From contig CASFDA010000031.1 in assembly GCA_949293335.1 (NCBI GenBank), positions 62,001 to 126,000 on the forward strand: a stretch of 64,000 nucleotides of DNA, in the 5' to 3' direction. The first letter of the stretch is position 1; the number at the start of each line of letters is the position of its first letter. The notes beneath the pieces are model-generated. The model did no database searches. It was not told the origin of the DNA and worked only from the letters and a program-made list of their open reading frames with translations. This DNA is from an uncultured Spirochaetales bacterium. GTDB lineage: Bacteria; Spirochaetota; Spirochaetia; Sphaerochaetales; Sphaerochaetaceae. Below, piece after piece: positions 1 through 64,000 of this stretch. The position numbers and the translations under genes were made by a program.

Positions 1-750
1 TCCGGAGATAACCATTGCGCTTACCACATAAAGAGGAACCTTTATTCCACCGTAATTAGCAGCACGTGCTTCTGCTCCTGACGCTCTCATCTTGTATCCT
101 ATTGTAGTCTTCCAGAGAAGTATGTAGATGAGAAGAGCCAGGACGATGGCGATTATAATGCCATAATGGAGACGGCCGGAGATCCTGCCCAGCCACACAT
201 TCTCAGTAAGGCGCATCGACTGTGGAGTTCCTCCTCCGCTCATTTTCTCTGCAGGATCCATCATGACAACACGCAGACAGAATGTATAGAACTGTGCGGC
301 GATGTAATTCAGCATGACTGTACTCAGCAGTTCAGAGACCTTCAGCTTCGCCTTGAGTATCCCGGGAATGAAGCCCCAGATGCCACCTCCTACCATTGCG
401 GCAAGAAGCGCCACAGGCAGAAGTATCACACGAGGCAGCTCAGGAAAAGCCAGAGCGATCGCAGTGAAGGCAAGAATGCCCATCGCCATCTGCCCCTCTG
501 CTCCAATGTTGATTATCCCGGAACGGTATGCAACTGAAACACCTATAGCAGTAATAGCAAGAGGAATGGCTCTTATCAGGATTTCTGTTATGTGCAGTGA
601 TCTTGTAAGAGGGAGAATACATATCGTATAGAAAGTCCGGAGAACTGGAGCATCTATCAGGACAAGAATTATTGAACTCATGAAGATGACAGCCAGTACA
701 CTTATGATAATGATACCTATCTTATAGAAAAGCTTGAACGTGTTACTCAT
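1..750 (-). CDS. BMP-type ABC importer permease (3' part cut off)
   Basis: Inner-membrane permease of a nucleoside-type ABC importer (YufP/NupP-like, BPD_transp_2). The gene starts at 750 and runs off the left edge, so only about 250 residues are visible. The N-terminus has a long hydrophobic segment, followed by the family pattern reading roughly SGIINIGAEGQM at about residues 80-92, then alternating hydrophobic helices. The start codon lies inside the last codons of the upstream ATPase gene (8-base overlap), which implies translational coupling. It is the third gene of an operon with the BMP-family binding protein and the ATPase. Importers of this class usually have a second permease, which would lie just beyond the window. 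The substrate is probably a purine nucleoside or similar, inferred from family only. Confidence 0.88.
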   Translation of the reverse strand, partial: MSNTFKLFYKIGIIIISVLAVIFMSSIILVLIDAPVLRTFYTICILPLTRSLHITEILIRAIPLAITAIGVSVAYRSGIINIGAEGQMAMGILAFTAIALAFPELPRVILLPVALLAAMVGGGIWGFIPGILKAKLKVSELLSTVMLNYIAAQFYTFCLRVVMMDPAEKMSGGGTPQSMRLTENVWLGRISGRLHYGIIIAIVLALLIYILLWKTTIGYKMRASGAEARAANYGGIKVPLYVVSAMVISG

Positions 751-2266
751 CTTCCTTAACTCCTGCCATCAGAATGCCAAGTTTGCTTCTTGTCGCATCC
801 TTTTTATCCATTACGCTCTGGATCTGTCCTTTGTAGATGACTGCAATACGATCTGAAAGGTTGATGATCTCATCAAGCTCTTCACTTATAAGGAGTATGC
901 CGATTCCTTCTCCACGCTGCTTAAGCAGTTCTTTGTGGATGAATTCTACAGCACCCATATCAAGTCCTCTGGTCGGGTATACTGCGGTAATGAATTTCGC
1001 ACCTCTCGACAGTTCCCGAGCAAGGATCAGTTTCTGTATGTTTCCACCTGAAAGAGATCCTCCGGCAGTAGTTATACCGGCACTCCTGATATCAAACGCA
1101 TTCCTCAGTTTCTCCGCATTCTCATCGATCTTCTTTCTCCTGAGGATCTTCCGGATACTGAAAGGTTCCTTCTCAATATCTTTCAGAACAAGATTCTCGC
1201 GAATTGAGAAAGTCGGGACGATTCCTTCTACGTTCCTCTCTTCAGGGATGTAGCCCATACCTCTCTCAATTACTTGATACGGAGTATTGTTTCCGATCTC
1301 AGAGCCATAGAATGCAATGCTGCCATCCTCGATCTTCCTGATTCCATTGATCGCCTCCGCAAGCTCTTTCTGACCATTTCCACTGACACCGGCAAGGCCC
1401 ACGATCTCGCCACTATGGATCTGGAGAGATAGCCCATCGAGAGCCAAATTACCTCTGTCTCCCTTTACTTTGAGCCCTTTGATATCGAGAACGGTATCTC
1501 CACCAGTGCTCTTTTCGTCGTTTGACGGCAAAATGACCTCATGACCTGTCATTTTTGCTGCGATCTCGCTTGATGTGTAGTCGTTTGTGTTTCCAGAGAA
1601 AACGACCTTGCCATGTCTCAGTATAGTCACTTTGTCAGATAGCGCCTTGACCTCCTGAAGCTTATGACTGATGAAGATGATCGAAAGTTCTTTTGTCATG
1701 TTCTTCAACAGTGCGATAAGCTCATCTGTCTCCTGTGGAGTAAGTGCGCTTGTAGGCTCATCGAGAATTAGGAATTTCGCTCCAAGCGAAAGTGTCTTCA
1801 CAAGCTCGACTCTCTGCTGTTCTCCAACAGAAAGCTGCCAGATATATGCGTCCGGGTTTACCAGCAACCCGTATTTTTCTGATACTTCAACGATTCGGGA
1901 CCTAACCATCTTCAAATCGATCAGTCCCTTCTTCCATGCTGCCTTATAACCCAGTGCTACATTCTCAGTCACTGTCATGTTCGGAACGAGCATGTATTCC
2001 TGATGCACCATGCCCAGTCCGATCTTGAAGGCATCTTCCGGACCTCGGAATCTGACTTCCTGTCCGTTGATGAGGATCCTTCCCTCATCCTGCTGATATA
2101 TTCCCATCAGGATGTTCATAAGCGTAGTTTTTCCCGCCCCATTTTCGCCTACCATGGCAAGGACTTCTCCCTCACCGACATCGATCGTGATGTCGTCAGA
2201 GGCGAGTACTCCAGGGAAACGCTTCGTGATGTGCTCCATCCTGAGACTTGTTATCTTCCCTTCCAT
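743..2266 (-). CDS. BMP-type ABC importer ATPase (double ATP-binding cassette)
   Basis: Cytoplasmic ATPase that powers the neighbouring permease (YufO/NupO-like). About 507 residues hold two cassettes. The first has a full Walker A (GENGAGKT, about residues 40-47), an LSVGEQ signature and Walker B ending in LDEPTSAL. The second has the degenerate Walker A (GVSGNGQK) and LSGGN signature typical of the sugar/nucleoside double-ATPase class. I chose the ATG at 2266 because a GGGAG motif sits about six bases before it. A GTG six bases upstream (2272) is in frame, but the same motif would be too close to it. It lies 45 bases after the binding-protein gene and overlaps the permease gene. Confidence 0.93.
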   Translation of the reverse strand: MEGKITSLRMEHITKRFPGVLASDDITIDVGEGEVLAMVGENGAGKTTLMNILMGIYQQDEGRILINGQEVRFRGPEDAFKIGLGMVHQEYMLVPNMTVTENVALGYKAAWKKGLIDLKMVRSRIVEVSEKYGLLVNPDAYIWQLSVGEQQRVELVKTLSLGAKFLILDEPTSALTPQETDELIALLKNMTKELSIIFISHKLQEVKALSDKVTILRHGKVVFSGNTNDYTSSEIAAKMTGHEVILPSNDEKSTGGDTVLDIKGLKVKGDRGNLALDGLSLQIHSGEIVGLAGVSGNGQKELAEAINGIRKIEDGSIAFYGSEIGNNTPYQVIERGMGYIPEERNVEGIVPTFSIRENLVLKDIEKEPFSIRKILRRKKIDENAEKLRNAFDIRSAGITTAGGSLSGGNIQKLILARELSRGAKFITAVYPTRGLDMGAVEFIHKELLKQRGEGIGILLISEELDEIINLSDRIAVIYKGQIQSVMDKKDATRSKLGILMAGVKEDE

Positions 2267-2311
2267 TGTCACTCCCTGAAAAAGAAGGGGGATGTGATCC
2301 CCCTAATCAAA

Positions 2312-3337
2312 TTACAGTGTGTTGTAGTCAACAGAGGACCAGTTGGATAGAACTCCAGGAGCACTCTCAAACGCAGCAATAGCTTCGCTTACTTTTGCCT
2401 TCACTTCTTCAGGCACGATTGACTCGAGATTTGGATTGTATTCGAATACAAAACCACCATTATTGAAGTTCATCGGAATGCATTCACCACCCTTAACACC
2501 TTCTTCGAGCTTTTCGACAATGTCCACGATGACCGCAGCATAGTTATAAGCTGAAGCTGCCACGCACTTTGCCATACCCTCTTCTGTCGAGAGCTGTGCA
2601 AGGTCCTGACCGAGCCAGAGCGCTGTCGGGCTCTCAGCTGTTGCACGTAGAGCTCCAATTGCCTGCTGGGAAGATCCAGTTAGAACATCAGCCCCATTCT
2701 GAATCTGGCTGGAAGCAACCTCTCCTGCCCTGACAAAATCAGAGAATGAACCTGTGTGTGCAACCAAGATCTTGGCTTCAGGATTGACTTCCTGAACACC
2801 CAGGACGAATCCACGGTTATAACGGGCTGAGTCCCCACCGTCGACAGGGCCTACAAGACCTACGATATTATTCTTTGTCATCATGCCCGCAATAAGACCA
2901 GAAAGATATCCTGTCTCCTCAGATTCTGGCATATATGTGAATACGTTATCAGGACCGATCTCACTTGATGTTCCGAAAGCGAAAGAGACATCCGGGTATT
3001 CTTCTGCAAGTTCAAGGATGGCGTTCTTGTACTGGGCGCCATGACCAATGATCAGATCGTATCCCTCAGCGACATACTGTCTTGCAATTGATCCTGCATC
3101 AACGACTGCCATCTTCTCTGAGTACGAATACTCAATCTTTCCAGGAAGCTGTTTCTGGGCCTCGACGATGCCATCGTGCATAGCCTGACACCAGCCTTTG
3201 TCGTCAATAGTGTTCTCAATAATAAGAGCAATCTTGACTGTGTCTGAAGAAGAGGCCTGGGATGAATCACTTTCGCCGCCAGCAAAGAGCGATGCTGAAA
3301 GCAAAAGAACCAAAAGAATAACTGATAATCTCTTCAT
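2312..3337 (-). CDS. BMP-family substrate-binding protein
   Basis: Periplasmic binding protein of the BMP/PnrA (Med) family that delivers ligand to the ABC importer encoded downstream. It has 341 residues with a clear signal peptide: a positively charged start, a Leu/Val-rich core and a likely signal peptidase I site after SLFA. Unlike most BMP proteins it has no lipobox cysteine, so it appears soluble or anchored otherwise. Family features include the DKGW motif near residue 45, a GHGAQY segment and an EETGYLSGLIAG motif. A GAGGAG ribosome binding site precedes the ATG. It is the first gene of the operon. PnrA homologues bind purine nucleosides, and the ligand here is inferred from that. Confidence 0.92.
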   Translation of the reverse strand: MKRLSVILLVLLLSASLFAGGESDSSQASSSDTVKIALIIENTIDDKGWCQAMHDGIVEAQKQLPGKIEYSYSEKMAVVDAGSIARQYVAEGYDLIIGHGAQYKNAILELAEEYPDVSFAFGTSSEIGPDNVFTYMPESEETGYLSGLIAGMMTKNNIVGLVGPVDGGDSARYNRGFVLGVQEVNPEAKILVAHTGSFSDFVRAGEVASSQIQNGADVLTGSSQQAIGALRATAESPTALWLGQDLAQLSTEEGMAKCVAASAYNYAAVIVDIVEKLEEGVKGGECIPMNFNNGGFVFEYNPNLESIVPEEVKAKVSEAIAAFESAPGVLSNWSSVDYNTL

Positions 3338-3579
3338 AAATCATCTCCTCAATTAACTGAATCTTAACGATAAAACAGTTATTGTAGAATCTGTGTTGCC
3401 CCTTGTATTTGAAAATGCAACAAAGCGCAACGATTATTTATCTGTTTCCATTGATTACATTAACATGTGAATCTAGAGTTTTCTATAGATTTAATTTTAT
3501 CGATAATTTTATATTCTGAAAGATTTTATTGCACCTTCAAATTCTCTCTGCTACCCTCAGATTAAGAGGAGAAGTACAA

Positions 3580-4161
3580 ATGATGGAATTTTATGACACC
3601 AATGCATCCCTCTTCATCGAGTCTTGGATGTCCGCAGACATGAAAGGTGAATATGAAGAGTTTGAAAAGCTCGTCAAACAGGGTGGTTCTATCCTTGATG
3701 GAGGTTGTGGAAGTGGACGAGACAGCCTCTACTTCCTTCAGAAAGGCTATGACGTAACTGCATTTGATCCATCTGATGAGATGATCAAATATGCAAGCCA
3801 GTTCACTGGATTGAGCGTAAAGAAGCTCAGATGGGAAGATCTTGCAGATAAAGACAAGTATAATGCAGTCTGGGCATCCGCATCACTTTACCATGTAAAC
3901 AGAGCAGATATGAATGCTGTATTCGATAAGATCGCAGACGCCCTCAAAGATAACGGCATCCTTTTTGCTTCATACCGCGACAGACCAGATGATTTCGAAG
4001 AAGGTGGAAGAAAGTTCACATCCTTCGACAAGAACACATTCAGCAAATTCATTCAGGAGAATGGGAAATTCGACATCATCTCGATAAAAGAAAGAAAAGA
4101 TTCAAGGAAAGGAAAAGAAGACGAGATCTGGCTATTTGCTTTCCTGAAGAAAAAGAAATAA
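3580..4161 (+). CDS. class I SAM-dependent methyltransferase
   Basis: Small cytosolic methyltransferase of about 193 residues with the class I Rossmann fold. Motif I reads LDGGCGSGR at about residues 39-47 and is followed by an acidic residue after strand 2 (AFDPSDEM). The post-I/IV region reads WASASLYHV. The methyl acceptor cannot be told from sequence. The frame is open from 3529, but the start at 3580 is preferred because AGAGGAGAAG lies just upstream. A second ATG follows immediately. It stands alone or heads a short transcript reaching the ABC-F gene, from which it is separated by the strong hairpin at 4188-4222. Confidence 0.85.
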   Translation: MMEFYDTNASLFIESWMSADMKGEYEEFEKLVKQGGSILDGGCGSGRDSLYFLQKGYDVTAFDPSDEMIKYASQFTGLSVKKLRWEDLADKDKYNAVWASASLYHVNRADMNAVFDKIADALKDNGILFASYRDRPDDFEEGGRKFTSFDKNTFSKFIQENGKFDIISIKERKDSRKGKEDEIWLFAFLKKKK

Positions 4162-4187
4162 TTATGTTCCCATCTGCTTAATTCCGT

Positions 4188-4222
4188 TCCCCTCTTGTAT
4201 ATGAAAAAAATACAGGAGGGGA
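4188..4222 (+). promoter_or_regulatory. SD-sequestering leader hairpin before the ABC-F gene
   Basis: The arm 4188-4200 pairs with 4210-4222 to form 13 base pairs (one G-U) closing a nine-base, A-rich loop. The 3' arm contains AGGAGGGG, the best ribosome binding site nearby, so the folded RNA would hide it. There is no uninterrupted T-run after the stem (ATTTCTCTTG follows), so it looks more like a translational switch than a terminator. A weak terminator for the upstream methyltransferase gene is still possible. Confidence 0.6.
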
Positions 4223-4228
4223 TTTCTC

Positions 4229-4276
4229 TTGCCCCTTGGACAAGAGAAGAAATGTCTCTACCATCAAAGGGTATGA
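4229..4276 (+). CDS. putative 15-codon leader peptide upstream of the ABC-F gene
   Basis: A TTG start lies seven bases after the strong AGGAGGGG site. It opens a 15-codon frame (MPLGQEKKCLYHQRV), whose TGA stop at 4274-4276 overlaps the ABC-F start ATG at 4273 in an ATGA arrangement. This is the geometry of a translationally coupled leader peptide. Ribosome-stalling leader peptides are known in front of several antibiotic-responsive ABC-F genes. No homologue of the peptide is recognised, and the reading rests on spacing and overlap alone. Confidence 0.4.
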   Translation: MPLGQEKKCLYHQRV

Positions 4277-6099
4277 ATATCCTGAGTGTCAGCAATCTCG
4301 GCAAACGAATGAGGGGACAGTCCCTCTTTTCATCCCTTACTTTCGGATTGGAAGATAATGAGAAAGTAGGCATCGTAGGAAAGAACGGATCAGGAAAGAG
4401 CACGCTTTTGAAAATCCTTTCTTCCCTTGAAAAGGAAGATGAGGGTACTCTCAGTTTCAAGAACAACCTGAAGATCGCATATCTAGCACAGAACACCACT
4501 TATGGAAAAGACGCGACGATAAGGTCTTTTCTCTACGAAGACAATAATGCCGATGTGCAGATTCTTGCCGCATACAGGAAAAACAGGGACATGCATCTTC
4601 TGGAAGTGATAAACAGGGAAGACCTCTGGGCCATAGAGAGAAGATATGAGGGAATGCTCAAGGAATTCAGACTCAGCAAAGATCTTGACACTCCGATGGA
4701 TCGCCTCTCCGGAGGTGAAGTGAAGAAGGTTGCCCTTGCACGTTCTTTCTCACTAGGGGCAGAGCTGATGCTTTTCGATGAACCTACAAACCATCTCGAT
4801 ATAAGGACCATAGAAATCCTTGAAAAGAAACTTGCGGAAATGAAGGCTGCCCTTATACTCGTGACACACGACAGACATATTCTATCTGCTGTCACGAATG
4901 TGATATTCGAACTCGACGGTACCAGGTTCTACCGTCATGTTGGAACATTCGAGTCATACCTAGAGAATCGTGCTGAGCGAAGAAGGCTCTACGAGCGAGA
5001 GATGGAGAGGAAGGAGAACATACTCAGAAGAGAACTCGAATGGCTGAAGCGAGAACCGAAAGCTAGGACAGGAAAAGACAAGGGACGAAAAGAACGCGCA
5101 TATGCCCTCATGGAAGAAGTGAAGAGAGAAAAAATCGAGGAAAAAGGGAACTTCGAGAGCAATGCAAGAAGACTCGGAAAGAAGATCCTCGAGATAAAAG
5201 GGGTATCAAAAAGCTATGGAGAAAGGACCCTCTTCAAAGACTTTTCATTCTCATTCAATAAGGGAATGCACATAGGCCTTATCGGAGACAATGGATCAGG
5301 AAAAAGCACACTTCTTGATATGATCGCAGGAAGACTTTTGCCAGATGAGGGTGCAATCGAGAAAGGAGAGAACACTGAAATCTCATATTTCGATCAGATC
5401 GGGAAGCATATAAACGGAAATGAGACAGTATTGTCCTATATGAAAGACATCAAGGAGAATGTCGATTATGGGGGAAAGCTCATCAGCATCGAAAAATTCC
5501 TGAACATCTTCTCTTTCCCGTCAGAAATGTTCCAGACGGAAATAGGTTCTCTCTCTGGAGGAGAAAGAAGGAGACTTGAACTCATAAGTTCACTGATCAC
5601 AGGACCAAACATGCTTCTTCTGGATGAGCCAACAAACGACCTTGACCTCGAGACAATGGAAAATCTGGAAGATTTCATCACATCGTTTCCCGGTGTAGTG
5701 CTGCTCACATCCCATGACAGGACATTTCTGGACATCACGACAGATTTCCTATTTGTGATTGATGAGGACTCAATCTCATTCTGGCCATATACATATACAG
5801 AATGGAAGGAAATGAGGGATGAGAAAGAAAAATCCGAAAAGGAAAGAAGAGAAAAGAAAGACAAGGAAACCAGGGCAAAAAGAGAAAAGAAAGGTCTGAC
5901 ATTCAAAGAAAAGAAGGAAATGGAACTACTCGAAAAGGAAATCGCAGAGCTGGAACAAGAAGTCAAATCTATTGAAGATTACTTCTCTTCAGGCAGCTAC
6001 AGCGACCTCGGAGAGAAAGAGAGAAGATACGAAGAGGTAAAGACATTGCTCGAAGAAAAGAGCAACAGATATCTGGATCTTCTGGAAAAGGAAGGATGA
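4273..6099 (+). CDS. ABC-F family ATPase (Uup-like)
   Basis: Soluble ATPase with no membrane segment, of the ABC-F class that acts on ribosomes (translation rescue or antibiotic protection). About 608 residues hold two cassettes, with Walker A motifs GKNGSGKST and GDNGSGKST and LSGGE signatures in both. The inter-domain linker is rich in charged residues and carries the EWLKREPKAR pattern. The last 110 residues are a Lys/Glu-rich coiled coil like that of Uup. The start at 4273 matches the usual family N-terminus. The frame is open further upstream (4195, 4201, 4252), but those starts lie in or beside the leader hairpin. The gene converges on the CoA-binding gene with a two-base gap. Whether it gives drug resistance cannot be judged from sequence. 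Confidence 0.9.
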   Translation: MNILSVSNLGKRMRGQSLFSSLTFGLEDNEKVGIVGKNGSGKSTLLKILSSLEKEDEGTLSFKNNLKIAYLAQNTTYGKDATIRSFLYEDNNADVQILAAYRKNRDMHLLEVINREDLWAIERRYEGMLKEFRLSKDLDTPMDRLSGGEVKKVALARSFSLGAELMLFDEPTNHLDIRTIEILEKKLAEMKAALILVTHDRHILSAVTNVIFELDGTRFYRHVGTFESYLENRAERRRLYEREMERKENILRRELEWLKREPKARTGKDKGRKERAYALMEEVKREKIEEKGNFESNARRLGKKILEIKGVSKSYGERTLFKDFSFSFNKGMHIGLIGDNGSGKSTLLDMIAGRLLPDEGAIEKGENTEISYFDQIGKHINGNETVLSYMKDIKENVDYGGKLISIEKFLNIFSFPSEMFQTEIGSLSGGERRRLELISSLITGPNMLLLDEPTNDLDLETMENLEDFITSFPGVVLLTSHDRTFLDITTDFLFVIDEDSISFWPYTYTEWKEMRDEKEKSEKERREKKDKETRAKREKKGLTFKEKKEMELLEKEIAELEQEVKSIEDYFSSGSYSDLGEKERRYEEVKTLLEEKSNRYLDLLEKEG

Positions 6100-6101
6100 C
6101 T

Positions 6102-6452
6102 TCACGCCTCTCCGAGTGCTTTGAGCACACATCCATCGACATACGGAATTCCCTTTCCGTCTAGAAAAGATCTTATCTCGTCGCTTCCTGCTCCTGGCTG
6201 AATCACAACACCACGGATGGTAAAATCTGCAGATCTGAGAAGCTCAAGTCCCCTTTTGGGGTTAATGACAAGATCAATCACCTCATATCCTTCCGGACGT
6301 TCTGAAAAGTCAGGATTTGACTTGTTGACTTCAAAGACTGAGTATCCATGTCTTTTCAGCGCATCAACAATCCGATAAGCATATTTTTCCTTATTCTCAG
6401 TATCCCCTACTACAATTAAATTTTCTTCCTTAAGAGCATCTTTCACATCCAT
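6102..6452 (-). CDS. CoA-binding domain protein (YccU-like)
   Basis: Single-domain Rossmann protein of 116 residues, matching the CoA-binding family (CoA_binding_2, E. coli YccU type). It has a nucleotide-binding first strand (NLIVVGDTEN), the Y-RIV-AL-RHGY helix and the PGAGSDEI segment. Members are thought to bind CoA, but their role is not settled. There is no ribosome binding site. A promoter TTGACC-N17-TATCTT ends six bases before the ATG, so transcription should start at the initiation codon itself. The gene is tail to tail with the ABC-F gene. Confidence 0.82.
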   Translation of the reverse strand: MDVKDALKEENLIVVGDTENKEKYAYRIVDALKRHGYSVFEVNKSNPDFSERPEGYEVIDLVINPKRGLELLRSADFTIRGVVIQPGAGSDEIRSFLDGKGIPYVDGCVLKALGEA

Positions 6453-6458
6453 ATATTA

Positions 6459-6487
6459 AAGATACAAATACAATCAGGAGAGGTCAA
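6459..6487 (-). promoter_or_regulatory. promoter of the CoA-binding gene (leaderless geometry)
   Basis: The -35 TTGACC (complement of 6482-6487) and -10 TATCTT (6459-6464) are 17 bases apart. Six bases separate the -10 from the ATG at 6452, so the predicted +1 is the A of the start codon. Confidence 0.55.
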
Positions 6488-6978
6488 ACTAATAAGATTG
6501 TACACAATGTCTTATTATTTTATACTTATTTATTTTATTATAAAAATATAAAATAGTAAGTTTATCAAATTCTATATTTTTTAATCAAAATATGTTTTCA
6601 ATTATTTATGATAAATTATCAAGATACAACTCAGGTCATTTTATAAAGGCCAATACGCCAAAAAACATTAGAATACGTCATCAACTGATTGGAGACGATC
6701 AGAAAAGCGTAAACAGATCAAGCCACTTACCGAATGACCTAAAGGAGGCAAATACCAGTTGCAGTTGGCAGAATAATGAGTGATATTTCAATTTATATAC
6801 ATATATATTATTCCTATTAAAGAATATTATATATGCTCATATATATATTTCACTCTCTAATGAACTATTTGTCTGCGTAGAAATCCAAAACAAGAAATCA
6901 AGACAAAACAATCAATACATTTCTCAAGACTTATACATCTCTGCAAATAAAATAAAATCACATCAACTGCCTGCTCAC
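6488..6978. other. AT-rich intergenic region with a foldable, more GC-rich island
   Basis: No convincing gene. The flanks are strongly AT-rich with runs of TATATA. Between about 6625 and 6785 the composition rises to that of genes. In this island AGGTCATT (6633-6640) is complementary to AATGACCT (6733-6740) and encloses about 92 bases containing a smaller hairpin (CTGAT..ATCAG). An AAAGGAGG follows directly, but no start codon is placed to use it. A 63-codon open frame crosses the island without recognisable protein features. It could be a small RNA, a 5' leader of the 7014 gene or a decayed element. Confidence 0.4.
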
Positions 6979-7007
6979 TTGTTTGCCATTATCTAATCTG
7001 CTAATGT
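6979..7007 (+). promoter_or_regulatory. promoter of the ACT-domain gene (leaderless geometry)
   Basis: TTGTTT (6979-6984) and TAATGT (7002-7007) are 17 bases apart, and six bases separate the -10 from the ATG at 7014. No Shine-Dalgarno sequence is present, which fits a leaderless message. The hexamers are imperfect. Confidence 0.4.
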
Positions 7008-7013
7008 CAATCT

Positions 7014-7286
7014 ATGCAGAAAGCAATAATAACTGTAGTTGGAAAAGATCAGGTTGGCATTATAGCAAACATATGCACATACCTCGCAAAGAACAAGATC
7101 AATATTCTTGATATCACACAGACGATTGTAAGTGGATTTTTCAATATGATGATGATTGTAGATACAGGAAAGGCAGCAAAGGATTTCTCTGCCCTTTCAT
7201 ATGATCTTGATGAGCTAGGAAAAGAACTCAAAGTCATCATAAAGCTCCAGAGAGAAGAAATTTTCGAGAGCATGCACAGGATATAG
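7014..7286 (+). CDS. ACT-domain protein (UPF0237 family)
   Basis: A 90-residue single ACT domain of the UPF0237 type. It begins with the family signature [15 protein letters not shown], followed by the second strand ([18 protein letters not shown]). ACT domains bind amino acids or other small ligands to regulate a partner. The next gene (UPF0210/DUF711) starts two bases after the stop. This pair is conserved as neighbours in many anaerobes, so the ACT protein probably regulates or assembles with that partner. No ribosome binding site is visible before the ATG. The start is fixed by the family N-terminus. Confidence 0.9.
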
Positions 7287-7288
7287 CC

Positions 7289-8653
7289 ATGATTAGTTTG
7301 GGAGAAGTAATTGAAACCAACACGATGATCGAGAAAGAAAATCTCGATGTCAGGACGATAACACTCGGAATAAACCTCCTCGACACTATCAGCGATGATA
7401 TAGACAAGACTGTTTCGGGAATATATGAAAAGATTACAAGAGTCGCAAAAGACCTCATAAAGGTAGGAAATGAAATCGAAACCGAATATGCGATCCCTAT
7501 AATCAACAAACGTATTTCCGTCACTCCTATTTCCCTTGTCGCGGCATCTTCAGCAAAAAACATCGATGATTATGTCAGGATCGCAATCGCGCTCGACAAG
7601 GCCGCAAAGGAAGTTGGTGTGAATTTCCTCGGAGGATTCAGCGCACTTCCCACAAAAGGAACCACGAAGAGCGAAGAACTGTTGATGAGATCACTTCCTT
7701 TCGCACTCAAGGAGACGGACAATGTCTGCGCATCAGTGAATCTCGCATCCACAAAGACAGGCATAAACATGGATGCAGTCGCACTGATGGGAAAGATGAT
7801 CAAGGAAACAGCATACGAGACCAGAGAAAACAATAGTATCGGATGTGCAAAGCTTGTAGTCTTTGCAAATGCCCCAGACGACAATCCGTTCATGGCTGGA
7901 GCATTCCATGGTGTCACCGAAACGGACAATGTAATCAATGTTGGAGTAAGTGGTCCAGGCGTCATAAAGAAGGCTCTGGAAGAGGCCAGGGATGCAGATT
8001 TCGCGACGCTCTGTGACGTAATAAAGCGCACTGCATTCAAGATCACAAGGCTCGGCCAGCTAGTTGCCCATGAAGCATCAATAAAACTCGGGATACCTTT
8101 TGGAATAGTTGACCTTTCACTTGCACCAACTCCCGCAATAGGAGACAGCATAGCGGAAATCGTACGGGAGATGGGACTTGAAGAAGTCGGCGCGCCCGGC
8201 ACGACAGCAGCAATCGCGCTCCTGAATGACAACGTGAAAAAAGGGGGAATCATGGCATCCTCATCCGTAGGAGGACTCAGCGGTGCGTTCATTCCTGTGA
8301 GCGAGGATCACGGCATGATAGAAGCGGTCAGGAAAGGCGCTCTTTCAATAGAGAAACTTGAGGCAATGACATCTGTGTGTTCTGTCGGACTCGATATGAT
8401 TGCAATCCCTGGAGACACGAGCGAAGAGACAATAAGCGCGCTTATCGCAGATGAAATGGCAATCGGAGTAGTAAATCAGAAGACGACTGCCGCACGCCTG
8501 ATCCCAGCCTATGGCAAGAAGGAAGGTGACGAGATAGAGTTCGGAGGACTGCTCGGAAGCGCACCGGTGATGAAAGTGAGCTCATTCAGCTCCAGAAACT
8601 TCATCAGGCGAGGAGGCAGGATTCCGGCACCAATTCACAGCTTCAAGAACTGA
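7289..8653 (+). CDS. UPF0210 / DUF711 (PFL family) protein
   Basis: A 454-residue cytosolic protein of the UPF0210 (DUF711) family, related in fold to the glycyl-radical enzyme superfamily but of unknown reaction. Typical segments are visible: [19 protein letters not shown] near the middle, the glycine-rich [13 protein letters not shown], the [20 protein letters not shown] stretch and [14 protein letters not shown]. Length is as expected. It is translated directly after the ACT-domain gene, and the pair forms a two-gene operon. No function beyond the family name can be supported. Confidence 0.9.
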
Positions 8654-8662
8654 TAAGAAAAC

Positions 8663-8685
8663 AAAAACCGGCATATCAATGCCGG
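8663..8685 (-). terminator. intrinsic terminator (leftward)
   Basis: A perfect seven-base stem (8668-8674 with 8679-8685, CCGGCAT/ATGCCGG) with a four-base loop is followed on the minus strand by TTTTT. It would end leftward transcripts coming from the tRNA gene. Rightward transcripts from 8653 lack a T-run after the stem. Confidence 0.75.
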
Positions 8686-8791
8686 TAATGCATAACGGTT
8701 GGATGCGGATTGATAAAAAATGGGAATCGATCATCCGCACTTTCGGCTTCTTTCTATAGATAATCCAAAGGAGGAAAGCCCTAATTAAAAA
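8686..8791 (-). other. structured trailer between the initiator tRNA and its terminator
   Basis: About 105 bases follow the tRNA 3' end before the terminator. They contain TGCGGAT and ATCCGCA arms (seven-base complement, extended by GAT with one bulge) and no open frame. It may be a precursor trailer or a small RNA released by tRNA processing. Confidence 0.35.
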
Positions 8792-8864
8792 TAGCAGGGG
8801 TAGGACTCGAACCTACGGCCTCCGGGTTATGAGCCCGACGAGCTGCCAACTGCTCTACCCTGCG
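8792..8864 (-). tRNA. initiator tRNA-Met (anticodon CAU)
   Basis: 73 bases fold as a tRNA. There is a seven-base acceptor stem with an unpaired first position (C1 opposite U72), D-stem GAGC/GCTC, an anticodon stem with three consecutive G-C pairs next to the loop CTCATAA, and T-stem GTAGG/CCTAC with loop TTCGAGT. The 1-72 mismatch and the three G-C pairs are the hallmarks of the initiator species rather than elongator Met. CCA is not encoded, and a T-run follows directly. Confidence 0.93.
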
Positions 8865-8878
8865 TCGACTACTGTATG

Positions 8879-8908
8879 AATATACACAGCAAATTGAGAA
8901 AATGTCAA
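8879..8908 (-). promoter_or_regulatory. promoter of the initiator tRNA
   Basis: TTGACA (complement of 8903-8908) and TATATT (8879-8884) are 18 bases apart, which puts the start of transcription about eight bases before the tRNA. Both hexamers are close to consensus. Confidence 0.65.
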
Positions 8909-8912
8909 TAGG

Positions 8913-8939
8913 AAAAACCCATTTTGAATAAAAATGGGT
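8913..8939 (-). terminator. intrinsic terminator (second of a tandem pair)
   Basis: ACCCATTTT (8917-8925) pairs with AAAATGGGT (8931-8939), a nine-base stem with a five-base loop. On the minus strand it is followed by TTTTT. It backs up the terminator at 8992-9027 and insulates the tRNA promoter from the sugar-import operon. Confidence 0.6.
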
Positions 8940-8991
8940 CTCTAAGTTACATATTTTAAACTATGAATATATAATTTGGTTACAATTTTTC

Positions 8992-9027
8992 AAAAAAATT
9001 TGATCTGAAGAGGCAATGCCTCTCCAG
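8992..9027 (-). terminator. terminator of the LacI-regulated ABC operon
   Basis: A ten-base stem (9005-9014 with 9018-9027, one G-U pair) with a three-base loop is followed on the minus strand, after a few bases, by seven Ts. It lies just after the binding-protein stop codon. Confidence 0.8.
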
Positions 9028-9039
9028 ACCATCCTTCTT

Positions 9040-9963
9040 TTAGTGCCACTCGAGGAAGTCCTGAGCGTTTTCTGCTGTAACGATCTCACAATCTGTGTAG
9101 ATGATAGGTTCTACGCTCTCTCCATTCATGTGCTTGATGATATAGTCAACAGCAGTTGTACCCATAAGCCTCGGCTGCTGAGCAACTGTCATGTCCATAA
9201 CTCCATCGAGAATAGCCTGAGCACCTTCTGGAGATCCGTCAAATCCAGCGACGATGATCTTGTCATTGAGACCTCTAGCAGCAACAGCCTGTCCTGCACC
9301 CTGAGCCATCTGGTCATCGCAGCAGAATATGCCGACGAGATCTGGATATGCTGTGAGGAAGTTCTCAGCAACAGTCATTGAAGTTCCCATATCGCCATTG
9401 CCGTAATCAGCTGTCACAACCTCAACATTAGGATAGTTCACGATCTCTTCCATGAAGCCCTGGTAGCGAGCTGTCGTAGCTGCGTTTCCAGCAGCTCCGT
9501 CGATGATCGCAACCTGTCCTGTGACATTCTCTCCGAACCATTTTGCAGCAAGCTGTCCGCCAGCGAAGTTATCAGTTCCGATATATGAGACATAATCAGA
9601 TTCATCAGCTCCGCTATCTACCAAGAACACAGGAATGCCCTGACTTGCAGCTGTGTTGATTGAATTAACGACAGCAGTCGAGTCATTTGGAATGAGGACG
9701 AGGTAATCAACTCCCTGTGCGATGAATGCTTCTATGATGCTGATCTGTCTGTCTACCTCGATCGAAGAATCCGGTGCATTTGACCTGAATGTGAATCCAT
9801 TGGCCTCTGCTGCTTCCTGTATTGCATCATTGATAGCAACAAAGTAAGGGTTTCCGAACTGCTTCGGAACGAATGCAATTGTCTTCCCATCTCCAGGACC
9901 AGCTGCAAAAACAGTACCCATGATGGTCAGCAGCACTACCATAACGATAAGAACTTTTTTCAT
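9040..9963 (-). CDS. ribose-type ABC importer, periplasmic binding protein
   Basis: A 307-residue periplasmic sugar-binding protein of the RbsB class (Peripla_BP_4). It has a signal peptide with likely cleavage after TVFA and no lipobox cysteine. The mature part starts GKTIAFVPKQFGNPYF, has the DRQISIIEAFIAQGVDYLVL pattern at the first lobe and IVAGFDGSPEG near the hinge. It is the last gene of an operon with LacI regulator, amidohydrolase, ATPase and permease. AAAGGAGG lies six bases before the ATG. A copy of the operon's LacI operator sits in the 41-base gap upstream, so this gene may also be controlled separately. The ligand is unknown. Confidence 0.92.
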   Translation of the reverse strand: MKKVLIVMVVLLTIMGTVFAAGPGDGKTIAFVPKQFGNPYFVAINDAIQEAAEANGFTFRSNAPDSSIEVDRQISIIEAFIAQGVDYLVLIPNDSTAVVNSINTAASQGIPVFLVDSGADESDYVSYIGTDNFAGGQLAAKWFGENVTGQVAIIDGAAGNAATTARYQGFMEEIVNYPNVEVVTADYGNGDMGTSMTVAENFLTAYPDLVGIFCCDDQMAQGAGQAVAARGLNDKIIVAGFDGSPEGAQAILDGVMDMTVAQQPRLMGTTAVDYIIKHMNGESVEPIIYTDCEIVTAENAQDFLEWH

Positions 9964-9995
9964 CTTGTGCCTCCTTTTACAAGACTAAAAATTAT

Positions 9996-10009
9996 TTAAA
10001 CGTTTTACC
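9996..10009. promoter_or_regulatory. LacI-family operator, copy A
   Basis: The 14-mer TTAAACGTTTTACC occurs here, overlapping the permease stop codon and about 33 bases before the binding-protein ATG. It is identical to copy C at the operon promoter (opposite orientation) and nearly identical to copy B inside the lacI-type gene. The centre AAACGTTT is the usual core of LacI-family sites. Confidence 0.7.
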
Positions 10010-10985
10010 TATCGGTAATACGTTGTCTAACAACATCGAAAGTAACAGCAATGACAATGATTGCGCCTACAACGATCTGTGTGAAATAACTACCAACGCC
10101 AATGATAACGAGACCATTTCTGATGATAGTGATGATCACAGCACCAATAAGTGTTCCGAGGACTCCTCCTTCTCCACCCTGCAAGCTGGTACCACCAACA
10201 ACCGCAGCTGCGATTGCCTCCATCTCATAACCATTTCCTGCAGTAGGCTGAGCCGCAGTGAGACGTGCGAGATAGACAACGCCAGCAAGTGCGACACAGA
10301 GAGATGACAGCATATAGCTGATAATGAGAGTCTTCTCGACCTTCACGCCTGAGAGACGTGCAGAGACAGAGTTTGATCCGACTGCAAAGATAGCTCTTCC
10401 TGTTGCTGTCTTCTTGAGCATGAAGATCGCCAAGATACCAACGACTACGAATATATAGACAGGGAAAGGCACTCCAAAGAGGAAGCCCTGTCCGAGGAAC
10501 TTGAACGCCTCAGCTCCCTTCACATTGACCTGCGTCGAATTTGTGATCCAGAGGGTAATGCCCCTGACGATATACATCGTTCCAAGCGTCATGATGAACG
10601 CCGGAATCCTGACATATGCGATCATGACACCATTGAGTACGCCGATGAGGATACCGACAGCAAGTGCCGCGATTATAGCTACCCACATATTGCCTGTCGC
10701 ATTGATCACCTTGGCGCAGATGACAGCAGCAAAAGCAAGGACAGATCCTTGTCCGAGATCTATTCCTCCCGTGAGGATGACGAATGTCATTCCTGTGCCC
10801 ATAATTGCATAGACAGCTGCCTGTCTCAGAATGTTCATGACATTGTATGTACTGAGGAAGTTGTCACTCAGCAGCGTGAAGAACAGGACTACAAGAATAA
10901 GCGGCAAAAGCGCGCTCAAGCCCTGGACTTGCTGAAACTTCCTATATGCCATCTTCAGCTGACTGTTGTTGTCAAGCAGTTTCAT
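10005..10985 (-). CDS. ribose-type ABC importer, permease
   Basis: An inner-membrane permease of the RbsC class (BPD_transp_2), about 326 residues with roughly ten hydrophobic segments. Diagnostic stretches are the early TGGIDLGQGSVLAFAAV motif and the late AIAAAVVGGTSLQGGEGGVLGTLIGA motif. The frame is open further upstream, but the ATG at 10985 has GGAGG eight bases before it and gives the expected N-terminus. It overlaps the end of the ATPase gene by 14 bases, so the two are translationally coupled. Confidence 0.93.
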   Translation of the reverse strand: MKLLDNNSQLKMAYRKFQQVQGLSALLPLILVVLFFTLLSDNFLSTYNVMNILRQAAVYAIMGTGMTFVILTGGIDLGQGSVLAFAAVICAKVINATGNMWVAIIAALAVGILIGVLNGVMIAYVRIPAFIMTLGTMYIVRGITLWITNSTQVNVKGAEAFKFLGQGFLFGVPFPVYIFVVVGILAIFMLKKTATGRAIFAVGSNSVSARLSGVKVEKTLIISYMLSSLCVALAGVVYLARLTAAQPTAGNGYEMEAIAAAVVGGTSLQGGEGGVLGTLIGAVIITIIRNGLVIIGVGSYFTQIVVGAIIVIAVTFDVVRQRITDR

Positions 10986-12489
10986 TATCTTTTCCTCCCA
11001 TCGCGTAATACATGATCTTTTCCTGTGTCGCATCCTTGATATCAAGGAACTTCACTATCTCACCTTCCCTGAACACTGCGATCCGGTCTGAAATGCCCAG
11101 TATCTCCGGGAGTTCAGATGAAATCACTATGATTGCATTTCCTTCTTCTGCAAGCGAATTGATCAGCTTGTAGACCTCTGTCTTCGCACCGACGTCGATA
11201 CCTCTTGTAGGCTCATCGAATATATACACATCGGATCCTCGAAGAAGCCATTTTGCGAATACGACTTTCTGCTGGTTTCCTCCAGAGAGATACATGACAG
11301 CCCTGTCGATCGATGGAAGTTTGATCTTCAACCTCTCAACATATGCATTCACGGTCTCCCTCTCTTTCTTTGAAGAAAGAATTCCATTGACCTTTACCTT
11401 GTCCAGTGATGCGGATACTGTATTCCATGACACCGACTTTGTGAGGAACAATCCCTCTTCCTTCCTGTTCTCTGTAAGAAATCCGATCCCATTCTTTATC
11501 GCATCTGTAGGAGACGATATCCTGACTTCCTTGCCATCTTTCAAAATCGTACCGGACTTCTTTTTCGAAAAACCGAAGATTGCCTTCGCTGTCTCAGTAC
11601 GTCCTGACCCGACGAGTCCGGAAAAGCCAAGGACTTCACCCTTACGTACAGAGAAGCTCACGTTCTTCACAGTCTTTGTATCTGCAAGATCCTTCACTTC
11701 AAGCGCGACAGGACCAAGTTCTGCATGCCTTTCCGGATAGATCTGGACAAGAGGTCTTCCGACAACATATGAGATTATGTCATCGATATTAGTATTCCTC
11801 ACATCGTCGATGTACTTGATGTATTTCCCGTCACGAAGGATCGACGCGTCATCTCCGATTTCCTTGATCTCCTCCATTCGGTGTGAAATATAGATGAACG
11901 TCACACCCTTTTCCTTCATAGTCCGTATGATCTGGAAAAGATTTTCGATCTCCTTGTCGGAAAGCGATGATGTCGGTTCGTCGAGAATGACAAACTTCGG
12001 ACTCTGGGAAAACATCTTTACAATCTCGACAATCTGCTGTTCTGCAACAGATAGTCTATTGACCCTGATATTCGGATCCAGTGTTATTCCAAGTTCCTCG
12101 GACCATCTTATTGTCTCTTCTTCCATCTTCCTGAAGTCAAGCATTCCGCTTTTCTTCTTGATCTCCCTCGAGAGGAAAACATTCTCGGCTATAGTGAGAT
12201 GCGGAACGAGACTGTTTTCCTGGAAGACTGTACCTATCCCTTTTTTCCTCGTGATCCAGATATCACGATTCTTCAGTTCTTCCCCGTCAAAGAAGATACT
12301 TCCGGAATCCTCCTTCAAAACACCTGTGAGGATTTTTATCAAAGTGGATTTCCCCGCACCATTCTCACCGAGAAGACAGTGTACAGTCCCCCTCTTTACA
12401 GAAAAGGAGACATCTTCAAGTGCATATACTCCCGAGAAAGCTTTTGTTATATTCCGGAATTCTACTATCGGGCAATCCTTACCTTCCAT
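10972..12489 (-). CDS. ribose-type ABC importer, double ATPase
   Basis: A cytoplasmic ATPase of the RbsA/MglA class with 505 residues and two cassettes. The first has intact Walker A (GENGAGKST), the LSVAEQQ signature and LDEPTSSL. The second has the degenerate Walker A (GLVGSGRTE) typical of the class and a LSGGNQQK signature. AAGGAGGG precedes the ATG. It sits between the amidohydrolase and permease genes in a five-gene operon. The substrate is not revealed by sequence. The amidohydrolase neighbour argues for something other than plain ribose. Confidence 0.93.
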   Translation of the reverse strand: MEGKDCPIVEFRNITKAFSGVYALEDVSFSVKRGTVHCLLGENGAGKSTLIKILTGVLKEDSGSIFFDGEELKNRDIWITRKKGIGTVFQENSLVPHLTIAENVFLSREIKKKSGMLDFRKMEEETIRWSEELGITLDPNIRVNRLSVAEQQIVEIVKMFSQSPKFVILDEPTSSLSDKEIENLFQIIRTMKEKGVTFIYISHRMEEIKEIGDDASILRDGKYIKYIDDVRNTNIDDIISYVVGRPLVQIYPERHAELGPVALEVKDLADTKTVKNVSFSVRKGEVLGFSGLVGSGRTETAKAIFGFSKKKSGTILKDGKEVRISSPTDAIKNGIGFLTENRKEEGLFLTKSVSWNTVSASLDKVKVNGILSSKKERETVNAYVERLKIKLPSIDRAVMYLSGGNQQKVVFAKWLLRGSDVYIFDEPTRGIDVGAKTEVYKLINSLAEEGNAIIVISSELPEILGISDRIAVFREGEIVKFLDIKDATQEKIMYYAMGGKDNETA

Positions 12490-12525
12490 GTAGCTCCCTC
12501 CTTTTTTCTGCTTGAAAAGATAAAG

Positions 12526-13473
12526 TTATTTTCCGAACCAGAACTTGTCCGCTGTCTTTCCCATCAGATTCTCAAGCTCCTCATCGGTAAGGAAGTCAGA
12601 GTGCCTTGTAATGCACTCCACATGCTGCTGATATGTACATGCCAGAAGTACAGTCGGCGCATCGGTTCCCCACATCACACGATCGAGGACTCCCATCGTC
12701 TTGGCAGTCTTCAGGACATCCTGGATTCCTGGCCATGGATACTCTTCTCCAGCCCTGGTAAAGAGCATTGGAAGGCCCGAACAGTCAAAATGCACTGTGT
12801 CGTTATATTCGACTATAGAGAGTGTCTTCTTGAGACTATCGAGAGTCTTCGCCTCTTTCGGATCCCAAAGTCTGCTAACTCCCATATGAGGAAGCATGAT
12901 CTTCATCTTCGGATAACGTTTCGCGACTTCAAGAAGATCATCAATCGGGAAATCATCAGGTCCGTCTCCCCATCCGAGATCCAGCATGAAGAATGCGTCA
13001 TGATCCATGATCGTCTCAAATACGAACTGATTCTCAGGTGCTGTCATGTCAAAAGGCGTATCAGGGGATTCGAACTTGAGTCCTTTGTACTTGTATCTGT
13101 CAAGGCAAAGTGATGCCTCTTCCAGAAAAGCCTTCTTGTCCTGTGGATTGGCAAGGCCTACAGTCACGTAACGCTCTGGTTCCTTGGCAATGATCTCATT
13201 GATATATTCGTACTGCTCTCCATAGCAAGGGGTTTGCAGCAGGACCGCCTTATCAAAACCGAGAAGCTTCTCATATGTCTTGAACACTCCTATTGTAAAC
13301 GAAGAATCAACGTTGTCTGGAGGAAGGAACTGAACTTCCTCATCTCCAATCAGGATGCGGCCATAGCCGATTCCCCTCAGCTTCTTCGTATCGAACCGCC
13401 TGCCATGAAGCTTCTGCCACACATGGCCATGCGCTTCAATGAAAAGCATCTCTTTTCCTCTCAGATTGATCAT
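12526..13473 (-). CDS. amidohydrolase-family metal-dependent hydrolase
   Basis: A 315-residue TIM-barrel hydrolase of the amidohydrolase-2 family (PF04909-like). The N-terminal HxH equivalent reads EAHGHVW. Later metal or active-site segments are DLGWGDGPDD, IMLPHMG and the terminal MWGTDAPT, where the Asp ends the barrel. Members hydrolyse or decarboxylate lactones and aromatic or sugar acids. GAGGAGG lies six bases before the ATG. Its place between the LacI-type regulator and the importer suggests that it acts on the imported compound, for example a sugar lactone, which is an inference. Confidence 0.82.
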   Translation of the reverse strand: MINLRGKEMLFIEAHGHVWQKLHGRRFDTKKLRGIGYGRILIGDEEVQFLPPDNVDSSFTIGVFKTYEKLLGFDKAVLLQTPCYGEQYEYINEIIAKEPERYVTVGLANPQDKKAFLEEASLCLDRYKYKGLKFESPDTPFDMTAPENQFVFETIMDHDAFFMLDLGWGDGPDDFPIDDLLEVAKRYPKMKIMLPHMGVSRLWDPKEAKTLDSLKKTLSIVEYNDTVHFDCSGLPMLFTRAGEEYPWPGIQDVLKTAKTMGVLDRVMWGTDAPTVLLACTYQQHVECITRHSDFLTDEELENLMGKTADKFWFGK

Positions 13474-13505
13474 AAAAACCTCCTCAGGACTTTGTGTCCC
13501 CTATC

Positions 13506-14543
13506 TCATTTCCTCAGGTTCCTCACGGATTCCCTTGGTATATATTCAAATGGAAGCAGAATTCCCGGCTCCTTGATGTCTTCTCCATCGATGACATTCT
13601 TGAGAAGTCTCATCGATGCAGATCCTATCTCGAGCTTAGGCTGCCTTATTGTCGTGATCGACGGGTTGATCATCCCGGATATCTCGATATCGTCATATCC
13701 TGCGACACTGAGTTCCGATGGAACTGCGATACCAAGCGAAGAAGCGCTCCTGATGCATTCGATCGCATCGGCATCTCCACCGATCGCAAAGACAGCACTG
13801 GGCCGCTTATCACTATTCCAGATCCTCTCCAGCGTGTTATGTATTGCCTTCGGATCAGAAATTGGAAATGTTTCCACAACAGCATCCAGTCCATGCGCGT
13901 TCATTGCCTCCATGTAGCCACGCATTCTCTCCTTGACAATGTATACAGGAAGAGATGGCATTACGCATGTGATGGCAGTGTGTCCAAGCTGTATCAGATT
14001 CTCAGTCATGCAATAACCAGCTCCGAAATTGTCAATGCCAACGAACGGGCAATCAGACTCACTTTCGTAACGGTCAATGCGAATGACTGGGATTCCGAGA
14101 TTGATTAAACGTTTTACTATTTCTTTCTCTTCGTCATCTTCAGAATAAACCCCACAGAGAGCGACACCTGAAATACCAAAGGAGATCATGGTCTCAACAA
14201 AGGATTTCTCCTTATTGATATCGTTATCAGAATTGAAGTAGATGACATTGTATCCAAGATCATTAGCCTGATTGGTAAACCCAGTCGCGACCTCTGGATA
14301 GAAGCTGTTCATAAGGGATGGAAGAATAAGGCTCACAGCAGGAAGCGCTTTACCTCGCATCTGACGGGCAAAAGATGCAGGACGGTAATTCAATGTCCGA
14401 ACTGCCTCCATTACCCTTTTGTTTGTCTCTGCGGAAAATCTATTGTTGCTGGGATCTTTGAGGATGCAAGAGACAGTAGCTACAGAAACATTAGTGGCTC
14501 TCGCTACATCTGTTATAGTTGCCCTATTCTCTTTTTTTATCAT
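13506..14543 (-). CDS. LacI-family transcriptional regulator
   Basis: A 345-residue LacI/PurR-type repressor. The N-terminal helix-turn-helix reads ATITDVARATNVSVATVS, with the hinge helix at NYRPASFARQMR. The rest is a periplasmic-binding-protein-like ligand domain (PALPAVSLILPSLMNSFYPE at its start). It is the first gene of the operon it most likely controls. The promoter just upstream carries a perfect copy of a LacI-type operator, and another copy lies between the permease and binding-protein genes. A third copy is inside this gene. The effector is unknown. Confidence 0.93.
   Translation of the reverse strand: MIKKENRATITDVARATNVSVATVSCILKDPSNNRFSAETNKRVMEAVRTLNYRPASFARQMRGKALPAVSLILPSLMNSFYPEVATGFTNQANDLGYNVIYFNSDNDINKEKSFVETMISFGISGVALCGVYSEDDEEKEIVKRLINLGIPVIRIDRYESESDCPFVGIDNFGAGYCMTENLIQLGHTAITCVMPSLPVYIVKERMRGYMEAMNAHGLDAVVETFPISDPKAIHNTLERIWNSDKRPSAVFAIGGDADAIECIRSASSLGIAVPSELSVAGYDDIEISGMINPSITTIRQPKLEIGSASMRLLKNVIDGEDIKEPGILLPFEYIPRESVRNLRK
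14105..14117. promoter_or_regulatory. LacI-family operator, copy B (inside the regulator gene)
   Basis: TTAAACGTTTTAC lies within the regulator coding sequence, about 430 bases into it, where it encodes the VKRLIN region. It matches copies A and C in 13 positions. It could act as a roadblock or looping site, or be a coincidence of coding. Confidence 0.45.
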
Positions 14544-14558
14544 GAAGACCTCGTTTAA

Positions 14559-14572
14559 GGTAAAACGTTTAA
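14559..14572. promoter_or_regulatory. LacI-family operator, copy C (operon promoter)
   Basis: The complement reads TTAAACGTTTTACC, identical to copy A. It starts about three bases after the predicted transcription start of the operon. A weaker variant (TTAAACGCT, 14585-14593) lies at the upstream edge of the -10, so two sites may clamp the promoter. Confidence 0.75.
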
Positions 14573-14581
14573 CTAAAATAA

Positions 14582-14610
14582 ATGTTAAACGCTCATTCCC
14601 GCGCTGTCAA
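14582..14610 (-). promoter_or_regulatory. promoter of the LacI-amidohydrolase-ABC operon
   Basis: TTGACA (complement of 14605-14610) and TAACAT (14582-14587) are 17 bases apart. The predicted start is near 14575, right next to operator copy C. This is the standard architecture of a repressed promoter. Confidence 0.75.
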
Positions 14611-14640
14611 ACTTTTTTTGATCATTTTTTGAAACTGATG

Positions 14641-15132
14641 CTATTCGTCATCCTCATCAAAGATCCATGATGAAAAGTCATCTTCCTCCCCAGCAGGGAT
14701 TGTAGAGTCCTCGATGACCGAAGAAAGGAAAGGATAGACTTCATCTTCATCAAGAGAACCGAGATATGGCCCGATATCCTCCCTTTCCGAGTTTCCATAC
14801 AAGATCAGATGGGGTTCAAGTATATGGCCTTTCACATTATGCTCGCTCTGGAGAGTGCGAAGCGGTGTTCCTGTCGCGTATGAAATCAATCGCAAGTCAA
14901 TGGCCTCTATTGATGCAGTATGTATGGCCTTCCCATCTTTCATCAGTGTGGCAGAATAAAGGAGCGCGACCATCGCATCCTCGCCCACAGGGACAGGATT
15001 CTTCTGCAGGAGGATCGAGAAATCCTCATCAAACGGGCAAGGCACGACCTTCCACTTTCCACTTTTCAGATCCGGAAGTGTAGGATAATCTCTCACTGTA
15101 AGTTCTGATGCATTGTTTTTGTCTATGATCAT
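14641..15132 (-). CDS. hypothetical acidic protein
   Basis: A 163-residue protein that I do not recognise. It is acidic, with no signal peptide or membrane segment, and ends in a run of Asp/Glu. The middle (MVALLYSATLMKDGKAIHTA) looks like a beta-rich core. The start codon overlaps the stop of the membrane-protein gene before it (ATGA), so it belongs to the hydrolase-YihY operon as its last gene. No function is assigned. Confidence 0.75.
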   Translation of the reverse strand: MIIDKNNASELTVRDYPTLPDLKSGKWKVVPCPFDEDFSILLQKNPVPVGEDAMVALLYSATLMKDGKAIHTASIEAIDLRLISYATGTPLRTLQSEHNVKGHILEPHLILYGNSEREDIGPYLGSLDEDEVYPFLSSVIEDSTIPAGEEDDFSSWIFDEDDE

Positions 15133-16397
15133 AACCTCTCCATAATATTCTCTATCGACACGTTCTCAAGTCCCCTGAGCCCCTTTTCTTCCAGCTCGAG
15201 GGCAACAGCCTCCCCCATCGTGACAACTGTATGGTCCTCATCCTTGTCGTTTCCATAAAGGAGACGGACGACATCAATCAGATATATCTGATCAAGAGGA
15301 CGGGCAGGAACGAAGCTGCTCCTCTGGGTATTTGTAGCAAGAATCAATCCACCATCTTCAAAACAATTCAGAAAACCATAGAGCCGGTTATTCGGGATAC
15401 CTAGCTTGCGCGTAAGTTCCTTCTCTCCCATCGCTCCCTCACCTTTCTTGTACTTGTCGCTGATCAGGATGAGAAGATTCACGCCTTCTGTCATCTGATT
15501 CATCGGTGATTCCGGCCTTCCCTTCGCCTGTCCGGTTTCCGGACGGAACTGATGGACATAAGTGACCTCTGCAGAGACCATCAGGATATACCAGACGATA
15601 TATAGATACAGCAGGAACACGAAAAGCGATGCAAGAGAACCGTAGAGGAGCGAATAACTCACGCTGGTTGTCATGATCGAATTGAAGATCATGGTGGCAA
15701 TATAGATGCTGACGCACCCCGTAGTTGCTCCGACAGACGCACTCCTTTTCCTCACTTTCACATTCGGAACGAAGAACAGGAGGAAGAAAAGCACAAGCCA
15801 GACAAGGCCGAACATCACAAGCGCAGAAAGAACCGAAAAACTGGCAGTCGCATTTCCATCGCTTACGATGAACTTCAGGAGTACTGAGATCCGGGATGTT
15901 ATTCCCATAAGTATGATCACAAGAAAAGCTGCGACGACAAGGACTGTGAGGAATGTCATAAGCCTCCTGAGCGTCCCGACCTGTGGTCTTGTCCTGTATA
16001 TCTGATTCATCAATGTATAGATCTTGTTGATCAGAAACACACTGGTGAATATGAAAGAGACAAAACCGGCAACACCCAAAGATACAGCCCGTCCCTCAAA
16101 ACTGGAGAAGAAAGTCAGAAGACTTGCCGCATTCTCCTCTCCCATCGTGCTCACAAAGAAATCAGAAAGGATCGACAAGAACGATTCAAGCATCCCGAAT
16201 GCAGAAAAGAATGCAAAGAGGAATGTGAATCCAGGTATTATTGCAACCAGAGTGGAGTAAACCATTCCAGATGCCATCAGACTCACATTGTCTCTCGAAA
16301 GACGGATAAATGATGTCACTAGAACATGGAAATAGTCCTTCCACCAAATACAGAAGCGGGAAAAAAGGTTGTCAGCCTTCCCTATTATTTCCTTCAT
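15129..16397 (-). CDS. YihY/BrkB family membrane protein with C-terminal winged helix
   Basis: A 422-residue inner-membrane protein of the YihY (formerly RNase BN/BrkB) family. There are about six transmembrane segments between residues 30 and 280, starting with the family-typical MASGMVYSTLVAIIPGFTFLFA, and GSLASLFVFLLYLYIVWYIL near the end of the membrane part. The last 120 residues are soluble and look like a winged helix (KELTRKLGIPNNRLYGFLNCFEDGGLI), an extension seen in some phyla. The function of the family is unsettled. Its start overlaps the hydrolase stop by four bases, and the following acidic protein overlaps its own stop. Confidence 0.85.
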   Translation of the reverse strand: MKEIIGKADNLFSRFCIWWKDYFHVLVTSFIRLSRDNVSLMASGMVYSTLVAIIPGFTFLFAFFSAFGMLESFLSILSDFFVSTMGEENAASLLTFFSSFEGRAVSLGVAGFVSFIFTSVFLINKIYTLMNQIYRTRPQVGTLRRLMTFLTVLVVAAFLVIILMGITSRISVLLKFIVSDGNATASFSVLSALVMFGLVWLVLFFLLFFVPNVKVRKRSASVGATTGCVSIYIATMIFNSIMTTSVSYSLLYGSLASLFVFLLYLYIVWYILMVSAEVTYVHQFRPETGQAKGRPESPMNQMTEGVNLLILISDKYKKGEGAMGEKELTRKLGIPNNRLYGFLNCFEDGGLILATNTQRSSFVPARPLDQIYLIDVVRLLYGNDKDEDHTVVTMGEAVALELEEKGLRGLENVSIENIMERL

Positions 16398-17311
16398 TTC
16401 CCCTCCTCAAGAGATCTATCCAAGAATGAAAGGATATCCGAATACACCTCTTTCTTGCATATTTCATTCAATATTTCGTGTCTTGCGCCATCATACAGTT
16501 TTGCTTCTACTTTATCCATATGATCGCGATAAAGGGCAACCATCTTCTCAAAACCCTTACCTCTATCCCCTACAGGATCATCAGATCCTGACAAGAACAG
16601 GATGGGCATATCTTTTCTCGTTCCCTCTATCACTTCTTTTGAATTCGCTTTTTGGGAAAGGGTGATCAGATCATTATAGAAACTTGAGGTACAGATGAAT
16701 CCGGATTCCTTATCCTCGTCGTATTTTTTCCTCTCTCCTGCATTCCTGCTTATCCATGCGCTTTTTCCCTCTTCTTTCGGGAATCCCTTCACATAAGATG
16801 AGAAAGCAAGCTTATCCATCAGTCTGTCTATGTGGTCACTTCCAAGTACAAGAGAATCGAATGAAGCAACCAGACGACCGAAGATTCCAAGAAGGCCAGG
16901 ATCTGCTCCGCTTCCAATGACGACGCCAGACGAGAAAAGTTCCGGCTCTCTTGAAATGGAGATACGTGTAATGAAGGAACCCATGGAATGGCCTATCACA
17001 ATGTGGGGAAGCTCCGGGTATCTATCAATCATCTTCCTGTCTATTTCCAGAGCATCCCTGACTACGGCCTCTGATCCATTCTGCTCTGCGAAGAAACCAT
17101 ACTTTCCATTTGCGTTCAGCCCATGTCCCTTATGGTCCTGAGCCCAGACGATATAACCATTCTCGGCCAAGAATGATGCAAAATCATTATATCTGGCGCT
17201 ATGCTCTGCCATTCCGTGGTTGATATGGACGCTTCCCTTTTTCCCGCCTTCATCCCACACCCGATATCTGAAAGGACTTCCATCGTCCAGTACAATCTCT
17301 TCTACCTTCAT
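16394..17311 (-). CDS. alpha/beta hydrolase (monoacylglycerol-lipase-like)
   Basis: A serine hydrolase of about 305 residues, alpha/beta fold, like Hydrolase_4 lysophospholipases. The oxyanion region reads HGMAEHSARY, the nucleophile elbow is GHSMGS, the acid lies in GSDDPVGD and the catalytic His in GARHEI. The frame is open upstream, but the ATG at 17311 gives the family N-terminus. There is no ribosome binding site, and TAATAT ends seven bases before the ATG, which hints at a leaderless message. The gene is divergent from the phosphoesterase at 17347 and is first in an operon with yihY. Confidence 0.83.
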   Translation of the reverse strand: MKVEEIVLDDGSPFRYRVWDEGGKKGSVHINHGMAEHSARYNDFASFLAENGYIVWAQDHKGHGLNANGKYGFFAEQNGSEAVVRDALEIDRKMIDRYPELPHIVIGHSMGSFITRISISREPELFSSGVVIGSGADPGLLGIFGRLVASFDSLVLGSDHIDRLMDKLAFSSYVKGFPKEEGKSAWISRNAGERKKYDEDKESGFICTSSFYNDLITLSQKANSKEVIEGTRKDMPILFLSGSDDPVGDRGKGFEKMVALYRDHMDKVEAKLYDGARHEILNEICKKEVYSDILSFLDRSLEEGK

Positions 17312-17346
17312 ACAATTAATATTACAATCACAGAGGGAATAAGGAA

Positions 17347-17850
17347 ATGATAGAAGAGAAGGCTTTGGCATTTTCAGATGTTCACGGACGTGCGGATGAA
17401 TTCTTTCTCCTCTGCGACAAGATAGATGAAAGAGGGTACTCACACGTATTCAATCTTGGCGATCTGTGCCCCAATCATGAAATGCTTGTCCGCTCTTATC
17501 AATTCATTTCCGTCCTTGGGAATTCAGAGCTTTTCAGCTATCTGTATCCACCTGAAAGGAAAAAATCCCTTACTCTGTTCTCGAGGAACATCGCACTCAC
17601 ACATGGAGACAAGTACACATATCTTGATTTCCCATTCCTGAAAAACGGGGACATCTTTCTCTCAGGACATACACACATCCCTCTCCTCAGCAGGAACAGG
17701 AATGGGATATTTCTACTGAATCCAGGCTCCCTGTCCATGCCTAGAAGCAACAAATACGGCAAGACTGTACTGGAAATTTCAGAACTCGGTGCCTCACTGC
17801 TTTCTTTTCCCTCTTTTTCCACTCTTGAGGAGCTTTCGTTCGAGCTTTGA
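17347..17850 (+). CDS. YfcE/MJ0936-like phosphodiesterase
   Basis: A 167-residue calcineurin-fold metallophosphoesterase. Metal-binding motifs appear in order: SDVHGR at the N-terminus, NLGDLC, GNSE (the usual GNCD with Ser for Cys and Glu for Asp), THGD and SGHTHIP. It ends in the NPGSLSMPR motif of the YfcE group. Members hydrolyse phosphodiesters, and the physiological substrate is unknown. AAGGAA precedes the ATG. The 3' end overlaps the convergent AOR-like gene by 57 bases. Confidence 0.88.
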   Translation: MIEEKALAFSDVHGRADEFFLLCDKIDERGYSHVFNLGDLCPNHEMLVRSYQFISVLGNSELFSYLYPPERKKSLTLFSRNIALTHGDKYTYLDFPFLKNGDIFLSGHTHIPLLSRNRNGIFLLNPGSLSMPRSNKYGKTVLEISELGASLLSFPSFSTLEELSFEL

Positions 17851-19344
17851 CTTCTCTCTCCTATAGTGCATCATCAGCATTCCTGCAGATACCCTGTCCT
17901 TGCTTTTTTCTGTAGAAGAGAACAGAAAGTGATCCGGAATCTTGTTATCTTCCTCTGCAAAGAGAGAAATCAGTTCAAGCCCCTCTTTACGCAATACTTT
18001 TCCAGAAATTCCATAGAAAGAGACTTTGGACAGAAAGAACGAAAGAAGTCGCGGGAAATGATACACAAACCCCGGAATCATGGAAACGAAAAGCATATAC
18101 GAGACAAGAAGAGGAAGTCCACGCTCGGCAAGGGCATAGCTATATATCCTCTCATAGAGGGCAAGAATGGCATTTGACCTGTCATTCTTCACACTTTTCT
18201 GTAAAAACAGCGAATAATATGGAGCGAGGCTTTCCCCTATCATCATGAAGATAGCCTTTTCTTTCAGCCCCCTTATGTCCACATCGGGCTCAATTCCTCC
18301 GATCATGAATGATCCGTGCGGGAACACTTTCCTCTTCTCAAACAAATCAAGAATACCTTCTTCTGCACGTTCAAGTCCTGTAATACCAGAAGAAGAAAGG
18401 CTTATTCCTGTGTCAGGGACAGAAAGACCCGTCTCATAACAGAGCCTCTTAAGCTCCATCACGCTCTCAGGATCAAAGATATCAAGACGGGTTCCGAGAG
18501 AGAGCACCGCATCGAGATCAGGCAGGTAATATCCGTCCTTGTTCACCATGCGGCAAGGAAGAGGACAGTCTGAACAGGCAGCAAAATAGACGCCGTACTT
18601 GTCTTGCAATATGGTACTGCCAAGGAAGAGAGAACGCGGATCTGACGGGTGAAGGAAAGACGGCGAAGGAAGCGCTTCCTTCCGGCTGAGCGTGCATACG
18701 AGGGCAGATGACCCTGTTTTCCTGAACGCACGGGAAAGTGGAGTATTGAGAAGTATCGATATGTACTTCTGATCCTCTTTCCTCACATTATCAAGCTTGA
18801 TATGGGAGAAAACTATCCCTTTCAGATTCTTCTCACTGAAAGCCTTGCCAAATCCAGCGTGACCAACTTCCCTCCGTTCAAGATACAGGGCGCTCTGATC
18901 TATGTTCCTGTCTGCTGCTTTCCCTGTCGAGAGGACAAGATCTCCCTTTTCGGCATATGAAGAAGAGAAATCATCCTGAGAAAGCTCTTTTTCCTCAATG
19001 GGCAATAGAGCACAGTCATTTGAAGAGATCCTGAGATATACCGGCTCAGTACTTTTGCCTTTTATTTCAAGCATCGAATAGCCCAAATGGGAAAGATAAT
19101 GTCCGAGAAGACCAGTTGTGAAACCAAGATAGCGCGCATTCTTGTATACACTGAAGAACGAGAATGAAAAAGTAGCTCCTCCCCTGATCTTGAGAGCGTC
19201 TTTCTTCGTCGACGAAAAAAGGATCGATGAGCTATCTTCCTCAGATAACCTATGCATAAGGAAGAGAGAGGGCATATCCTCACATTCCCTCTTCCTTATT
19301 TCCTTTTTTTCAAGATCTACTGAAAGGATCAACATGAAAGACAT
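17794..19344 (-). CDS. degenerate aldehyde:ferredoxin oxidoreductase-like protein
   Basis: About 516 residues that still show the AOR layout. An N-terminal strand (MLILSVDLEKKEIRK) is followed by a TGLLGHYLSHLGYSMLEIKGKSTEPVY segment. Next come VGHAGFGKAFSEKNLKGIVF, matching the family GRGGLGAVMGSKNLKAI, and a CxxCxxxC cluster ligand set at about residues 257-264. A segment like the GLDxxSTG helix then follows. The N-terminal glycine-rich pterin-binding loop and the last cluster cysteine are not recognisable, so tungsten catalysis is doubtful. A TATAAT lies 19 bases before the ATG. The start could also be the ATG at 19335. It is divergent from the TGS-uridine kinase gene. Confidence 0.6.
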   Translation of the reverse strand: MSFMLILSVDLEKKEIRKRECEDMPSLFLMHRLSEEDSSSILFSSTKKDALKIRGGATFSFSFFSVYKNARYLGFTTGLLGHYLSHLGYSMLEIKGKSTEPVYLRISSNDCALLPIEEKELSQDDFSSSYAEKGDLVLSTGKAADRNIDQSALYLERREVGHAGFGKAFSEKNLKGIVFSHIKLDNVRKEDQKYISILLNTPLSRAFRKTGSSALVCTLSRKEALPSPSFLHPSDPRSLFLGSTILQDKYGVYFAACSDCPLPCRMVNKDGYYLPDLDAVLSLGTRLDIFDPESVMELKRLCYETGLSVPDTGISLSSSGITGLERAEEGILDLFEKRKVFPHGSFMIGGIEPDVDIRGLKEKAIFMMIGESLAPYYSLFLQKSVKNDRSNAILALYERIYSYALAERGLPLLVSYMLFVSMIPGFVYHFPRLLSFFLSKVSFYGISGKVLRKEGLELISLFAEEDNKIPDHFLFSSTEKSKDRVSAGMLMMHYRREKSKLERKLLKSGKRGKRKQ

Positions 19345-19442
19345 TATATTTGAAAGGAAGACGATTATACAATTCAGGGAACTACACAATCCATTCCTCA
19401 AAAGAAAATAGAAACTTCTCATGCACGTGTTATGATTAAAAA

Positions 19443-21098
19443 ATGGAAATGACAAAAATCTGGCTGGACGGAAAGGCTCTTTCCCTCCCTCTGTATTCAA
19501 AAGTCTCAGATCTCTTTCCCGGCGAGGGGAAGAAGAAATACGAAGATGATCCTATAGTCGGAGTTCTGTTAAATGGTATCCTCTCTCCCCTGTCAGAAAG
19601 AATAAACGGGGAAAGCATCGTAGAGGAAGTGCACTTGTTCTCAACCCTGGGGAGAAGAGTCTACAGAAGGAGCCTCATACTCCTTCTTTTCTATGCATCC
19701 TCTCTCGTCTATCCTGCAAGGCCACTGAGAATAGCCCATAGTCTTGGCGATGGATACTATTTCCATTACGAGGACGATGAGGATGTGGACATCGATCTCC
19801 TGAAACAGAAGATGGAAGAGGCCATAAAGAATAAAGTAAGGATTGAAAGTGTATTTCTGACTCACGAGGAGGCGATCAGATCGCTAGAGAAATGCAATCT
19901 CAACGATACAGTAAAGCTGCTACAGACACTCAATAACGAGAGCTACAGATTCTCGCGTATTGAGAATTACCTGCAGTTGTATACCGAACCGGTGCTTGAA
20001 GATGCATCTCTGCTGACACTGTGGGAGATAAGAAAATATTCAAAGGGCATCCTGCTGCGCTATCCACAGTCGAGATCGATAAGGAGCATAAGGAAGTTCT
20101 CAGACAATCCCCTGCTGTTCTCAATATTCGAAGACACGAGGAAAAACGAGTCAAGGTTAGGCCTCAAGAGCCTTGGTGATCTCAATATGATGCAAAGCAA
20201 GGGGGGAATCGAAGAGAACATTCTGATGATGGAGACTCTTCAGAGGATGAAGATACTTGAGGCAACAGAGAAAGCGGTTGAAAAGAAAGATCTGAAGGTC
20301 ATATTCATCGCCGGTCCTTCCTCTTCCGGAAAGACGACATTCTCCCTGAAGCTTTCAGAGAATCTCAGGGTCCTTGGAAAAAAGCCAATAAAGATCAGTC
20401 TCGATGACTATTACAAACCACGATCTGAAGTGCCGCGGGATGAAAATGGTGACTATGACTTCGAAGCACTTGAAGCACTTGAACTTGCACTGCTTGAAGA
20501 GCAGCTGGAAATGCTGATAAAAGGAAAAGGCGTGCATCTTCCGTCCTTCTCGTTCAAGAACCAGAAGAGAACATTTGGAGAGAGTGAAGTCAGAATGGAC
20601 GAAGACTCTGTCCTCGTTATAGAAGGCATCCATGGCCTCAATCCCAATCTGATTCCATCGATTGATGAAAAATATGTATTCAGGATCTACATTTCTGCGC
20701 TCACCAGCCTCAATCTGGACTCATCCACAAGAATAAGCACGACTGACAACAGGATCATCAGAAGGATGGTAAGGGACAAGAGGACACGAGGAATCGGAGC
20801 GCTGGAGACGATAGAAAGATGGCCAAGTGTGGAAAGGGGTGAGAAGAACCACATTTTCCCCTATCAGAACAATGCAAACATCATGATCAACAGCGCGCTT
20901 GACTATGAGCTTGGCGTTCTTGCACCAATGGCGATGCCGCTTCTAAGGAGCGTTGGAAAACAAGAGGAGGAAGCATATGTAGTCGCCAGACGTCTGATCG
21001 AGTTCTTGTCTTTCTTCTACCCGATCTCAGACCATTATGTTCCGTCGGATTCACTCTTGAGGGAATTCATCGGCGGATCAATCTATGAGGCTATCTAG
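19443..21098 (+). CDS. TGS-domain nucleoside (uridine) kinase
   Basis: A 551-residue fusion. An N-terminal ubiquitin-like TGS-type domain (about 1-70) is followed by a middle domain resembling the threonyl-tRNA synthetase second additional domain (about 75-260). It ends in a phosphoribulokinase/uridine kinase domain with P-loop AGPSSSGKTT (about 290-299), the ISLDDYYKPR substrate motif and the VIEGIHGLN Walker B region. Such fusions are widespread in spirochaetes, Thermotoga and clostridia and are annotated as nucleoside kinases. There is no ribosome binding site. TATGAT lies six bases before the ATG. It converges on the HTH gene with an eight-base overlap. Confidence 0.87.
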   Translation: MEMTKIWLDGKALSLPLYSKVSDLFPGEGKKKYEDDPIVGVLLNGILSPLSERINGESIVEEVHLFSTLGRRVYRRSLILLLFYASSLVYPARPLRIAHSLGDGYYFHYEDDEDVDIDLLKQKMEEAIKNKVRIESVFLTHEEAIRSLEKCNLNDTVKLLQTLNNESYRFSRIENYLQLYTEPVLEDASLLTLWEIRKYSKGILLRYPQSRSIRSIRKFSDNPLLFSIFEDTRKNESRLGLKSLGDLNMMQSKGGIEENILMMETLQRMKILEATEKAVEKKDLKVIFIAGPSSSGKTTFSLKLSENLRVLGKKPIKISLDDYYKPRSEVPRDENGDYDFEALEALELALLEEQLEMLIKGKGVHLPSFSFKNQKRTFGESEVRMDEDSVLVIEGIHGLNPNLIPSIDEKYVFRIYISALTSLNLDSSTRISTTDNRIIRRMVRDKRTRGIGALETIERWPSVERGEKNHIFPYQNNANIMINSALDYELGVLAPMAMPLLRSVGKQEEEAYVVARRLIEFLSFFYPISDHYVPSDSLLREFIGGSIYEAI

Positions 21099-21414
21099 CA
21101 GAATAATTCTCTTTTACGATGTCACAATCAGTAAGGACATCAGGATTCCTGGAAAGGATATTCATCATCCTGAGAGCGGGACCGGACGGTACGTTCTTCC
21201 CGCTCTCCCAGGCCTCCACTGTCTTTGAAGAGACCGAAAGCACTGCCGCGAAAAGAGAAACAGAGAGCGAGAGCGAAAGACGGAGACGTTTGATATCTCC
21301 GGCTTCCATCATCTTCACCTCACTTACATAAATGTACTTGTTGTCTTTCCTGAGGGTACCCTTCTTTTTGGGGTAAAGGGCATCCTTCACGGTCTCTTTG
21401 TAAACCGAGATCAT
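21091..21414 (-). CDS. XRE-family HTH regulator (antitoxin-like)
   Basis: A 107-residue protein. The C-terminal half is a helix-turn-helix of the NadS/HigA-antitoxin type: RLRLSLSLSVSLFAAVLSVSS followed by TVEAWESGKNVPSGPALRMMNIL. The N-terminal half (VKDALYPKKKGTLRKD) is unlike a toxin. The ATG overlaps the nifU stop (TGATG), so it is co-translated with the Fe-S assembly genes. No toxin gene is beside it. It may regulate the isc operon or be an orphan antitoxin-like regulator, and neither can be proven here. Confidence 0.75.
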   Translation of the reverse strand: MISVYKETVKDALYPKKKGTLRKDNKYIYVSEVKMMEAGDIKRLRLSLSLSVSLFAAVLSVSSKTVEAWESGKNVPSGPALRMMNILSRNPDVLTDCDIVKENYSAR

Positions 21415-22031
21415 CAGCCTTTGCCATGGATGTGAAGCATTTCAGACAAGGTCTCTTTGATCTTCTCCTTGCATTTTCCACATCCTGTCGAACATCCAGT
21501 CAGACGCACAAGGTCATCAAATGTCCTTGCCTTGTCACTCTCGACAAGATCCTCGATCATCTGATCGGTCACCCCTTTGCACTCACATATGATCTTGGCA
21601 CTCTTCTTCTTGTACGGGTTATCCAGACCATTTTTCTCGAGATAATCGTCGATTGCAGCGCGAAGAGCCTTGTCTCCAAGGACAGAACAGTGGAACTTGT
21701 GCTCAGGAAGACCTCCAAGCTTCTCCGTAATATCCTTTGGGGAGATATCATAAGCATCCTTAAGACTCATTCCCTTGACCATCTCGCTCATCATGCTCGT
21801 GCTGGCAATAGCGCTTGCACAACCGTATGTAAGCCATCTGATATCATCAATTTTGTCATTCCTGACTTTGATGCCTACCCTCATCTGATCGCCGCAGGCA
21901 AGAGAACCCACCTCGCCAACCCCATCAGGAGTGAAATCCTCATTCTCCTGCCAGAGGTTGCGCGGATTCATGAAATGATCCTTGACCGTATCTGTATATA
22001 CCCATTTCGCCATGAAACTTTCCATTGTCAT
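21414..22031 (-). CDS. nifU: NifU-like Fe-S cluster scaffold (IscU domain plus BFD-like domain)
   Basis: A 205-residue iron-sulfur scaffold protein. The IscU domain (about 1-130) keeps the three cluster cysteines at about 46 (ACGDQ), 71 (YGCAS) and 115 (FHCS). A bacterioferritin-associated-ferredoxin-like domain follows, with CxC at about 149-151 and a C..CxxC group at about 180-187. The NifU NFU domain is absent. The ATG at 22031 overlaps the iscS stop (ATGA). An ATG at 22025 has slightly better spacing to AAGGA. With the desulfurase gene it forms a minimal isc/nif operon. Confidence 0.92.
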   Translation of the reverse strand: MTMESFMAKWVYTDTVKDHFMNPRNLWQENEDFTPDGVGEVGSLACGDQMRVGIKVRNDKIDDIRWLTYGCASAIASTSMMSEMVKGMSLKDAYDISPKDITEKLGGLPEHKFHCSVLGDKALRAAIDDYLEKNGLDNPYKKKSAKIICECKGVTDQMIEDLVESDKARTFDDLVRLTGCSTGCGKCKEKIKETLSEMLHIHGKG

Positions 22032-23200
22032 TCCTTCCTTGTGCTCATTTTCCTGATCTTCTCGATGATGGGAGGAAGCTTCTCAAGAACATATTCAACA
22101 TCCTCTCTCGTATTGTATCTTCCCAGGGAGAAACGTATTGAACCATGCGCAAGCTCCACATCAAGCCCAGAAGCAAGAAGCACATAGCTCGGCTCAAGAG
22201 AACCTGATGCGCAGGCACTTCCTGTCGAGACCTCTATCCCCTCAAGATCGAGATATAGAAGTATGGACTCCCCCTCTGCCCGTGGGAAAGAGACATTCAG
22301 CGTTCCGGGAAGCTCCCGATCAAAGTCATCAGTTCCATTGAAAACCACATCTGGAATCCTTTCCGCAATCCCGTTCTTGAGCATCATTCTCAAAGTCCAG
22401 AGATACTTTCTCTCCTCTTCTGTCCTCACCCTGGCCAGTTCTGCAGCCTTTCCTAGCCCGATGATACCCTGATTATTATAAGTTCCAGCTCTGAGACCCC
22501 CTTCCTGATGACCACCATGAAGGAACGGAGATCTGGGAGCACCCTTTCTTATATACATTGCGCCAACACCTTTCGGACCATAGAACTTATGCGCAGAAAG
22601 AGTCAGGTAATCGACCCCGAGGTCGTTCACATCAACAGGGATCTTGCCTATTGCCTGAGTTGCATCTGCATGTATGTATGCACCGTATTTTCTAGCAATC
22701 CTGGAAACTTCCTTCACCGGCTCAATCACACCAGATTCATTGTTTCCAACCATCACAGAAACCAGTATCACATCATCAGAGATCATCTTCTCGAATTCAT
22801 CGAGATCCAGCCTGCCTGTCCGGTCAACTTTGGCAAACTCAACTTTATATCCCTTCCTGATCAGATACTTAGCGCTCTCAATCGATGCAGGATGTTCGAC
22901 AGAAGAGATTATGATCCTATTCCTCTTTCCCCCATCATCGATTATGTCCCTGAAGATATTGAATACTGTATTGTTTCCCTCTGTCGCTCCAGAATTGAAG
23001 AAAATCTCATCTTCCTTTGCTCCAATGAGGAGAGCTACTTCCTTTCGAGCCCACGAAACAGCCTCGGCGGCAGACCGCCCGAGAGAATGAAGACTGGAGG
23101 CATTCCCGTACAGGTCGGCATTTTCCTCCATTATAGCCTTTACTTCACTGTCCATGGCAGTCGTCGCATTGTTGTCCATGTATACGATTTTATGTTCCAT
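22028..23200 (-). CDS. iscS: cysteine desulfurase
   Basis: A 390-residue PLP-dependent cysteine desulfurase of the NifS/IscS type. It strips sulfur from cysteine and hands it to the scaffold encoded next. Visible features are the N-terminal YMDNNATT, NSGATEGNN, the PLP lysine in SAHKFYGPKG (about K205) and the catalytic cysteine loop STGSACASGS (about C330). Length is normal. It is the first gene of iscS-nifU-HTH, 45 bases after the YkgJ-like gene. Only a weak GAGAG precedes the ATG. The group (IscS versus NifS) cannot be decided by eye. Confidence 0.94.
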   Translation of the reverse strand: MEHKIVYMDNNATTAMDSEVKAIMEENADLYGNASSLHSLGRSAAEAVSWARKEVALLIGAKEDEIFFNSGATEGNNTVFNIFRDIIDDGGKRNRIIISSVEHPASIESAKYLIRKGYKVEFAKVDRTGRLDLDEFEKMISDDVILVSVMVGNNESGVIEPVKEVSRIARKYGAYIHADATQAIGKIPVDVNDLGVDYLTLSAHKFYGPKGVGAMYIRKGAPRSPFLHGGHQEGGLRAGTYNNQGIIGLGKAAELARVRTEEERKYLWTLRMMLKNGIAERIPDVVFNGTDDFDRELPGTLNVSFPRAEGESILLYLDLEGIEVSTGSACASGSLEPSYVLLASGLDVELAHGSIRFSLGRYNTREDVEYVLEKLPPIIEKIRKMSTRKE

Positions 23201-23245
23201 ATGACTATACTCTCAAAAAGAAGTTAGTCTAGATAAACCGATTCG

Positions 23246-23548
23246 TCAACTGATCGTAAGATCATCCTCGATTATGCTTTCAAGAGTTCTGCGGAAACGT
23301 ATGTGATGCTTCTTTGCCCAGAGCACATAAGCGCAGCTTGACGGTAGATATAAAGAGAAGCAGGCACGGAAAATATTGACTTTCAGACACCGCTTGTTCT
23401 TCTTGAATCTCTCATAATAGCAAGTGCACTCATCCTCAGATGAAAGGTACTGGCACTTTGAGGAGAGGAATATCAGAAAATCGTCCTTTATGACCTTCTC
23501 CCTGCAGCAGAGGCCACAATGGAAGCACATGTCTTCCCAAGCCTTCAA
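23246..23548 (-). CDS. YkgJ-like cysteine-cluster protein
   Basis: A 100-residue protein with the zinc/iron-chelating YkgJ/YcgN-type cluster. CFHCGLCC lies near the N-terminus, with further cysteines at CQY, CTC, RCLKV, ACF and SCAYV. Metal binding is likely and the role is unknown. The start is probably TTG at 23548, whose sequence overlaps the surE stop (TTGA) and which has AGGGAGG seven bases upstream. An ATG at 23530 is an alternative but would trim the N-terminus close to the first cysteine. It is the last gene of the GHMP-like/surE operon. Confidence 0.78.
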   Translation of the reverse strand: MKAWEDMCFHCGLCCREKVIKDDFLIFLSSKCQYLSSEDECTCYYERFKKNKRCLKVNIFRACFSLYLPSSCAYVLWAKKHHIRFRRTLESIIEDDLTIS

Positions 23549-24282
23549 ACCAAAGCCTCCCTGACTCGTTTGATATCAGAAGCAGCAATATCAGGCATGA
23601 CAGGAACAAGCGAAAGAGATGCATAGCCTTTCTCAACAGCACTCACATCTGAAATAATCCCGTCCTCCTCTTCAAGAAGGATTCTATCAAGTCCGACAAG
23701 GATCAGAGTCATATCATTTCCAGTCCCGACTTTATCTACCCTGTCGGAATAGGAAAACTTCCCGAGTGTTGAAGAGATGCCTTTTCCATTGAAGCGGAGA
23801 GGGACATTTATATTGAGGAATGTACCTTTTCCTGGAAGGGAAGAGAACTTATCGATATTGGAGATGAGGAACTTCGCAGCATCCTCATAGCCATCGCACT
23901 CAGAAGATATCGCAATTGACCTGAAGCCGATCATCGCAGCCTCTCTTGCCGCAGCACATGTACCAGAATATATGGTGTCCATCCCGATATTGTAGCCGCG
24001 ATTTATACCAGAGATGACAAGATCAGGAGGGGAAGGGAGCATATATTCCGATCTCAAGGCAAGACTTGCTGCATCTGCAGGCGTTCCCCATACTGCATAC
24101 CTGTTCTTGCCCATCCTCTCTACTTTGAGTTCCTTATTTATGGAAAAGGAGTGGCTGGAACCGCTTTTCTCTTCTGCGGGGGCAACTATATACACATCAT
24201 CACCACGTTTTTCCAAAAATGCAGAAAGAGTTTCTATCCCCTCTTTTCCATATCCGTCATCGTTAACTAATAATATCCTCAT
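23545..24282 (-). CDS. surE: 5'-nucleotidase SurE
   Basis: A 245-residue survival protein SurE, a metal-dependent nucleoside monophosphatase. The N-terminal metal motif NDDGYGKEGI, the SGSSHSFS loop (canonical SGxSxS region), VSGINRGYNIGMDTIYSGTCAAAREA and LNINVP are all present. The length is normal. Its start lies inside the last codons of the GHMP-kinase-like gene (20-base overlap), and its stop overlaps the start of the YkgJ-like gene, so the three are tightly coupled. Confidence 0.95.
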   Translation of the reverse strand: MRILLVNDDGYGKEGIETLSAFLEKRGDDVYIVAPAEEKSGSSHSFSINKELKVERMGKNRYAVWGTPADAASLALRSEYMLPSPPDLVISGINRGYNIGMDTIYSGTCAAAREAAMIGFRSIAISSECDGYEDAAKFLISNIDKFSSLPGKGTFLNINVPLRFNGKGISSTLGKFSYSDRVDKVGTGNDMTLILVGLDRILLEEEDGIISDVSAVEKGYASLSLVPVMPDIAASDIKRVREALV

Positions 24283-25441
24283 CGTCTTTGATCACCCTCA
24301 AGCCGGAGAATGGCCAGAACCGCCTCATTGAAGCCTTGAAATCAAAAATCCTGTCGTATTCTCTCATCTTTTCTGCAAAGTCATCTTGCTCTTTGTCATA
24401 ACCAAAGACAAGTATCTGCCCAAGAATGCCGACAGACACCATTCCAGCAGCCCTCACACCCCTGCACTCCTCTGCCCGCTTGCATAGCCAGTCAAGTTCC
24501 GGACAATAGAAGCCCAGAGAACCGAAGAGTGATTTCTGATGTTCGGAAAGCAGTTTCTTGAATGCATCCGTGTTCTTTCCCTGTAGTGCGGAAAGAGCAT
24601 CTTCCGCTCTTTTGGATTCCCCGATAGCATAGGCGGCAAACATCACGACATCCTCGCCAAGTTCCTTTATATGGTACTTCAGCTCCCTGATGTTCAGATT
24701 TTTCATGCTCAGGTTATTCTCAAGGAGAGGAGTAATCTTCTTGAGGGCGTTCGCTGTCTGTTTCATCAAGGAAGACTCTTCACTGAAAACCGCAAACGGC
24801 ACTCCACTGTCGAGAAGGAACAGTCCAGGCTCTCCATCTTTACCTGTAAATGGATTCTCCACATGCTTGTATTCTGCCGTTTCTGTATCAAAGAAAAGAA
24901 AATAACCTTTCTTCAGGACATAAAGGGCGACAATATTCCTCAGCTTCACACTCTCTGTGCTCACTGCGGAAATACCTTTGTAGGAAAGCCTGATCATATC
25001 TTTCTCGTCGAGACCAAGATCAAGCAGATAATTGAATGCATAAACCAGACCGGAGACAATCGATGTGATGACATTATCGTAATTTGAATTCGCTGCCTCT
25101 CCGGTGATGCTCAGATTGAAACCGGGAATCATGAGCCCATCGTGCAGAAGCGTATGGACTGTTGCCTTGACTGCATTGAGCCACTTGTTGTCCTGCCTCA
25201 CCTTGAGGCCTGAAATCTGGAAGCTCTTGCGCTCCTGCATCGTGTAGTTATATGCGCTCACAGACTTGTCATCGCGCTTTGAGATCGCAATCCGCAATCC
25301 ATGACTGCTCGCACACATAAGAGAGCACCCCTTCACATGCTCTGAATAAGAACCAAAAATCGTTACCAGACCGGGAACATCTACAATTACCCCGGGATCC
25401 TCCCCATACTCGTCCTTGTGATGTCTCAAGACTCTATACAT
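24263..25441 (-). CDS. galactokinase-like GHMP-fold protein, ATP loop lost
   Basis: A 392-residue protein resembling galactokinase in layout but strongly diverged. The N-terminal VDVPGLVTIFGSYSEHVKG aligns with the galactokinase signature PGRVNLIGEHTDYNGG, with the Arg, Glu and Asp replaced. The glycine/serine-rich ATP loop (GLSSSA) expected after GFNLSITG is replaced by EAANSNYDN. Sugar phosphorylation is therefore unlikely, and it may be a binding or regulatory protein. AGGAAAGGGG precedes the ATG. It is the first gene of an operon with surE. Confidence 0.6.
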   Translation of the reverse strand: MYRVLRHHKDEYGEDPGVIVDVPGLVTIFGSYSEHVKGCSLMCASSHGLRIAISKRDDKSVSAYNYTMQERKSFQISGLKVRQDNKWLNAVKATVHTLLHDGLMIPGFNLSITGEAANSNYDNVITSIVSGLVYAFNYLLDLGLDEKDMIRLSYKGISAVSTESVKLRNIVALYVLKKGYFLFFDTETAEYKHVENPFTGKDGEPGLFLLDSGVPFAVFSEESSLMKQTANALKKITPLLENNLSMKNLNIRELKYHIKELGEDVVMFAAYAIGESKRAEDALSALQGKNTDAFKKLLSEHQKSLFGSLGFYCPELDWLCKRAEECRGVRAAGMVSVGILGQILVFGYDKEQDDFAEKMREYDRIFDFKASMRRFWPFSGLRVIKDDEDIIS

Positions 25442-25476
25442 TTCATACCCCTTTCCTGCATTTATGTGATGAGACT

Positions 25477-25522
25477 AAAAAAACAGGGCCTTTCTATATT
25501 TTCACTATTATAGAAAAGCCCC
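25477..25522 (-). terminator. terminator after rpmE
   Basis: A 13-base stem (25486-25498 with 25509-25521, one mismatch) is followed on the minus strand, just after the stem, by seven Ts. It would end the rho-rpmE transcript and separate it from the GHMP-like operon. Confidence 0.8.
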
Positions 25523-25547
25523 CATAGATTTGTGAAGAAAAGAAAAC

Positions 25548-25751
25548 TCAGTCCTTCTTGCCATATCTCTTATTGAAGCGCTCAACACGTCCTGTCGTGT
25601 CAACGAGCTTCTGTGTTCCCGTAAAGAACGGATGGCATGCAGAACAGATTTCAACAGAAAGGTTCTTTGCCGTTGTCTTTGTCTTGATCACATTGCCGCA
25701 TGAGCAACGGACTTCCTGCAACTGGTAGTTAGGATGAATATCTTTCTTCAT
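25548..25751 (-). CDS. rpmE: 50S ribosomal protein L31
   Basis: A 67-residue L31 of the zinc-binding type. Cysteine pairs CSCG and CSAC flank the central segment, followed by HPFFTGTQK and the [11 protein letters not shown] tail. The ATG at 25751 has GGAGG about six bases upstream. A second in-frame ATG at 25763 would overlap that site. The gene follows rho by about 50 bases, a common arrangement. The short gap contains a seven-base hairpin (25773-25793). Confidence 0.95.
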
Positions 25752-25772
25752 ATTTTCCTCCAAATATATGCA

Positions 25773-25793
25773 CTATCTGACAATCACAGATAG
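25773..25793 (-). promoter_or_regulatory. hairpin in the rho-rpmE gap
   Basis: CTATCTG and CAGATAG form a seven-base stem with a seven-base loop just before the rpmE ribosome binding site. There is no T-run, so it is not a terminator. It may modulate rpmE translation or mark an RNA-processing site. Confidence 0.35.
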
Positions 25794-25802
25794 CAATCAT
25801 CT

Positions 25803-27623
25803 TTATGAAAGTATCTTCTGAGGCACATTCATGCTCTCAAGGAACTCCTTATTATTCTTACTCTTGGTCATTTTGTCAATCAATGCTACAGACATATCCA
25901 TATCATCAAGATTGCCAAACGCGCTCCTGAGAAGCAATACCCTTGTCCTCTCGTTATCTGTGAGAAGGAGATCATCACGCCTTGTTCCGCTCTTCTTGAT
26001 ATTGATTGCAGGAAACTTGCGGTTATCTGCCATCTTCCTGTCGAGGATGATTTCATTGTTTCCAGTACCCTTGAACTCCTCGAAGATAACTTCATCCATT
26101 CTGGATCCAGTCTCGATCAGAGCCGTGCTTATGATCGTAAGGGAACCGCCCTCCTCTATGTTCCTCGCAGCACCAAAGAATCTCTTAGGCTTGTGGAGAG
26201 CATTCGAGTCCACTCCACCGGAGAGGATCTTTCCAGAGGCTGGCACAGTCTGGTTATAGGCCCTAGCAAGGCGGGTGATCGAATCCAGAAGGATAACAAC
26301 ATCTTTCTTGTACTCGACTTTGCGCTTTGCGATCTCTATCACCATCTCTGCGACCTGCACATGATGAGTGGCCTGTTCATCGAAAGTTGATGCGACAACC
26401 TCTCCTGCCGTGTTACGCCTCATGTCGGTCACTTCTTCCGGACGTTCATCAACCAGGAGGACTATCAGATAGACATCTGGATGATTTGTTGTAATCGCAT
26501 TCGCAATCTTCTGCATAAGAACCGTCTTTCCTGTCCTTGGAGGTGCGACAATAAGAGATCTCTGTCCCTTTCCGATCGGACAGAAAAGATCAACTACTCG
26601 CGTGTTGATATCACTCTTCTCGTCATCTGAGAAGACCTCAAGATGCAATTTTTCATCAGGGAATACAGGTGTGAGACTGTCAAATGGGGCTCTGAGCTTG
26701 GCGAATCTAGGATCTTCTCCATTTACTTGGAACACCTTGATGAGTGCTGCAGCCTTCTCGCCTTCACGAGGTGCCCTGATCTGGCCATAGATCTGGTCTC
26801 CTGTCTTTATTCCTGTCGCCTTTATGATGCCGACAGAGACATATACGTCCTCTCCGCCAGGAAGATAATTATTCACAGAGTAACGAAGATAACCGAATGT
26901 CCCATCCTGTACGATATCAAGGATACCGACAACGAGGAGAGCACCACCGGACTGGGAATGGAGACGGCATATTCTGTGGATAAGTTCCGTACGCTTCGAG
27001 TCGATGATCACATCTTCCGCGACGCCACGTTCACGGGCTATCTCCCTCAATTCATCTATGTGTTTCGTTGCAAGATCTGAAAGATATAGTCTGGGAGCAT
27101 CTGGATGTTCTTCGAGGTTGACTTCCGGTACAAGCTCCTCACGGATCTTCCCCTTGATCTTCCCTTTCTTTCCAAAACGATCATATTTTGATCTCTTCTG
27201 GAAATATTCTTCTTTTTCCTTCTCCTCTCCCTCTTTGTCCTCTGCAACTTCCTTCTCGTCCGTACCCTTCTCTTCGCTCTGAACTTCAGGCTTTTCTTCC
27301 AGAGAGGGCTTCTCCTCTTCCTTTTCTTCCGAGAAAGATTCTTCGGCAGGAATAGAAGGCATTGCCTCTTCCTGCGGGAAGACCGGTTCTGGACTTGGCT
27401 CTTCACCTTTCTCTTCCTGAGGAAGCAGTGGAAGTTCGTTTTCTTCTATCTCGGCAGAAGAGACAGGCGGCTTGACCTTCACGTTCACCTTGCGTCTTCT
27501 GACTATTGTTTTCTTTTTTTCTGTTTCTTTTTTTGATTCATCTGTACCCTTACGAGGGCGTCCGCGCTTTTTCCTTGTATCAGGAACAAGCACCTCTTCT
27601 TCTTTTTTCATGTCATCAGACAT
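25803..27623 (-). CDS. rho: transcription termination factor Rho with charged N-terminal extension
   Basis: A 606-residue Rho. The C-terminal 420 residues are standard: Rho N-domain (about 180-225), cold-shock-like RNA-binding part (GTFGYLR near 241-247), Walker A APPRTGKT (about 360-367), Walker [12 protein letters not shown] and the [10 protein letters not shown]-loop region. The first 165 residues are a low-complexity Lys/Glu extension that begins with RGRPRKG, an AT-hook-like motif, suggesting DNA or RNA contacts. Such insertions are known in high-GC Gram-positives and some spirochaetes. A good promoter lies about 100 bases upstream. Confidence 0.96.
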
Positions 27624-27702
27624 TCAGAAATACTCCAATTTGGAAATCAGTTTTACGAATTTGTGTTAAAAACGGAATTTCAGATTAGTTTCAAGGACAG
27701 CA

Positions 27703-27747
27703 ACAACTGCCAGTTGTGACTATATGCCTTGTGAAGAAATCTGTCAA
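27703..27747 (-). promoter_or_regulatory. rho promoter with a palindrome at the start site
   Basis: TTGACA (complement of 27742-27747) and TATAGT (27719-27724) are 17 bases apart. The predicted +1, near 27712, lies inside the palindrome ACAACTG-C-CAGTTGT (27703-27717). The leader to the rho ATG is about 90 bases. The palindrome may be an operator or a 5'-end hairpin. Confidence 0.6.
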
Positions 27748-27860
27748 CTGAAAAGAAAAACGAGCTCCCTGATAACAAAGAGGCTCATATTAGAAACAGG
27801 ACTGAATCGGATGCCAGACAGCATCCATTGAATCTTACAAAGGAAAGAATACAGAAGAAA
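27748..27860. other. intergenic spacer upstream of rho and downstream of gntP
   Basis: No gene is seen. A six-base hairpin GGATGC/GCATCC lies near 27810-27830 without a T-run. The rest has no recognisable feature. Confidence 0.5.
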
Positions 27861-27905
27861 CTAGGCTACCTTCCTCCTTATATTTTCAGAGACAAGATAG
27901 CCTAG
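27861..27905 (-). terminator. inverted repeat after gntP, possible terminator
   Basis: CTAGGCTA (27861-27868) and TAGCCTAG (27898-27905) are perfect complements around a 29-base loop, about 30 bases after the gntP stop. The minus strand continues TTTCTTC. The long loop makes termination uncertain. Confidence 0.4.
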
Positions 27906-27936
27906 CATTATTTCATGTCCTACTTTGAGGATTAGA

Positions 27937-29268
27937 TCAGAAGACCAGCGATCCTATCATAGCGAATATCATGGCAAATACTGCAACGAAAGCATTTCCA
28001 AGGGTATAGGTCTTGAGTCCACCTTTGATCGAGAACCCTGAGAGGTTTGTAGATACCCAGAATCCACTGTCGTTGACATGCCCGCAGCTGAGAGAGCCGG
28101 AAAGACATGCGATTGCGATCCAGACCGGGTGTATTCCCATCGTTCCTGCAACAGATGACATGATCGTCATGGTTGTGATGGAGGCAACAGTGCCTGAACC
28201 AAGTGCGATTCTGAACACTGCCGCGACGACAAATGCAAAGAGCAATGCAACGATCGGGGATGCCGAGATATTGGAAATCGATGTTGCTATGTAATCTGCC
28301 ATACCTGTCGCTCCAATGATCGCTCCAAAAGAACCACCTGCTCCGGTGATGAGAAGAACGATTCCTGTACTCTTGAGTGCTTCGGTTGCAGACTGGTCCT
28401 TCTCCTCTTTTGTCATGCTTACAGAACTTATGATATAAGCGGCAAACACACCGAGCAGAAGAGCGATATTCTTGTTGGAGATGAATGTAATGAGGATAGG
28501 TGTATTATCACTTACAGCACCCCAGATCGTACCAACCAGAATGAGTATGACAGGGAGGATGACAGGAAGCAGAGATGCAAAGAAGGACGGTTCCTTCTTT
28601 CCTGTATCCTCTTCTTCTTCCTCATATAGCATGACACCTGTCTCGTCTGTCTCCTTGTTCCAGAACCCTCTGTCCATGAGGATGTAATAGAGCTTGAGAG
28701 CCAGGAATGCAGATACTCCGCCGACGATAAGTCCAACACCGACCATTATACCGAGATCGAAATGCAGTATCTCAGCAGCGGCAAGCGGATTAGGTGTCGG
28801 AGGGACAAGGGTATGTGCGGCTCCCGCTCCTATGATGATCGCGCCAACTGTATAGTAAAGTGGTTTCTTCGTCTCCCTGGCCATTGCAATAGCGAGAGGA
28901 ATGAGGATAACGAATGTGACATCATAGAACACTGGAACTGAAAGGAGGAATGCCGTCGCACCGAGTGCATACATCGCATATTTCGAAGAGACTGCATTGA
29001 CCATTGTATGTGCAATCTTCTTCGCAGCTCCGGAATCAGAGAGCAGCTGTCCGAGAATAACACCAAAACCAACGGAAAGACCGAGGCTTGTCATCAGGTT
29101 TCCGAATCCTGACGCGATTGTATCGATCGTAGTGACAGGATCAAGCCCGCATGCGATTCCCATATACAAGCTTCCCACGATAAGGGAAATGGCCGCATTG
29201 AGTTTGAGCTTGAGTATACAGACAAGTATTATGGCAATTGCTATTACTAGATGGAGAAAGATTATCAT
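27937..29268 (-). CDS. GntP-family sugar-acid permease
   Basis: A 443-residue inner-membrane transporter of the gluconate:H+ symporter (GntP) family with about twelve hydrophobic segments. Family stretches include GFGNLMTSLGLSVGFGVILGQLL, VPVFYDVTFVILIPL, AHTLVPPTPNPLAAA and the late LSCGHVNDSGFW. Relatives carry gluconate, ketogluconate, glycerate or related acids. It starts 15 bases after the KARI-like gene with AGGAGG before the ATG, so the two form an operon behind the palindromic operator at 30287-30311. The imported acid is probably the substrate of the neighbouring enzyme. Confidence 0.9.
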   Translation of the reverse strand: MIIFLHLVIAIAIILVCILKLKLNAAISLIVGSLYMGIACGLDPVTTIDTIASGFGNLMTSLGLSVGFGVILGQLLSDSGAAKKIAHTMVNAVSSKYAMYALGATAFLLSVPVFYDVTFVILIPLAIAMARETKKPLYYTVGAIIIGAGAAHTLVPPTPNPLAAAEILHFDLGIMVGVGLIVGGVSAFLALKLYYILMDRGFWNKETDETGVMLYEEEEEDTGKKEPSFFASLLPVILPVILILVGTIWGAVSDNTPILITFISNKNIALLLGVFAAYIISSVSMTKEEKDQSATEALKSTGIVLLITGAGGSFGAIIGATGMADYIATSISNISASPIVALLFAFVVAAVFRIALGSGTVASITTMTIMSSVAGTMGIHPVWIAIACLSGSLSCGHVNDSGFWVSTNLSGFSIKGGLKTYTLGNAFVAVFAMIFAMIGSLVF

Positions 29269-29283
29269 AATTGCCTCCTACTG

Positions 29284-30270
29284 TTACTTGAGTCTTTCCT
29301 TGAGTCTTGCTTCAGCCTGAGAGAACTCGCAGGTAAATGCATCATCACGGAGCTTTTCAAATGTCTTCAGATGATCAACCTTCTGTTCTTCATCCCATTC
29401 TTTTGCAAATACTCCGCTTCTGATCCTGTCGTATCTGTCCTTGAGGAACTTTCTGATCTCAGAACGGTCGACAGCATTGAATCCGATAAGCTGTCCGTAC
29501 TGGCTTGTATGGGAATGGAATGGAAGCTGCTTGAAGAATCCGACTTCCGCAGCCTTCTCCATCATAACTGCTGGTTCCTTTGAAAGATACATCTCCATCA
29601 ATACTGCTTCTTCTGGATGCCCCATCTCGACTTCAAGCTTGAAAGCCTCTACAAACACGTTATAGATAATCGGCCAAGTGCCCTGTTCCGCCATCAGGTC
29701 AAGACATGTCTCATCCATGAAGGATACTTCGATAGCGCCTTTCCTAGTCGCACCTATTGCTTTGCAAAGTGCCTTCGCATACTCAAGTGCCTTCCCTGAA
29801 TAATCCTGATGTACGCCAACGAAGGCAGGAGCTCCTTCTCCTTTTTCATAAAGCTCCCTGACTCCTTCACCGATCATTCTCGGAGCTGCCATCACGACAT
29901 CAAGGTTCTCAGCAGGCTTTATTCTATTGAATGTGATATTGTATGCAGATGCAAAATTGACGATTGTTCCAGGCTTTAGATTAGGAGCAATGTCCTTTTC
30001 ATAAATTTCAGGAGCAACTTCATCAGGAAGCAGCATGAAGATGACATCAGCTTTTGCGCTGGCTTCCGCTATCGAGTAGACCATGAATCCATCTTCGTTT
30101 GCCTTGTCGTAAGATTCATCGTGGCGAGACCCTACGATGATGTGCTTCAATCCAGAATCCCTCATGTTGAGGGCCTGAGCCCTTCCCTGATTGCCATAAC
30201 CGAGAATCGCAACTGTCTTATCCAGGACAAGCGAAAGATCAGCATCCTTTTCGTAATAAATGGTTGTCAT
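29284..30270 (-). CDS. ketol-acid reductoisomerase-like NAD(P)-dependent enzyme
   Basis: A 328-residue protein built like class I ketol-acid reductoisomerase. It has an NAD(P) Rossmann domain with GYGNQG (about 24-29) and a KARI C-terminal knotted domain with SFMDETCLDLMAEQ (metal ligands at about D191 and E195). The conserved PKGPGH loop of true KARIs is replaced by APRMIGEG (about 129-136), losing the catalytic-site histidine. This fits a subfamily that is not part of valine/isoleucine synthesis. Other ilv genes are absent, and the partner is a GntP permease, so a sugar-acid or hydroxy-acid dehydrogenase or isomerase is more likely. AAAGGAGG precedes the ATG. Confidence 0.8.
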   Translation of the reverse strand: MTTIYYEKDADLSLVLDKTVAILGYGNQGRAQALNMRDSGLKHIIVGSRHDESYDKANEDGFMVYSIAEASAKADVIFMLLPDEVAPEIYEKDIAPNLKPGTIVNFASAYNITFNRIKPAENLDVVMAAPRMIGEGVRELYEKGEGAPAFVGVHQDYSGKALEYAKALCKAIGATRKGAIEVSFMDETCLDLMAEQGTWPIIYNVFVEAFKLEVEMGHPEEAVLMEMYLSKEPAVMMEKAAEVGFFKQLPFHSHTSQYGQLIGFNAVDRSEIRKFLKDRYDRIRSGVFAKEWDEEQKVDHLKTFEKLRDDAFTCEFSQAEARLKERLK

Positions 30271-30286
30271 AAAATCCTCCTTTTGC

Positions 30287-30311
30287 TCAGATATGAGATA
30301 TCTGATATCTC
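30287..30311. promoter_or_regulatory. nested palindromic operator of the KARI-like/gntP operon
   Basis: Two perfect palindromes overlap: TCAGATAT-GAG-ATATCTGA (30287-30305) and GAGATATC-T-GATATCTC (30295-30311). They cover the region from just after the -10 to the ribosome binding site. The neighbouring FCD-type GntR regulator is the obvious candidate to bind. Confidence 0.75.
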
Positions 30312-30312
30312 A

Positions 30313-30341
30313 ATCCTAAGATGAAGATTTCAAGCGGTCAA
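30313..30341 (-). promoter_or_regulatory. promoter of the KARI-like/gntP operon
   Basis: TTGACC (complement of 30336-30341) and TAGGAT (30313-30318) are 17 bases apart, with +1 predicted near 30306 inside the palindromic operator. This is a repressible arrangement. Confidence 0.6.
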
Positions 30342-30456
30342 GAAAAATTGACAGAATCTGAAATTCTTCTCAGATAGGACTCAATGCAATATTGTGAAAA
30401 TTCATGAATGTTGTTCTTGCTTTCCAGAAAAGAGGAAATCCACCTCTCGCTTCTGA

Positions 30457-31146
30457 TCAGGACAAGGAAAGAATATACCAACGGCTGAGCGAGTTGTTGA
30501 TGGCAGCAGTGACAGCATCCTTGTCACGCTTTCTAAGCGCTTTATATATAGCCTTATGATCTTCAAGCACAAGATCTGAATGATTCTCGTTGGATTTCTT
30601 CAATGAAGGCCTGAACAATTCCGTAATCGCATCCCCTATTATCCTCAGGTACGGATTATGTGTGCTCGCATACACGATTTCATGGAAAGCGCAATCATCC
30701 TCGAATGTGGAAATCCCCTCTTCCATGTGTTCTTCAGTAATATCGATATTTGCTTTCATCTTCTCAAAGTCTTCATCCGTTGCCTTTTCCATGGCAAGCA
30801 TAGAAGCAGATATCTCTATCACCTTCCGGAAAGCCAGCAAATCATCCCTGCTTTCATTGTTCTCCAGAACAAGCTGGAACACGAACGGATTCAGGATTCC
30901 TGGATCTGCCGTCGTCCTAACCTTGTATCCGTTACCTTTGCTCACTTCGATGTATCCGATTGCCTCAAGCATCTTCATGGCCTCCCGGACACTCGATTTC
31001 CCCACTCCGAAAGAAGAAGCTATCTCACTCTCTGAAGGGAGGAACTCTCCTGGCTTCAGACTTCCTGAAAGAATTCCTTCCTTGATCGAGTTCATGACCA
31101 CTCTTGATAATGGGGTCTTCTTTATGGGGGTAATCCAACTGTTCAT
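30457..31146 (-). CDS. GntR-family regulator, FadR/FCD type
   Basis: A 229-residue DNA-binding regulator. The N-terminal winged helix reads LKPGEFLPSESEIASSFGVGKSSVREAMKMLEAIGYI, with segment breaks typical of FadR. The C-terminal all-helical FCD domain carries the metal/ligand residues in DDCAFHEIVYASTHNPYL. It probably responds to an organic acid and controls the gntP/KARI-like operon next door, whose promoter holds two nested palindromes. There is no ribosome binding site before the ATG. Transcription direction is the same as the operon, with about 190 bases in between. Confidence 0.9.
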   Translation of the reverse strand: MNSWITPIKKTPLSRVVMNSIKEGILSGSLKPGEFLPSESEIASSFGVGKSSVREAMKMLEAIGYIEVSKGNGYKVRTTADPGILNPFVFQLVLENNESRDDLLAFRKVIEISASMLAMEKATDEDFEKMKANIDITEEHMEEGISTFEDDCAFHEIVYASTHNPYLRIIGDAITELFRPSLKKSNENHSDLVLEDHKAIYKALRKRDKDAVTAAINNSLSRWYILSLS

Positions 31147-31320
31147 ATGGGGGAATGTAACAAAATAAATAAACCTTTACTAGATTTTACGGAGGCAAAA
31201 AAGACTTTGAATATCCAAAATTTCCCAAAAATCATTGCTCACAGAATGTATTCTATATATTTATACAGTAATAATATTTGTCTAATCCATTTTCTGAAAG
31301 TTCAGTAGGAGGATAGAAAA

Positions 31321-31986
31321 ATGACTATTTTTGAAGCAATGAAAGAACGGCATTCTGTCCGCTCATACAAAAACGACAGGATTGAAGGAGAGATACTTAA
31401 CGCCCTGCAATCCTTCGTCAATCGCATGAATGAGGAAAGTGGCCTGCACATCCAGCTTGTGCTTGAGGAACCAAATGCTTTTGACAGCACAATGGCCCAT
31501 TACGGGAAATTCTCTGGGGTAAGGAACTATATAGTAATGGCAGGAAAAAAGAGCGGAGAGCTGGATGAACTTTGCGGTTACTATGGAGAGAAGATCGTTC
31601 TCGAGGCCCAGACTCTAGGACTGAATACATGCTGGGTCGCACTGACATACAGCAAGGGGAAGGTTGCCGCCACATTGGGAAAGGGAGAGAAGCTTTGTCT
31701 GGTCATCGCAATCGGCTATGGCAGGGACCAGGGACGCAATCATGAAGTGAAATCACGGGAAAGTGTGATGAAAGTGGATGGGGATGTTCCAGAATGGTTC
31801 ATCAATGGAATTGATGCTGCATTACTTGCACCGACGGCAATGAATCAGCAGAAATTCGTATTCAGCTTGAAAGACAGTACAGTGACTGCAAAAGCTGGAA
31901 TTGGATTCTATACCAAGATCGACTTGGGTATAGCAAAATGCCATTTCGAACTTGGAGCAGGTAAAGAGAATTTCACATGGGGCTGA
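31321..31986 (+). CDS. nitroreductase-family protein
   Basis: A 221-residue FMN-dependent nitroreductase-fold protein. The N-terminal RHSVRSYKNDRIE and the later GYYGEKIVLEAQTLGLNTCWV are standard. The C-terminal part (DAALLAPTAMNQQKFVFSL, then DLGIAKCHFELGA) fits the subgroup with a duplicated substrate lid (TM1586-like). The acceptor is unknown. AGTAGGAGG precedes the ATG. It is monocistronic and convergent with the ybaK-type gene. Confidence 0.87.
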   Translation: MTIFEAMKERHSVRSYKNDRIEGEILNALQSFVNRMNEESGLHIQLVLEEPNAFDSTMAHYGKFSGVRNYIVMAGKKSGELDELCGYYGEKIVLEAQTLGLNTCWVALTYSKGKVAATLGKGEKLCLVIAIGYGRDQGRNHEVKSRESVMKVDGDVPEWFINGIDAALLAPTAMNQQKFVFSLKDSTVTAKAGIGFYTKIDLGIAKCHFELGAGKENFTWG

Positions 31987-32004
31987 CTGTAGTCGCCAAG
32001 TACT

Positions 32005-32040
32005 AAAAAAATCAGCACCCCGCAATCATTGTGGTGCTGA
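32005..32040 (-). terminator. terminator of the rpsT-HU-lnt-cinA-ybaK transcript
   Basis: TCAGCACC (32012-32019) pairs with GGTGCTGA (32033-32040) around a 13-base loop. The minus strand continues with seven Ts. It lies about 40 bases after the ybaK-type stop. Confidence 0.8.
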
Positions 32041-32077
32041 CGTGAATCCGATTAAAAACAAATGATCAGCTATCAAC

Positions 32078-32566
32078 TCAGGATTCTGAATTGTCTTGCC
32101 CGATGATATGAAATACAGAGATGAACGCTATGGCATTTGAAACTGCAAAAAGCTCTTCAGGTGTAAGTTTCACAGCGCTCCTGTCATCTCCACATGCGGG
32201 GAATACGTAATCAAAACGCTTTACGCTCTCATCGATATAGACAGGAATGTCTTCCATCAGACCAAATGGACATATTCCTCCGACACGATGTCCTGTAATC
32301 TGGAAAGTCTCATCAGGTGGCATGAATGAGGGCTTGAATCCGAACTGCCTCTTGAAGTCACCGCCATTTACCTTCGTGTCCCCTGCGGAAACAACCATAA
32401 CAGGACCTGTCTTTCCCTTGAAGCAGATGGTCTTGGCTATCTGGGCCTCAGGAACTCCAAGTCTCTCGCTGGCAAGATGTACTGTAGCACTTGAATCCTC
32501 AAAGACGTGCACCCTGTCATCAAAACCCTTTTCCCTGAGATAGCAAAAAGCACTATCAAAACTCAT
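32078..32566 (-). CDS. YbaK/ProX-type aminoacyl-tRNA deacylase
   Basis: A protein of about 162 residues of the YbaK/Cys-tRNA(Pro) deacylase family, which hydrolyses mischarged tRNAs. Features are the VHLASERLGVPEAQIAKTICFK segment, VVSAGDTKVN, the GHRVGGICPFG loop and a C-terminal PACGDDRSAVKLTPEEL. The start at 32566 overlaps the cinA stop as ATGA. A GTG at 32578 is in frame but badly spaced from AAGGAG. Amino-acid specificity is not deducible. Confidence 0.88.
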   Translation of the reverse strand: MSFDSAFCYLREKGFDDRVHVFEDSSATVHLASERLGVPEAQIAKTICFKGKTGPVMVVSAGDTKVNGGDFKRQFGFKPSFMPPDETFQITGHRVGGICPFGLMEDIPVYIDESVKRFDYVFPACGDDRSAVKLTPEELFAVSNAIAFISVFHIIGQDNSES

Positions 32567-33804
32567 ATCCAGAGCCACTCCTTCGCAATCTTCTCAATAT
32601 CCATGCCCTTAATGTATGCATCGGTGAGAAGGAACGCGGCAACAGAGGCTCTCCTCCTGATCGACAGGCGTCCCCATGTAGACAGTTTTATCATCACAGA
32701 ACAGGTACCACGTTCTTTTGAAGAAAAACCAAATGCTACCGTACCGACCTTCTTGCCTTCGCTCTCGTCAGGGCCAGCTACTCCAGTAATCGAAAATGCG
32801 ACATCACTTCCTGTGGCCTTCCGTACTCCCTCCGCCATATAGTATGCGCATTCCTCTGATATCGTTCCCTTCTCCTCGACGACCTTTTCCGGTACAGAGA
32901 GAAGGCCTATCTTCGCAGACGGGGAATAACTTACAACAGAGCCGAGGAAATACTCAGAAGATCCGGGTTTCTCACTCAAAAGGTCAGAAGCGACGCCACC
33001 GGAACAGCTTTCCGCACAGCTGATCGTAAGGCCCTTCTCCCTGAGAGTCTCCCTCAGGATATCTATTGCCTCAAAATCTCCCGGGATGATCCTGTATTCC
33101 CCGACTTCTCCGATTATCTTCCTTACGGCCTCATCCCTCTCTTCCTTCTTGCCGCCGGAGACATAGAGACTGATTCTGTAATCCTGGAATCTGGTACCCC
33201 AGGTAAGGCCAGGCCCGTACTTCTCGCACAGGTCCTCAAGTCTCGATTCTCCTGTGATGAATGAGGAATACTCATCCCTCTCCTCTTCAGGGATATCAAG
33301 CCACTTGCGGATAAGAGGAATCACATAGCTATGGAACATAGGCTCCATCTCACGCGGCGGTCCGGGAAGGGCAATCACCTTCACTTTGTCAGTTCCACCA
33401 TAAAAACCCGGAGCTGTCCCGTTTTCATTCGGGATTGTGGAAAACCCTTCTGGAATATAAGCCTGCTTGATATTTGAACCACCGAATCTTTCTCCAAGCT
33501 TCCTCTTGAGAAACTCGATTGACTCTGGATCCTCCACAAGCTTCTTTCCGAATGTCTCTGCGATTATCGTACGAGTGAGATCGTCCTGAGTAGGTCCGAG
33601 GCCACCTGTGACGATGATGATGCCGTCTTCCTTCACAAGGCTTTCAAGCACTGGCTCCACAGATCCGTCATCGGGAAGCACTACACTTCCTTTCATATGT
33701 ATGCCGAGGTTCGTGAGCTCTCTGGAGACAAGCTGGCTATGCTTGTCCTGAATTATTCCCCTGGTAAGCTCCGTCCCGATGATTATCAACGATGCGTTTG
33801 TCAT
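32563..33804 (-). CDS. cinA: CinA-family protein
   Basis: A protein of about 413 residues with two domains. The N-terminal molybdopterin-binding-like (COG1058) domain starts ASLIIIGTELTRGIIQD and includes TGGLGPTQDDLTR. The C-terminal CinA domain (NMN deamidase type) has CAESCSGGVASDLL, the SVVSYSPSAK loop and ITGVAGPDESEGKKVGTVA. Related enzymes convert NMN to nicotinate mononucleotide or hydrolyse ADP-ribose. The ATG at 33804 shares bases with the lnt stop (TGATG) and has AAGGAG upstream, so I prefer it to an upstream in-frame start at 33840. Confidence 0.92.
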   Translation of the reverse strand: MTNASLIIIGTELTRGIIQDKHSQLVSRELTNLGIHMKGSVVLPDDGSVEPVLESLVKEDGIIIVTGGLGPTQDDLTRTIIAETFGKKLVEDPESIEFLKRKLGERFGGSNIKQAYIPEGFSTIPNENGTAPGFYGGTDKVKVIALPGPPREMEPMFHSYVIPLIRKWLDIPEEERDEYSSFITGESRLEDLCEKYGPGLTWGTRFQDYRISLYVSGGKKEERDEAVRKIIGEVGEYRIIPGDFEAIDILRETLREKGLTISCAESCSGGVASDLLSEKPGSSEYFLGSVVSYSPSAKIGLLSVPEKVVEEKGTISEECAYYMAEGVRKATGSDVAFSITGVAGPDESEGKKVGTVAFGFSSKERGTCSVMIKLSTWGRLSIRRRASVAAFLLTDAYIKGMDIEKIAKEWLWI

Positions 33805-35453
33805 CACTTTCTCCTTCTTATCTCTCCCAGGCGGAGGCATACTCCAACTGCAAGGAGTGCAAGTGAAATGTATGTAGCGGCCTTTCCGAAGAGATCTATA
33901 TGTTCGACATAGAATGTATTCTCATTGCTCTCGTGCGTGTAGATAGGAACATCATAAATGTTGTACCCCATGGTAAAGGGTTCCATCTCATCATGCACTC
34001 TTCCGTCTGGGGTCACTAGACATGTAATTCCGCTATTTGTGCCCCTTATCATTGATTTCCGCGTCTCAATTGCCCTGAGTGTCGCTATCTCCTGATGCTG
34101 ACGTTCTGCAGGAATGCTCTGAGACCAGCTGTCATTCGTCATGTTTATGATCAGGTCTGCCCCTTCCTTGACGAACTCTGCAGAGATGACTCCAAAAACA
34201 TCCTCAAAGCAGATAGGCGTACTGAACTTGACTCCATCTGTCTCGAACACTACAGGCTCTGTTCCCTGTACCCACCAATGATAACCATTGTTCTTGAGGA
34301 TGTTGTAAAGCCATGGAAGCTGCTTCTCATACGGGAAATGTTCTGTGAAAGGCACAAGATGCTGCTTTCTGTACTTTTCAACTATTCTTCCGTCATCAAA
34401 GAGGACGACTGCATTGTAGTCGTTCCTGTTCAATGTCCCGTCTTCAAGATACGGTCCCTGATTATAATCTATTGGCTCACCGTCCGCATTTCCTGTCAGA
34501 AGCGGAACAGGAAGGGAATTGCCAAAATCCACAAACTCATTCACAAGTGCCCTGAGTCCCTCATTTCCTGGATAGACAAAATATGTGTTCCAGTCGATTG
34601 ACGGGATGAACGCTGTCTCGCTCCATACGACGATATCAGGATCTTCTACAATAGCTTCCAGCGTATAGCGTCTCAGGTTGTTGAAGTTCCTCCTGTATGT
34701 AGGCAGTCCCCCCTCCCATGAATCATGGTTATGCTGGACTGTAGCAACACGCCAATACCTGTCTGGTTCTTTGTCCTGCCACTGGCTGAGCCTGACAAAT
34801 CCGAAGATGAACGTCGCTGACAGAAGAAGGATATACACGATGAACTCTATCATATTCCTCCTGATGTAAATGAGGAATGAATAGTGCTCTCCCGTGATGT
34901 AATCATGCAGATATCGTGCAAAGAATGCCTGAGGGAAGATCATAAGGAACACTATCCCCCATGCACCAGTGATCTCTGCAATCTGCACAAATGGGAGGAA
35001 AGAATAGACCGCGTAACATATAGTGCCGTACGGGAATCCTGCAAACCACTGCTCGCAAAGGTATGAGTAACTTACCCAGATGATGCTCTCTACTATGTAG
35101 CCTTTCTTCCTGAAGAGGGAATCCGCGAGCTTCAGCAGAGGAAATACAATGATCATCTCAAGCCCTTTGATGAAAGGCATTATGACTATAGCGAACGGAT
35201 GGAAGGTCTTGAGCCAGTAATTGAAGATCACAAAGAAAACAAATCCGAAAAGAAAACCATAGGGGGCAATCAGTTTCCAGCTTGTATTCCTGATGACCAC
35301 AAATACAGGAATGAATGCGAAGAACGCAATGATCCCTATCCCATGCTCAAGGATGAACCCCGGGAATGCAAGGGAATAGACCACGCCTGTTATGATTAAT
35401 GTAAAAACCTCAGAACAAACAGTCCTGAGGCTTCTTTTTTTCAGGTTTTTCAA
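33804..35453 (-). CDS. lnt: apolipoprotein N-acyltransferase
   Basis: A 549-residue inner-membrane enzyme that N-acylates lipoproteins. It has about six to seven transmembrane segments up to residue 222, then a nitrilase-type periplasmic domain. The catalytic triad is visible: Glu in WSETAFIP (about 279), Lys in YRKQHLVPF (about 363) and Cys in TPICFEDVF (about 415). The start is TTG at 35453, with CAGGAG about eight bases upstream. The first 15 codons span a terminator-like hairpin, so a later start cannot be excluded. It lies between HU and cinA in one transcript and would serve the lipoproteins encoded at 41767-43512, among others. Confidence 0.92.
   Translation of the reverse strand: MKNLKKRSLRTVCSEVFTLIITGVVYSLAFPGFILEHGIGIIAFFAFIPVFVVIRNTSWKLIAPYGFLFGFVFFVIFNYWLKTFHPFAIVIMPFIKGLEMIIVFPLLKLADSLFRKKGYIVESIIWVSYSYLCEQWFAGFPYGTICYAVYSFLPFVQIAEITGAWGIVFLMIFPQAFFARYLHDYITGEHYSFLIYIRRNMIEFIVYILLLSATFIFGFVRLSQWQDKEPDRYWRVATVQHNHDSWEGGLPTYRRNFNNLRRYTLEAIVEDPDIVVWSETAFIPSIDWNTYFVYPGNEGLRALVNEFVDFGNSLPVPLLTGNADGEPIDYNQGPYLEDGTLNRNDYNAVVLFDDGRIVEKYRKQHLVPFTEHFPYEKQLPWLYNILKNNGYHWWVQGTEPVVFETDGVKFSTPICFEDVFGVISAEFVKEGADLIINMTNDSWSQSIPAERQHQEIATLRAIETRKSMIRGTNSGITCLVTPDGRVHDEMEPFTMGYNIYDVPIYTHESNENTFYVEHIDLFGKAATYISLALLAVGVCLRLGEIRRRK
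35403..35445 (-). promoter_or_regulatory. terminator-like hairpin with a competing stem at the start of lnt
   Basis: On the minus strand CCTCAG (complement of 35425-35430) pairs with CTGAGG (35408-35413) and is followed by TTTTT, an intrinsic-terminator pattern within the first codons of lnt. CCTGA at 35441-35445 can instead pair with TCAGG (35424-35428), which would block the first stem. It is an attenuator candidate after the HU gene. Confidence 0.45.
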
Positions 35454-35477
35454 TTGAAGACTCCTGAGAAAACAAAA

Positions 35478-35789
35478 TTACTCTTCACGCTGAGAGCGAA
35501 CATCCCAAACGAACTCCTTGAGTTCCTTTCCTGGACGGAAGATAGCAACGCCATGCCTGTCGACCGCAACAACTTCACCAGTTTTAGGATTTCTAGCCTT
35601 CTCTCTGCCTTTTCTTGTTCTGACCTCAAAGGTCCCGAATCCACGGAGCTCTATGACCCTGTCATCCTTGAGCCCATCCTTTATTTCCTCAAAAAGCTCA
35701 TCAATGACGGTGTGAATCTCAGTCCTGTTCATGCCAAGCTTATTATGCAGGCTTTCAATAATCGCAGCCTTGGTAAGTTTCTCTTCCAT
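35478..35789 (-). CDS. HU/IHF-family DNA-binding protein
   Basis: A 103-residue nucleoid protein of the HU family. The helical N-terminus (LTKAAIIESLHNKLG) is followed by the arm region GFGTFEVRTRKGREKARNPKTGEVV and RHGVAIFRPGKELKE. The C-terminal ten residues (VWDVRSQREE) extend slightly beyond classic HU. It sits 24 bases downstream of rpsT and 24 bases upstream of lnt, in the same transcript. It probably binds DNA as a dimer. Confidence 0.93.
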   Translation of the reverse strand: MEEKLTKAAIIESLHNKLGMNRTEIHTVIDELFEEIKDGLKDDRVIELRGFGTFEVRTRKGREKARNPKTGEVVAVDRHGVAIFRPGKELKEFVWDVRSQREE

Positions 35790-35813
35790 AGTGTCTTTGC
35801 TCCTGGAATCGAT

Positions 35814-36074
35814 TTAGGCCATCTTGTTGAAGGAATGAGCCATCCTGCTCTTCTTTCTGTCAGCTGTATTGCGGTGAATTACTCCCTTTCCTGCTGCGCT
35901 GTCAAGGAGCTTGAAACTCTCCTTCATTGCCTCTTCGGCTGCACTCTTATCCGATGAAAGCACTGCTGCTTCAAACTTCTTGATAGATGTGCGGACCTTG
36001 CTCTTTGCCGCACGATTGATCATTCTTCGTGCCTGATTCCTCTTTTCACTCTTCTGAGCGGATTTCTTAGCCAC
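35814..36074 (-). CDS. rpsT: 30S ribosomal protein S20
   Basis: An 86-residue basic, helical S20. It begins AKKSAQKSEKRNQARRMINR after a GTG start at 36074, which has GGAGG upstream. S20 genes often use non-ATG starts as part of autogenous control. The frame is open further upstream, but the N-terminus fits the family only from the GTG. The C-terminal KGVIHRNTADRKKSRMAHSFN motif is standard. It is the first gene of the transcript leading to HU, lnt, cinA and ybaK. Confidence 0.96.
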   Translation of the reverse strand: MAKKSAQKSEKRNQARRMINRAAKSKVRTSIKKFEAAVLSSDKSAAEEAMKESFKLLDSAAGKGVIHRNTADRKKSRMAHSFNKMA

Positions 36075-36157
36075 GTTTTCCTCCAAACAATATTTTCTCA
36101 AATGATTTTCTAGTCAGAAGTTGCCTTTAGATCATGCCTCTTTTGACAACAGCAATT

Positions 36158-36187
36158 AACTTACCACAAAGGATTAAACCTAGTCAA
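36158..36187 (-). promoter_or_regulatory. probable rpsT promoter
   Basis: TTGACT (complement of 36182-36187) and TAAGTT (36158-36163) are 18 bases apart. The start would be about 75 bases before the rpsT GTG. Confidence 0.4.
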
Positions 36188-36200
36188 TATAAGCGTTTTC

Positions 36201-37148
36201 TCACGACAGGATCTCATCCTGGAACTCCTGAGAGACCTGCCAGTATCCGCTTTCTACATCGTAACGCACCTCGGAAAGTGGAATGTACATGCTCCGCCCC
36301 TCACTACCGAGCACAGAAAGCTTATGCGAGAGAATATTGACCTCATTGACTTTCCAGAGTTCATGCCCGAGTTTCAACCTTGTTCCCTCCGGAGGATATG
36401 ATGCCTTCTCCTCCAGATAATATTCGTATTCATAATTTAGACAGCAGAGAAGACGGCCGCACGGACCAGATATCTTCATGCTGCTCAGAGAGAGGTTCTG
36501 TTCCTTGGCCATCCTTATTGTCACTGGTTCCATCTGACTTTGGAAAAGGTGACAGCAGTAATCCCTGCCACAGACAGAAAGGCCTCCGATCAGTCTCGAC
36601 TCATCCCTAACGCCTATCTGCCTCAGCTCTATCCTCAGGTGGAATATTGCTCCAAGATCCTTGACGAGATTCCTGAAGTCCACCCTGCTATCTGCTGTGA
36701 AGAAGAATATTATCTTTGGCTCTGCAAGCAAAAAATGAGCAGTCACAAGCTTCATGTCGAGCTTGTTCTCTAGTACCTTCTCCCTGCAGACTCTGAGAGC
36801 AGCCTCTTCACGGGCCTTCTCTTTTTCATACTTTGCCATCTCTTTCGGCGTTGCAAGATGGTCGATATAGTCAATCTCCCCGACTTCCATCTTCACAGGT
36901 TCAGGAAACTCATTTTCCCGATCTGCCCCAGCACCGCATACTTCGGTGCACCCCGGGCAATACCCTGCACCTTTTTTCGGAGCCGGGCCGAGAACTATTC
37001 CGAGATCCAGACCAAATTTGGTCTGGTAGACAACAGGCGTTCCCGGGTAAAGAATACTGTCCCATGCTGACAGGCAGATATCGTTGTAGCTGGGATTGCT
37101 AATTACATATATATAGGCCAGATCAGGCTCTTTTTCCCTTTCATTCAT
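36201..37148 (-). CDS. PSP1-domain protein (RicT/YaaT-like)
   Basis: A protein of about 315 residues with the PSP1 C-terminal domain. The N-terminal part carries a cysteine-rich insert (CPGCTEVCGAG). The core has FFFTADSRVDFRNLVKDLGAIFHLRIELRQIGVRDE, the SVCGRDYCC motif and SGPCGRLLCCLNYE. In Bacillus, RicT is part of the Ric complex that affects RNase Y and RNA processing, and an rny gene is present at 55707. The cysteines match those that bind Fe-S clusters in the Ric complex. There is no ribosome binding site, and the promoter geometry suggests a near-leaderless message. It is divergent from dus. Confidence 0.85.
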   Translation of the reverse strand: MNEREKEPDLAYIYVISNPSYNDICLSAWDSILYPGTPVVYQTKFGLDLGIVLGPAPKKGAGYCPGCTEVCGAGADRENEFPEPVKMEVGEIDYIDHLATPKEMAKYEKEKAREEAALRVCREKVLENKLDMKLVTAHFLLAEPKIIFFFTADSRVDFRNLVKDLGAIFHLRIELRQIGVRDESRLIGGLSVCGRDYCCHLFQSQMEPVTIRMAKEQNLSLSSMKISGPCGRLLCCLNYEYEYYLEEKASYPPEGTRLKLGHELWKVNEVNILSHKLSVLGSEGRSMYIPLSEVRYDVESGYWQVSQEFQDEILS

Positions 37149-37156
37149 CAAGGGAA

Positions 37157-37207
37157 AAGTTAACATGGGTCTATTTGTTTGGCAATACTTGCCACGATGT
37201 GCTAAAT
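37157..37207. promoter_or_regulatory. divergent ricT/dus promoters sharing one inverted repeat
   Basis: TGGCAA-TAC-TTGCCA (37180-37194) lies between the two genes. Rightward, TTGGCA (37179-37184), N17 and CTAAAT (37202-37207) precede the dus ATG by nine bases. Leftward, TTGCCA (complement of 37180-37185), N17 and TAACTT (37157-37162) precede the ricT ATG by eight bases. The -35 elements overlap, so the two promoters should compete. Neither gene has a Shine-Dalgarno sequence. Confidence 0.5.
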
Positions 37208-37216
37208 TTCCTTTCT

Positions 37217-38152
37217 ATGTACATACTGGCACCTCTTGCAGGCTATACAGACAAGGCATTCAGGGAAATAACTTCACACTTCTCATCAGATGGCGCAGTT
37301 TCAGAAATGATATCCACAGAAGGGCTATACAGGATGGGAGAAAAGACACTTGCCCTCGCTGAGCCCTATGAGGGTGAGAAGAACCTTGTGATCCAGATAT
37401 TCGCCCCTGATGACGAAAGCATAAAGCGGGCAGGAAGCGCATTGCGTTCTCTGGATGCAAATGCATTCGATATAAATGCGGGTTGTCCGGTGCCCAAAGT
37501 CGTGAAGGACGGGTCAGGTTCTGCGCTGATGAAGAACGAGAAGATGATCGGAAAGATGGTCATGGCCCTCAAGGAGGAGACAGAAAAGCCAATTTCAGTA
37601 AAGTTCCGTCTCGGCTGGGACTCACGCTCGATCAACTTTCTCAATTTCGCAGAAGAAGCGGCAAAAGCAGGTGCATATGCACTCACATTGCATGCAAGAA
37701 CAAGAGAGGAAGGATACTCGGGCTTTGCACATAAAGAGGCGTTCCATGAGATGCGAAGAGAGTTTGAAAAAGGGAAAGGCCCACTCCTTTTTGCATCAGG
37801 CGACGTCTTTTCTCCTGAAGCTGCATATTCATACATTCATGAATACGATATGGACGGAGTGATGATCGCGCGGGGCGCAATAGGAAACCCGTTCATATTC
37901 AGAGAGGTGAAAGAACTTGAAGAGAAGGGAGAATATGTACTTCCGGATCTGGAAGAGAAGATAAATGTTGCTCTCGAGCACCTTTCTCTCTCAATCAAAT
38001 ACTTCTCAGAAGAATATGCGGTTCACCAGATGAGGAAGACGATGATGGCCTATATAAAAGGACTTGACGGGGCGAAGGCTGTCAAAGAGAAGATTTCACA
38101 CGCAGAAAGCTACAAGGAATACGAAGATGCCTTGCGTACTCTTTGCAACTAA
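37217..38152 (+). CDS. dus: tRNA-dihydrouridine synthase
   Basis: A flavoenzyme of about 311 residues that reduces uridines in the D-loop of tRNA. The N-terminus LAPLAGYTDKAFR is the family hallmark. The catalytic cysteine lies in INAGCPVPKVVKDGSGSALM (about C90), followed by KPISVKFRLGWD, LTLHARTREEGYSG and the GVMIARGAIGNPFIF end of the barrel. The ATG at 37217 gives this N-terminus. The upstream in-frame ATG at 37175 lies inside the promoter. Subfamily (DusA/B/C) is not assigned. Confidence 0.92.
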   Translation: MYILAPLAGYTDKAFREITSHFSSDGAVSEMISTEGLYRMGEKTLALAEPYEGEKNLVIQIFAPDDESIKRAGSALRSLDANAFDINAGCPVPKVVKDGSGSALMKNEKMIGKMVMALKEETEKPISVKFRLGWDSRSINFLNFAEEAAKAGAYALTLHARTREEGYSGFAHKEAFHEMRREFEKGKGPLLFASGDVFSPEAAYSYIHEYDMDGVMIARGAIGNPFIFREVKELEEKGEYVLPDLEEKINVALEHLSLSIKYFSEEYAVHQMRKTMMAYIKGLDGAKAVKEKISHAESYKEYEDALRTLCN

Positions 38153-38207
38153 TTTTGTTGAATTGGAAAATCCCATATGTTAGCTTTCTATCTGAGAGGT
38201 TTGATTT

Positions 38208-39500
38208 ATGAAGGTTCTTGTTCTTGGTTCCGGAGCAAAGGACCACGCACTGGCTTGGTGGCTGAGCAAAAGTAAGTTCATCTCCGGACTATATATGTCA
38301 CGAGGAAATCTCGCGACCAGTGATTACGCTTTCCGCCTCGACGACATCGATCCTTCAAGCAAGGAAGATGTCTATAAGGCTGTGCTTGCATATGGCATCG
38401 ATCTTGTCGTCATCGGGACAGAGGCTCCCTTGACTACTGGCGTCATCGCATATCTCAATGAAAAAGGCATAAGCACATTCGGAGCTCCCACAAAAGCCAT
38501 AAAACTCGAAGATGACAAGGCATTCGCCCGAGATTTTTCAGAACGACACAACATCACTACCCCAAGGCGCAGCCTGTTTGGAGATATTCTCAAGCTAAGG
38601 AAATACCTCGAGAGACATAACGGAGAAGAATTCATCGTAAAGAGCAACAACATCTCTCCATCAAGGGAAGTCCTGCGTTCAAACGATACAGAAAGTCTCA
38701 TAAGATATGCCCAGGAACTTATGAAAAGAGGTCCTGTGCTTCTTGAAGAGTACATTCCAGGCCTTCCGATAACAGCCACCATATTCCTCGATGACAAAGG
38801 CTATATGATGCTACCTGTCCTCAGTGAGTATACAGAGAAGAACAAAGGCGACAACACACCGACAGGAGGAATGGGCGCCGTCTGCCCTGTACCGCTCAGG
38901 CAGGAAATGATGGAAAAGATTGAGGAACGGATAATAAAGCCAACTTTATATGGCATGCAGGTTGAAGAACTATCATACAAAGGAGTCCTCACCTTCTCGA
39001 TAATCATCAGCAAAGAGGGGGAACCAGTACTCGTCGACTATCATGTAAGGTTCAACGACCCAGCCGCACAGGCTTTCATTCCTCTCATCAAGAACGATTT
39101 TCTTGAAATAGTCGAAGCGATGAAGGAAAACAGGATCTCATCGATGAAGCTCGAGACGAGCAATGATTTCTCTGTCGCTGTTGTCCTCGCAAGTGAAGGC
39201 TATCCACTCAAGCCTGTCATAGGACGGGAAGTAAGGGGCCTCACAGTCCTCAAGAGAAACAAGATCAAGGATTATGCAGAGATATTTGTTGGCGCTGTCG
39301 ATATGAAGGACGGGAAGGCCGTGACAACAGGAGGAAGGAACATAACCGTTGTCGGACTTTCAGACAGCCTTGAGAGCGCGAATAAGAAAGCCTATGAGAT
39401 GATAAAGAGCATCAGGATCGATGGAGGATGGTACCGCAACGACATCGGCAACAGGTTCTTCAAGGAGAACAAGGAAGAACCTGATGACGGAAAGACCTAA
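38208..39500 (+). CDS. PurD-like ATP-grasp protein with altered active site
   Basis: A 430-residue protein with the layout of phosphoribosylamine-glycine ligase: N-terminal LGSGAKDHALAWWLS, IGTEAPLTTGVI, LEDDKAFARDF, the TPTGGMGAVCP segment and the C-terminal GGRNITVVGLSDSLESANKKAY. However, the usual KADGLAAGKGV loop is replaced by VKSNNISPSRE (about 144-154), and the metal site EFNxRFGDPE is DYHVRFNDPA (about 277-286). No other purine gene is nearby. It may be a diverged PurD or another ligase. AGAGG precedes the ATG. It ends in a four-base convergent overlap with rlmB. Confidence 0.75.
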   Translation: MKVLVLGSGAKDHALAWWLSKSKFISGLYMSRGNLATSDYAFRLDDIDPSSKEDVYKAVLAYGIDLVVIGTEAPLTTGVIAYLNEKGISTFGAPTKAIKLEDDKAFARDFSERHNITTPRRSLFGDILKLRKYLERHNGEEFIVKSNNISPSREVLRSNDTESLIRYAQELMKRGPVLLEEYIPGLPITATIFLDDKGYMMLPVLSEYTEKNKGDNTPTGGMGAVCPVPLRQEMMEKIEERIIKPTLYGMQVEELSYKGVLTFSIIISKEGEPVLVDYHVRFNDPAAQAFIPLIKNDFLEIVEAMKENRISSMKLETSNDFSVAVVLASEGYPLKPVIGREVRGLTVLKRNKIKDYAEIFVGAVDMKDGKAVTTGGRNITVVGLSDSLESANKKAYEMIKSIRIDGGWYRNDIGNRFFKENKEEPDDGKT

Positions 39501-40243
39501 CGTTCCTTTGAGCGGAATTCGTACAACAGGATTCCCGTTGCCACGGACACATTGAGACTATCAATGTGTCCACTCATCGGAATAGACACGACATAGTCCG
39601 AGTTCTTCCTGATAAGAGGAGAGATTCCTTTTCCCTCGCTTCCCATCACAAGTACAGTACGATGCGAGAACTCGAGGCCATAACTTCTCTCGCCATCCAT
39701 ATCCGCAGCATAGACCCAGAAGCCATTTGCTTTCAGCTTCTCGATCTCCCGGGAGAGATTTGTCGACACGGAAAGAGGGACATATTGTGCGCTCCCGCTT
39801 GATACTTTGATCACTGTCTCATTCGCCTGAACACTTCTTCTTTCAGGGATAATCACAAGATCAACACTGAACTGGTCTGCAGAACGGAGGATCGCACCAA
39901 GATTATGAGGATCTGTAATTCCGTCGAGGATCAGGACCAGCGCACCGTCTTCTTCCTTCAGGGAAGAAAGGAACTCATCGACAGAACGCTCTATCAGTCT
40001 GGATGCACCAGTACGGGGACCTCCCAGATCAAGAAGGGCACCGCGAAGATCAACCCCAGGGCACATCTTCTCAAGTTCTTCTCTCGAGACCTTCTTCACA
40101 GCCACCTTGCCTGTACATTCAGCCTGGAAGATAAGCCTTCTCAGCCTCTCACTTCCTCCCCTTTCAACGTACAAAGTACTTCCGCTTCTTGCTTTCTTAA
40201 GCCCTTCTTCAATTGCGTGGTAACCGTAAATGCGTTCGCCCAT
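39497..40243 (-). CDS. rlmB: TrmH-family rRNA 2'-O-methyltransferase (RlmB-like)
   Basis: A 248-residue SPOUT methyltransferase. The small L30e-like N-terminal domain (GYHAIEEGLKKARSG) is followed by the three SPOUT motifs: DGITDPHNLGAILRSADQF, VLVMGSEGKGIS and IPMSGHIDSLNVSVATGILLYE. RlmB methylates G2251 of 23S rRNA in E. coli, and the same target is assumed. GGAGGAG precedes the ATG. The gene follows the aldo/keto reductase on the same strand by 57 bases. Confidence 0.9.
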   Translation of the reverse strand: MGERIYGYHAIEEGLKKARSGSTLYVERGGSERLRRLIFQAECTGKVAVKKVSREELEKMCPGVDLRGALLDLGGPRTGASRLIERSVDEFLSSLKEEDGALVLILDGITDPHNLGAILRSADQFSVDLVIIPERRSVQANETVIKVSSGSAQYVPLSVSTNLSREIEKLKANGFWVYAADMDGERSYGLEFSHRTVLVMGSEGKGISPLIRKNSDYVVSIPMSGHIDSLNVSVATGILLYEFRSKER

Positions 40244-40300
40244 AGTCTCCTCCGGAGAAAAGACTACAGAAAAACGACAAGAGAATCAAATGTATGGATT

Positions 40301-41419
40301 CTACTTCTCAAACTCAGAAGCAACATCTTCCAGAAGCGATCTTATCGGAAGATGCTGGGGACATACTTTCTCGCACTTTCCGCACTTGAGGCAGCTTGAG
40401 GCCTTTCCTCCGTCCCGGACGAGCACATTGTTGTAGTAATAGTCATCATTCCAATTGTGAAAAATCTTCTTCTTGTTGTAACAGGAGAAGATCTCTGGAA
40501 TCTTTATCTTCTTCGGGCAATCATTTTCCAGAACACAGTAATGACAAGAAGTACAAGGTATCATATGTTTGGCTTCAAAGATCTTGCAGACCTCAGCAAT
40601 AGCCATTCTCTCTTTGCTATCAAGAGGTCTGAAGTCCTTCATGTAACTAACATTGTCTTTCATCTCATCCAATGTACTCATGCCAGAAAGGACCATCATC
40701 ACTCCGGGAACGCTTGACGCAAACCTGATTGCATAGCTTGCATTACTCATGCGTGGTGAAAGTCTATCAAACACTCTTGATGCATCCAAAGGAAGGGATG
40801 AAAGGTTTCCGCCCTTTACAGGTTCCATTACGATAATAGGCTTTTCATACTTCAAAGCAACTTCAGAAACCTTCCTGCTCTCCACTACAGGGTCCTCGTA
40901 GTCCACATAATTCAGCTGTATCTGGACCACCTCAATCTCAGGATTCTCTTTCAGGATCTTCTCAAGAACATCCGCCTTGTCATGGAAAGATATGCCTAAA
41001 TGTTTTATCTTACCTTCTTTCTTCAAACCAAGGGCGACTTCATATGCGCCAGTCTTCTTGAACTTCTCGTATATTCTTTCGTCCTGTGCGTGCATTAGAT
41101 AGAAATCAAAATATGAGACTCCGCATGCTTCAAGCTGCTTATCGAATAAGGGCAGGATCTCCTCTCTTTTATTGAAGAAGTGTGTGGAGAGCTTGTTTGT
41201 AAGTATATATTGGTCCCGTGGGTACTTTGATGTCAGTGTATCCTTCAGTGCCTTTTCACTCTCCCCTCCAAGATACCCATGAGCTGTATCAAAATAGTTG
41301 AATCCATTTGCAAGGAAGTAATCCACCATCTTCTGCATTACATTCCTGTCAACAACTCCACTTCCAGTAAGAGGAAGACGCATACATCCAAAACCAAGTT
41401 TTCCTCTGATATTTTCCAT
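40301..41419 (-). CDS. aldo/keto reductase with C-terminal 4Fe-4S domain
   Basis: A 372-residue protein. The N-terminal aldo/keto reductase barrel has GFGCMRLPL, the DTAHGYLGGESE segment with the catalytic Tyr and YFDFYLMHAQDE. The C-terminal region after about residue 280 carries CTSCHYC..C and CLKCGKCEKVCP cysteine sets, i.e. a ferredoxin-like extension. This class is common in anaerobes and probably exchanges electrons with ferredoxin. The substrate is unknown. There is no ribosome binding site, and TAAATT lies six bases before the ATG. Confidence 0.9.
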   Translation of the reverse strand: MENIRGKLGFGCMRLPLTGSGVVDRNVMQKMVDYFLANGFNYFDTAHGYLGGESEKALKDTLTSKYPRDQYILTNKLSTHFFNKREEILPLFDKQLEACGVSYFDFYLMHAQDERIYEKFKKTGAYEVALGLKKEGKIKHLGISFHDKADVLEKILKENPEIEVVQIQLNYVDYEDPVVESRKVSEVALKYEKPIIVMEPVKGGNLSSLPLDASRVFDRLSPRMSNASYAIRFASSVPGVMMVLSGMSTLDEMKDNVSYMKDFRPLDSKERMAIAEVCKIFEAKHMIPCTSCHYCVLENDCPKKIKIPEIFSCYNKKKIFHNWNDDYYYNNVLVRDGGKASSCLKCGKCEKVCPQHLPIRSLLEDVASEFEK

Positions 41420-41496
41420 GTTTGGAATTTACAATGAAAACGGTAAAAGAAGGAAATGAAACATTTCACTAAGCTGGAAACAAAAAGTGATAGCTT

Positions 41497-41700
41497 TCAA
41501 TTTCTTTTCCATTCATCGGAAAATCGGAAAGCCCACATCGTATCTCCAGCAAGGTATCTTCTCCTGTATTCTCTGACTGTATATGCATTGAGGCCAGTAA
41601 GAGTTGCTGTCTTCTTATACCCACACCCTTCTTCGAAATACTTCAGACATTCTTTACGTTTCTCGTTTGGTATCCATTCTCTCTTCAAGCTTCTATTCAC
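41497..41700 (-). CDS. small HTH protein of lipoprotein cassette 1
   Basis: A 67-residue basic protein with a helix-turn-helix (KKTATLTGLNAYTVREYRRRY) like the first open frame of IS3-type transposases, but no transposase core follows. It shares 37 consecutive identical residues with the 69-residue protein at 42765. The DNA is also strongly conserved there. The start is GTG at 41700, whose bases overlap the stop of a tiny 11-codon frame (MVPPLSNQTRR) preceded by AAGGAGG. It follows the lipoprotein gene by 66 bases, as its paralogue follows the second lipoprotein. A regulator of the cassette is possible. Confidence 0.7.
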   Translation of the reverse strand: MNRSLKREWIPNEKRKECLKYFEEGCGYKKTATLTGLNAYTVREYRRRYLAGDTMWAFRFSDEWKRN

Positions 41701-41766
41701 CTTCTAGTCTGATTTGACAAAGGAGGCACCATATGGCACCTCCTTAAAGTGACTTGATTTGAAAAA

Positions 41767-42540
41767 TTAGCCTTCTATAGTTGTCGTTGGCCAACTTCCA
41801 CTTCCTGGATTCTGCTCTGTTGTAAGATACCAAGTCTGATTTGTGTATCCAGTAGGAGCATCAATCTTTGTCAAAACGTCTACACCACTTCCTGTTACGG
41901 TATTGCCATCTTCTCTTCCATCAATCCAAAGAGCGGGAACTTCAGTATTGGAGCTCTCGATTGTTCCATTGACTGTCAAAGAAGATGCATCAAGACCAGC
42001 AGCTGATCCTTTGCTCACTTCGATTCCGCCCCAGATATTCTCTCCGACAGTGATTGTTCCATTCATTGTCACAGAAGAACCATTGACCTGTACGCCTGCC
42101 TGCATGCCTTTTACTGTCACGTTATCGAGAACAACACCTGTGGAATCATAGATCTTGATTCCGTATTCACCTTCGTTCCATTCATTTGCCGCTTTATTAC
42201 CAGTTCTTTCGCCTTCAACTGTGAGATTCTCGATTCTCACATTATCGCCAGTGACAAGAAGAGCGGCTTTGTCAGATGCGCTTGTTCCAGTAGTCGGTGT
42301 CACAATTGTGAGTGTCTTTTCATTACCGTCAAGAGTAAGGCCATCCGAAAGAACAACCTGTGATGCGAGGGCAATAGGTTCTTCTGCATCGATAACACCA
42401 AGTGTTCCATGCTCGCCACTTGCAAACGCAACAAGGTCGTCAAAGTTCGTGATGGAATAACTAGAATTTGTCTCATTGTTACATGCGCTGAATGCAAACA
42501 GCACAAGCAGAGAAAGAAGAGCAATAGCTATTTTCTTCAT
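41767..42540 (-). CDS. lipoprotein with beta-helix-like repeats (cassette 1)
   Basis: A lipoprotein of about 257 residues. The signal peptide ends in the lipobox FSAC, followed by an Asn-rich tether. The body reads as a right-handed beta-helix: repeated VVLDNVTVKGMQAGVQVNGSS and VTMNGTITVGENIWGGIEV type turns, Thr/Val/Asn-rich. This suggests a surface or periplasmic scaffold. GAAGGAG precedes the ATG at 42540. The leader carries a nine-G tract that is a candidate phase-variation switch. The signal peptide resembles that of the second cassette, but the mature parts do not match. Confidence 0.75.
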   Translation of the reverse strand: MKKIAIALLSLLVLFAFSACNNETNSSYSITNFDDLVAFASGEHGTLGVIDAEEPIALASQVVLSDGLTLDGNEKTLTIVTPTTGTSASDKAALLVTGDNVRIENLTVEGERTGNKAANEWNEGEYGIKIYDSTGVVLDNVTVKGMQAGVQVNGSSVTMNGTITVGENIWGGIEVSKGSAAGLDASSLTVNGTIESSNTEVPALWIDGREDGNTVTGSGVDVLTKIDAPTGYTNQTWYLTTEQNPGSGSWPTTTIEG

Positions 42541-42566
42541 TTCTGTTTCTCCTTCTGAATCAGTTA

Positions 42567-42602
42567 ATAATAGGCTACCCCCCCCCGGTAGATTTTTGTC
42601 AA
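42567..42602 (-). promoter_or_regulatory. cassette 1 leader: TTGACA, CTACC/GGTAG repeat, nine-G tract
   Basis: On the minus strand TTGACA (42597-42602) is followed by CTACC, a run of Gs and GGTAG. The uninterrupted tract is nine Gs (complement of 42578-42586). TAGCCT starts 19 bases after TTGACA and TATTAT 24 bases after it, so slippage in the tract would change promoter spacing. The same layout occurs at 43538-43573. Confidence 0.6.
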
Positions 42603-42764
42603 CTGAAATTCTTCGAAGAAGTGTCTTTCTCAAGCTAGAGTCTTCTCTCTAAGTAATAAATTCTCGGATTTAAGAAAGACTTGATGATGATTATTTCATA
42701 CAACATATAAGAAAAACAATTTTTACTAAAACTATCAAATCGAACAGATAAAAACTAAGAACCC

Positions 42765-42974
42765 TCATCTGTTAGACTTTTCCATTTCATCAGAAAACCG
42801 GTAGGCCCATTTGATATCTCCGGAGATATATCGTCTCCTGTATTCCCTGACTGTATATGCATTGAGGCCAGTAAGAGTTGCTGTCTTCTTGTATCCACAC
42901 CCTTCCTCAAAATACTTCAGACATTCTTTTCTCTTTTCTGCGGATACCCAGTGTCGCTTGAGATCTGTTTTCAT
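42765..42974 (-). CDS. small HTH protein of lipoprotein cassette 2
   Basis: A 69-residue basic helix-turn-helix protein, the paralogue of the one at 41497, with an identical 37-residue core and differing ends. It starts with ATG at 42974, 55 bases after the second lipoprotein gene, with only a weak GAGAG upstream. The gap contains an AGAGGTACCTCT palindrome followed by TTCTTTTT on the minus strand, which could act as a partial terminator. There is no transposase partner. It could be a DNA-binding regulator or a remnant of a mobile unit. Confidence 0.7.
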   Translation of the reverse strand: MKTDLKRHWVSAEKRKECLKYFEEGCGYKKTATLTGLNAYTVREYRRRYISGDIKWAYRFSDEMEKSNR

Positions 42975-43029
42975 CAGTGTACTCTCTTAAAAAGAAAGAG
43001 GTACCTCTCATGACTAGAAGAATGTCAGA

Positions 43030-43512
43030 TTATTCTACCGGATTGAATGTACTCTCAGCAAAAGAAAGCGTGATCAAATCTGTTTCCTCGCCATCTACAG
43101 GAGTATATGATACTTTGAAAGTACTTTTCTTAGCTTCTTCCGGATCTGCATCAAGGAAAAGCACCCATTCATCATCAACAGCGCTCTTTTCACCATCACC
43201 TACGACTTTTACAGCAGCTCCTTCCGGAACATCAAATACTACGCAAACATAGTAACCAGCAGTTTCTCCTGGAACTCCCCATTTCTCGAGTGTTGCATAA
43301 TCAAATGTTCCATCAACGCTTCCATCTTCATAAATGACTACATCACTCTGAAAATCAGAGACCTTTGTTGTGTCTGAGAAAATAGTGATGTCAATAGTAT
43401 CATCGCCAGCCTTTGCAACAGCTGACTCAGCTGGAGTTGATCCAGAGTTATCACAAGCGACAAAACCGAAAATTACACAAAGTGAAATAAGAGCAATAAG
43501 AATCTTTTTCAT
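43030..43512 (-). CDS. lipoprotein (cassette 2)
   Basis: A 160-residue lipoprotein with signal peptide and lipobox FVAC followed by DNSGS. The mature part is acidic and beta-rich, with a VVIYEDGSVDGTF segment, CVVFDVPEGAAVKVVG and KVSYTPVDGEETDLITLSF, reminiscent of a small Ig-like or jelly-roll domain. No family is recognised. GGAGGAG precedes the ATG. It has the same leader motif and signal-peptide type as the first cassette lipoprotein and is likewise followed by the HTH gene. Confidence 0.72.
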   Translation of the reverse strand: MKKILIALISLCVIFGFVACDNSGSTPAESAVAKAGDDTIDITIFSDTTKVSDFQSDVVIYEDGSVDGTFDYATLEKWGVPGETAGYYVCVVFDVPEGAAVKVVGDGEKSAVDDEWVLFLDADPEEAKKSTFKVSYTPVDGEETDLITLSFAESTFNPVE

Positions 43513-43537
43513 TGCTTATCTCCTCCTGAATTAGTTA

Positions 43538-43573
43538 CTAATAACCTACCCCCACCCGGTAGATATTTGTCAA
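43538..43573 (-). promoter_or_regulatory. cassette 2 leader: TTGACA and CTACC/GGTAG repeat, interrupted G tract
   Basis: The minus strand reads TTGACA (43568-43573), CTACC, GGGTGGG, GGTAG (43546-43562 region) and TATTAG. Spacing to the downstream AT-rich hexamers (19 and 24 bases) equals that of cassette 1. The G tract has the same length but is broken by one T, so it should be stable. Confidence 0.6.
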
Positions 43574-43792
43574 CTAAAACCTCTTCCTTTGAAAAATTAT
43601 TCTTTCAGTGATTGTTCATGTACTAAGAGAACCTCTATTGCAATTCTCTGTTGTCGGGAGAGGCCATAACCTGTTATTCAAAGCCGGATGAATTTTTTGG
43701 TAGTTACTCCAAGAATATTTTCTGGCACCAGAAACTGAAATCCAATTGTATAGAAGCTCATGCATTCCCAAAGCATGCAGTATAATCAGGTC

Positions 43793-44905
43793 ATGGATCT
43801 AATTGACAGGTACAGAGGATGCCTTATCGGGGGTGCGGCAGGAGATGCATTAGGATATCCTGTGGAATTCTTGAGTCTTACTTCAATCAGAAATAAATAT
43901 GGGACGCATGGCATAGTTACATATGATCTGAAAGATGGCATTGCGGAGATCTCTGATGACACACAGATGACACTATTCACAGCCACAGGTCTGCTGTTAG
44001 GCATAACACGTGCAAGCATGCGCGGCATTTCTGCAGATCCTTGGGATTATGTATGGTACAGCTACAAAGACTGGTATAGAACACAGACGGAAGATTATCC
44101 ACTCGCCGGACATCATTACACGTGGCTCGATGACGTGCCAGAACTGTTTTCCAGACGAGCGCCAGGAAATACATGCCTCAGTGTGCTTGCATCTGAAGAT
44201 TCTGGAACGATTGAAAACCCAATCAACGACAGCAAAGGCTGCGGTGGTGTTATGAGAGTCGCACCTGTCGGCCTTTACTACGGAAGACACCTTGATCTAG
44301 ATCACGCAGATTACATAGGAGCAGAAGTTGCAGCGCTTACACACGGGCATCCTCTCGGGTATATTCCTGCAGCCGCACTGACACATATCATCGCACTGGT
44401 CACACATCACGGATGCTCAATCGATGAGGCAACTGCCGCGATGAGAAGTGCAATTGCCAGACAATATCATGATGGCAAATATACCGATTACTTTCTCAAC
44501 TTGATCAGGAATGCAGCAGACCTTGCATATGACAGGAAGATCGGCGATACAGAAGCCATCAGAATACTTGGAGAAGGATGGGTAGCGGAAGAAGCACTTG
44601 CAATAGCTATCTTCTGTTCTCTACGGTATAGCGACGATTTCACAATGGCGGTGACAACCGCCGTAAACCATGACGGAGACAGTGATTCGACAGGTGCCAT
44701 CACAGGGAATATCGTTGGTGCGTACCTAGGGTTATCCGGAATTCCTGAAAAATGGGTCAGGAACCTGGAATTGAAGGACATTATCATGGAAATCGCTGAT
44801 GATCTCTTCCATGACTGCCAGATTTCTGAATATGGAAAGGAAAAGGATCCTGAATGGAAAGAGAAATATTTCCATAACAGATCCATTCACCGAACAAATT
44901 ATTGA
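43793..44905 (+). CDS. ADP-ribosylglycohydrolase family protein
   Basis: An all-helical hydrolase of about 370 residues of the DraG/ARH family. The N-terminus RYRGCLIGGAAGDALGYPVEF, the first metal motif SDDTQMT (about 54-60) and the second NHDGDSDSTGAITGNIVGAYLG are canonical for the dinuclear Mg site. It removes ADP-ribose from proteins or small molecules, and the target is unknown. I chose the ATG at 43793 because the family N-terminus begins there. TATAAT ends six bases before it, hinting at a leaderless message. Two upstream in-frame ATGs (43760, 43778) lack ribosome binding sites. Confidence 0.9.
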   Translation: MDLIDRYRGCLIGGAAGDALGYPVEFLSLTSIRNKYGTHGIVTYDLKDGIAEISDDTQMTLFTATGLLLGITRASMRGISADPWDYVWYSYKDWYRTQTEDYPLAGHHYTWLDDVPELFSRRAPGNTCLSVLASEDSGTIENPINDSKGCGGVMRVAPVGLYYGRHLDLDHADYIGAEVAALTHGHPLGYIPAAALTHIIALVTHHGCSIDEATAAMRSAIARQYHDGKYTDYFLNLIRNAADLAYDRKIGDTEAIRILGEGWVAEEALAIAIFCSLRYSDDFTMAVTTAVNHDGDSDSTGAITGNIVGAYLGLSGIPEKWVRNLELKDIIMEIADDLFHDCQISEYGKEKDPEWKEKYFHNRSIHRTNY

Positions 44906-44940
44906 CTGGAAAGTATTATTGATCCTTCTTTCTGATGCAA

Positions 44941-44964
44941 AGAGCAGGACTTCTGTCCTGCTCT
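44941..44964. terminator. bidirectional hairpin terminator between the ARH and dnaJ genes
   Basis: A perfect ten-base stem (AGAGCAGGAC with GTCCTGCTCT) and a four-base loop lie between two convergent genes. T-runs are short on the minus side and about ten bases away on the plus side, but the stem is very stable. Confidence 0.7.
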
Positions 44965-45004
44965 GGAATTATTAGATGCTTTTTTCGACAGATCCTATGT
45001 CTCA

Positions 45005-46105
45005 TCAGACGTCATAATCCATCGGAGTCGGATGATCGCTCTCCCCTATCTCTGCGGCAAGGTCCTTGAGGATCTTTCTCGCCTTGAGAGAAAGGTGTTT
45101 TGGAGTCTCTACATGTATACGGACATACATATTGCCATGATCCGATGAGTTGATGACAGGAAAACCCTTTCCCTTTACCCTGAGAAGCCTTCCTGATTCA
45201 GTGTTTGGCGGAATTGTAATCTTTATCTGTCCGCCATCGATCGTAGGAACAAAGATATCTGCCCCGAGGGCCGCCTGTGCAACCGAGATAGGAATCTGAA
45301 GATATACATCTTTTCCATCACGATAGAAATACTTGTCATCACGCACTGTAATGAAGACTATGAGATCTCCATCCTGTCCGCCGTTTTCTCCCGCATCTCC
45401 CTTTCCTCTGAGTGTAAGCCTGGCACCAGTGTCGACGCCTGCGGGGATGTTGACAACAAGCCTTTCGCTCTTCCTCTCAATTCCCTTTCCATGGCAGGTC
45501 GCACAAGGAGCATCAAAGATAAAGCCTGAACCATGACATGACGGACAAGTCTGGGCGATGCTGAATAATCCGCTTCCCCTCTGGATCCGTCCAGTCCCTC
45601 CACAGGTCGGACATGTACGCTTTCCGCTTCCACCTACTCCGTTACACGCAGAACACTTCACATTGTGAGAGAAGGAAATCTCTTTTTTCACACCGTGAAC
45701 TGCCTCAGAGAAATCTATGGTGAGATCATACCTGAGAGACTGTCCTGGAGTCCCCCGCATGCCAGATCTTGCACGTCCGCCACCACCGAAGAAGCTTCCG
45801 AATATGTCGGAGAAATCTCCTCCGAAGATATCTGAAAAATCGTGGAAGGATGCTCCCGCGGAAGCACCTTCCGCTCCACCTGCAGGACCAGAGAAGCCGA
45901 ACTGATCGTAATATGATCTCTTCTGCGGATCTATGAGGACTTCATAGGCTTCGCTTGCCTCCTTGAATCTCTCTTCCGCAGCTTTATCTCCCTGATGAGT
46001 ATCAGGATGGCAGTCTTTCGCTATTTTACGATATGCCTTCTTGATCTCATCCTGAGATGCGTTCTTGGGAACACCCAAGACTTCATAATAATCACGTTTC
46101 GCCAT
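45005..46105 (-). CDS. dnaJ: chaperone DnaJ
   Basis: A 366-residue type I DnaJ. The J domain carries the HPD motif (CHPDTHQGD). A Gly/Phe-rich linker ([16 protein letters not shown]) follows, then four zinc-finger CxxCxGxG repeats ([32 protein letters not shown]) and the C-terminal substrate-binding domain. It stimulates DnaK ATPase. It is the last gene of grpE-dnaK-dnaJ and is separated from dnaK by an eight-base hairpin that may lower its expression. Confidence 0.97.
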
Positions 46106-46133
46106 TCTCTTTGCCTACCCTATGACAAGAGAA

Positions 46134-46154
46134 ACAGCATGACTTGCATGCTGT
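46134..46154 (-). terminator. hairpin in the dnaK-dnaJ gap (partial terminator)
   Basis: ACAGCATG pairs with CATGCTGT around five bases and is followed on the minus strand by TTCTCTTG. The weak T-run suggests partial termination or transcript processing that makes less dnaJ than dnaK. Confidence 0.45.
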
Positions 46155-46184
46155 CTCCCCAAAATTCTGATTTGCTTTTTCCTC

Positions 46185-48107
46185 TTACTTCACTTCCTCG
46201 TAAGTCGCATCCATGCTTCCGTCATCAGAAGATGAGGAGGAAGAGGAACCAGCATTTCCGCCATTGGCAGATCCATTAGCACTTGCATCTGCCTGAGCCT
46301 TGGATGCCTCATAGATCTTCTGTCCCAGCTGCATTGAAGCCTGCTGGACCTTGTCGATCTCACTCTTGATCGCATCTGCGCTCGCATTCTTGTCAGCAAG
46401 TACATTCTTGAGTGAATCAACAGCACTCTGGATCGAGCTTCTCTCTGCCTCACTCACTTTGTCACCATAATCCTTGAGAGCCTTCTCTGTCTGGTAGATC
46501 ACGCTCTCAGCTGTGTTCCTTGCCTCAATTGCCTCACGTGCCTTCTTGTCCTCTTCTGCATGGCTCTCAGCTTCCTTGACCATCTTGTTGATCTCTTCTT
46601 CTGAAAGACCGCTTGAGGACTGGATCTCGATCCTCTGCTCTTTTCCTGTTCCAAGGTCCTTTGCAGATACGTGGACAATGCCGTTAGCATCGATATCGAA
46701 GGTAACCTCAATCTGAGGTACTCCACGCGGAGCTGGGGCAATGCCGACGAGATCGAAGTTTCCGAGCGTCCTGTTCTGGCTTGCCAGTTCCCTCTCTCCC
46801 TGCAGGACATGGATCGAGACAGCTGTCTGATTATCTGCAGCAGTACTGAAGATCTGGCTCTTCTTGGTAGGAATTGTAGTATTCCTGTCGATGAGCTTTG
46901 TCATGACTCCACCGAGTGTCTCTATTCCGAGTGAAAGAGGTGTGACATCGAGAAGAAGGACATCCTTGACATCGCCCTTGAGGATTCCACCCTGGATTGC
47001 AGCACCCATGGCAACAACCTCATCAGGATTGACGCCCTTATGTGGCTCCTTTCCGAAAAGATCCTTTACAAGTGTCTGTACGCAAGGAATTCTGCTGGAT
47101 CCGCCTACGAGAATGACTTCATCGATCTCATTTGCGGAAAGTCCCGCATCCCTCAGTGCGTTGAGGCAAGGAGTCTTTGTCCTCTCCACAAGAGGAGCGA
47201 TCATCTGCTCGAACTTAGCCCTTGTGAGCTCTGCAGTAAGGTGCAGAGGTCCGTTCTGATTTGCTGTGATGAACGGGAGGTTGATGGTAGTAGTTGTTGA
47301 GCTTGAAAGTGTGATCTTTGCCTGCTCAGCAGCTTCCTTGAGCCTCTGGAGGGCCATCTTGTCATTGGAAAGGTCGATTCCATTCTTGCCCTTGAAGTCT
47401 GCGATAAGCCAATCGATGATCACCTGATCGAAGTTATCACCTCCGAGGTGGGTATCACCATTTGTGCTCTTCACTTCGAAAACACCATCGCCGAGCTCGA
47501 GGATGGAGATATCGAAAGTACCTCCGCCGAGGTCATATACTGCGATAGTCTCATCCTTGGACTTATCCTTTCCAAAACCATATGCCAGTGCTGCGGCTGT
47601 AGGCTCGTTGACGATTCTCTTGACATCAAGACCTGCGATCCTTCCCGCATCCTTGGTAGCCTGACGCTGTGAGTCGTTGAAGTAAGCAGGAACTGTGATG
47701 ACAGCCTCGCTGACAGTCTCTCCGAGGTAATCCTCCGCAGTCTTCTTCATCTTCTGGAGAATCACTGCGCTGATCTCCTGAGGAGAATACAATGTTCCGT
47801 TGATATCCACCCTAACCTCATTGCCAGCGGCAGATACAACTTTATATGGAACCATAGAGATCTCCTGGGAAACTTCGTTGAATTTCCTTCCCATGAATCT
47901 CTTGATCGAATAAACAGTGTTTTCCGGATTCGTGACCATCTGGTTCTTTGCAGGCTTTCCAACAAGCCTGTCAGTCTTGCTGAATCCGACTACAGATGGG
48001 GTGGTTCTGTCACCCTCGCTGTTTGGAATAACCATTGGCTCGTTGTTCTCCATTACAGATACGCAGCTGTTGGTTGTTCCCAAATCTATACCTATAATCT
48101 TTCCCAT
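46185..48107 (-). CDS. dnaK: chaperone DnaK (Hsp70)
   Basis: A 640-residue Hsp70. The N-terminal [27 protein letters not shown] and VGGSSRIP phosphate and adenosine motifs are followed by the interdomain linker region ([15 protein letters not shown]) and a substrate-binding domain. A Ser/Gly-rich C-terminus ends DATYEEVK, resembling the usual EEVK-type tail. It is the middle gene of grpE-dnaK-dnaJ, and an internal promoter overlaps the grpE stop. Confidence 0.98.
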
Positions 48108-48170
48108 TTTCTATACACTCCTGAATGATTCTATTTACTTGAATTACTGCCCCTTTCCGGGCACAAAACG

Positions 48171-48199
48171 AAAATAATAATACTGCTATATTTCGTCAA
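48171..48199 (-). promoter_or_regulatory. internal dnaK promoter
   Basis: TTGACG (complement of 48194-48199, overlapping the grpE stop codon) and TATTTT (48171-48176) are 17 bases apart. The leader to dnaK would be about 57 bases and contains a five-base TGCCC/GGGCA hairpin. Confidence 0.5.
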
Positions 48200-48783
48200 G
48201 CTTTGGGCTTGCCCACTTTGACTTTACTCGTACGTATCACCTTTCCATTGAGGCGATACCCTTCCTGGAAGACCGCAATGACAGTCTCCTTATCAAGTCC
48301 CTCGACCTCTTCCGCCTGATAGGCTTCCATGCACTCAGGGTCAAATGGCTTTCCATCTGAGTCTATCCTCTCAAGACCCCAGTTGTTCTTGAGCATCGAC
48401 AGAATCTGATTCTCTGTCATCTCCACTCCTGAACGGAGAGATTCGAAATCACTTGTCTTCTTTGCCGCTTCAATAGCCCTTGAGAAGTTGTCTATCGGAT
48501 CCAGAAGATCCTTGAGAAGCGACTCATTCGCATACTTTACAGCATTCTCCTTGTCCTTCAGGAGCCTCTTGCGATAGTTTTCTGTATCTGCGGCTTTTCT
48601 GAGAAGTTCGTCCTTGAGTCCCTTGACCTCATCCTCCAAAGCTTTGATCTTCAGAGAAAGCTCATTCTCCTCAGCCTCAAGATTCTCTTCCTCCTGCTGT
48701 TCAAGGGAACATTCATCCTCTGCAGTCTGGATAGCTTCATCCGCAATCTCTTCTTCCTTCTTCTTATCTTCGGTATTTTCCAT
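48196..48783 (-). CDS. grpE: nucleotide exchange factor GrpE
   Basis: A GrpE of about 195 residues, the nucleotide exchange factor of DnaK. The acidic N-terminal tail and long coiled coil (to about residue 95) lead into the ENYRKRLLKDKENAVKYANESLLKDLLDPIDNF segment and the C-terminal beta domain ending VIRTSKVKVGKPKA. The ATG at 48783 has GAAGG upstream. The frame is open 14 codons further, without support. It is the first gene of the heat-shock operon. No hrcA gene and no CIRCE element lie upstream, but a GACGT-A-ACGTC palindrome does. Confidence 0.95.
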   Translation of the reverse strand: MENTEDKKKEEEIADEAIQTAEDECSLEQQEEENLEAEENELSLKIKALEDEVKGLKDELLRKAADTENYRKRLLKDKENAVKYANESLLKDLLDPIDNFSRAIEAAKKTSDFESLRSGVEMTENQILSMLKNNWGLERIDSDGKPFDPECMEAYQAEEVEGLDKETVIAVFQEGYRLNGKVIRTSKVKVGKPKA

Positions 48784-48810
48784 AACAAACCTTCGTTTTG
48801 AGTTATTTTT

Positions 48811-48821
48811 GACGTAACGTC
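48811..48821. promoter_or_regulatory. palindrome upstream of grpE
   Basis: GACGT-A-ACGTC is a perfect inverted repeat about 30 bases before the grpE ATG. It is unrelated to CIRCE and is a possible operator for the heat-shock operon. Confidence 0.35.
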
Positions 48822-48864
48822 GCAAACAGAAGGTAATAAGGAGAAAGAAAGAGCGTCAAGTTAA

Positions 48865-50388
48865 TCAGTCATCATCAGAGAGGTCTATCTCTTCTTCATC
48901 TCCCAGGATGATATCATCCGGGAAAGAGGAGAACATCTCTTCCTTTTCTTTTGATATGCCCTCCTCTCCAATCGAGATAGTGCTTATCTTCTCGTTCTCC
49001 TTCTCTTCCTTTCTGGGACTCTGATGATTGTTGTAGATCTCTTCCCTTGTATTTGTGATCCTCTCCTGCAGGGAAGAAAGGACAGATTCGGCTGTACTTA
49101 TCTTCACTTCAAGATCTTTCAGTCTGGAAGATGCCTCACCGACCTTCTTCACCCCGGTCTGGCTCGCCAGTGCAATGGAAGAAGAAATATTGCGCTCTGC
49201 ATTCTCAAGCTGGGAGATGCTATCCCGGAGTTTTGTATCAAGATCATTTATCAATGCTTCTGTCTGATCGCGCAAAGATGCGATGTCATTCTCAAATGCA
49301 GTCTTTGCCTCTGCTATAGCATTGTCACGCGCTTCAGATATGCTCGGGATATAATCGGAGAAGCTATTCTTGATCTCTTCAGAACGGACAAGCAGAAGCT
49401 CTGAAAGCTCCTTCTCCTTATCACTGAGCTTTTCCTCAGAAAGGGAAAGCTTCTTGTCAAAAGAAGACGCAAGCTCATCGCTCTTCTCCTCCAGGCTCTT
49501 CTCAATGTCACTCCTGCGCATTTCCAGAAATGATGAAGAACTTTCAATGCTTTCTTTCATAGCATTGAAGCTCCCCTTCACGCTCTCTTTCGTCTCCTCG
49601 ATTCGCTGTTCCATCTCAGCGTAATAATTCTCGAACGCCTGACGGAGTTTCTCCAGATTCTCTTCCGCCTTCAAGACAAGCTCATTCGATCTCTCATCCA
49701 CAGAAGTCAGACGATTCTCAAGCTCTTTAGAAACTTCCAGCTGTCTCTCGCTCTCGCTTTTCAGCGCATCACGCTCTTCGCTTATGAAAGCGACGAAAGA
49801 CTCTCTTTCCTTCACTATGGCATCTGAAAATGCCTCGAGCGCCTTGCTATTTTCCTCAAGCTCGCTCTCCGCTTGCTTCTTGAGGCTTTCAGATGTGGCT
49901 GTAATTAGATTTACGAACTCTGTCTTCTTATCATCGATATCTCGGGAAATCAGTTCTATATCGTTCTTGAAGGTCTTGATGTTGTCATTGATCATCTCGG
50001 CCTTGTGGACTTCTTCTCGCACGACAGAAATCCTTGATTCAGCCTGCTCTGTCTGGACACGGAGCTTCTCAAGGGCCCTCTTGTAGTTCACGCAGACACC
50101 TTCCAGCGCCGTAAGGTCCTTCGAGTGTGCATCGAGGCTGACAAAAAGGGAGTTGATCATGTCTCCAGTGCGCTCTGCCCTGCCAAGAAGGTCTTCCACT
50201 TTATCTATGCATGACTGAGTCGATTCGACCAGCTGCTGTTGTGTTGCGGCAGATTCGTTCCTGAATCTCTTGATGAGACTCTGCACATTCTGCAACGACC
50301 GTTTCTTCATATCCGAAGCACGGACAACGAAGAAGATGAATATCGCGACGAAGAAAAGCAAAATCGAAACGAACAGCTCAACACTCAT
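48865..50388 (-). CDS. SpiroCoCo-type membrane-anchored coiled-coil protein
   Basis: A 507-residue protein. One N-terminal transmembrane helix (about residues 5-23) is followed by roughly 430 residues of almost unbroken heptad-rich coiled coil (Glu/Lys/Ser/Leu). A short acidic tail ends IDLSDDD. The layout matches the SpiroCoCo family that is restricted to spirochaetes, and a structural role at the inner membrane or with periplasmic flagella is assumed. It starts 12 bases after the HAD hydrolase gene and belongs to the ptsI-der-HAD transcript. Confidence 0.8.
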   Translation of the reverse strand: MSVELFVSILLFFVAIFIFFVVRASDMKKRSLQNVQSLIKRFRNESAATQQQLVESTQSCIDKVEDLLGRAERTGDMINSLFVSLDAHSKDLTALEGVCVNYKRALEKLRVQTEQAESRISVVREEVHKAEMINDNIKTFKNDIELISRDIDDKKTEFVNLITATSESLKKQAESELEENSKALEAFSDAIVKERESFVAFISEERDALKSESERQLEVSKELENRLTSVDERSNELVLKAEENLEKLRQAFENYYAEMEQRIEETKESVKGSFNAMKESIESSSSFLEMRRSDIEKSLEEKSDELASSFDKKLSLSEEKLSDKEKELSELLLVRSEEIKNSFSDYIPSISEARDNAIAEAKTAFENDIASLRDQTEALINDLDTKLRDSISQLENAERNISSSIALASQTGVKKVGEASSRLKDLEVKISTAESVLSSLQERITNTREEIYNNHQSPRKEEKENEKISTISIGEEGISKEKEEMFSSFPDDIILGDEEEIDLSDDD

Positions 50389-50399
50389 ATTTCATCCCC

Positions 50400-51086
50400 T
50401 TAGAGAAGGAAGCGGCACATCTCTTTGTACGACGAGACTACCAAGTCTGCGTTGCTCTCCTTCTTCCTTCTGGAAATAAGGAGGGTATGCATCCCTACGT
50501 TCTTTGCGCCAAGTACATCCTTGCGCTCACTGTCCCCGACATAGAGTATTCTATCATTTTCAACCCCTAATAGCCTAGATAGATAAAGAAAAGGAACACG
50601 TGATGGCTTGAGAGCCCCTATATCCTCTGTGGAAACCGCAAATTCAGGTATGTCAGTCACACCAAGGGCATCGAGTTTCACACCGATAGGGAAATCCGAA
50701 AGGAACGCAATCCTCGCTTCTTTCTTTATCGCCAAAAGGCTCTCCCTGACATGGGGAAATGGAGTTATCGACCTGAATAGAAAATCCCAGCGGTCGTAGA
50801 ATACTTTCCTTTCCTTTCTCTCAAGTTTCTCCAGATGCGCATCATCGCTTTTCCCGTAGAGATCGATGCACTCTTTTTCCAAGAAGCCTTTTCTTCCAGA
50901 CTCTTCTCCGCCATCGTAACCGTTCTTTTCTCTGAGACGTGTACGCATCCTGAGGTACGAGAAAGAGAAAAAAGGGTTCGGCATAGCAGCAATGACCAGA
51001 CGGACGTTTGTCTGCCATTTGGGATATAGCGTCCCATCGATGTCAAAGCATACTGCCTCTATTCCATTATCCTTCAAATACCCCAT
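50400..51086 (-). CDS. HAD-family hydrolase
   Basis: A 228-residue haloacid-dehalogenase-fold phosphatase. Motif I is CFDIDGTLYP, motif II IAFLSDFPIG, motif III a Lys in LKPSRVPF and motif IV VGDSERKDVLGAKNVGM. The cap sequence is not diagnostic, so the substrate is unknown. Its ATG overlaps the der stop (TGATG) and the next gene starts 12 bases later, so it is inside an operon. Confidence 0.85.
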   Translation of the reverse strand: MGYLKDNGIEAVCFDIDGTLYPKWQTNVRLVIAAMPNPFFSFSYLRMRTRLREKNGYDGGEESGRKGFLEKECIDLYGKSDDAHLEKLERKERKVFYDRWDFLFRSITPFPHVRESLLAIKKEARIAFLSDFPIGVKLDALGVTDIPEFAVSTEDIGALKPSRVPFLYLSRLLGVENDRILYVGDSERKDVLGAKNVGMHTLLISRRKKESNADLVVSSYKEMCRFLL

Positions 51087-52633
51087 CAGCTCTTCCTCGT
51101 CTTCTTTTCCTTCACTATCTTCTTTGCCTTCTCTCTCTGCCGGCTGATCTTCGCCTTGTTTCCGACGCCCCCTCGTTTTCCTTTGCTCAGCCCTTTCTTC
51201 CTGTCCTTGTTCTCGTTGATTATCTTCTTTACTTCTACTTCTTCTTTGTTATTCCCGTTCTGGTACAAGGACGGATTACGCCTGCGCTCTCGAAGACTTA
51301 TCTCCACGGGGATATCAGCAAAGCCGAAATCCTCCCTGATCATGTTCTTGATGTATGAGATATAGGCATCTGGAAAACCTTTGATGCGATTTACAAAGAG
51401 CAGGAAACGAACAGGAGAAGATGAGACCTGTGTGCCGTAAAGGACTTTATAATGACCTTCTTTTCCTCTCGGCGGCTCGACCTTGCTTGTCCAAGCTTTC
51501 AAAGCATCATTGAACACGCTCGTATCAACCCTCGTCTCAAGCTCCCTGCTGAGCTTTATTGCAGTATCCAGGAGACGTGTTATCCCCTTCTTGTTCTTTG
51601 CACTTATGAAGACTACAGGAGCGAATGACAAGACAGGGAAAAGAAACCTGATCCTGTCCTCAATCGCCTTCTCTTCGTTATGTATCCCGGAAAGGAGGTC
51701 GATCTTGTTCATGACAAGAATGATTCCCTTGCCTTCGCGGACAATCAGTTCTGCTATCTTCTTGTCCTGATCGGCAAGACCTTCCTTGGCATCTATCATG
51801 AGAAAGACTACAGAAGCCTCCTCGATAGTCTTGATCGCCCTGTTCACAGAATAGTACTCGACAGCCTCTTCGACTTTGCTCTTGCGTCTTATTCCCGCAG
51901 TATCAAGGAGTGTGAAGTCATTGCCCTTGTATTCAAATGAACCCTCCATGACATCACGGGTCGTACCTGCGATATCACTGACAATCGAGATGTCACGGCC
52001 GGTAAGAACGTTCATCAGCGTACTCTTTCCCGTATTCGGCTTTCCGAGAATCGCAATCTTGAGGCTCTCCCCTTCTTCTGGCTCTTCTTCCTGCTCTTCC
52101 AGGGAAAGCATTCCCATCATCGTCTCCTCAAGTTCCTCAAAGCCGAGGCACTGGGCTGCAGAGATTCCAACAACCCTCTGATAGCCATAGCTGTAAAAAT
52201 GCCAGAGAAGATCCCTCCTTGTCTCATCGTCGATCTTGTTGACCACGAGTATGAGCTTGTCCGAATACGGACGGAGATGCTCTAGGAGCATCATGTCTTC
52301 TCCCGTCACTTCCGTTGCGTCCATGACAAGCAATATCAGAGAGCTGACAGGGCACAGCGAGAGGGATTTCTCGCTGACTTTGTAGTCAAGTCCCTCCATG
52401 TCAACCTTGACTCCACCTGAATCTACAAGTGTCACAGGATTATTTCCAAGAAGATATTTCTTCGGAATCGGATCTCTGGTGACCCCGCTTGTAGGATCTG
52501 TAATCGCGACACGCTTTCCGAGAAAACGGTTAAAAAGCGTCGATTTTCCTACGTTAGGTCTCCCGATAATGCTTATTATCGGATAGCGATCATCAATGTC
52601 TGCCTTATTCCTTATCTCCAGTTCTTCTCTCAT
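51086..52633 (-). CDS. der: ribosome-assembly GTPase Der (EngA)
   Basis: A protein of about 515 residues with two G domains. The first has GRPNVGKST and SGVTRD, the second GKPNTGKST, AGTTRD and MNKIDLL. A KH-like C-terminal domain is followed by a Lys/Arg-rich tail of about 40 residues. It acts in 50S subunit maturation. I prefer the ATG at 52633 (AAGGAA upstream), which lies 29 bases inside the end of ptsI. The open frame extends to 52693. The first switch region reads DPTSGVTRDPIP and is typical. Confidence 0.93.
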   Translation of the reverse strand: MREELEIRNKADIDDRYPIISIIGRPNVGKSTLFNRFLGKRVAITDPTSGVTRDPIPKKYLLGNNPVTLVDSGGVKVDMEGLDYKVSEKSLSLCPVSSLILLVMDATEVTGEDMMLLEHLRPYSDKLILVVNKIDDETRRDLLWHFYSYGYQRVVGISAAQCLGFEELEETMMGMLSLEEQEEEPEEGESLKIAILGKPNTGKSTLMNVLTGRDISIVSDIAGTTRDVMEGSFEYKGNDFTLLDTAGIRRKSKVEEAVEYYSVNRAIKTIEEASVVFLMIDAKEGLADQDKKIAELIVREGKGIILVMNKIDLLSGIHNEEKAIEDRIRFLFPVLSFAPVVFISAKNKKGITRLLDTAIKLSRELETRVDTSVFNDALKAWTSKVEPPRGKEGHYKVLYGTQVSSSPVRFLLFVNRIKGFPDAYISYIKNMIREDFGFADIPVEISLRERRRNPSLYQNGNNKEEVEVKKIINENKDRKKGLSKGKRGGVGNKAKISRQREKAKKIVKEKKTRKS

Positions 52634-54335
52634 CACGGAATTCCTTAAGTCGTTTTTCAATCTCCTTGTGGCTAGACATTGAGAGTACTTCATTTAAAAG
52701 AGTGCGACAATCATCACTTGAAAGCTTTCTCAGTTCTGCCCGGATCGGGAGAATGCGCGGAGGAGATACCGACAGCTCATCAAAGCCAAGGCCCACCAGG
52801 AGAGGAAGATACTTCTCGTCTCCCGCCATCTCCCCGCAGATAGAAGCGATCTTGCCCTTCTCATGACAAGTCCTGACTACATAGTTCAGAAGGCGAAGGA
52901 TCGCGGGATGCATAGGCTGATAGAGATAACTGACTTTCTCATTTCCTCTGTCGACAGCGAGCGTATATTGTATCAGGTCATTTGTTCCAACCGAGATGAA
53001 ATCAACTTTCTCCAATATAAGATCGCATGTTATCGCGGCAGATGGAACTTCTATCATCGTCCCGACCTCAATGTCTCTGTCGTACTCTACACCCTCTTCA
53101 TCAAGCTCCCTTCTGGCTTCCTGAAGGACAGAAAGTGCTTCATCAAGTTCGTCAATGGAGGATATGAGAGGAAACATGATCCTCACATTCTTGTACTTCG
53201 AAGCCTTGAGTATTCTCTTTATCTGGTTCAGGAAGATCTCTTTATGCGAAAGGGAGAACCTTATTGCCCTCCAGCCAAGTATCGGGTTCTGCTCGAAGGA
53301 ATTGGAATCCTTCACTATCTTGTCACCCCCGATGTCCAGAGTACGGAACGTGACTTTGCCCTTATCTTTCATCAATCGTGCGGTCTCTTCGTACACGAAC
53401 TCCCTGTCATCACTTGATGAAAAGCCCTTCTCAAGCACGAGGAATTCTGTCCTGAACAATCCTATTCCTTCTGCAGCGGCACTGACTGTCGGCTCTATTC
53501 CGTCAAGACCTTCAACGTTAGTCTTCAGGAGGATCCTCTTGCCATCCTTGGTCACCGATGGTCCTTTTACTGTCTGATAAAGTCTTTTTTCCTTCTCCTC
53601 GTCCTTTATCTTCTGATCCATCATCTGGTAGATGACCTTTCTCGACGGATCCACGATAACCGCACCAGAACTCCCATCGATTGCAACGAGAATTCCATCC
53701 TGGACACCCTGCGCGAAGTTCTTTATCCCGACGACAGCGGGAATGCCTCTGTTCCTGGCGAGAATCGAGACATGACTTGTCTTCCCTCCAACGTCGAGAA
53801 CAAGTCCCTTGAGATAGGGATAACCTTCGATTGAAAGGAATTCGCTTGTAAGGAGGTAATCCGCGATCAGGATGGAGTCCTCCTCTAGCTTTATCCCCTT
53901 TCTTGACTTTCCGTTCAGAAGCTCCAAAAGCAGATTAGCGATGTCCTTTATCTCGACAGCTCTTTCCTTCATGTACTCATCGGAAAGTTTTTCCAAAGCG
54001 TCGACGAAAGTTGCTGTAGCACTTTCGACTGCCCATTCTGCCGGGTAGAAAGAGGAATCTATCAGATTCTTGATCGCCTTGATGTATTCCGGATCAGAGA
54101 GCATCAGCAACTCTACTGAGTAGAGGGCCCTCTCACTTTCCCCTATGGCAGAAGAAATGAGGGAGGAAATATATGATGAAGCGGAGGCCAGAGCGTCATC
54201 CAGCCTCTTCATTTCCTTCTCCCTTTCCCCTGCTGCTATCTTTTCATGTATTACGCTAACTGCATCGTGCCTGTACACATACGCTTTGGCAACTGCATAG
54301 CCAGATGATGCGGGAATGCCTTTCTCTTCCGTCAT
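52605..54335 (-). CDS. ptsI: phosphoenolpyruvate-protein phosphotransferase (PTS enzyme I)
   Basis: A 576-residue enzyme I that transfers phosphate from PEP to HPr. The N-terminal domain contains the phosphorylated His in GGKTSHVSI (about H188). The PEP-binding barrel has GIGLFRTEFLVLE, FRTLDIGGDK, EVGTMIEVPSAA, SVGTNDLIQYTLAVDR and the active-site Cys in SICGEMAGD. No HPr or EII gene is near. Several spirochaetes keep EI/HPr only for regulation. There is no ribosome binding site, and its promoter would give a leader of about two bases. It is the first gene of ptsI-der-HAD-SpiroCoCo. Confidence 0.94.
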   Translation of the reverse strand: MTEEKGIPASSGYAVAKAYVYRHDAVSVIHEKIAAGEREKEMKRLDDALASASSYISSLISSAIGESERALYSVELLMLSDPEYIKAIKNLIDSSFYPAEWAVESATATFVDALEKLSDEYMKERAVEIKDIANLLLELLNGKSRKGIKLEEDSILIADYLLTSEFLSIEGYPYLKGLVLDVGGKTSHVSILARNRGIPAVVGIKNFAQGVQDGILVAIDGSSGAVIVDPSRKVIYQMMDQKIKDEEKEKRLYQTVKGPSVTKDGKRILLKTNVEGLDGIEPTVSAAAEGIGLFRTEFLVLEKGFSSSDDREFVYEETARLMKDKGKVTFRTLDIGGDKIVKDSNSFEQNPILGWRAIRFSLSHKEIFLNQIKRILKASKYKNVRIMFPLISSIDELDEALSVLQEARRELDEEGVEYDRDIEVGTMIEVPSAAITCDLILEKVDFISVGTNDLIQYTLAVDRGNEKVSYLYQPMHPAILRLLNYVVRTCHEKGKIASICGEMAGDEKYLPLLVGLGFDELSVSPPRILPIRAELRKLSSDDCRTLLNEVLSMSSHKEIEKRLKEFRDERRTGDKE

Positions 54336-54344
54336 AACATCTCT

Positions 54345-54373
54345 ATTCTACAATTGCAGTAAATCAGAGTAAA
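54345..54373 (-). promoter_or_regulatory. ptsI promoter (leaderless geometry)
   Basis: TTTACT (complement of 54368-54373) and TAGAAT (54345-54350) are 17 bases apart. Nine bases separate the -10 from the ATG, so the message should start at or within about two bases of the codon. Confidence 0.45.
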
Positions 54374-54450
54374 GGAGATTAGAACAAGGTGTATAGGTGT
54401 GGGTATACTCCTTTCTTTTGTGGTAAAGTCTTAAGAAGAAAGGAGAGATG

Positions 54451-54957
54451 ATGAGTCGGAAAAACATACTTCCAACGGTAGTTGCATTCATACTATATGC
54501 CATATTCCTCTTTGCGCTGATCTTCTTTTTTGGTCCCAGCATCAAGAAGAATCTCGAAGAAGGAAGATATGTAGAGAGGATGGATGAATACACAAAAAGG
54601 GAACTCATGGCAGAGACGAGGACTTTCTCACTCTGCTACTACACGCCATATGGAAGCAAGATGAAAGACGTTGTCGTGCGAGAAAGGCCAAGCGATGACC
54701 TGCATCAGATGCTCGAGGCCCTTGTTGATACGCCTTCCAGAAGTGTTGTCCTGGAAGGACTCATATCATACATTCCAGACGGCACCAGACTCATTGGAGC
54801 AACAATCGATGATGGAATTGCATTCATCGACATGAGCGAGGAATTCTTATCTTCGGAAGATATAGAAAAGGCAATAGATCAAGTCAAGAAAAGCGTGAAC
54901 GCACTCTATCCAGAGCTGAGGGTCTTTCTCTTAGCAGATGGAAATCCTCTTGACTGA
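54451..54957 (+). CDS. GerMN-domain membrane protein
   Basis: A protein of about 168 residues with an N-terminal transmembrane helix (about 8-28) and a single GerMN (sporulation/spore-germination type) domain. The domain includes LHQMLEALVDTPSR, ISYIPDGTRLIGATIDDGIAFIDMSEEF and the VNALYPELRVFLLADG end. The organism is not a sporulator. Such domains occur in envelope proteins of other bacteria, probably binding a ligand or partner. The second of two adjacent ATGs (54451) is better spaced from AAAGGAG. It overlaps the convergent ymdB gene by 27 bases. Confidence 0.82.
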   Translation: MSRKNILPTVVAFILYAIFLFALIFFFGPSIKKNLEEGRYVERMDEYTKRELMAETRTFSLCYYTPYGSKMKDVVVRERPSDDLHQMLEALVDTPSRSVVLEGLISYIPDGTRLIGATIDDGIAFIDMSEEFLSSEDIEKAIDQVKKSVNALYPELRVFLLADGNPLD

Positions 54958-55704
54958 AACAGCCTTCCCTGTATTCTTGTCCGCTTTTATGATCAGTCCT
55001 TGAATTGCCCCTTTTCCTTCCTTCACTTCGCTTTTGATCGGAAGCTGAGTGACTGCTCTCTCCAGTGCCTTGTCTTCCCTGCTTCCGATGACTCCATCAA
55101 GCGATCCTGTAATACCAAGGTCTGTGATATACGCAGTTCCGCCTGGCAGTATCTTCTCATCAGCAGTCTGAACATGAGTATGTGTTCCGACAACAGCCGT
55201 TACAAGCCCATCGAGATAGAAGGAAAGCGCCTCCTTCTCCTCTGTCCTCTCTGCATGGAAATCGACGAAGATCAGCTTTGTCTCCTTGCGGACCTTCTGG
55301 ACGATCTCCTTTATCTTCGTGAAGGGATCATCGATTACAGGAAGACCACCCTGGCGCCCTTCTGCGTTGATGACAGCAATTCCTTTCTTGATAGTGAAAC
55401 CTTTGCCGACAACACCATCGGGATAATTGGCCGGACGCAAGAGCGAGTCACTCTTCTCGAGGATCTGGAAGATCTCTTCCTTCTGCCAGATATGGTTTCC
55501 GCTTGTAATGACATCAACACCCATCTTCATGAGGTTGTCATAATCCTGCAGCGAAATACCGAAGCCACCTGCTGCATTCTCACCATTTGCGATTACAAAG
55601 TCGATATTCTCATTCTTCCTGATCTGGGAGAGGCCCAGAAAAAGGGCCCCCATTCCAGTTGTACCCGAGATGTCCCCGAGCATAAGGACATTTACATCAC
55701 TCAT
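54931..55704 (-). CDS. ymdB: YmdB-type metallophosphoesterase
   Basis: A 257-residue YmdB/DR1281 family enzyme that hydrolyses 2',3'-cyclic nucleotides. Motifs: VNVLMLGDISG, VIANGENAAGGFGI, DVITSGNHIWQKEEI, FVDFHAERTEEKEA and VVGTHTHVQTADEKIL. The gene follows rny with a two-base gap, the classic rny-ymdB pair, which links it to RNA turnover. The first metal motif lacks the second Gly of the usual GDVVG, a minor change. Confidence 0.93.
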   Translation of the reverse strand: MSDVNVLMLGDISGTTGMGALFLGLSQIRKNENIDFVIANGENAAGGFGISLQDYDNLMKMGVDVITSGNHIWQKEEIFQILEKSDSLLRPANYPDGVVGKGFTIKKGIAVINAEGRQGGLPVIDDPFTKIKEIVQKVRKETKLIFVDFHAERTEEKEALSFYLDGLVTAVVGTHTHVQTADEKILPGGTAYITDLGITGSLDGVIGSREDKALERAVTQLPIKSEVKEGKGAIQGLIIKADKNTGKAVSVKRISIC

Positions 55705-55706
55705 AA

Positions 55707-57236
55707 TTATCTTGCGTACTCGACTACTCTGAGCTCCCTGATAATCGTCACTTTGATCTTTCCAGGATAACGGAGTTCTGCCTCGATTCTCTGTGCGATG
55801 CTGTTTGCAATCTCCCTTGCCTTCTCATCAGAGACAGCATCGCTGTTGACCATGATCCGAAGCTCACGCCCTGCCTGGATTGCAAAAGCATTCTCAACAC
55901 CATCGAAACCCTTTGCGATGCTCTCAAGCGATTCAAGACGCTTGATGTAGTTGTCGATCGACTCACGACGTGCACCAGGACGTGCCGCGCTGATCGCATC
56001 CGCAATCTGCACGATCACAGCCTCAATCGAGCTAGGCTCAACATCATTGTGGTGTGCCAGAACAGCATTGACAACACGAGGATCCTCTCCAAGCCTCTTG
56101 AGCATCTCTGCTCCAAGCTCTGCATGATTCGAATCACTTTCTGTCTCAGCACCCTTTCCAATGTCATGAAGAAGGCCGCCACGCTTTGCGATCTCACTGT
56201 CTGCTCCGACTTCACTTGCGATCATGCCCGCGAGAATCGCAACCTCTTTGGAATGCATGAGGACATTCTGTCCATAGCTAGTTCTGAAATGCAGTCTTCC
56301 GAGGGCTCTGATCAGCTCAGTCCCCATATTGTGGATACCAAGGTCAAATACGACCTTCTCACCTTCATCGACAATGATTCTTCCAACTTCTTTGGTGACT
56401 TTGTTGACAACTTCCTCGATCCTTGCAGGATGTATCCTTCCATCCTGAACAAGACGTTCAAGGGCAACACGCGCAATTTCTTTCCTGACAGGATCGAAAC
56501 AGGATATCACGACAGCTTCAGGGGTATCATCAATGATGATATCCACACCTGTGAGGGTTTCGAGAGTACGAATATTCCTTCCTTCCCTGCCGATGATCCT
56601 GCCTTTCATCTCATCACTAGGAAGTGATACAGACTGGGTAGTAATCTCTCCGGAGACTTCCGTGGCAAGCCTCTGGATGGTAGAGACAATAATATCCCTT
56701 GCAACCTTCTCGGCGGACAGCTGTGTCTCGCTCTCTATCTTGTTGATATATACCTGACCATCATGCCTTGCCGTCTCCTTCATCTCTTCGATGATGAGAT
56801 TCTTGGCTTCCTCGCTGGTCATTGAGGCAACCTTCTCAAGTTCATTGATGAGGTTGTTCTCCCTCTCTGTTACTTCTTCTTCCCTCTTTTCTAGATCCTC
56901 TTCCTTATCTCCAAGTTGCTGCTTAAGTTCCTCCAGCTCCGTTTGCTTATGTTCAAGATTCATTTCCTTCTGCAGAAGTCGTCTTTCGCTCTTCTGCAGT
57001 TCCATTCTTCTTTCCCTAGCCTCGCGTTCGTTCTGCTGCTGTTCTTTCTGCAGAGTCTCACGAGTTTCAAGCATCAGTTCCTTCGCTTCTGCCTCTGCCT
57101 TGTTCTTGGCCTCATTCCGTACCCGGATAGCCTCCTGCTCAGCAGATGTAAGCTTATATTTGGCGTAAAGCCATCTGACGATAACGCCGACAGCAAAACC
57201 TACCAGACAACTTAGGAGAAGATAAAAAATGCCCAT
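55707..57236 (-). CDS. rny: ribonuclease Y
   Basis: A 509-residue endoribonuclease anchored in the membrane by an N-terminal helix (about 3-24). A long coiled coil (about 30-190) follows, then a KH domain with IIGREGRNIRTLETLTGVDIIIDDTPEAVV and an HD domain with LLHDIGKGAETE. The ATG at 57236 has AAGGAGGG upstream, and the open frame beyond it is unsupported. It initiates mRNA decay. The ricT-like gene at 36201 encodes a candidate partner. It is followed directly by ymdB. Confidence 0.96.
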   Translation of the reverse strand: MGIFYLLLSCLVGFAVGVIVRWLYAKYKLTSAEQEAIRVRNEAKNKAEAEAKELMLETRETLQKEQQQNEREARERRMELQKSERRLLQKEMNLEHKQTELEELKQQLGDKEEDLEKREEEVTERENNLINELEKVASMTSEEAKNLIIEEMKETARHDGQVYINKIESETQLSAEKVARDIIVSTIQRLATEVSGEITTQSVSLPSDEMKGRIIGREGRNIRTLETLTGVDIIIDDTPEAVVISCFDPVRKEIARVALERLVQDGRIHPARIEEVVNKVTKEVGRIIVDEGEKVVFDLGIHNMGTELIRALGRLHFRTSYGQNVLMHSKEVAILAGMIASEVGADSEIAKRGGLLHDIGKGAETESDSNHAELGAEMLKRLGEDPRVVNAVLAHHNDVEPSSIEAVIVQIADAISAARPGARRESIDNYIKRLESLESIAKGFDGVENAFAIQAGRELRIMVNSDAVSDEKAREIANSIAQRIEAELRYPGKIKVTIIRELRVVEYAR

Positions 57237-57319
57237 TTTATATCCCTCCTTGGCAAAAATCCAACGTATTCTGATATTGTACCAAAGACAGTTGGCTGTC
57301 AAGGATTGCAGAGGGCATG

Positions 57320-57346
57320 AAAAAACCGCCACCCATGGTGACGGCT
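57320..57346 (-). terminator. terminator of the ribosomal operon after rplQ
   Basis: CCGTCAC and GTGGCGG (complement of 57326-57344) form a seven-base stem with one G-U pair and a five-base loop. Six Ts follow on the minus strand. It separates rplQ from rny. Confidence 0.85.
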
Positions 57347-57376
57347 AATGGAAAATTAAATTTCCAGGCGAGAAAT

Positions 57377-57799
57377 TCAGTTCGCCTTTGCTGCCTTTTC
57401 GTCCTTTTTTTTGGACTTCTCGGCCTTGGCTTCCTTCTTCTCTGTCTTCTCGACGAGTTCAAGGATAACCATCTCTGCTGCGTCTCCAAGACGATAACCC
57501 GTCTTGAGAATCCTTGTGTAACCGCCCTTGCGTTCACTGAACATAGGTGCGATTTCCTTGAAGAGCTTTGCAAGGACTGCTTCATCCTTGATGTCGCGAG
57601 CAACCATCCTGCGGTTGTGGACATTGTCCACCTTCGCGCGGGTGATCATCTTCTCTGCAACCTTCCTCACTTCAAGGGCCTTTGCCTTCGTGGTCTCAAT
57701 CCTCTCATATCTGAAGAGGGATGTGACCATGCTGCGCTTCAGGGCCGTACGCTCACTGGTCGTGCGGGAAAGCGCATTGAATCCATGTCTATGCCTCAT
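57377..57799 (-). CDS. rplQ: 50S ribosomal protein L17
   Basis: A 140-residue L17. It begins [24 protein letters not shown], has [19 protein letters not shown] and the [22 protein letters not shown] core. The last 25 residues are a Lys/Ala/Glu tail beyond the bacterial minimum. Its start overlaps the end of rpoA by 11 bases. It is the last gene of the operon before the terminator at 57320. Confidence 0.97.
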
Positions 57800-58844
57800 T
57801 GTCCACTTCCTTGTTTTCTGGAACTTTGATAGATGTTTTCAAGACACTGAAGTCGGTCATTCCAAGGGTAAGACCCCATTCCTTGAGCTTATCCTTGATC
57901 TCAGAAAGGCTCTTCTTTCCGAAGTTCCTTGTCTTACCGATCTCCTCTTCTGTCTTCCTTGCCAGATCACCAATAGTCTTGATTCCTGCATTCTTGAGGC
58001 AGTTGGAGGATCTGACTGTGAGCTCAAGCTCCTCAACCGGGGTATCAAGAATGCCCCTGATCCTCTTCTCGTCCTCATCGACTTCAGGTCCGTTGGAGAT
58101 GGATCCCTCGTCGAAGTTGATGAACACAGTGAAGTGCTCCTTGATGATCTTTGCAGCCTCGCCGAGCGCATTCTCAGGGGAAATGGTACCGTCAGTATCG
58201 ATGTCGAGGATCAGTTTGTCATAATCGTTCCTCTGACCAACCCTTGTCGGCTCAATCGAGTACTTGACCCTCTTTACCGGTGAATAGAAAGCATCGATGC
58301 AGATCGTTCCAGGTTCCTCTGTATATTTCTCGCTCATCTCGCTTGGAACATATCCACGTCCGAAGTCGATCTGAACTTCCATCTCCAGGTCGCAGTCGTC
58401 CATCATCGTGAAAAGAACGAGGTCCTTGTTCTTGATCTCAACCAAGTTCTTTTCCAAGTCGGCACCTGTAATCACGCCAGGGCCCTTTGCCACGACGGTG
58501 AATACTGTCTCCTCCGAATCTTCCGGCATGCTGATCTGGAGCTTCTTTATGGCAGCTATGATATCGTTAATATCTTCCTTGACCCCTGGAAGTGATTCAT
58601 ACTCGCTTGTGACAAGGTGCGGTGTCCTTTCCTCTCCGACAAAGGTCGTGAACCTGATTGCGGAGACTGCATAACCCTGAATCGAAGAAAGGAGGACACG
58701 ACGAAGAGTATTTCCAACGGTCGTTCCGAATCCTCTCTCGAACGGACACGCGATAAAGCGTCCGTGTGTTTCAGATGCTACAGTGTGGTCACAAGAGATT
58801 CCAGTAGGTTTCTTGAAGCCCTTAAGAAGGGTTTTTCTAGCCAT
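57789..58844 (-). CDS. rpoA: RNA polymerase alpha subunit
   Basis: A 351-residue alpha subunit. The N-terminal assembly domain includes [21 protein letters not shown] and the [19 protein letters not shown] strand. The C-terminal domain carries [21 protein letters not shown] and the helix ending [14 protein letters not shown], used for UP-element and activator contact. It lies between rpsK and rplQ. No rpsD is present in between, unlike in Escherichia coli. Confidence 0.98.
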
Positions 58845-58882
58845 TTGCTACTCCTTATTAAACTCTTTGGCAGGCCAAAGAA

Positions 58883-59260
58883 TCAGACACGACGGGTCTT
58901 GCGAGGGCGGCAACCGTTGTGCGGAATGGGTGTTACGTCCCTCATGGAACGTACCTTTACGCCGAGAACTCCAATAGTCCTGATCGCGCTCTCCCTTCCG
59001 ACTCCTGGTCCCTTGACGAATACGTTGACCTCTTTGAGGCCATAATCCATCGCCTTCTTCACAGCTGCCTCACAGATTGTCTGGGCAGCATATGGAGTGG
59101 ACTTCTTTGCGCCACGGAAACCAAGACCACCAGCAGAGGCCCAACTGAGAGTATTCCCTGCAAGGTCGGTAACGGTAATGATTGTGTTATTGAAGCTTGT
59201 CTGGATATATACGTTTCCTTCCAAAACAGTCTTTTTAATCTTTTTCTTTACAGTAGCCAT
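58883..59260 (-). CDS. rpsK: 30S ribosomal protein S11
   Basis: A 125-residue S11. The core reads [32 protein letters not shown], then [13 protein letters not shown] and the C-terminal [16 protein letters not shown], which contacts mRNA near the E site. It is 12 bases after rpsM and 38 bases before rpoA, in the normal order apart from the missing rpsD. Confidence 0.98.
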
Positions 59261-59272
59261 CTCAATCAGTCC

Positions 59273-59638
59273 TTATTTCTTCTTTCCGGCAACAGTCTTC
59301 TTCTTGCCCTTTCTTGTCCTGGCGTTGGTCTTTGTCCTCTGTCCGCGGACAGGAAGGCCCTTCCTGTGTCTAAGTCCCCTGTAGCAACCAATGTCCATGA
59401 GCCTCTTGATGTTGAGAGCAACTTCGGTCCTGAGGTGACCTTCGATCTTGTAGTCCTCCTCGATGACCTTTCTCAAGAGAGCAATCTGATCCTGATCCAG
59501 AGTATTGATCCTCACGTCTGGATCGATTTCAGTCTTGGTGCAGATATCGAGTGCAGACTTCCTGCCGATTCCATAAATATATGTCAGTGCGATCTTGACA
59601 GCCTTGTTAGGCAAATCGACACCAGCTATACGTGCCAT
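59273..59638 (-). CDS. rpsM: 30S ribosomal protein S13
   Basis: A 121-residue S13 of the small-subunit head. The N-terminal [24 protein letters not shown], the H2TH-like helix region and the basic C-terminal [24 protein letters not shown] are standard. It follows rpmJ by 13 bases and precedes rpsK. Confidence 0.98.
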
Positions 59639-59651
59639 TCTGGCCTCCTAA

Positions 59652-59765
59652 TTATTTCTGCCTCTGCTTATGCTTCGGATTCTCGCAGATTATGCGTACC
59701 ACACCGGCACGTCTGATTACTTTACACTTGTCACAAATTGGTTTGACACTTGCTCTGACTTTCAT
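59652..59765 (-). CDS. rpmJ: 50S ribosomal protein L36
   Basis: A 37-residue zinc-binding L36. It starts [19 protein letters not shown] and ends NPKHKQRQK. The ligands are three cysteines (about 11, 14, 27) and one histidine (about 32), i.e. the C+ form. AAGAGGAG lies just upstream of the ATG. It sits between secY and rpsM, and infA is not present here. Confidence 0.96.
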
Positions 59766-59777
59766 TTTGAGCTCCTC

Positions 59778-61079
59778 TTAAAATTTCTTGACCTTGTGCT
59801 TCTTTACGGCAACAAAGCCTTCGTGATGATGCGTCTTCATCAATCCATCAAGCTGCCTCATCGTGTCGAGGTCTACGCCGACAAGAATGATCAGCGATGT
59901 ACCACCGAACAGCATGGCAACGTTTGGCTGGAAGTCGAAGAACATCTGAATCAGGGTCGGAATCAAAGCGATAAAAGCCAAGAACAGCGATCCTGGAAGA
60001 ACGATACGGTTGAGAACCTTCGTGAGGTACTCCTCCATTTTCTCGTTCCTGATGCCAGGAATAGAACCACCGTTATCACGGATATTCTTTGCCATCTCGA
60101 TCGGATTGAGACTGACCTGAGTATAGAAGAACGCAAAACCTATAATCAACAAGGTGTAGATAATCAGATAGGGGGCACCCTGAGGATCTAGGAAGTTTGC
60201 GACCCTGCGCAACCACTCAATTTGCGAATTATATCCGATTTGAAGAGGGAAGGAAAGAAGGGCAGACGCGAAAATAACTGGAATAACACCAGAAGGATTG
60301 ATCTTGAAAGGAATGTATGTTGACTGTGAGCCATACATCATTCTTCCAACTACCCTACGCGAATACTGCACAGGAATCTTCCTCTGTCCCTGCTCCTCGT
60401 ATACAACCAAGGCCACGACGAAGAAGAACATAACGATCACCATGATAAGGGCAATCGGGTTCATGTCACCGTTTGTGATATCCCTGACGACCGTGTAGGA
60501 TGCGCTCGGGATTCTGGCAACGATACCAGCAAAGATCAGAAGGGAAATTCCATTTCCGATTCCATACTGTGTAATGCGTTCACCGATCCAGACCAAAAGC
60601 ATCGAACCTGTCGTTACCGATACGATGGCAATGAGTGTAAACGGTACAGTGCCTAGGTAGAGAGCTCCAGGAATACTGCGTGCATATACTGTTGTAGCAA
60701 GCGACTGGAGGATACATACCAAAATAGTGCCGTAACGTGTATACTGCTTGATCTTCTTTGAGCCCTGTGGATCTCTTGCAAGCTTCTTGAGAGATGGAAT
60801 AACGAGCATCAGCAACTGGATTATGATCTGTGTGCTGATGTAAGGCATTACACCGAGCATGAAAATCGAGAAGTTGCTGAATGCACCACCTGAGAAGAAG
60901 TTAAGGTATTCAACAAAGCTGTTTGATCCACTTCTGAAATAGTTAAGAACCGCAGCTGTATTGATGCCAGGGATAGGGATAACAGTACCAATTCGGGTTA
61001 CAATAAGTAGCCCGAATGTGATAAGTATCTTCTTTCTGACATCCCTCATGCGGAACATATCTGTCAAAGTGTTTGCCAT
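59778..61079 (-). CDS. secY: protein translocase subunit SecY
   Basis: A 433-residue channel protein with ten transmembrane segments. Landmarks are the N-terminal RKKILITFGLLIVTRIGTVIPIPG, the plug region after it, LGVMPYISTQIIIQLL, the KINPSGVIPVIFASALLSFP segment and the C-terminal loop. It follows rplO by 18 bases, as usual, and leads directly to rpmJ without adk or map. It is the only membrane protein of the operon. Confidence 0.98.
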   Translation of the reverse strand: MANTLTDMFRMRDVRKKILITFGLLIVTRIGTVIPIPGINTAAVLNYFRSGSNSFVEYLNFFSGGAFSNFSIFMLGVMPYISTQIIIQLLMLVIPSLKKLARDPQGSKKIKQYTRYGTILVCILQSLATTVYARSIPGALYLGTVPFTLIAIVSVTTGSMLLVWIGERITQYGIGNGISLLIFAGIVARIPSASYTVVRDITNGDMNPIALIMVIVMFFFVVALVVYEEQGQRKIPVQYSRRVVGRMMYGSQSTYIPFKINPSGVIPVIFASALLSFPLQIGYNSQIEWLRRVANFLDPQGAPYLIIYTLLIIGFAFFYTQVSLNPIEMAKNIRDNGGSIPGIRNEKMEEYLTKVLNRIVLPGSLFLAFIALIPTLIQMFFDFQPNVAMLFGGTSLIILVGVDLDTMRQLDGLMKTHHHEGFVAVKKHKVKKF

Positions 61080-61097
61080 TAGGATACCTTCTTACAG

Positions 61098-61529
61098 TTA
61101 TTTGACTTCGCCGCCAGCTGCAACGATCTTCTCAGAAGCAGGCTTGGAGAGCTTTACACCCTCTACTGTGAGCTTCTTTGTCAACTCGCCGTTGGCAAGG
61201 ATCTTAGCAGAAGTATCCTTACCCTTGAGAAGACCCTTCTCCCTGAGAGTTGCATCATTTACAACTTCACCTTCCTCGTATGCATTCTCGAGATCCATAA
61301 GACCTACAGCCTGATACGTTACTTTGAAAGGAGCATTGGAGAATCCTCTGCTGGCAACACGCCTGTAAAGAGGCATCTGTCCACCTTCGAATCCAAGTCT
61401 GACACCACCGCCAGAGCGTGAATTCTGTCCATCATGTCCTCGTCCGCAAGCTCTACCCTTGGAAGATGCACCACGGCCGACGATAGTCTTTTTCTTTGTA
61501 GCACCAAAAGGCTTTACGATCTGTGCCAT
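61098..61529 (-). CDS. rplO: 50S ribosomal protein L15
   Basis: A 143-residue L15. The Gly/Arg-rich N-terminal region (IVGRGASSKGRACGRGHDGQNSRSGG) threads into the 23S rRNA core, and the C-terminal globular part ends VKLSKPASEKIVAAGGEVK. It lies two bases after rpmD and 18 bases before secY. Confidence 0.97.
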   Translation of the reverse strand: MAQIVKPFGATKKKTIVGRGASSKGRACGRGHDGQNSRSGGGVRLGFEGGQMPLYRRVASRGFSNAPFKVTYQAVGLMDLENAYEEGEVVNDATLREKGLLKGKDTSAKILANGELTKKLTVEGVKLSKPASEKIVAAGGEVK

Positions 61530-61531
61530 CC

Positions 61532-61714
61532 TTACACCTCCTCAACCTTTACAAGGTGACTTACAGTGCGGACCATACCCTGGAATACCGGGTTGTTCTC
61601 GCGAACAACAGAGGAGCCTACCTTGCCAAGACCAAGGGCCTTGATAGTCCCTCTCTGCTTTGGCAGTGTGCGGCTAAGTCCTCTGACCAATGTGATCTTT
61701 ATCTGGTTTGCCAT
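61532..61714 (-). CDS. rpmD: 50S ribosomal protein L30
   Basis: A 60-residue L30 starting MANQIKITLVRGLSRTLPKQRGTIKALGL and ending VRTVSHLVKVEEV, a full bacterial L30. The ATG at 61714 has a GGAG site upstream. An in-frame ATG four codons earlier would overlap that site. It sits between rpsE and rplO with two-base gaps on both sides. Confidence 0.97.
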   Translation of the reverse strand: MANQIKITLVRGLSRTLPKQRGTIKALGLGKVGSSVVRENNPVFQGMVRTVSHLVKVEEV

Positions 61715-61716
61715 AT

Positions 61717-62223
61717 TTAGCTCCACATTTCCTTCAGGGACTTACCCCTGTTCTTTGCAACCTGAGCAGCGTCAAAGAGGTTCTCAAGACCATCAAATGT
61801 TGCCTTGACAGTGTTGATACCATTCCTTGAGCCAAGGGACTTGCTGATGATGTCCTTGATTCCAGCTGCATCGCAAACGAGACGTACTGCACCGCCTGCG
61901 ATAACGCCAGTTCCAGGAACAGCTGGCTTCAAGATTACAGAAGCGCTCTTGAAGTTGCCCACGATGTCATGAGGAATCGTGTTACCCTTCAGAGGAACCT
62001 GAATCATATGTGCCTTGGCCTTCTCTGTTGCCTTTCTGATTGCATCTGTGACGTCATTTGCCTTTCCGAAGCCATATCCGACAGAGCCGTTGCCGTTTCC
62101 TACTACGACGACAGCGGAGAAAGAGTATCTCCTACCACCCTTAACGACCTTGACTACGCGGTTGAGCTTCACAAGCTTTTCGACATATCCGTCTTTAGTT
62201 TCTTTTTCCTTAGCCTTGTCCAT
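61717..62223 (-). CDS. rpsE: 30S ribosomal protein S5
   Basis: A 168-residue S5. The double-stranded RNA-binding part ([30 protein letters not shown]) precedes [21 protein letters not shown]. The C-terminal domain has [24 protein letters not shown]. It takes part in decoding fidelity. It follows rplR by eight bases. Confidence 0.98.
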
Positions 62224-62231
62224 ACTCTCTC

Positions 62232-62591
62232 CTAGAACTTCACGCCGGCCTTTCTAGCCCCATCGGCAATCGACTTCACGATTCCATGGTAAACATATCC
62301 GTTTCTGTCAAAAACAACCTCGGTGATGTTCTTCTCGATGAGCCTCTTGCCAACTACTTCACCGAGCTGAGCAGCGTCCTGAACTGTATTCTTCAGACCC
62401 TTGAGCTCCTTCTCGAGAGTGGAAGCGGAAGCGAGAGTGCGTCCTGTCGTGTCATCGATGACCTGGACATACATATGCAGATTACTTCTGAAGACAGTCA
62501 TCCTTGGGCGTGTAGCTGTCCCGGAAATGCTCTTTCTGATGTGAGCCTTTCTCTTGAGCTGCCTTCTTCTCTTATCGATCATTCTGTCCAT
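62232..62591 (-). CDS. rplR: 50S ribosomal protein L18
   Basis: A 119-residue L18, a 5S rRNA-binding protein. The basic N-terminus ([30 protein letters not shown]) and the C-terminal [24 protein letters not shown] are typical. It is 12 bases after rplF. Confidence 0.97.
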
Positions 62592-62603
62592 AACCTAACC
62601 ACC

Positions 62604-63143
62604 TTATTTCTTACCACCGGACTTACCGACCTTGCGGCGGATCGTCTCAGTCTCGTACTTGATTCCCTTACCCTTATAAGGCTCTGGTCCTCTGAGGGAA
62701 CGGATCTCAGCTGCGGTCTGTCCGACCTTCTCCTTGCTGATGCCGGAGATTGTGAGCTTCGGACCATCGGCAACGATATTGATCCCCTCTGGAATCATAT
62801 ACTCGATAGGGGTCGAATAACCGAGGTTCAGGTTCAAGACCCTTCCACTTACGTCGGCACGATATCCAACACCGTTGATGACGAGTGCTTTCTCATAACC
62901 CTTTGACACACCGATGACCATGTTATTGATCAGCTGTCGATAAAGTCCATGATAGCTCTTGGAGAGCTTCTCGTCGTCTCCGCGTGTGATGATGACCTCA
63001 TTATCCTTCACTTCCACAGCGACATTGCCCTTGAGCTCCTGTGAAAGCTTTCCTTTTGCTCCCTCGACTGTGACCATGTTGTTCTCAACTGTCACTTTGA
63101 CGCCCTGTGGAAGCACTACTGGAAGTTTTCCGATTCTTGACAT
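62604..63143 (-). CDS. rplF: 50S ribosomal protein L6
   Basis: A 179-residue L6 with two repeated alpha/beta domains. The N-terminus is SRIGKLPVVLPQGVKV, and the C-terminal signature is RGPEPYKGKGIKYETETIRRK. It sits between rpsH and rplR with ten- to twelve-base gaps. Confidence 0.98.
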   Translation of the reverse strand: MSRIGKLPVVLPQGVKVTVENNMVTVEGAKGKLSQELKGNVAVEVKDNEVIITRGDDEKLSKSYHGLYRQLINNMVIGVSKGYEKALVINGVGYRADVSGRVLNLNLGYSTPIEYMIPEGINIVADGPKLTISGISKEKVGQTAAEIRSLRGPEPYKGKGIKYETETIRRKVGKSGGKK

Positions 63144-63153
63144 CTTTTGCTCC

Positions 63154-63552
63154 TTACCAGATCGTGCAGATCAGTTCGCCACCAACGCGTGCATCAACAG
63201 CCTTCTTGCCTGTGATAACACCTGTTGAGGAAGATACGACTACGACACCATTTCCGTTATATACGGTTGGCATATCCTTATAGCCGCAATATACGCGGCG
63301 TCCAGGTGTCGAGATGCGATCAAGCCCATGAATAACAGGATTCTGCTTGTCGTCATACTTCAAAAAGACGCGGATATAAGGGACATTGTCCTTGGTCACC
63401 TTCTTGAAATTCTTGATGAAGCCCTCGTTCTTGAGGATCTTGACAATCTGAAGCTTCATCTTGGAATTTGTTATCTCCACCTTTTCATGCTTTGCGAGAC
63501 TAGCGTTCCTAATCTTCGTCAGCATATCTGCAATTGGATCACTTGCTGCCAT
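63154..63552 (-). CDS. rpsH: 30S ribosomal protein S8
   Basis: A 132-residue S8. It begins [14 protein letters not shown] and ends with the rRNA-binding [26 protein letters not shown], including the conserved STGVIT motif. It follows rpsN by nine bases. Confidence 0.98.
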
Positions 63553-63561
63553 ATTTCTCTC

Positions 63562-63747
63562 CTACCAGCTCGATTTGGTAACACCAGGAATCTGACCCTC
63601 ACTGGCAAGCTTCCTGAAACAAATCCTGCACATGTCGAACTGGCGCATGTAGCCACGAGGACGACCGCAGATCCTGCATCTGTTGTAAGCGCGGGTCGAG
63701 TACTTCGGTGCCTTCTTGGCTTTGACTATTAAAGACTTCTTTGCCAT
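63562..63747 (-). CDS. rpsN: 30S ribosomal protein S14, zinc-binding type
   Basis: A 61-residue S14 of the short, type Z form. It has two CxxC pairs (CRICG and CRICF), the [14 protein letters not shown] core and a C-terminal [11 protein letters not shown]. The longer cysteine-free form is not seen here. It follows rplE by 14 bases. Confidence 0.97.
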
Positions 63748-63761
63748 ATTCTCCCAGCTCC

Positions 63762-64000
63762 TTATTTCGCAAACGGCATTCCAAGCTTCTTGAGAAGGGC
63801 ATATGCCTCCTCATCTGTCTTGGCAGTCGTGACGATTGCGACGTTAAGGCCGCTAATCCTTTCAATCTTGTCGTAGTCGATCTCAGGGAAGATGATCTGC
63901 TCGGTAATTCCAAGCGAATAGTTCCCATGTCCGTCGAACGCATTTGCCTTGACTCCCTTGAAGTCCTTGACACGAGGAAGTGCAATCGAAATGAGGCGCT
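63762..64000 (-). CDS. rplE: 50S ribosomal protein L5 (5' part cut off)
   Basis: The last 78 or so codons of L5 lie at the right edge, and the gene continues beyond it. The visible part reads [14 protein letters not shown], then [21 protein letters not shown], and ends [16 protein letters not shown], all L5 C-terminal signatures. L5 binds 5S rRNA. It places the start of the visible operon within the spc cluster. Confidence 0.95.

Follow-up and report, generated by a model that had tools for sequence, protein, structure and literature searches.

Tandem lipoprotein–HTH units of a gut spirochaete belong to a genus-restricted cassette family with poly-G promoters and replaced mature domains

A 64,000-nucleotide stretch of DNA from a 1.92-Mb genome (G000:C31:62001-126000; hereafter the window) carries two tandem units, both on the minus strand, whose ends resemble each other and whose centres encode unrelated proteins. 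What kind of unit is this, and how does the centre come to vary between constant flanks? The order leader, lipoprotein gene, gene for a small HTH protein, given in a preliminary description of the locus, is seen in both units. Their features are as follows, the hairpins being read from the sequence.

Unit A
43546..43573, minus strand: promoter, with TTGACA at 43573-43568, CTACC, and an interrupted G tract, GGGTGGGGG, at 43557-43549
43548-43543, minus strand: -10-like TAG of TAGGTT, 19 nt after the -35 hexamer
43030..43512, minus strand: lipoprotein of 160 aa, signal peptide MKKILIALISLCVIFGFVAC, lipobox Cys20
42994..43009, minus strand: putative hairpin GAGAGGTACCTCTTTC followed by a T run, between the lipoprotein and HTH genes
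42765..42974, minus strand: HTH protein of 69 aa, predicted three-helix HTH

Unit B
42575..42602, minus strand: promoter, with TTGACA at 42602-42597, CTACC, and an uninterrupted G9 tract at 42586-42578
42577-42572, minus strand: -10-like TAG of TAGCCT, 19 nt after the -35 hexamer
41767..42540, minus strand: lipoprotein of 257 aa, signal peptide MKKIAIALLSLLVLFAFSAC
41722..41743, minus strand: putative hairpin GGAGGTGCCATATGGTGCCTCC, between the lipoprotein and HTH genes
41497..41700, minus strand: HTH protein of 67 aa, GTG start

At the DNA level the two units are 85% identical in the leader and 79% in the HTH gene (83% in its core), and identity between their mature parts is that of unrelated sequence. 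The lipoproteins have 14 of 20 signal-peptide residues in common and mature parts without a BLAST match to each other, and the HTH proteins share a run of 37 consecutive identical residues (EKRKECL...YRRRY), all of which agrees with the preliminary description. The leader pattern has exactly two matches in the window and none in 100 shuffled versions, even with three mismatches allowed. The mature lipoprotein of unit A matched no known Pfam family; that of unit B is predicted to be beta-rich by a structure model of low confidence.

A search of the same genome with one HTH protein returned four good copies, two of which lie beyond the window on contigs C13 and C4. Extending the search to the window's genus (Ca. 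Ornithospirochaeta and relatives) yielded 197 copies of the HTH gene in 30 of 48 genomes, with 1-16 per genome; a protein search of 52 genomes from other genera gave none, and among 395 genomes of the class a profile search confined the family to one of 133 genera. Named records with the HTH belong to Candidatus Ornithospirochaeta and to uncultured Spirochaetaceae/Spirochaetales metagenome bins. Knowledge of the genus, a group of gut spirochaetes, comes almost entirely from such bins, those of the chicken gut among them (PMC8035907). The viral contigs searched held no HTH relatives, and a phage origin of the family was rejected for this reason. A lipoprotein gene lies directly upstream in the same direction, usually at a gap of 10-100 nt, in 117 of the 146 HTH loci read; 20 of the remaining 29 are cut by a contig start, which leaves nine and puts pairing at 117 of about 126 testable HTH genes (~93%). 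Thus, the search through the genome and its relatives that had been suggested as a check brought to light a dispersed family with constant flanks around a variable lipoprotein.

One of the nine, the copy on contig C13 (G000:C13:58891-59061; L081:3995-4180), is preceded by a secreted-type ORF (L081:3351-3941) that has neither a signal peptide nor a poly-G promoter. It looks like a decayed or rearranged unit in which the hairpin and the HTH gene were retained. Contigs of the bins often stop near the boundary between the constant and variable parts of a unit, and HTH or leader matches stand at contig ends in G018 (C6:116 and C48:116), G004 (C35:26 and C49:26) and G044 (C12:15 and C30:15); such ends are what repeats would produce, or strains that differ in the centre they carry at one locus.

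Within a genome the constant parts of the units are alike. Median identity between units of the same genome is 61% for signal peptides and 73% for HTH domains, and 76% of the corresponding pairs of mature parts have no BLAST match. In 39.5 of 72 cases, with 4.2 expected, the nearest neighbour by HTH belongs to the same genome; by mature part this is so in 18 of 63. The left conserved block begins about 150 nt ahead of the lipobox codon and ends just past it; the right one begins about 20 nt ahead of the HTH start and ends some 180-260 nt beyond it. Iterative profiles place 83 of the 117 mature parts in one very diverged superfamily; this superfamily accounts for most of the long ones, which display mosaic local matches and some Ig-like domains, and the short mature parts, the window's two included, form separate small families. 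Near-identical centres hardly ever occur twice in one genome, although assembly may hide such copies.

Replacement of the centre at a fixed locus was sought by comparing the flanking DNA of units between genomes and keeping pairs in which a flank was at least 93% identical. Five syntenic pairs were found, with flanks 93-98% identical in DNA, all drawn from three related MAGs (G018, G032 and G038). Their leaders and signal peptides, where present, are near identical. The mature parts have no BLAST match in four pairs, and in the fifth they are 39% identical over a fifth of their length. In L187/L188 (L187 and L270 are two labels of one unit) and in L226/L213, near-identity extends through promoter and signal peptide, drops to background no more than a few codons from the lipobox cysteine, and resumes at 96-100% at a point 10-30 nt before the HTH start, the HTH genes themselves being 96-100% identical. 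The mature lipoprotein has thus been replaced while its surroundings stayed the same. The reductase adjoining the window's own units has its nearest homologue at 65% identity, too distant for a sister-genome test of replacement. In L213 and L226 a tandem repeat with a unit like AAATCTTGCCGGTTGTAAGTTCC is present about 100-200 nt after the HTH stop, and its content differs between the genomes.

As a check on misassembly, the longest exact repeat of each unit flank was determined among loci read from the same genome. These repeats measure 20-26 nt for L188, 23-24 nt for L270, 47 and 23 nt for L226, and 62 and 28 nt for L213. Since none exceeds 62 nt, wrong joins at both ends are unlikely for these four units. 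The three other syntenic pairs have one readable flank, or flank sequence that recurs exactly over about 80-110 nt at another place in the genome, and only L270/L188 and L226/L213 are robust against misassembly. Exchange is not universal, since the pair from G025 and G042, with flanks about 80% identical, has kept a homologous centre (82% at the amino acid level). No donor of the swapped centres was identified among the loci compared; for the swaps examined between G018 and G032, the best cross-locus match (L270 of G018 against L213 of G032) is 36% identical.

Exchange also takes place inside the mature region and between loci, as follows from a mosaic in G024. There L073 and L157, two loci of one genome with unrelated outside flanks, have in common at about 95% the leader, the signal peptide and some 600 nt; they then diverge, and come together again at about 97-100% in the HTH gene.

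The leader deserved separate attention. Upstream of the lipoproteins, TTGACA is followed after about 10 nt by a G tract (mostly 8-11 nt, also 5-6) and then by TAGNNT; the pattern TTGAC.-N-G>=5-T is matched by 91 of 109 unit promoters. Most promoters have 17-21 nt between TTGACA and TAG, with a mode of 19; the usual -35/-10 spacing of 18-21 nt is longer than the classical 17 nt. The -10-like element TAG.(C)T, assigned from sequence only, has its final T in 77 of 83 promoters. A standard sigma-70 scan did not flag the leaders, because it allows just 16-18 nt of spacing. What the 91 family promoters conserve is the -35 hexamer, the G tract and the TAG. CTACC occurs in only 8 of them, so the CTACC/GGTAG palindrome, put forward at first as the defining motif of the leader and as a possible operator for the HTH protein, had to be abandoned as an incidental inverted repeat. 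Of the 81 G runs of at least 8 in 609 kb of unit loci, 70 lie at unit promoters, 6 before other lipoproteins and 5 elsewhere; 76 thus stand before lipoproteins. Between alleles of one locus the tract measures 9/10, 9/8, 9/10 and 9/11, and a fifth pair is invariant at 6; these lengths are read from MAGs, in which homopolymers may be imprecise. Units with a short or interrupted tract exist, unit A of the window among them. On the coding strand of L188, L270, L213 and L226, about 40-60 nt before TTGACA, there is a CTACCCTCC(C)TTTTT sequence, an inverted copy of the promoter's GGGGGGTAG; in L188 and L270 it is accompanied by a G6 tract that is the same in both genomes.

The HTH gene and the poly-G promoter coexist in 29 of 48 genomes, counted without regard to kinship; one has the HTH only, three the promoter only and 15 neither. 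Promoters of similar layout drive lipoproteins in genomes without the HTH, other genera of the family included, and the promoter type is therefore more widespread than the cassette. The preliminary description had named independent occurrence of HTH gene and leader as a sign against a cassette system. This is borne out for the promoter, which precedes lipoproteins lacking an HTH partner both inside the genus and in other genera, so that leader and HTH are not strictly linked; it is not borne out for the HTH gene, which almost never occurs without a lipoprotein. Poly-G lipoprotein loci lacking the HTH include L238 and L257 (G054), L231 (G058), L236 (G003), L234 (G010) and L246 (G045).

These promoters are like the poly-G promoters of Treponema pallidum (tp0126, tprL, tprE/G/J), which also serve spirochaete outer-surface genes. 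A poly-G tract in the promoter affects tp0126, where it lies between -35 and -10 and works best at a spacing of 17 nt, and tprL, where the length of the tract differs within isolates and alters output (PMC7864442). Given this precedent, a phase-variable promoter would be the natural reading of the leader, one absent from the preliminary description. As in tp0126, the G tract of the units stands between -35 and -10 and its length varies between close relatives. The products of the T. pallidum genes are porins or OMPs, not lipoproteins, and we know of no HTH partner gene in that system, nor of a cassette family with exchanged mature domains. The units also resemble the Vlp genes of Mycoplasma hyorhinis, which have a conserved 5' region and signal peptide and a divergent mature part, although the Vlp genes lie in one cluster and are not known to be followed each by an HTH gene. 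Like them, each unit has a conserved signal peptide, a divergent mature part and its own promoter. The Vlp products are variable surface lipoproteins, each gene having its own promoter in which a homopolymeric tract switches transcription, and their size varies by internal repeats (PMC10502178). The tract there is poly-A and here poly-G, and here the mature domain is replaced, whereas there internal repeats change its size.

Surface variation by recombination between conserved and variable segments is familiar from Borrelia vls and Neisseria pilE, which use one expression site and silent donor cassettes. In contrast, nearly all units here carry their own promoter and start, and no silent archive of that type was seen among the units read; gene conversion from promoterless cassettes was set aside on this ground. 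Conserved 5' ends in front of diverse lipoproteins characterize the Mycoplasma vpma/vsa shufflons as well. For Vpma, this arrangement is documented (PMC11868660). In the shufflons, site-specific inversion is carried out by a linked recombinase; here the unit has no recombinase and the loci are dispersed. The system belongs with the phase- and antigen-variation families, and as far as we searched the open-licence literature, both the pairing with an HTH and the replacement of whole mature domains at fixed loci are undescribed.

The HTH protein is under purifying selection (median dN/dS about 0.11) and is confidently predicted to fold as a three-helix HTH, its core having block means above 90. 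Its matches to profiles are weak and generic, to HTH_23 and IS630-type domains, with the window's copies below the cut-off. Structural matches are likewise weak, to the DNA-binding domains of IstA and Mos1 and equally to sigma region 4 and LuxR-type domains, and the protein has no catalytic domain. A plain IS3 OrfA fragment, which the preliminary description had named among the findings that would overturn it, is contradicted by the intact genes, their ~93% pairing with lipoproteins and the dN/dS; a remnant of IS3 or IS630 type was discarded for the same intactness and selection, together with the weak and generic character of the HTH matches. Our leading guess is that the protein acts on the units as a regulator or a recombination accessory, since it is retained at one copy per lipoprotein and, as a constant flank, shares the lipoproteins' fate. 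A bolder version, which we hold as tentative and rather doubtful, makes it a dedicated factor of cassette exchange or exclusivity that would bind a site in the constant flanks and promote replacement or let only certain units be expressed. If so, each lipoprotein gene would travel together with a DNA-binding protein belonging to its own diversification system, and we know of no described system so composed.

Taken together, we regard as likely a family of genus-restricted, self-contained cassettes that vary the surface in two layers, poly-G switching and exchange of mature domains. Each cassette comprises, in order, poly-G promoter, signal peptide, mature lipoprotein, hairpin and HTH gene. Slipped-strand changes in the G tract would alter the -35/-10 spacing and make transcription of the lipoprotein stronger or weaker. 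Recombination between the constant flanks, the leader with the signal peptide on the left and, on the right, the HTH gene together with its start region, would replace the whole mature lipoprotein and leave locus, promoter, signal peptide and HTH gene in place; some breakpoints fall inside the mature region. Ordinary homologous recombination may suffice for this, possibly with imported DNA as donor, and the replacement probably serves to change the cell surface. Diversification by duplication and exchange, as originally proposed, is thus upheld in so far as the family is dispersed and centres are swapped at fixed loci, the palindrome having dropped out.

The swapped loci also bear on whether the units might be ordinary paralogous, phase-variable lipoproteins, which duplicated and diverged fast with an HTH regulator carried along and no dedicated or frequent exchange. 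The HTH-less poly-G lipoprotein promoters of other genera, the single very diverged superfamily behind 83 of 117 mature parts and the unchanged centre of G025/G042 all speak for such a history, yet divergence alone cannot erase the similarity of a centre whose surroundings at the same locus, namely gene start, HTH gene and neighbours, stay 93-100% identical. Contradicted already at two loci at least, this account strikes us as improbable. Still less credible, indeed very nearly dismissed, is that the wrong centres were joined across repeated leaders and HTH genes during assembly of the metagenome bins. Many HTH matches and leaders do lie at contig ends, and some flanks have exact repeats of about 110 and 80 nt, but the 20-62 nt repeats of L188, L270, L226 and L213 are too short to mislead an assembler at both ends, and the swapped centres in these units are full-length, in-frame lipoproteins.

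The similarity of the HTH to transposase domains raises another possibility, namely that the protein is a reduced DNA-binding protein of transposase type and that a recombinase acting in trans moves or swaps the lipoprotein cassettes. The sharp edges of units at different loci of one genome would fit, as would the HTH_23, IS630-type, IstA and Mos1 matches, weak as they are, and the retention of the HTH gene with nearly every lipoprotein. However, the unit lacks a catalytic domain, the viral contigs searched hold no relatives, the structural matches to sigma region 4 and LuxR-type domains are equally weak, the edges, inspected by eye, have no inverted repeats or target duplications, and homologous recombination accounts for the exchange at fixed loci. 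We therefore consider a mobile element unlikely and prefer two-layer cassettes exchanged by homologous recombination. Such a family would rank among the main sources of surface variation in these gut spirochaetes, with replacement of whole domains at fixed loci on top of the poly-G switching known from Treponema. It raises the question of why a gene for a small DNA-binding protein accompanies each exchanged lipoprotein one to one. The lipobox codon and the ribosome-binding site of the HTH gene mark recombination breakpoints, a natural record open to testing in other lineages.

Many units of the main clade (L210, L275 and L079 among them) have an inverted repeat where the HTH gene begins, which pairs the ribosome-binding site with codons 6-10, the arms being GGAGGACG, GGAGGTGGAT and GGAGGGA on one side and CGTCCCTC, CATCCCTC and TCCCTCC on the other. 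Sequestration of the ribosome-binding site is not claimed, as the stems mostly have 5-6 pairs and are absent from the window's units. The interval from the lipoprotein stop to the ribosome-binding site of the HTH gene has a predicted hairpin at z<-2 in 88% of units, against 42% of control gene ends. Few of the family's hairpins carry the T run of an intrinsic terminator, and the structure may attenuate or protect the transcript. When compared with integrons, most centres do end in a sequence-variable hairpin, in which no attC core was recognised by eye. Despite the variable sequence, CCTG...CAGG recurs in 35 of 108 units against 0.9 in shuffles, as in L270, L213 and L174.
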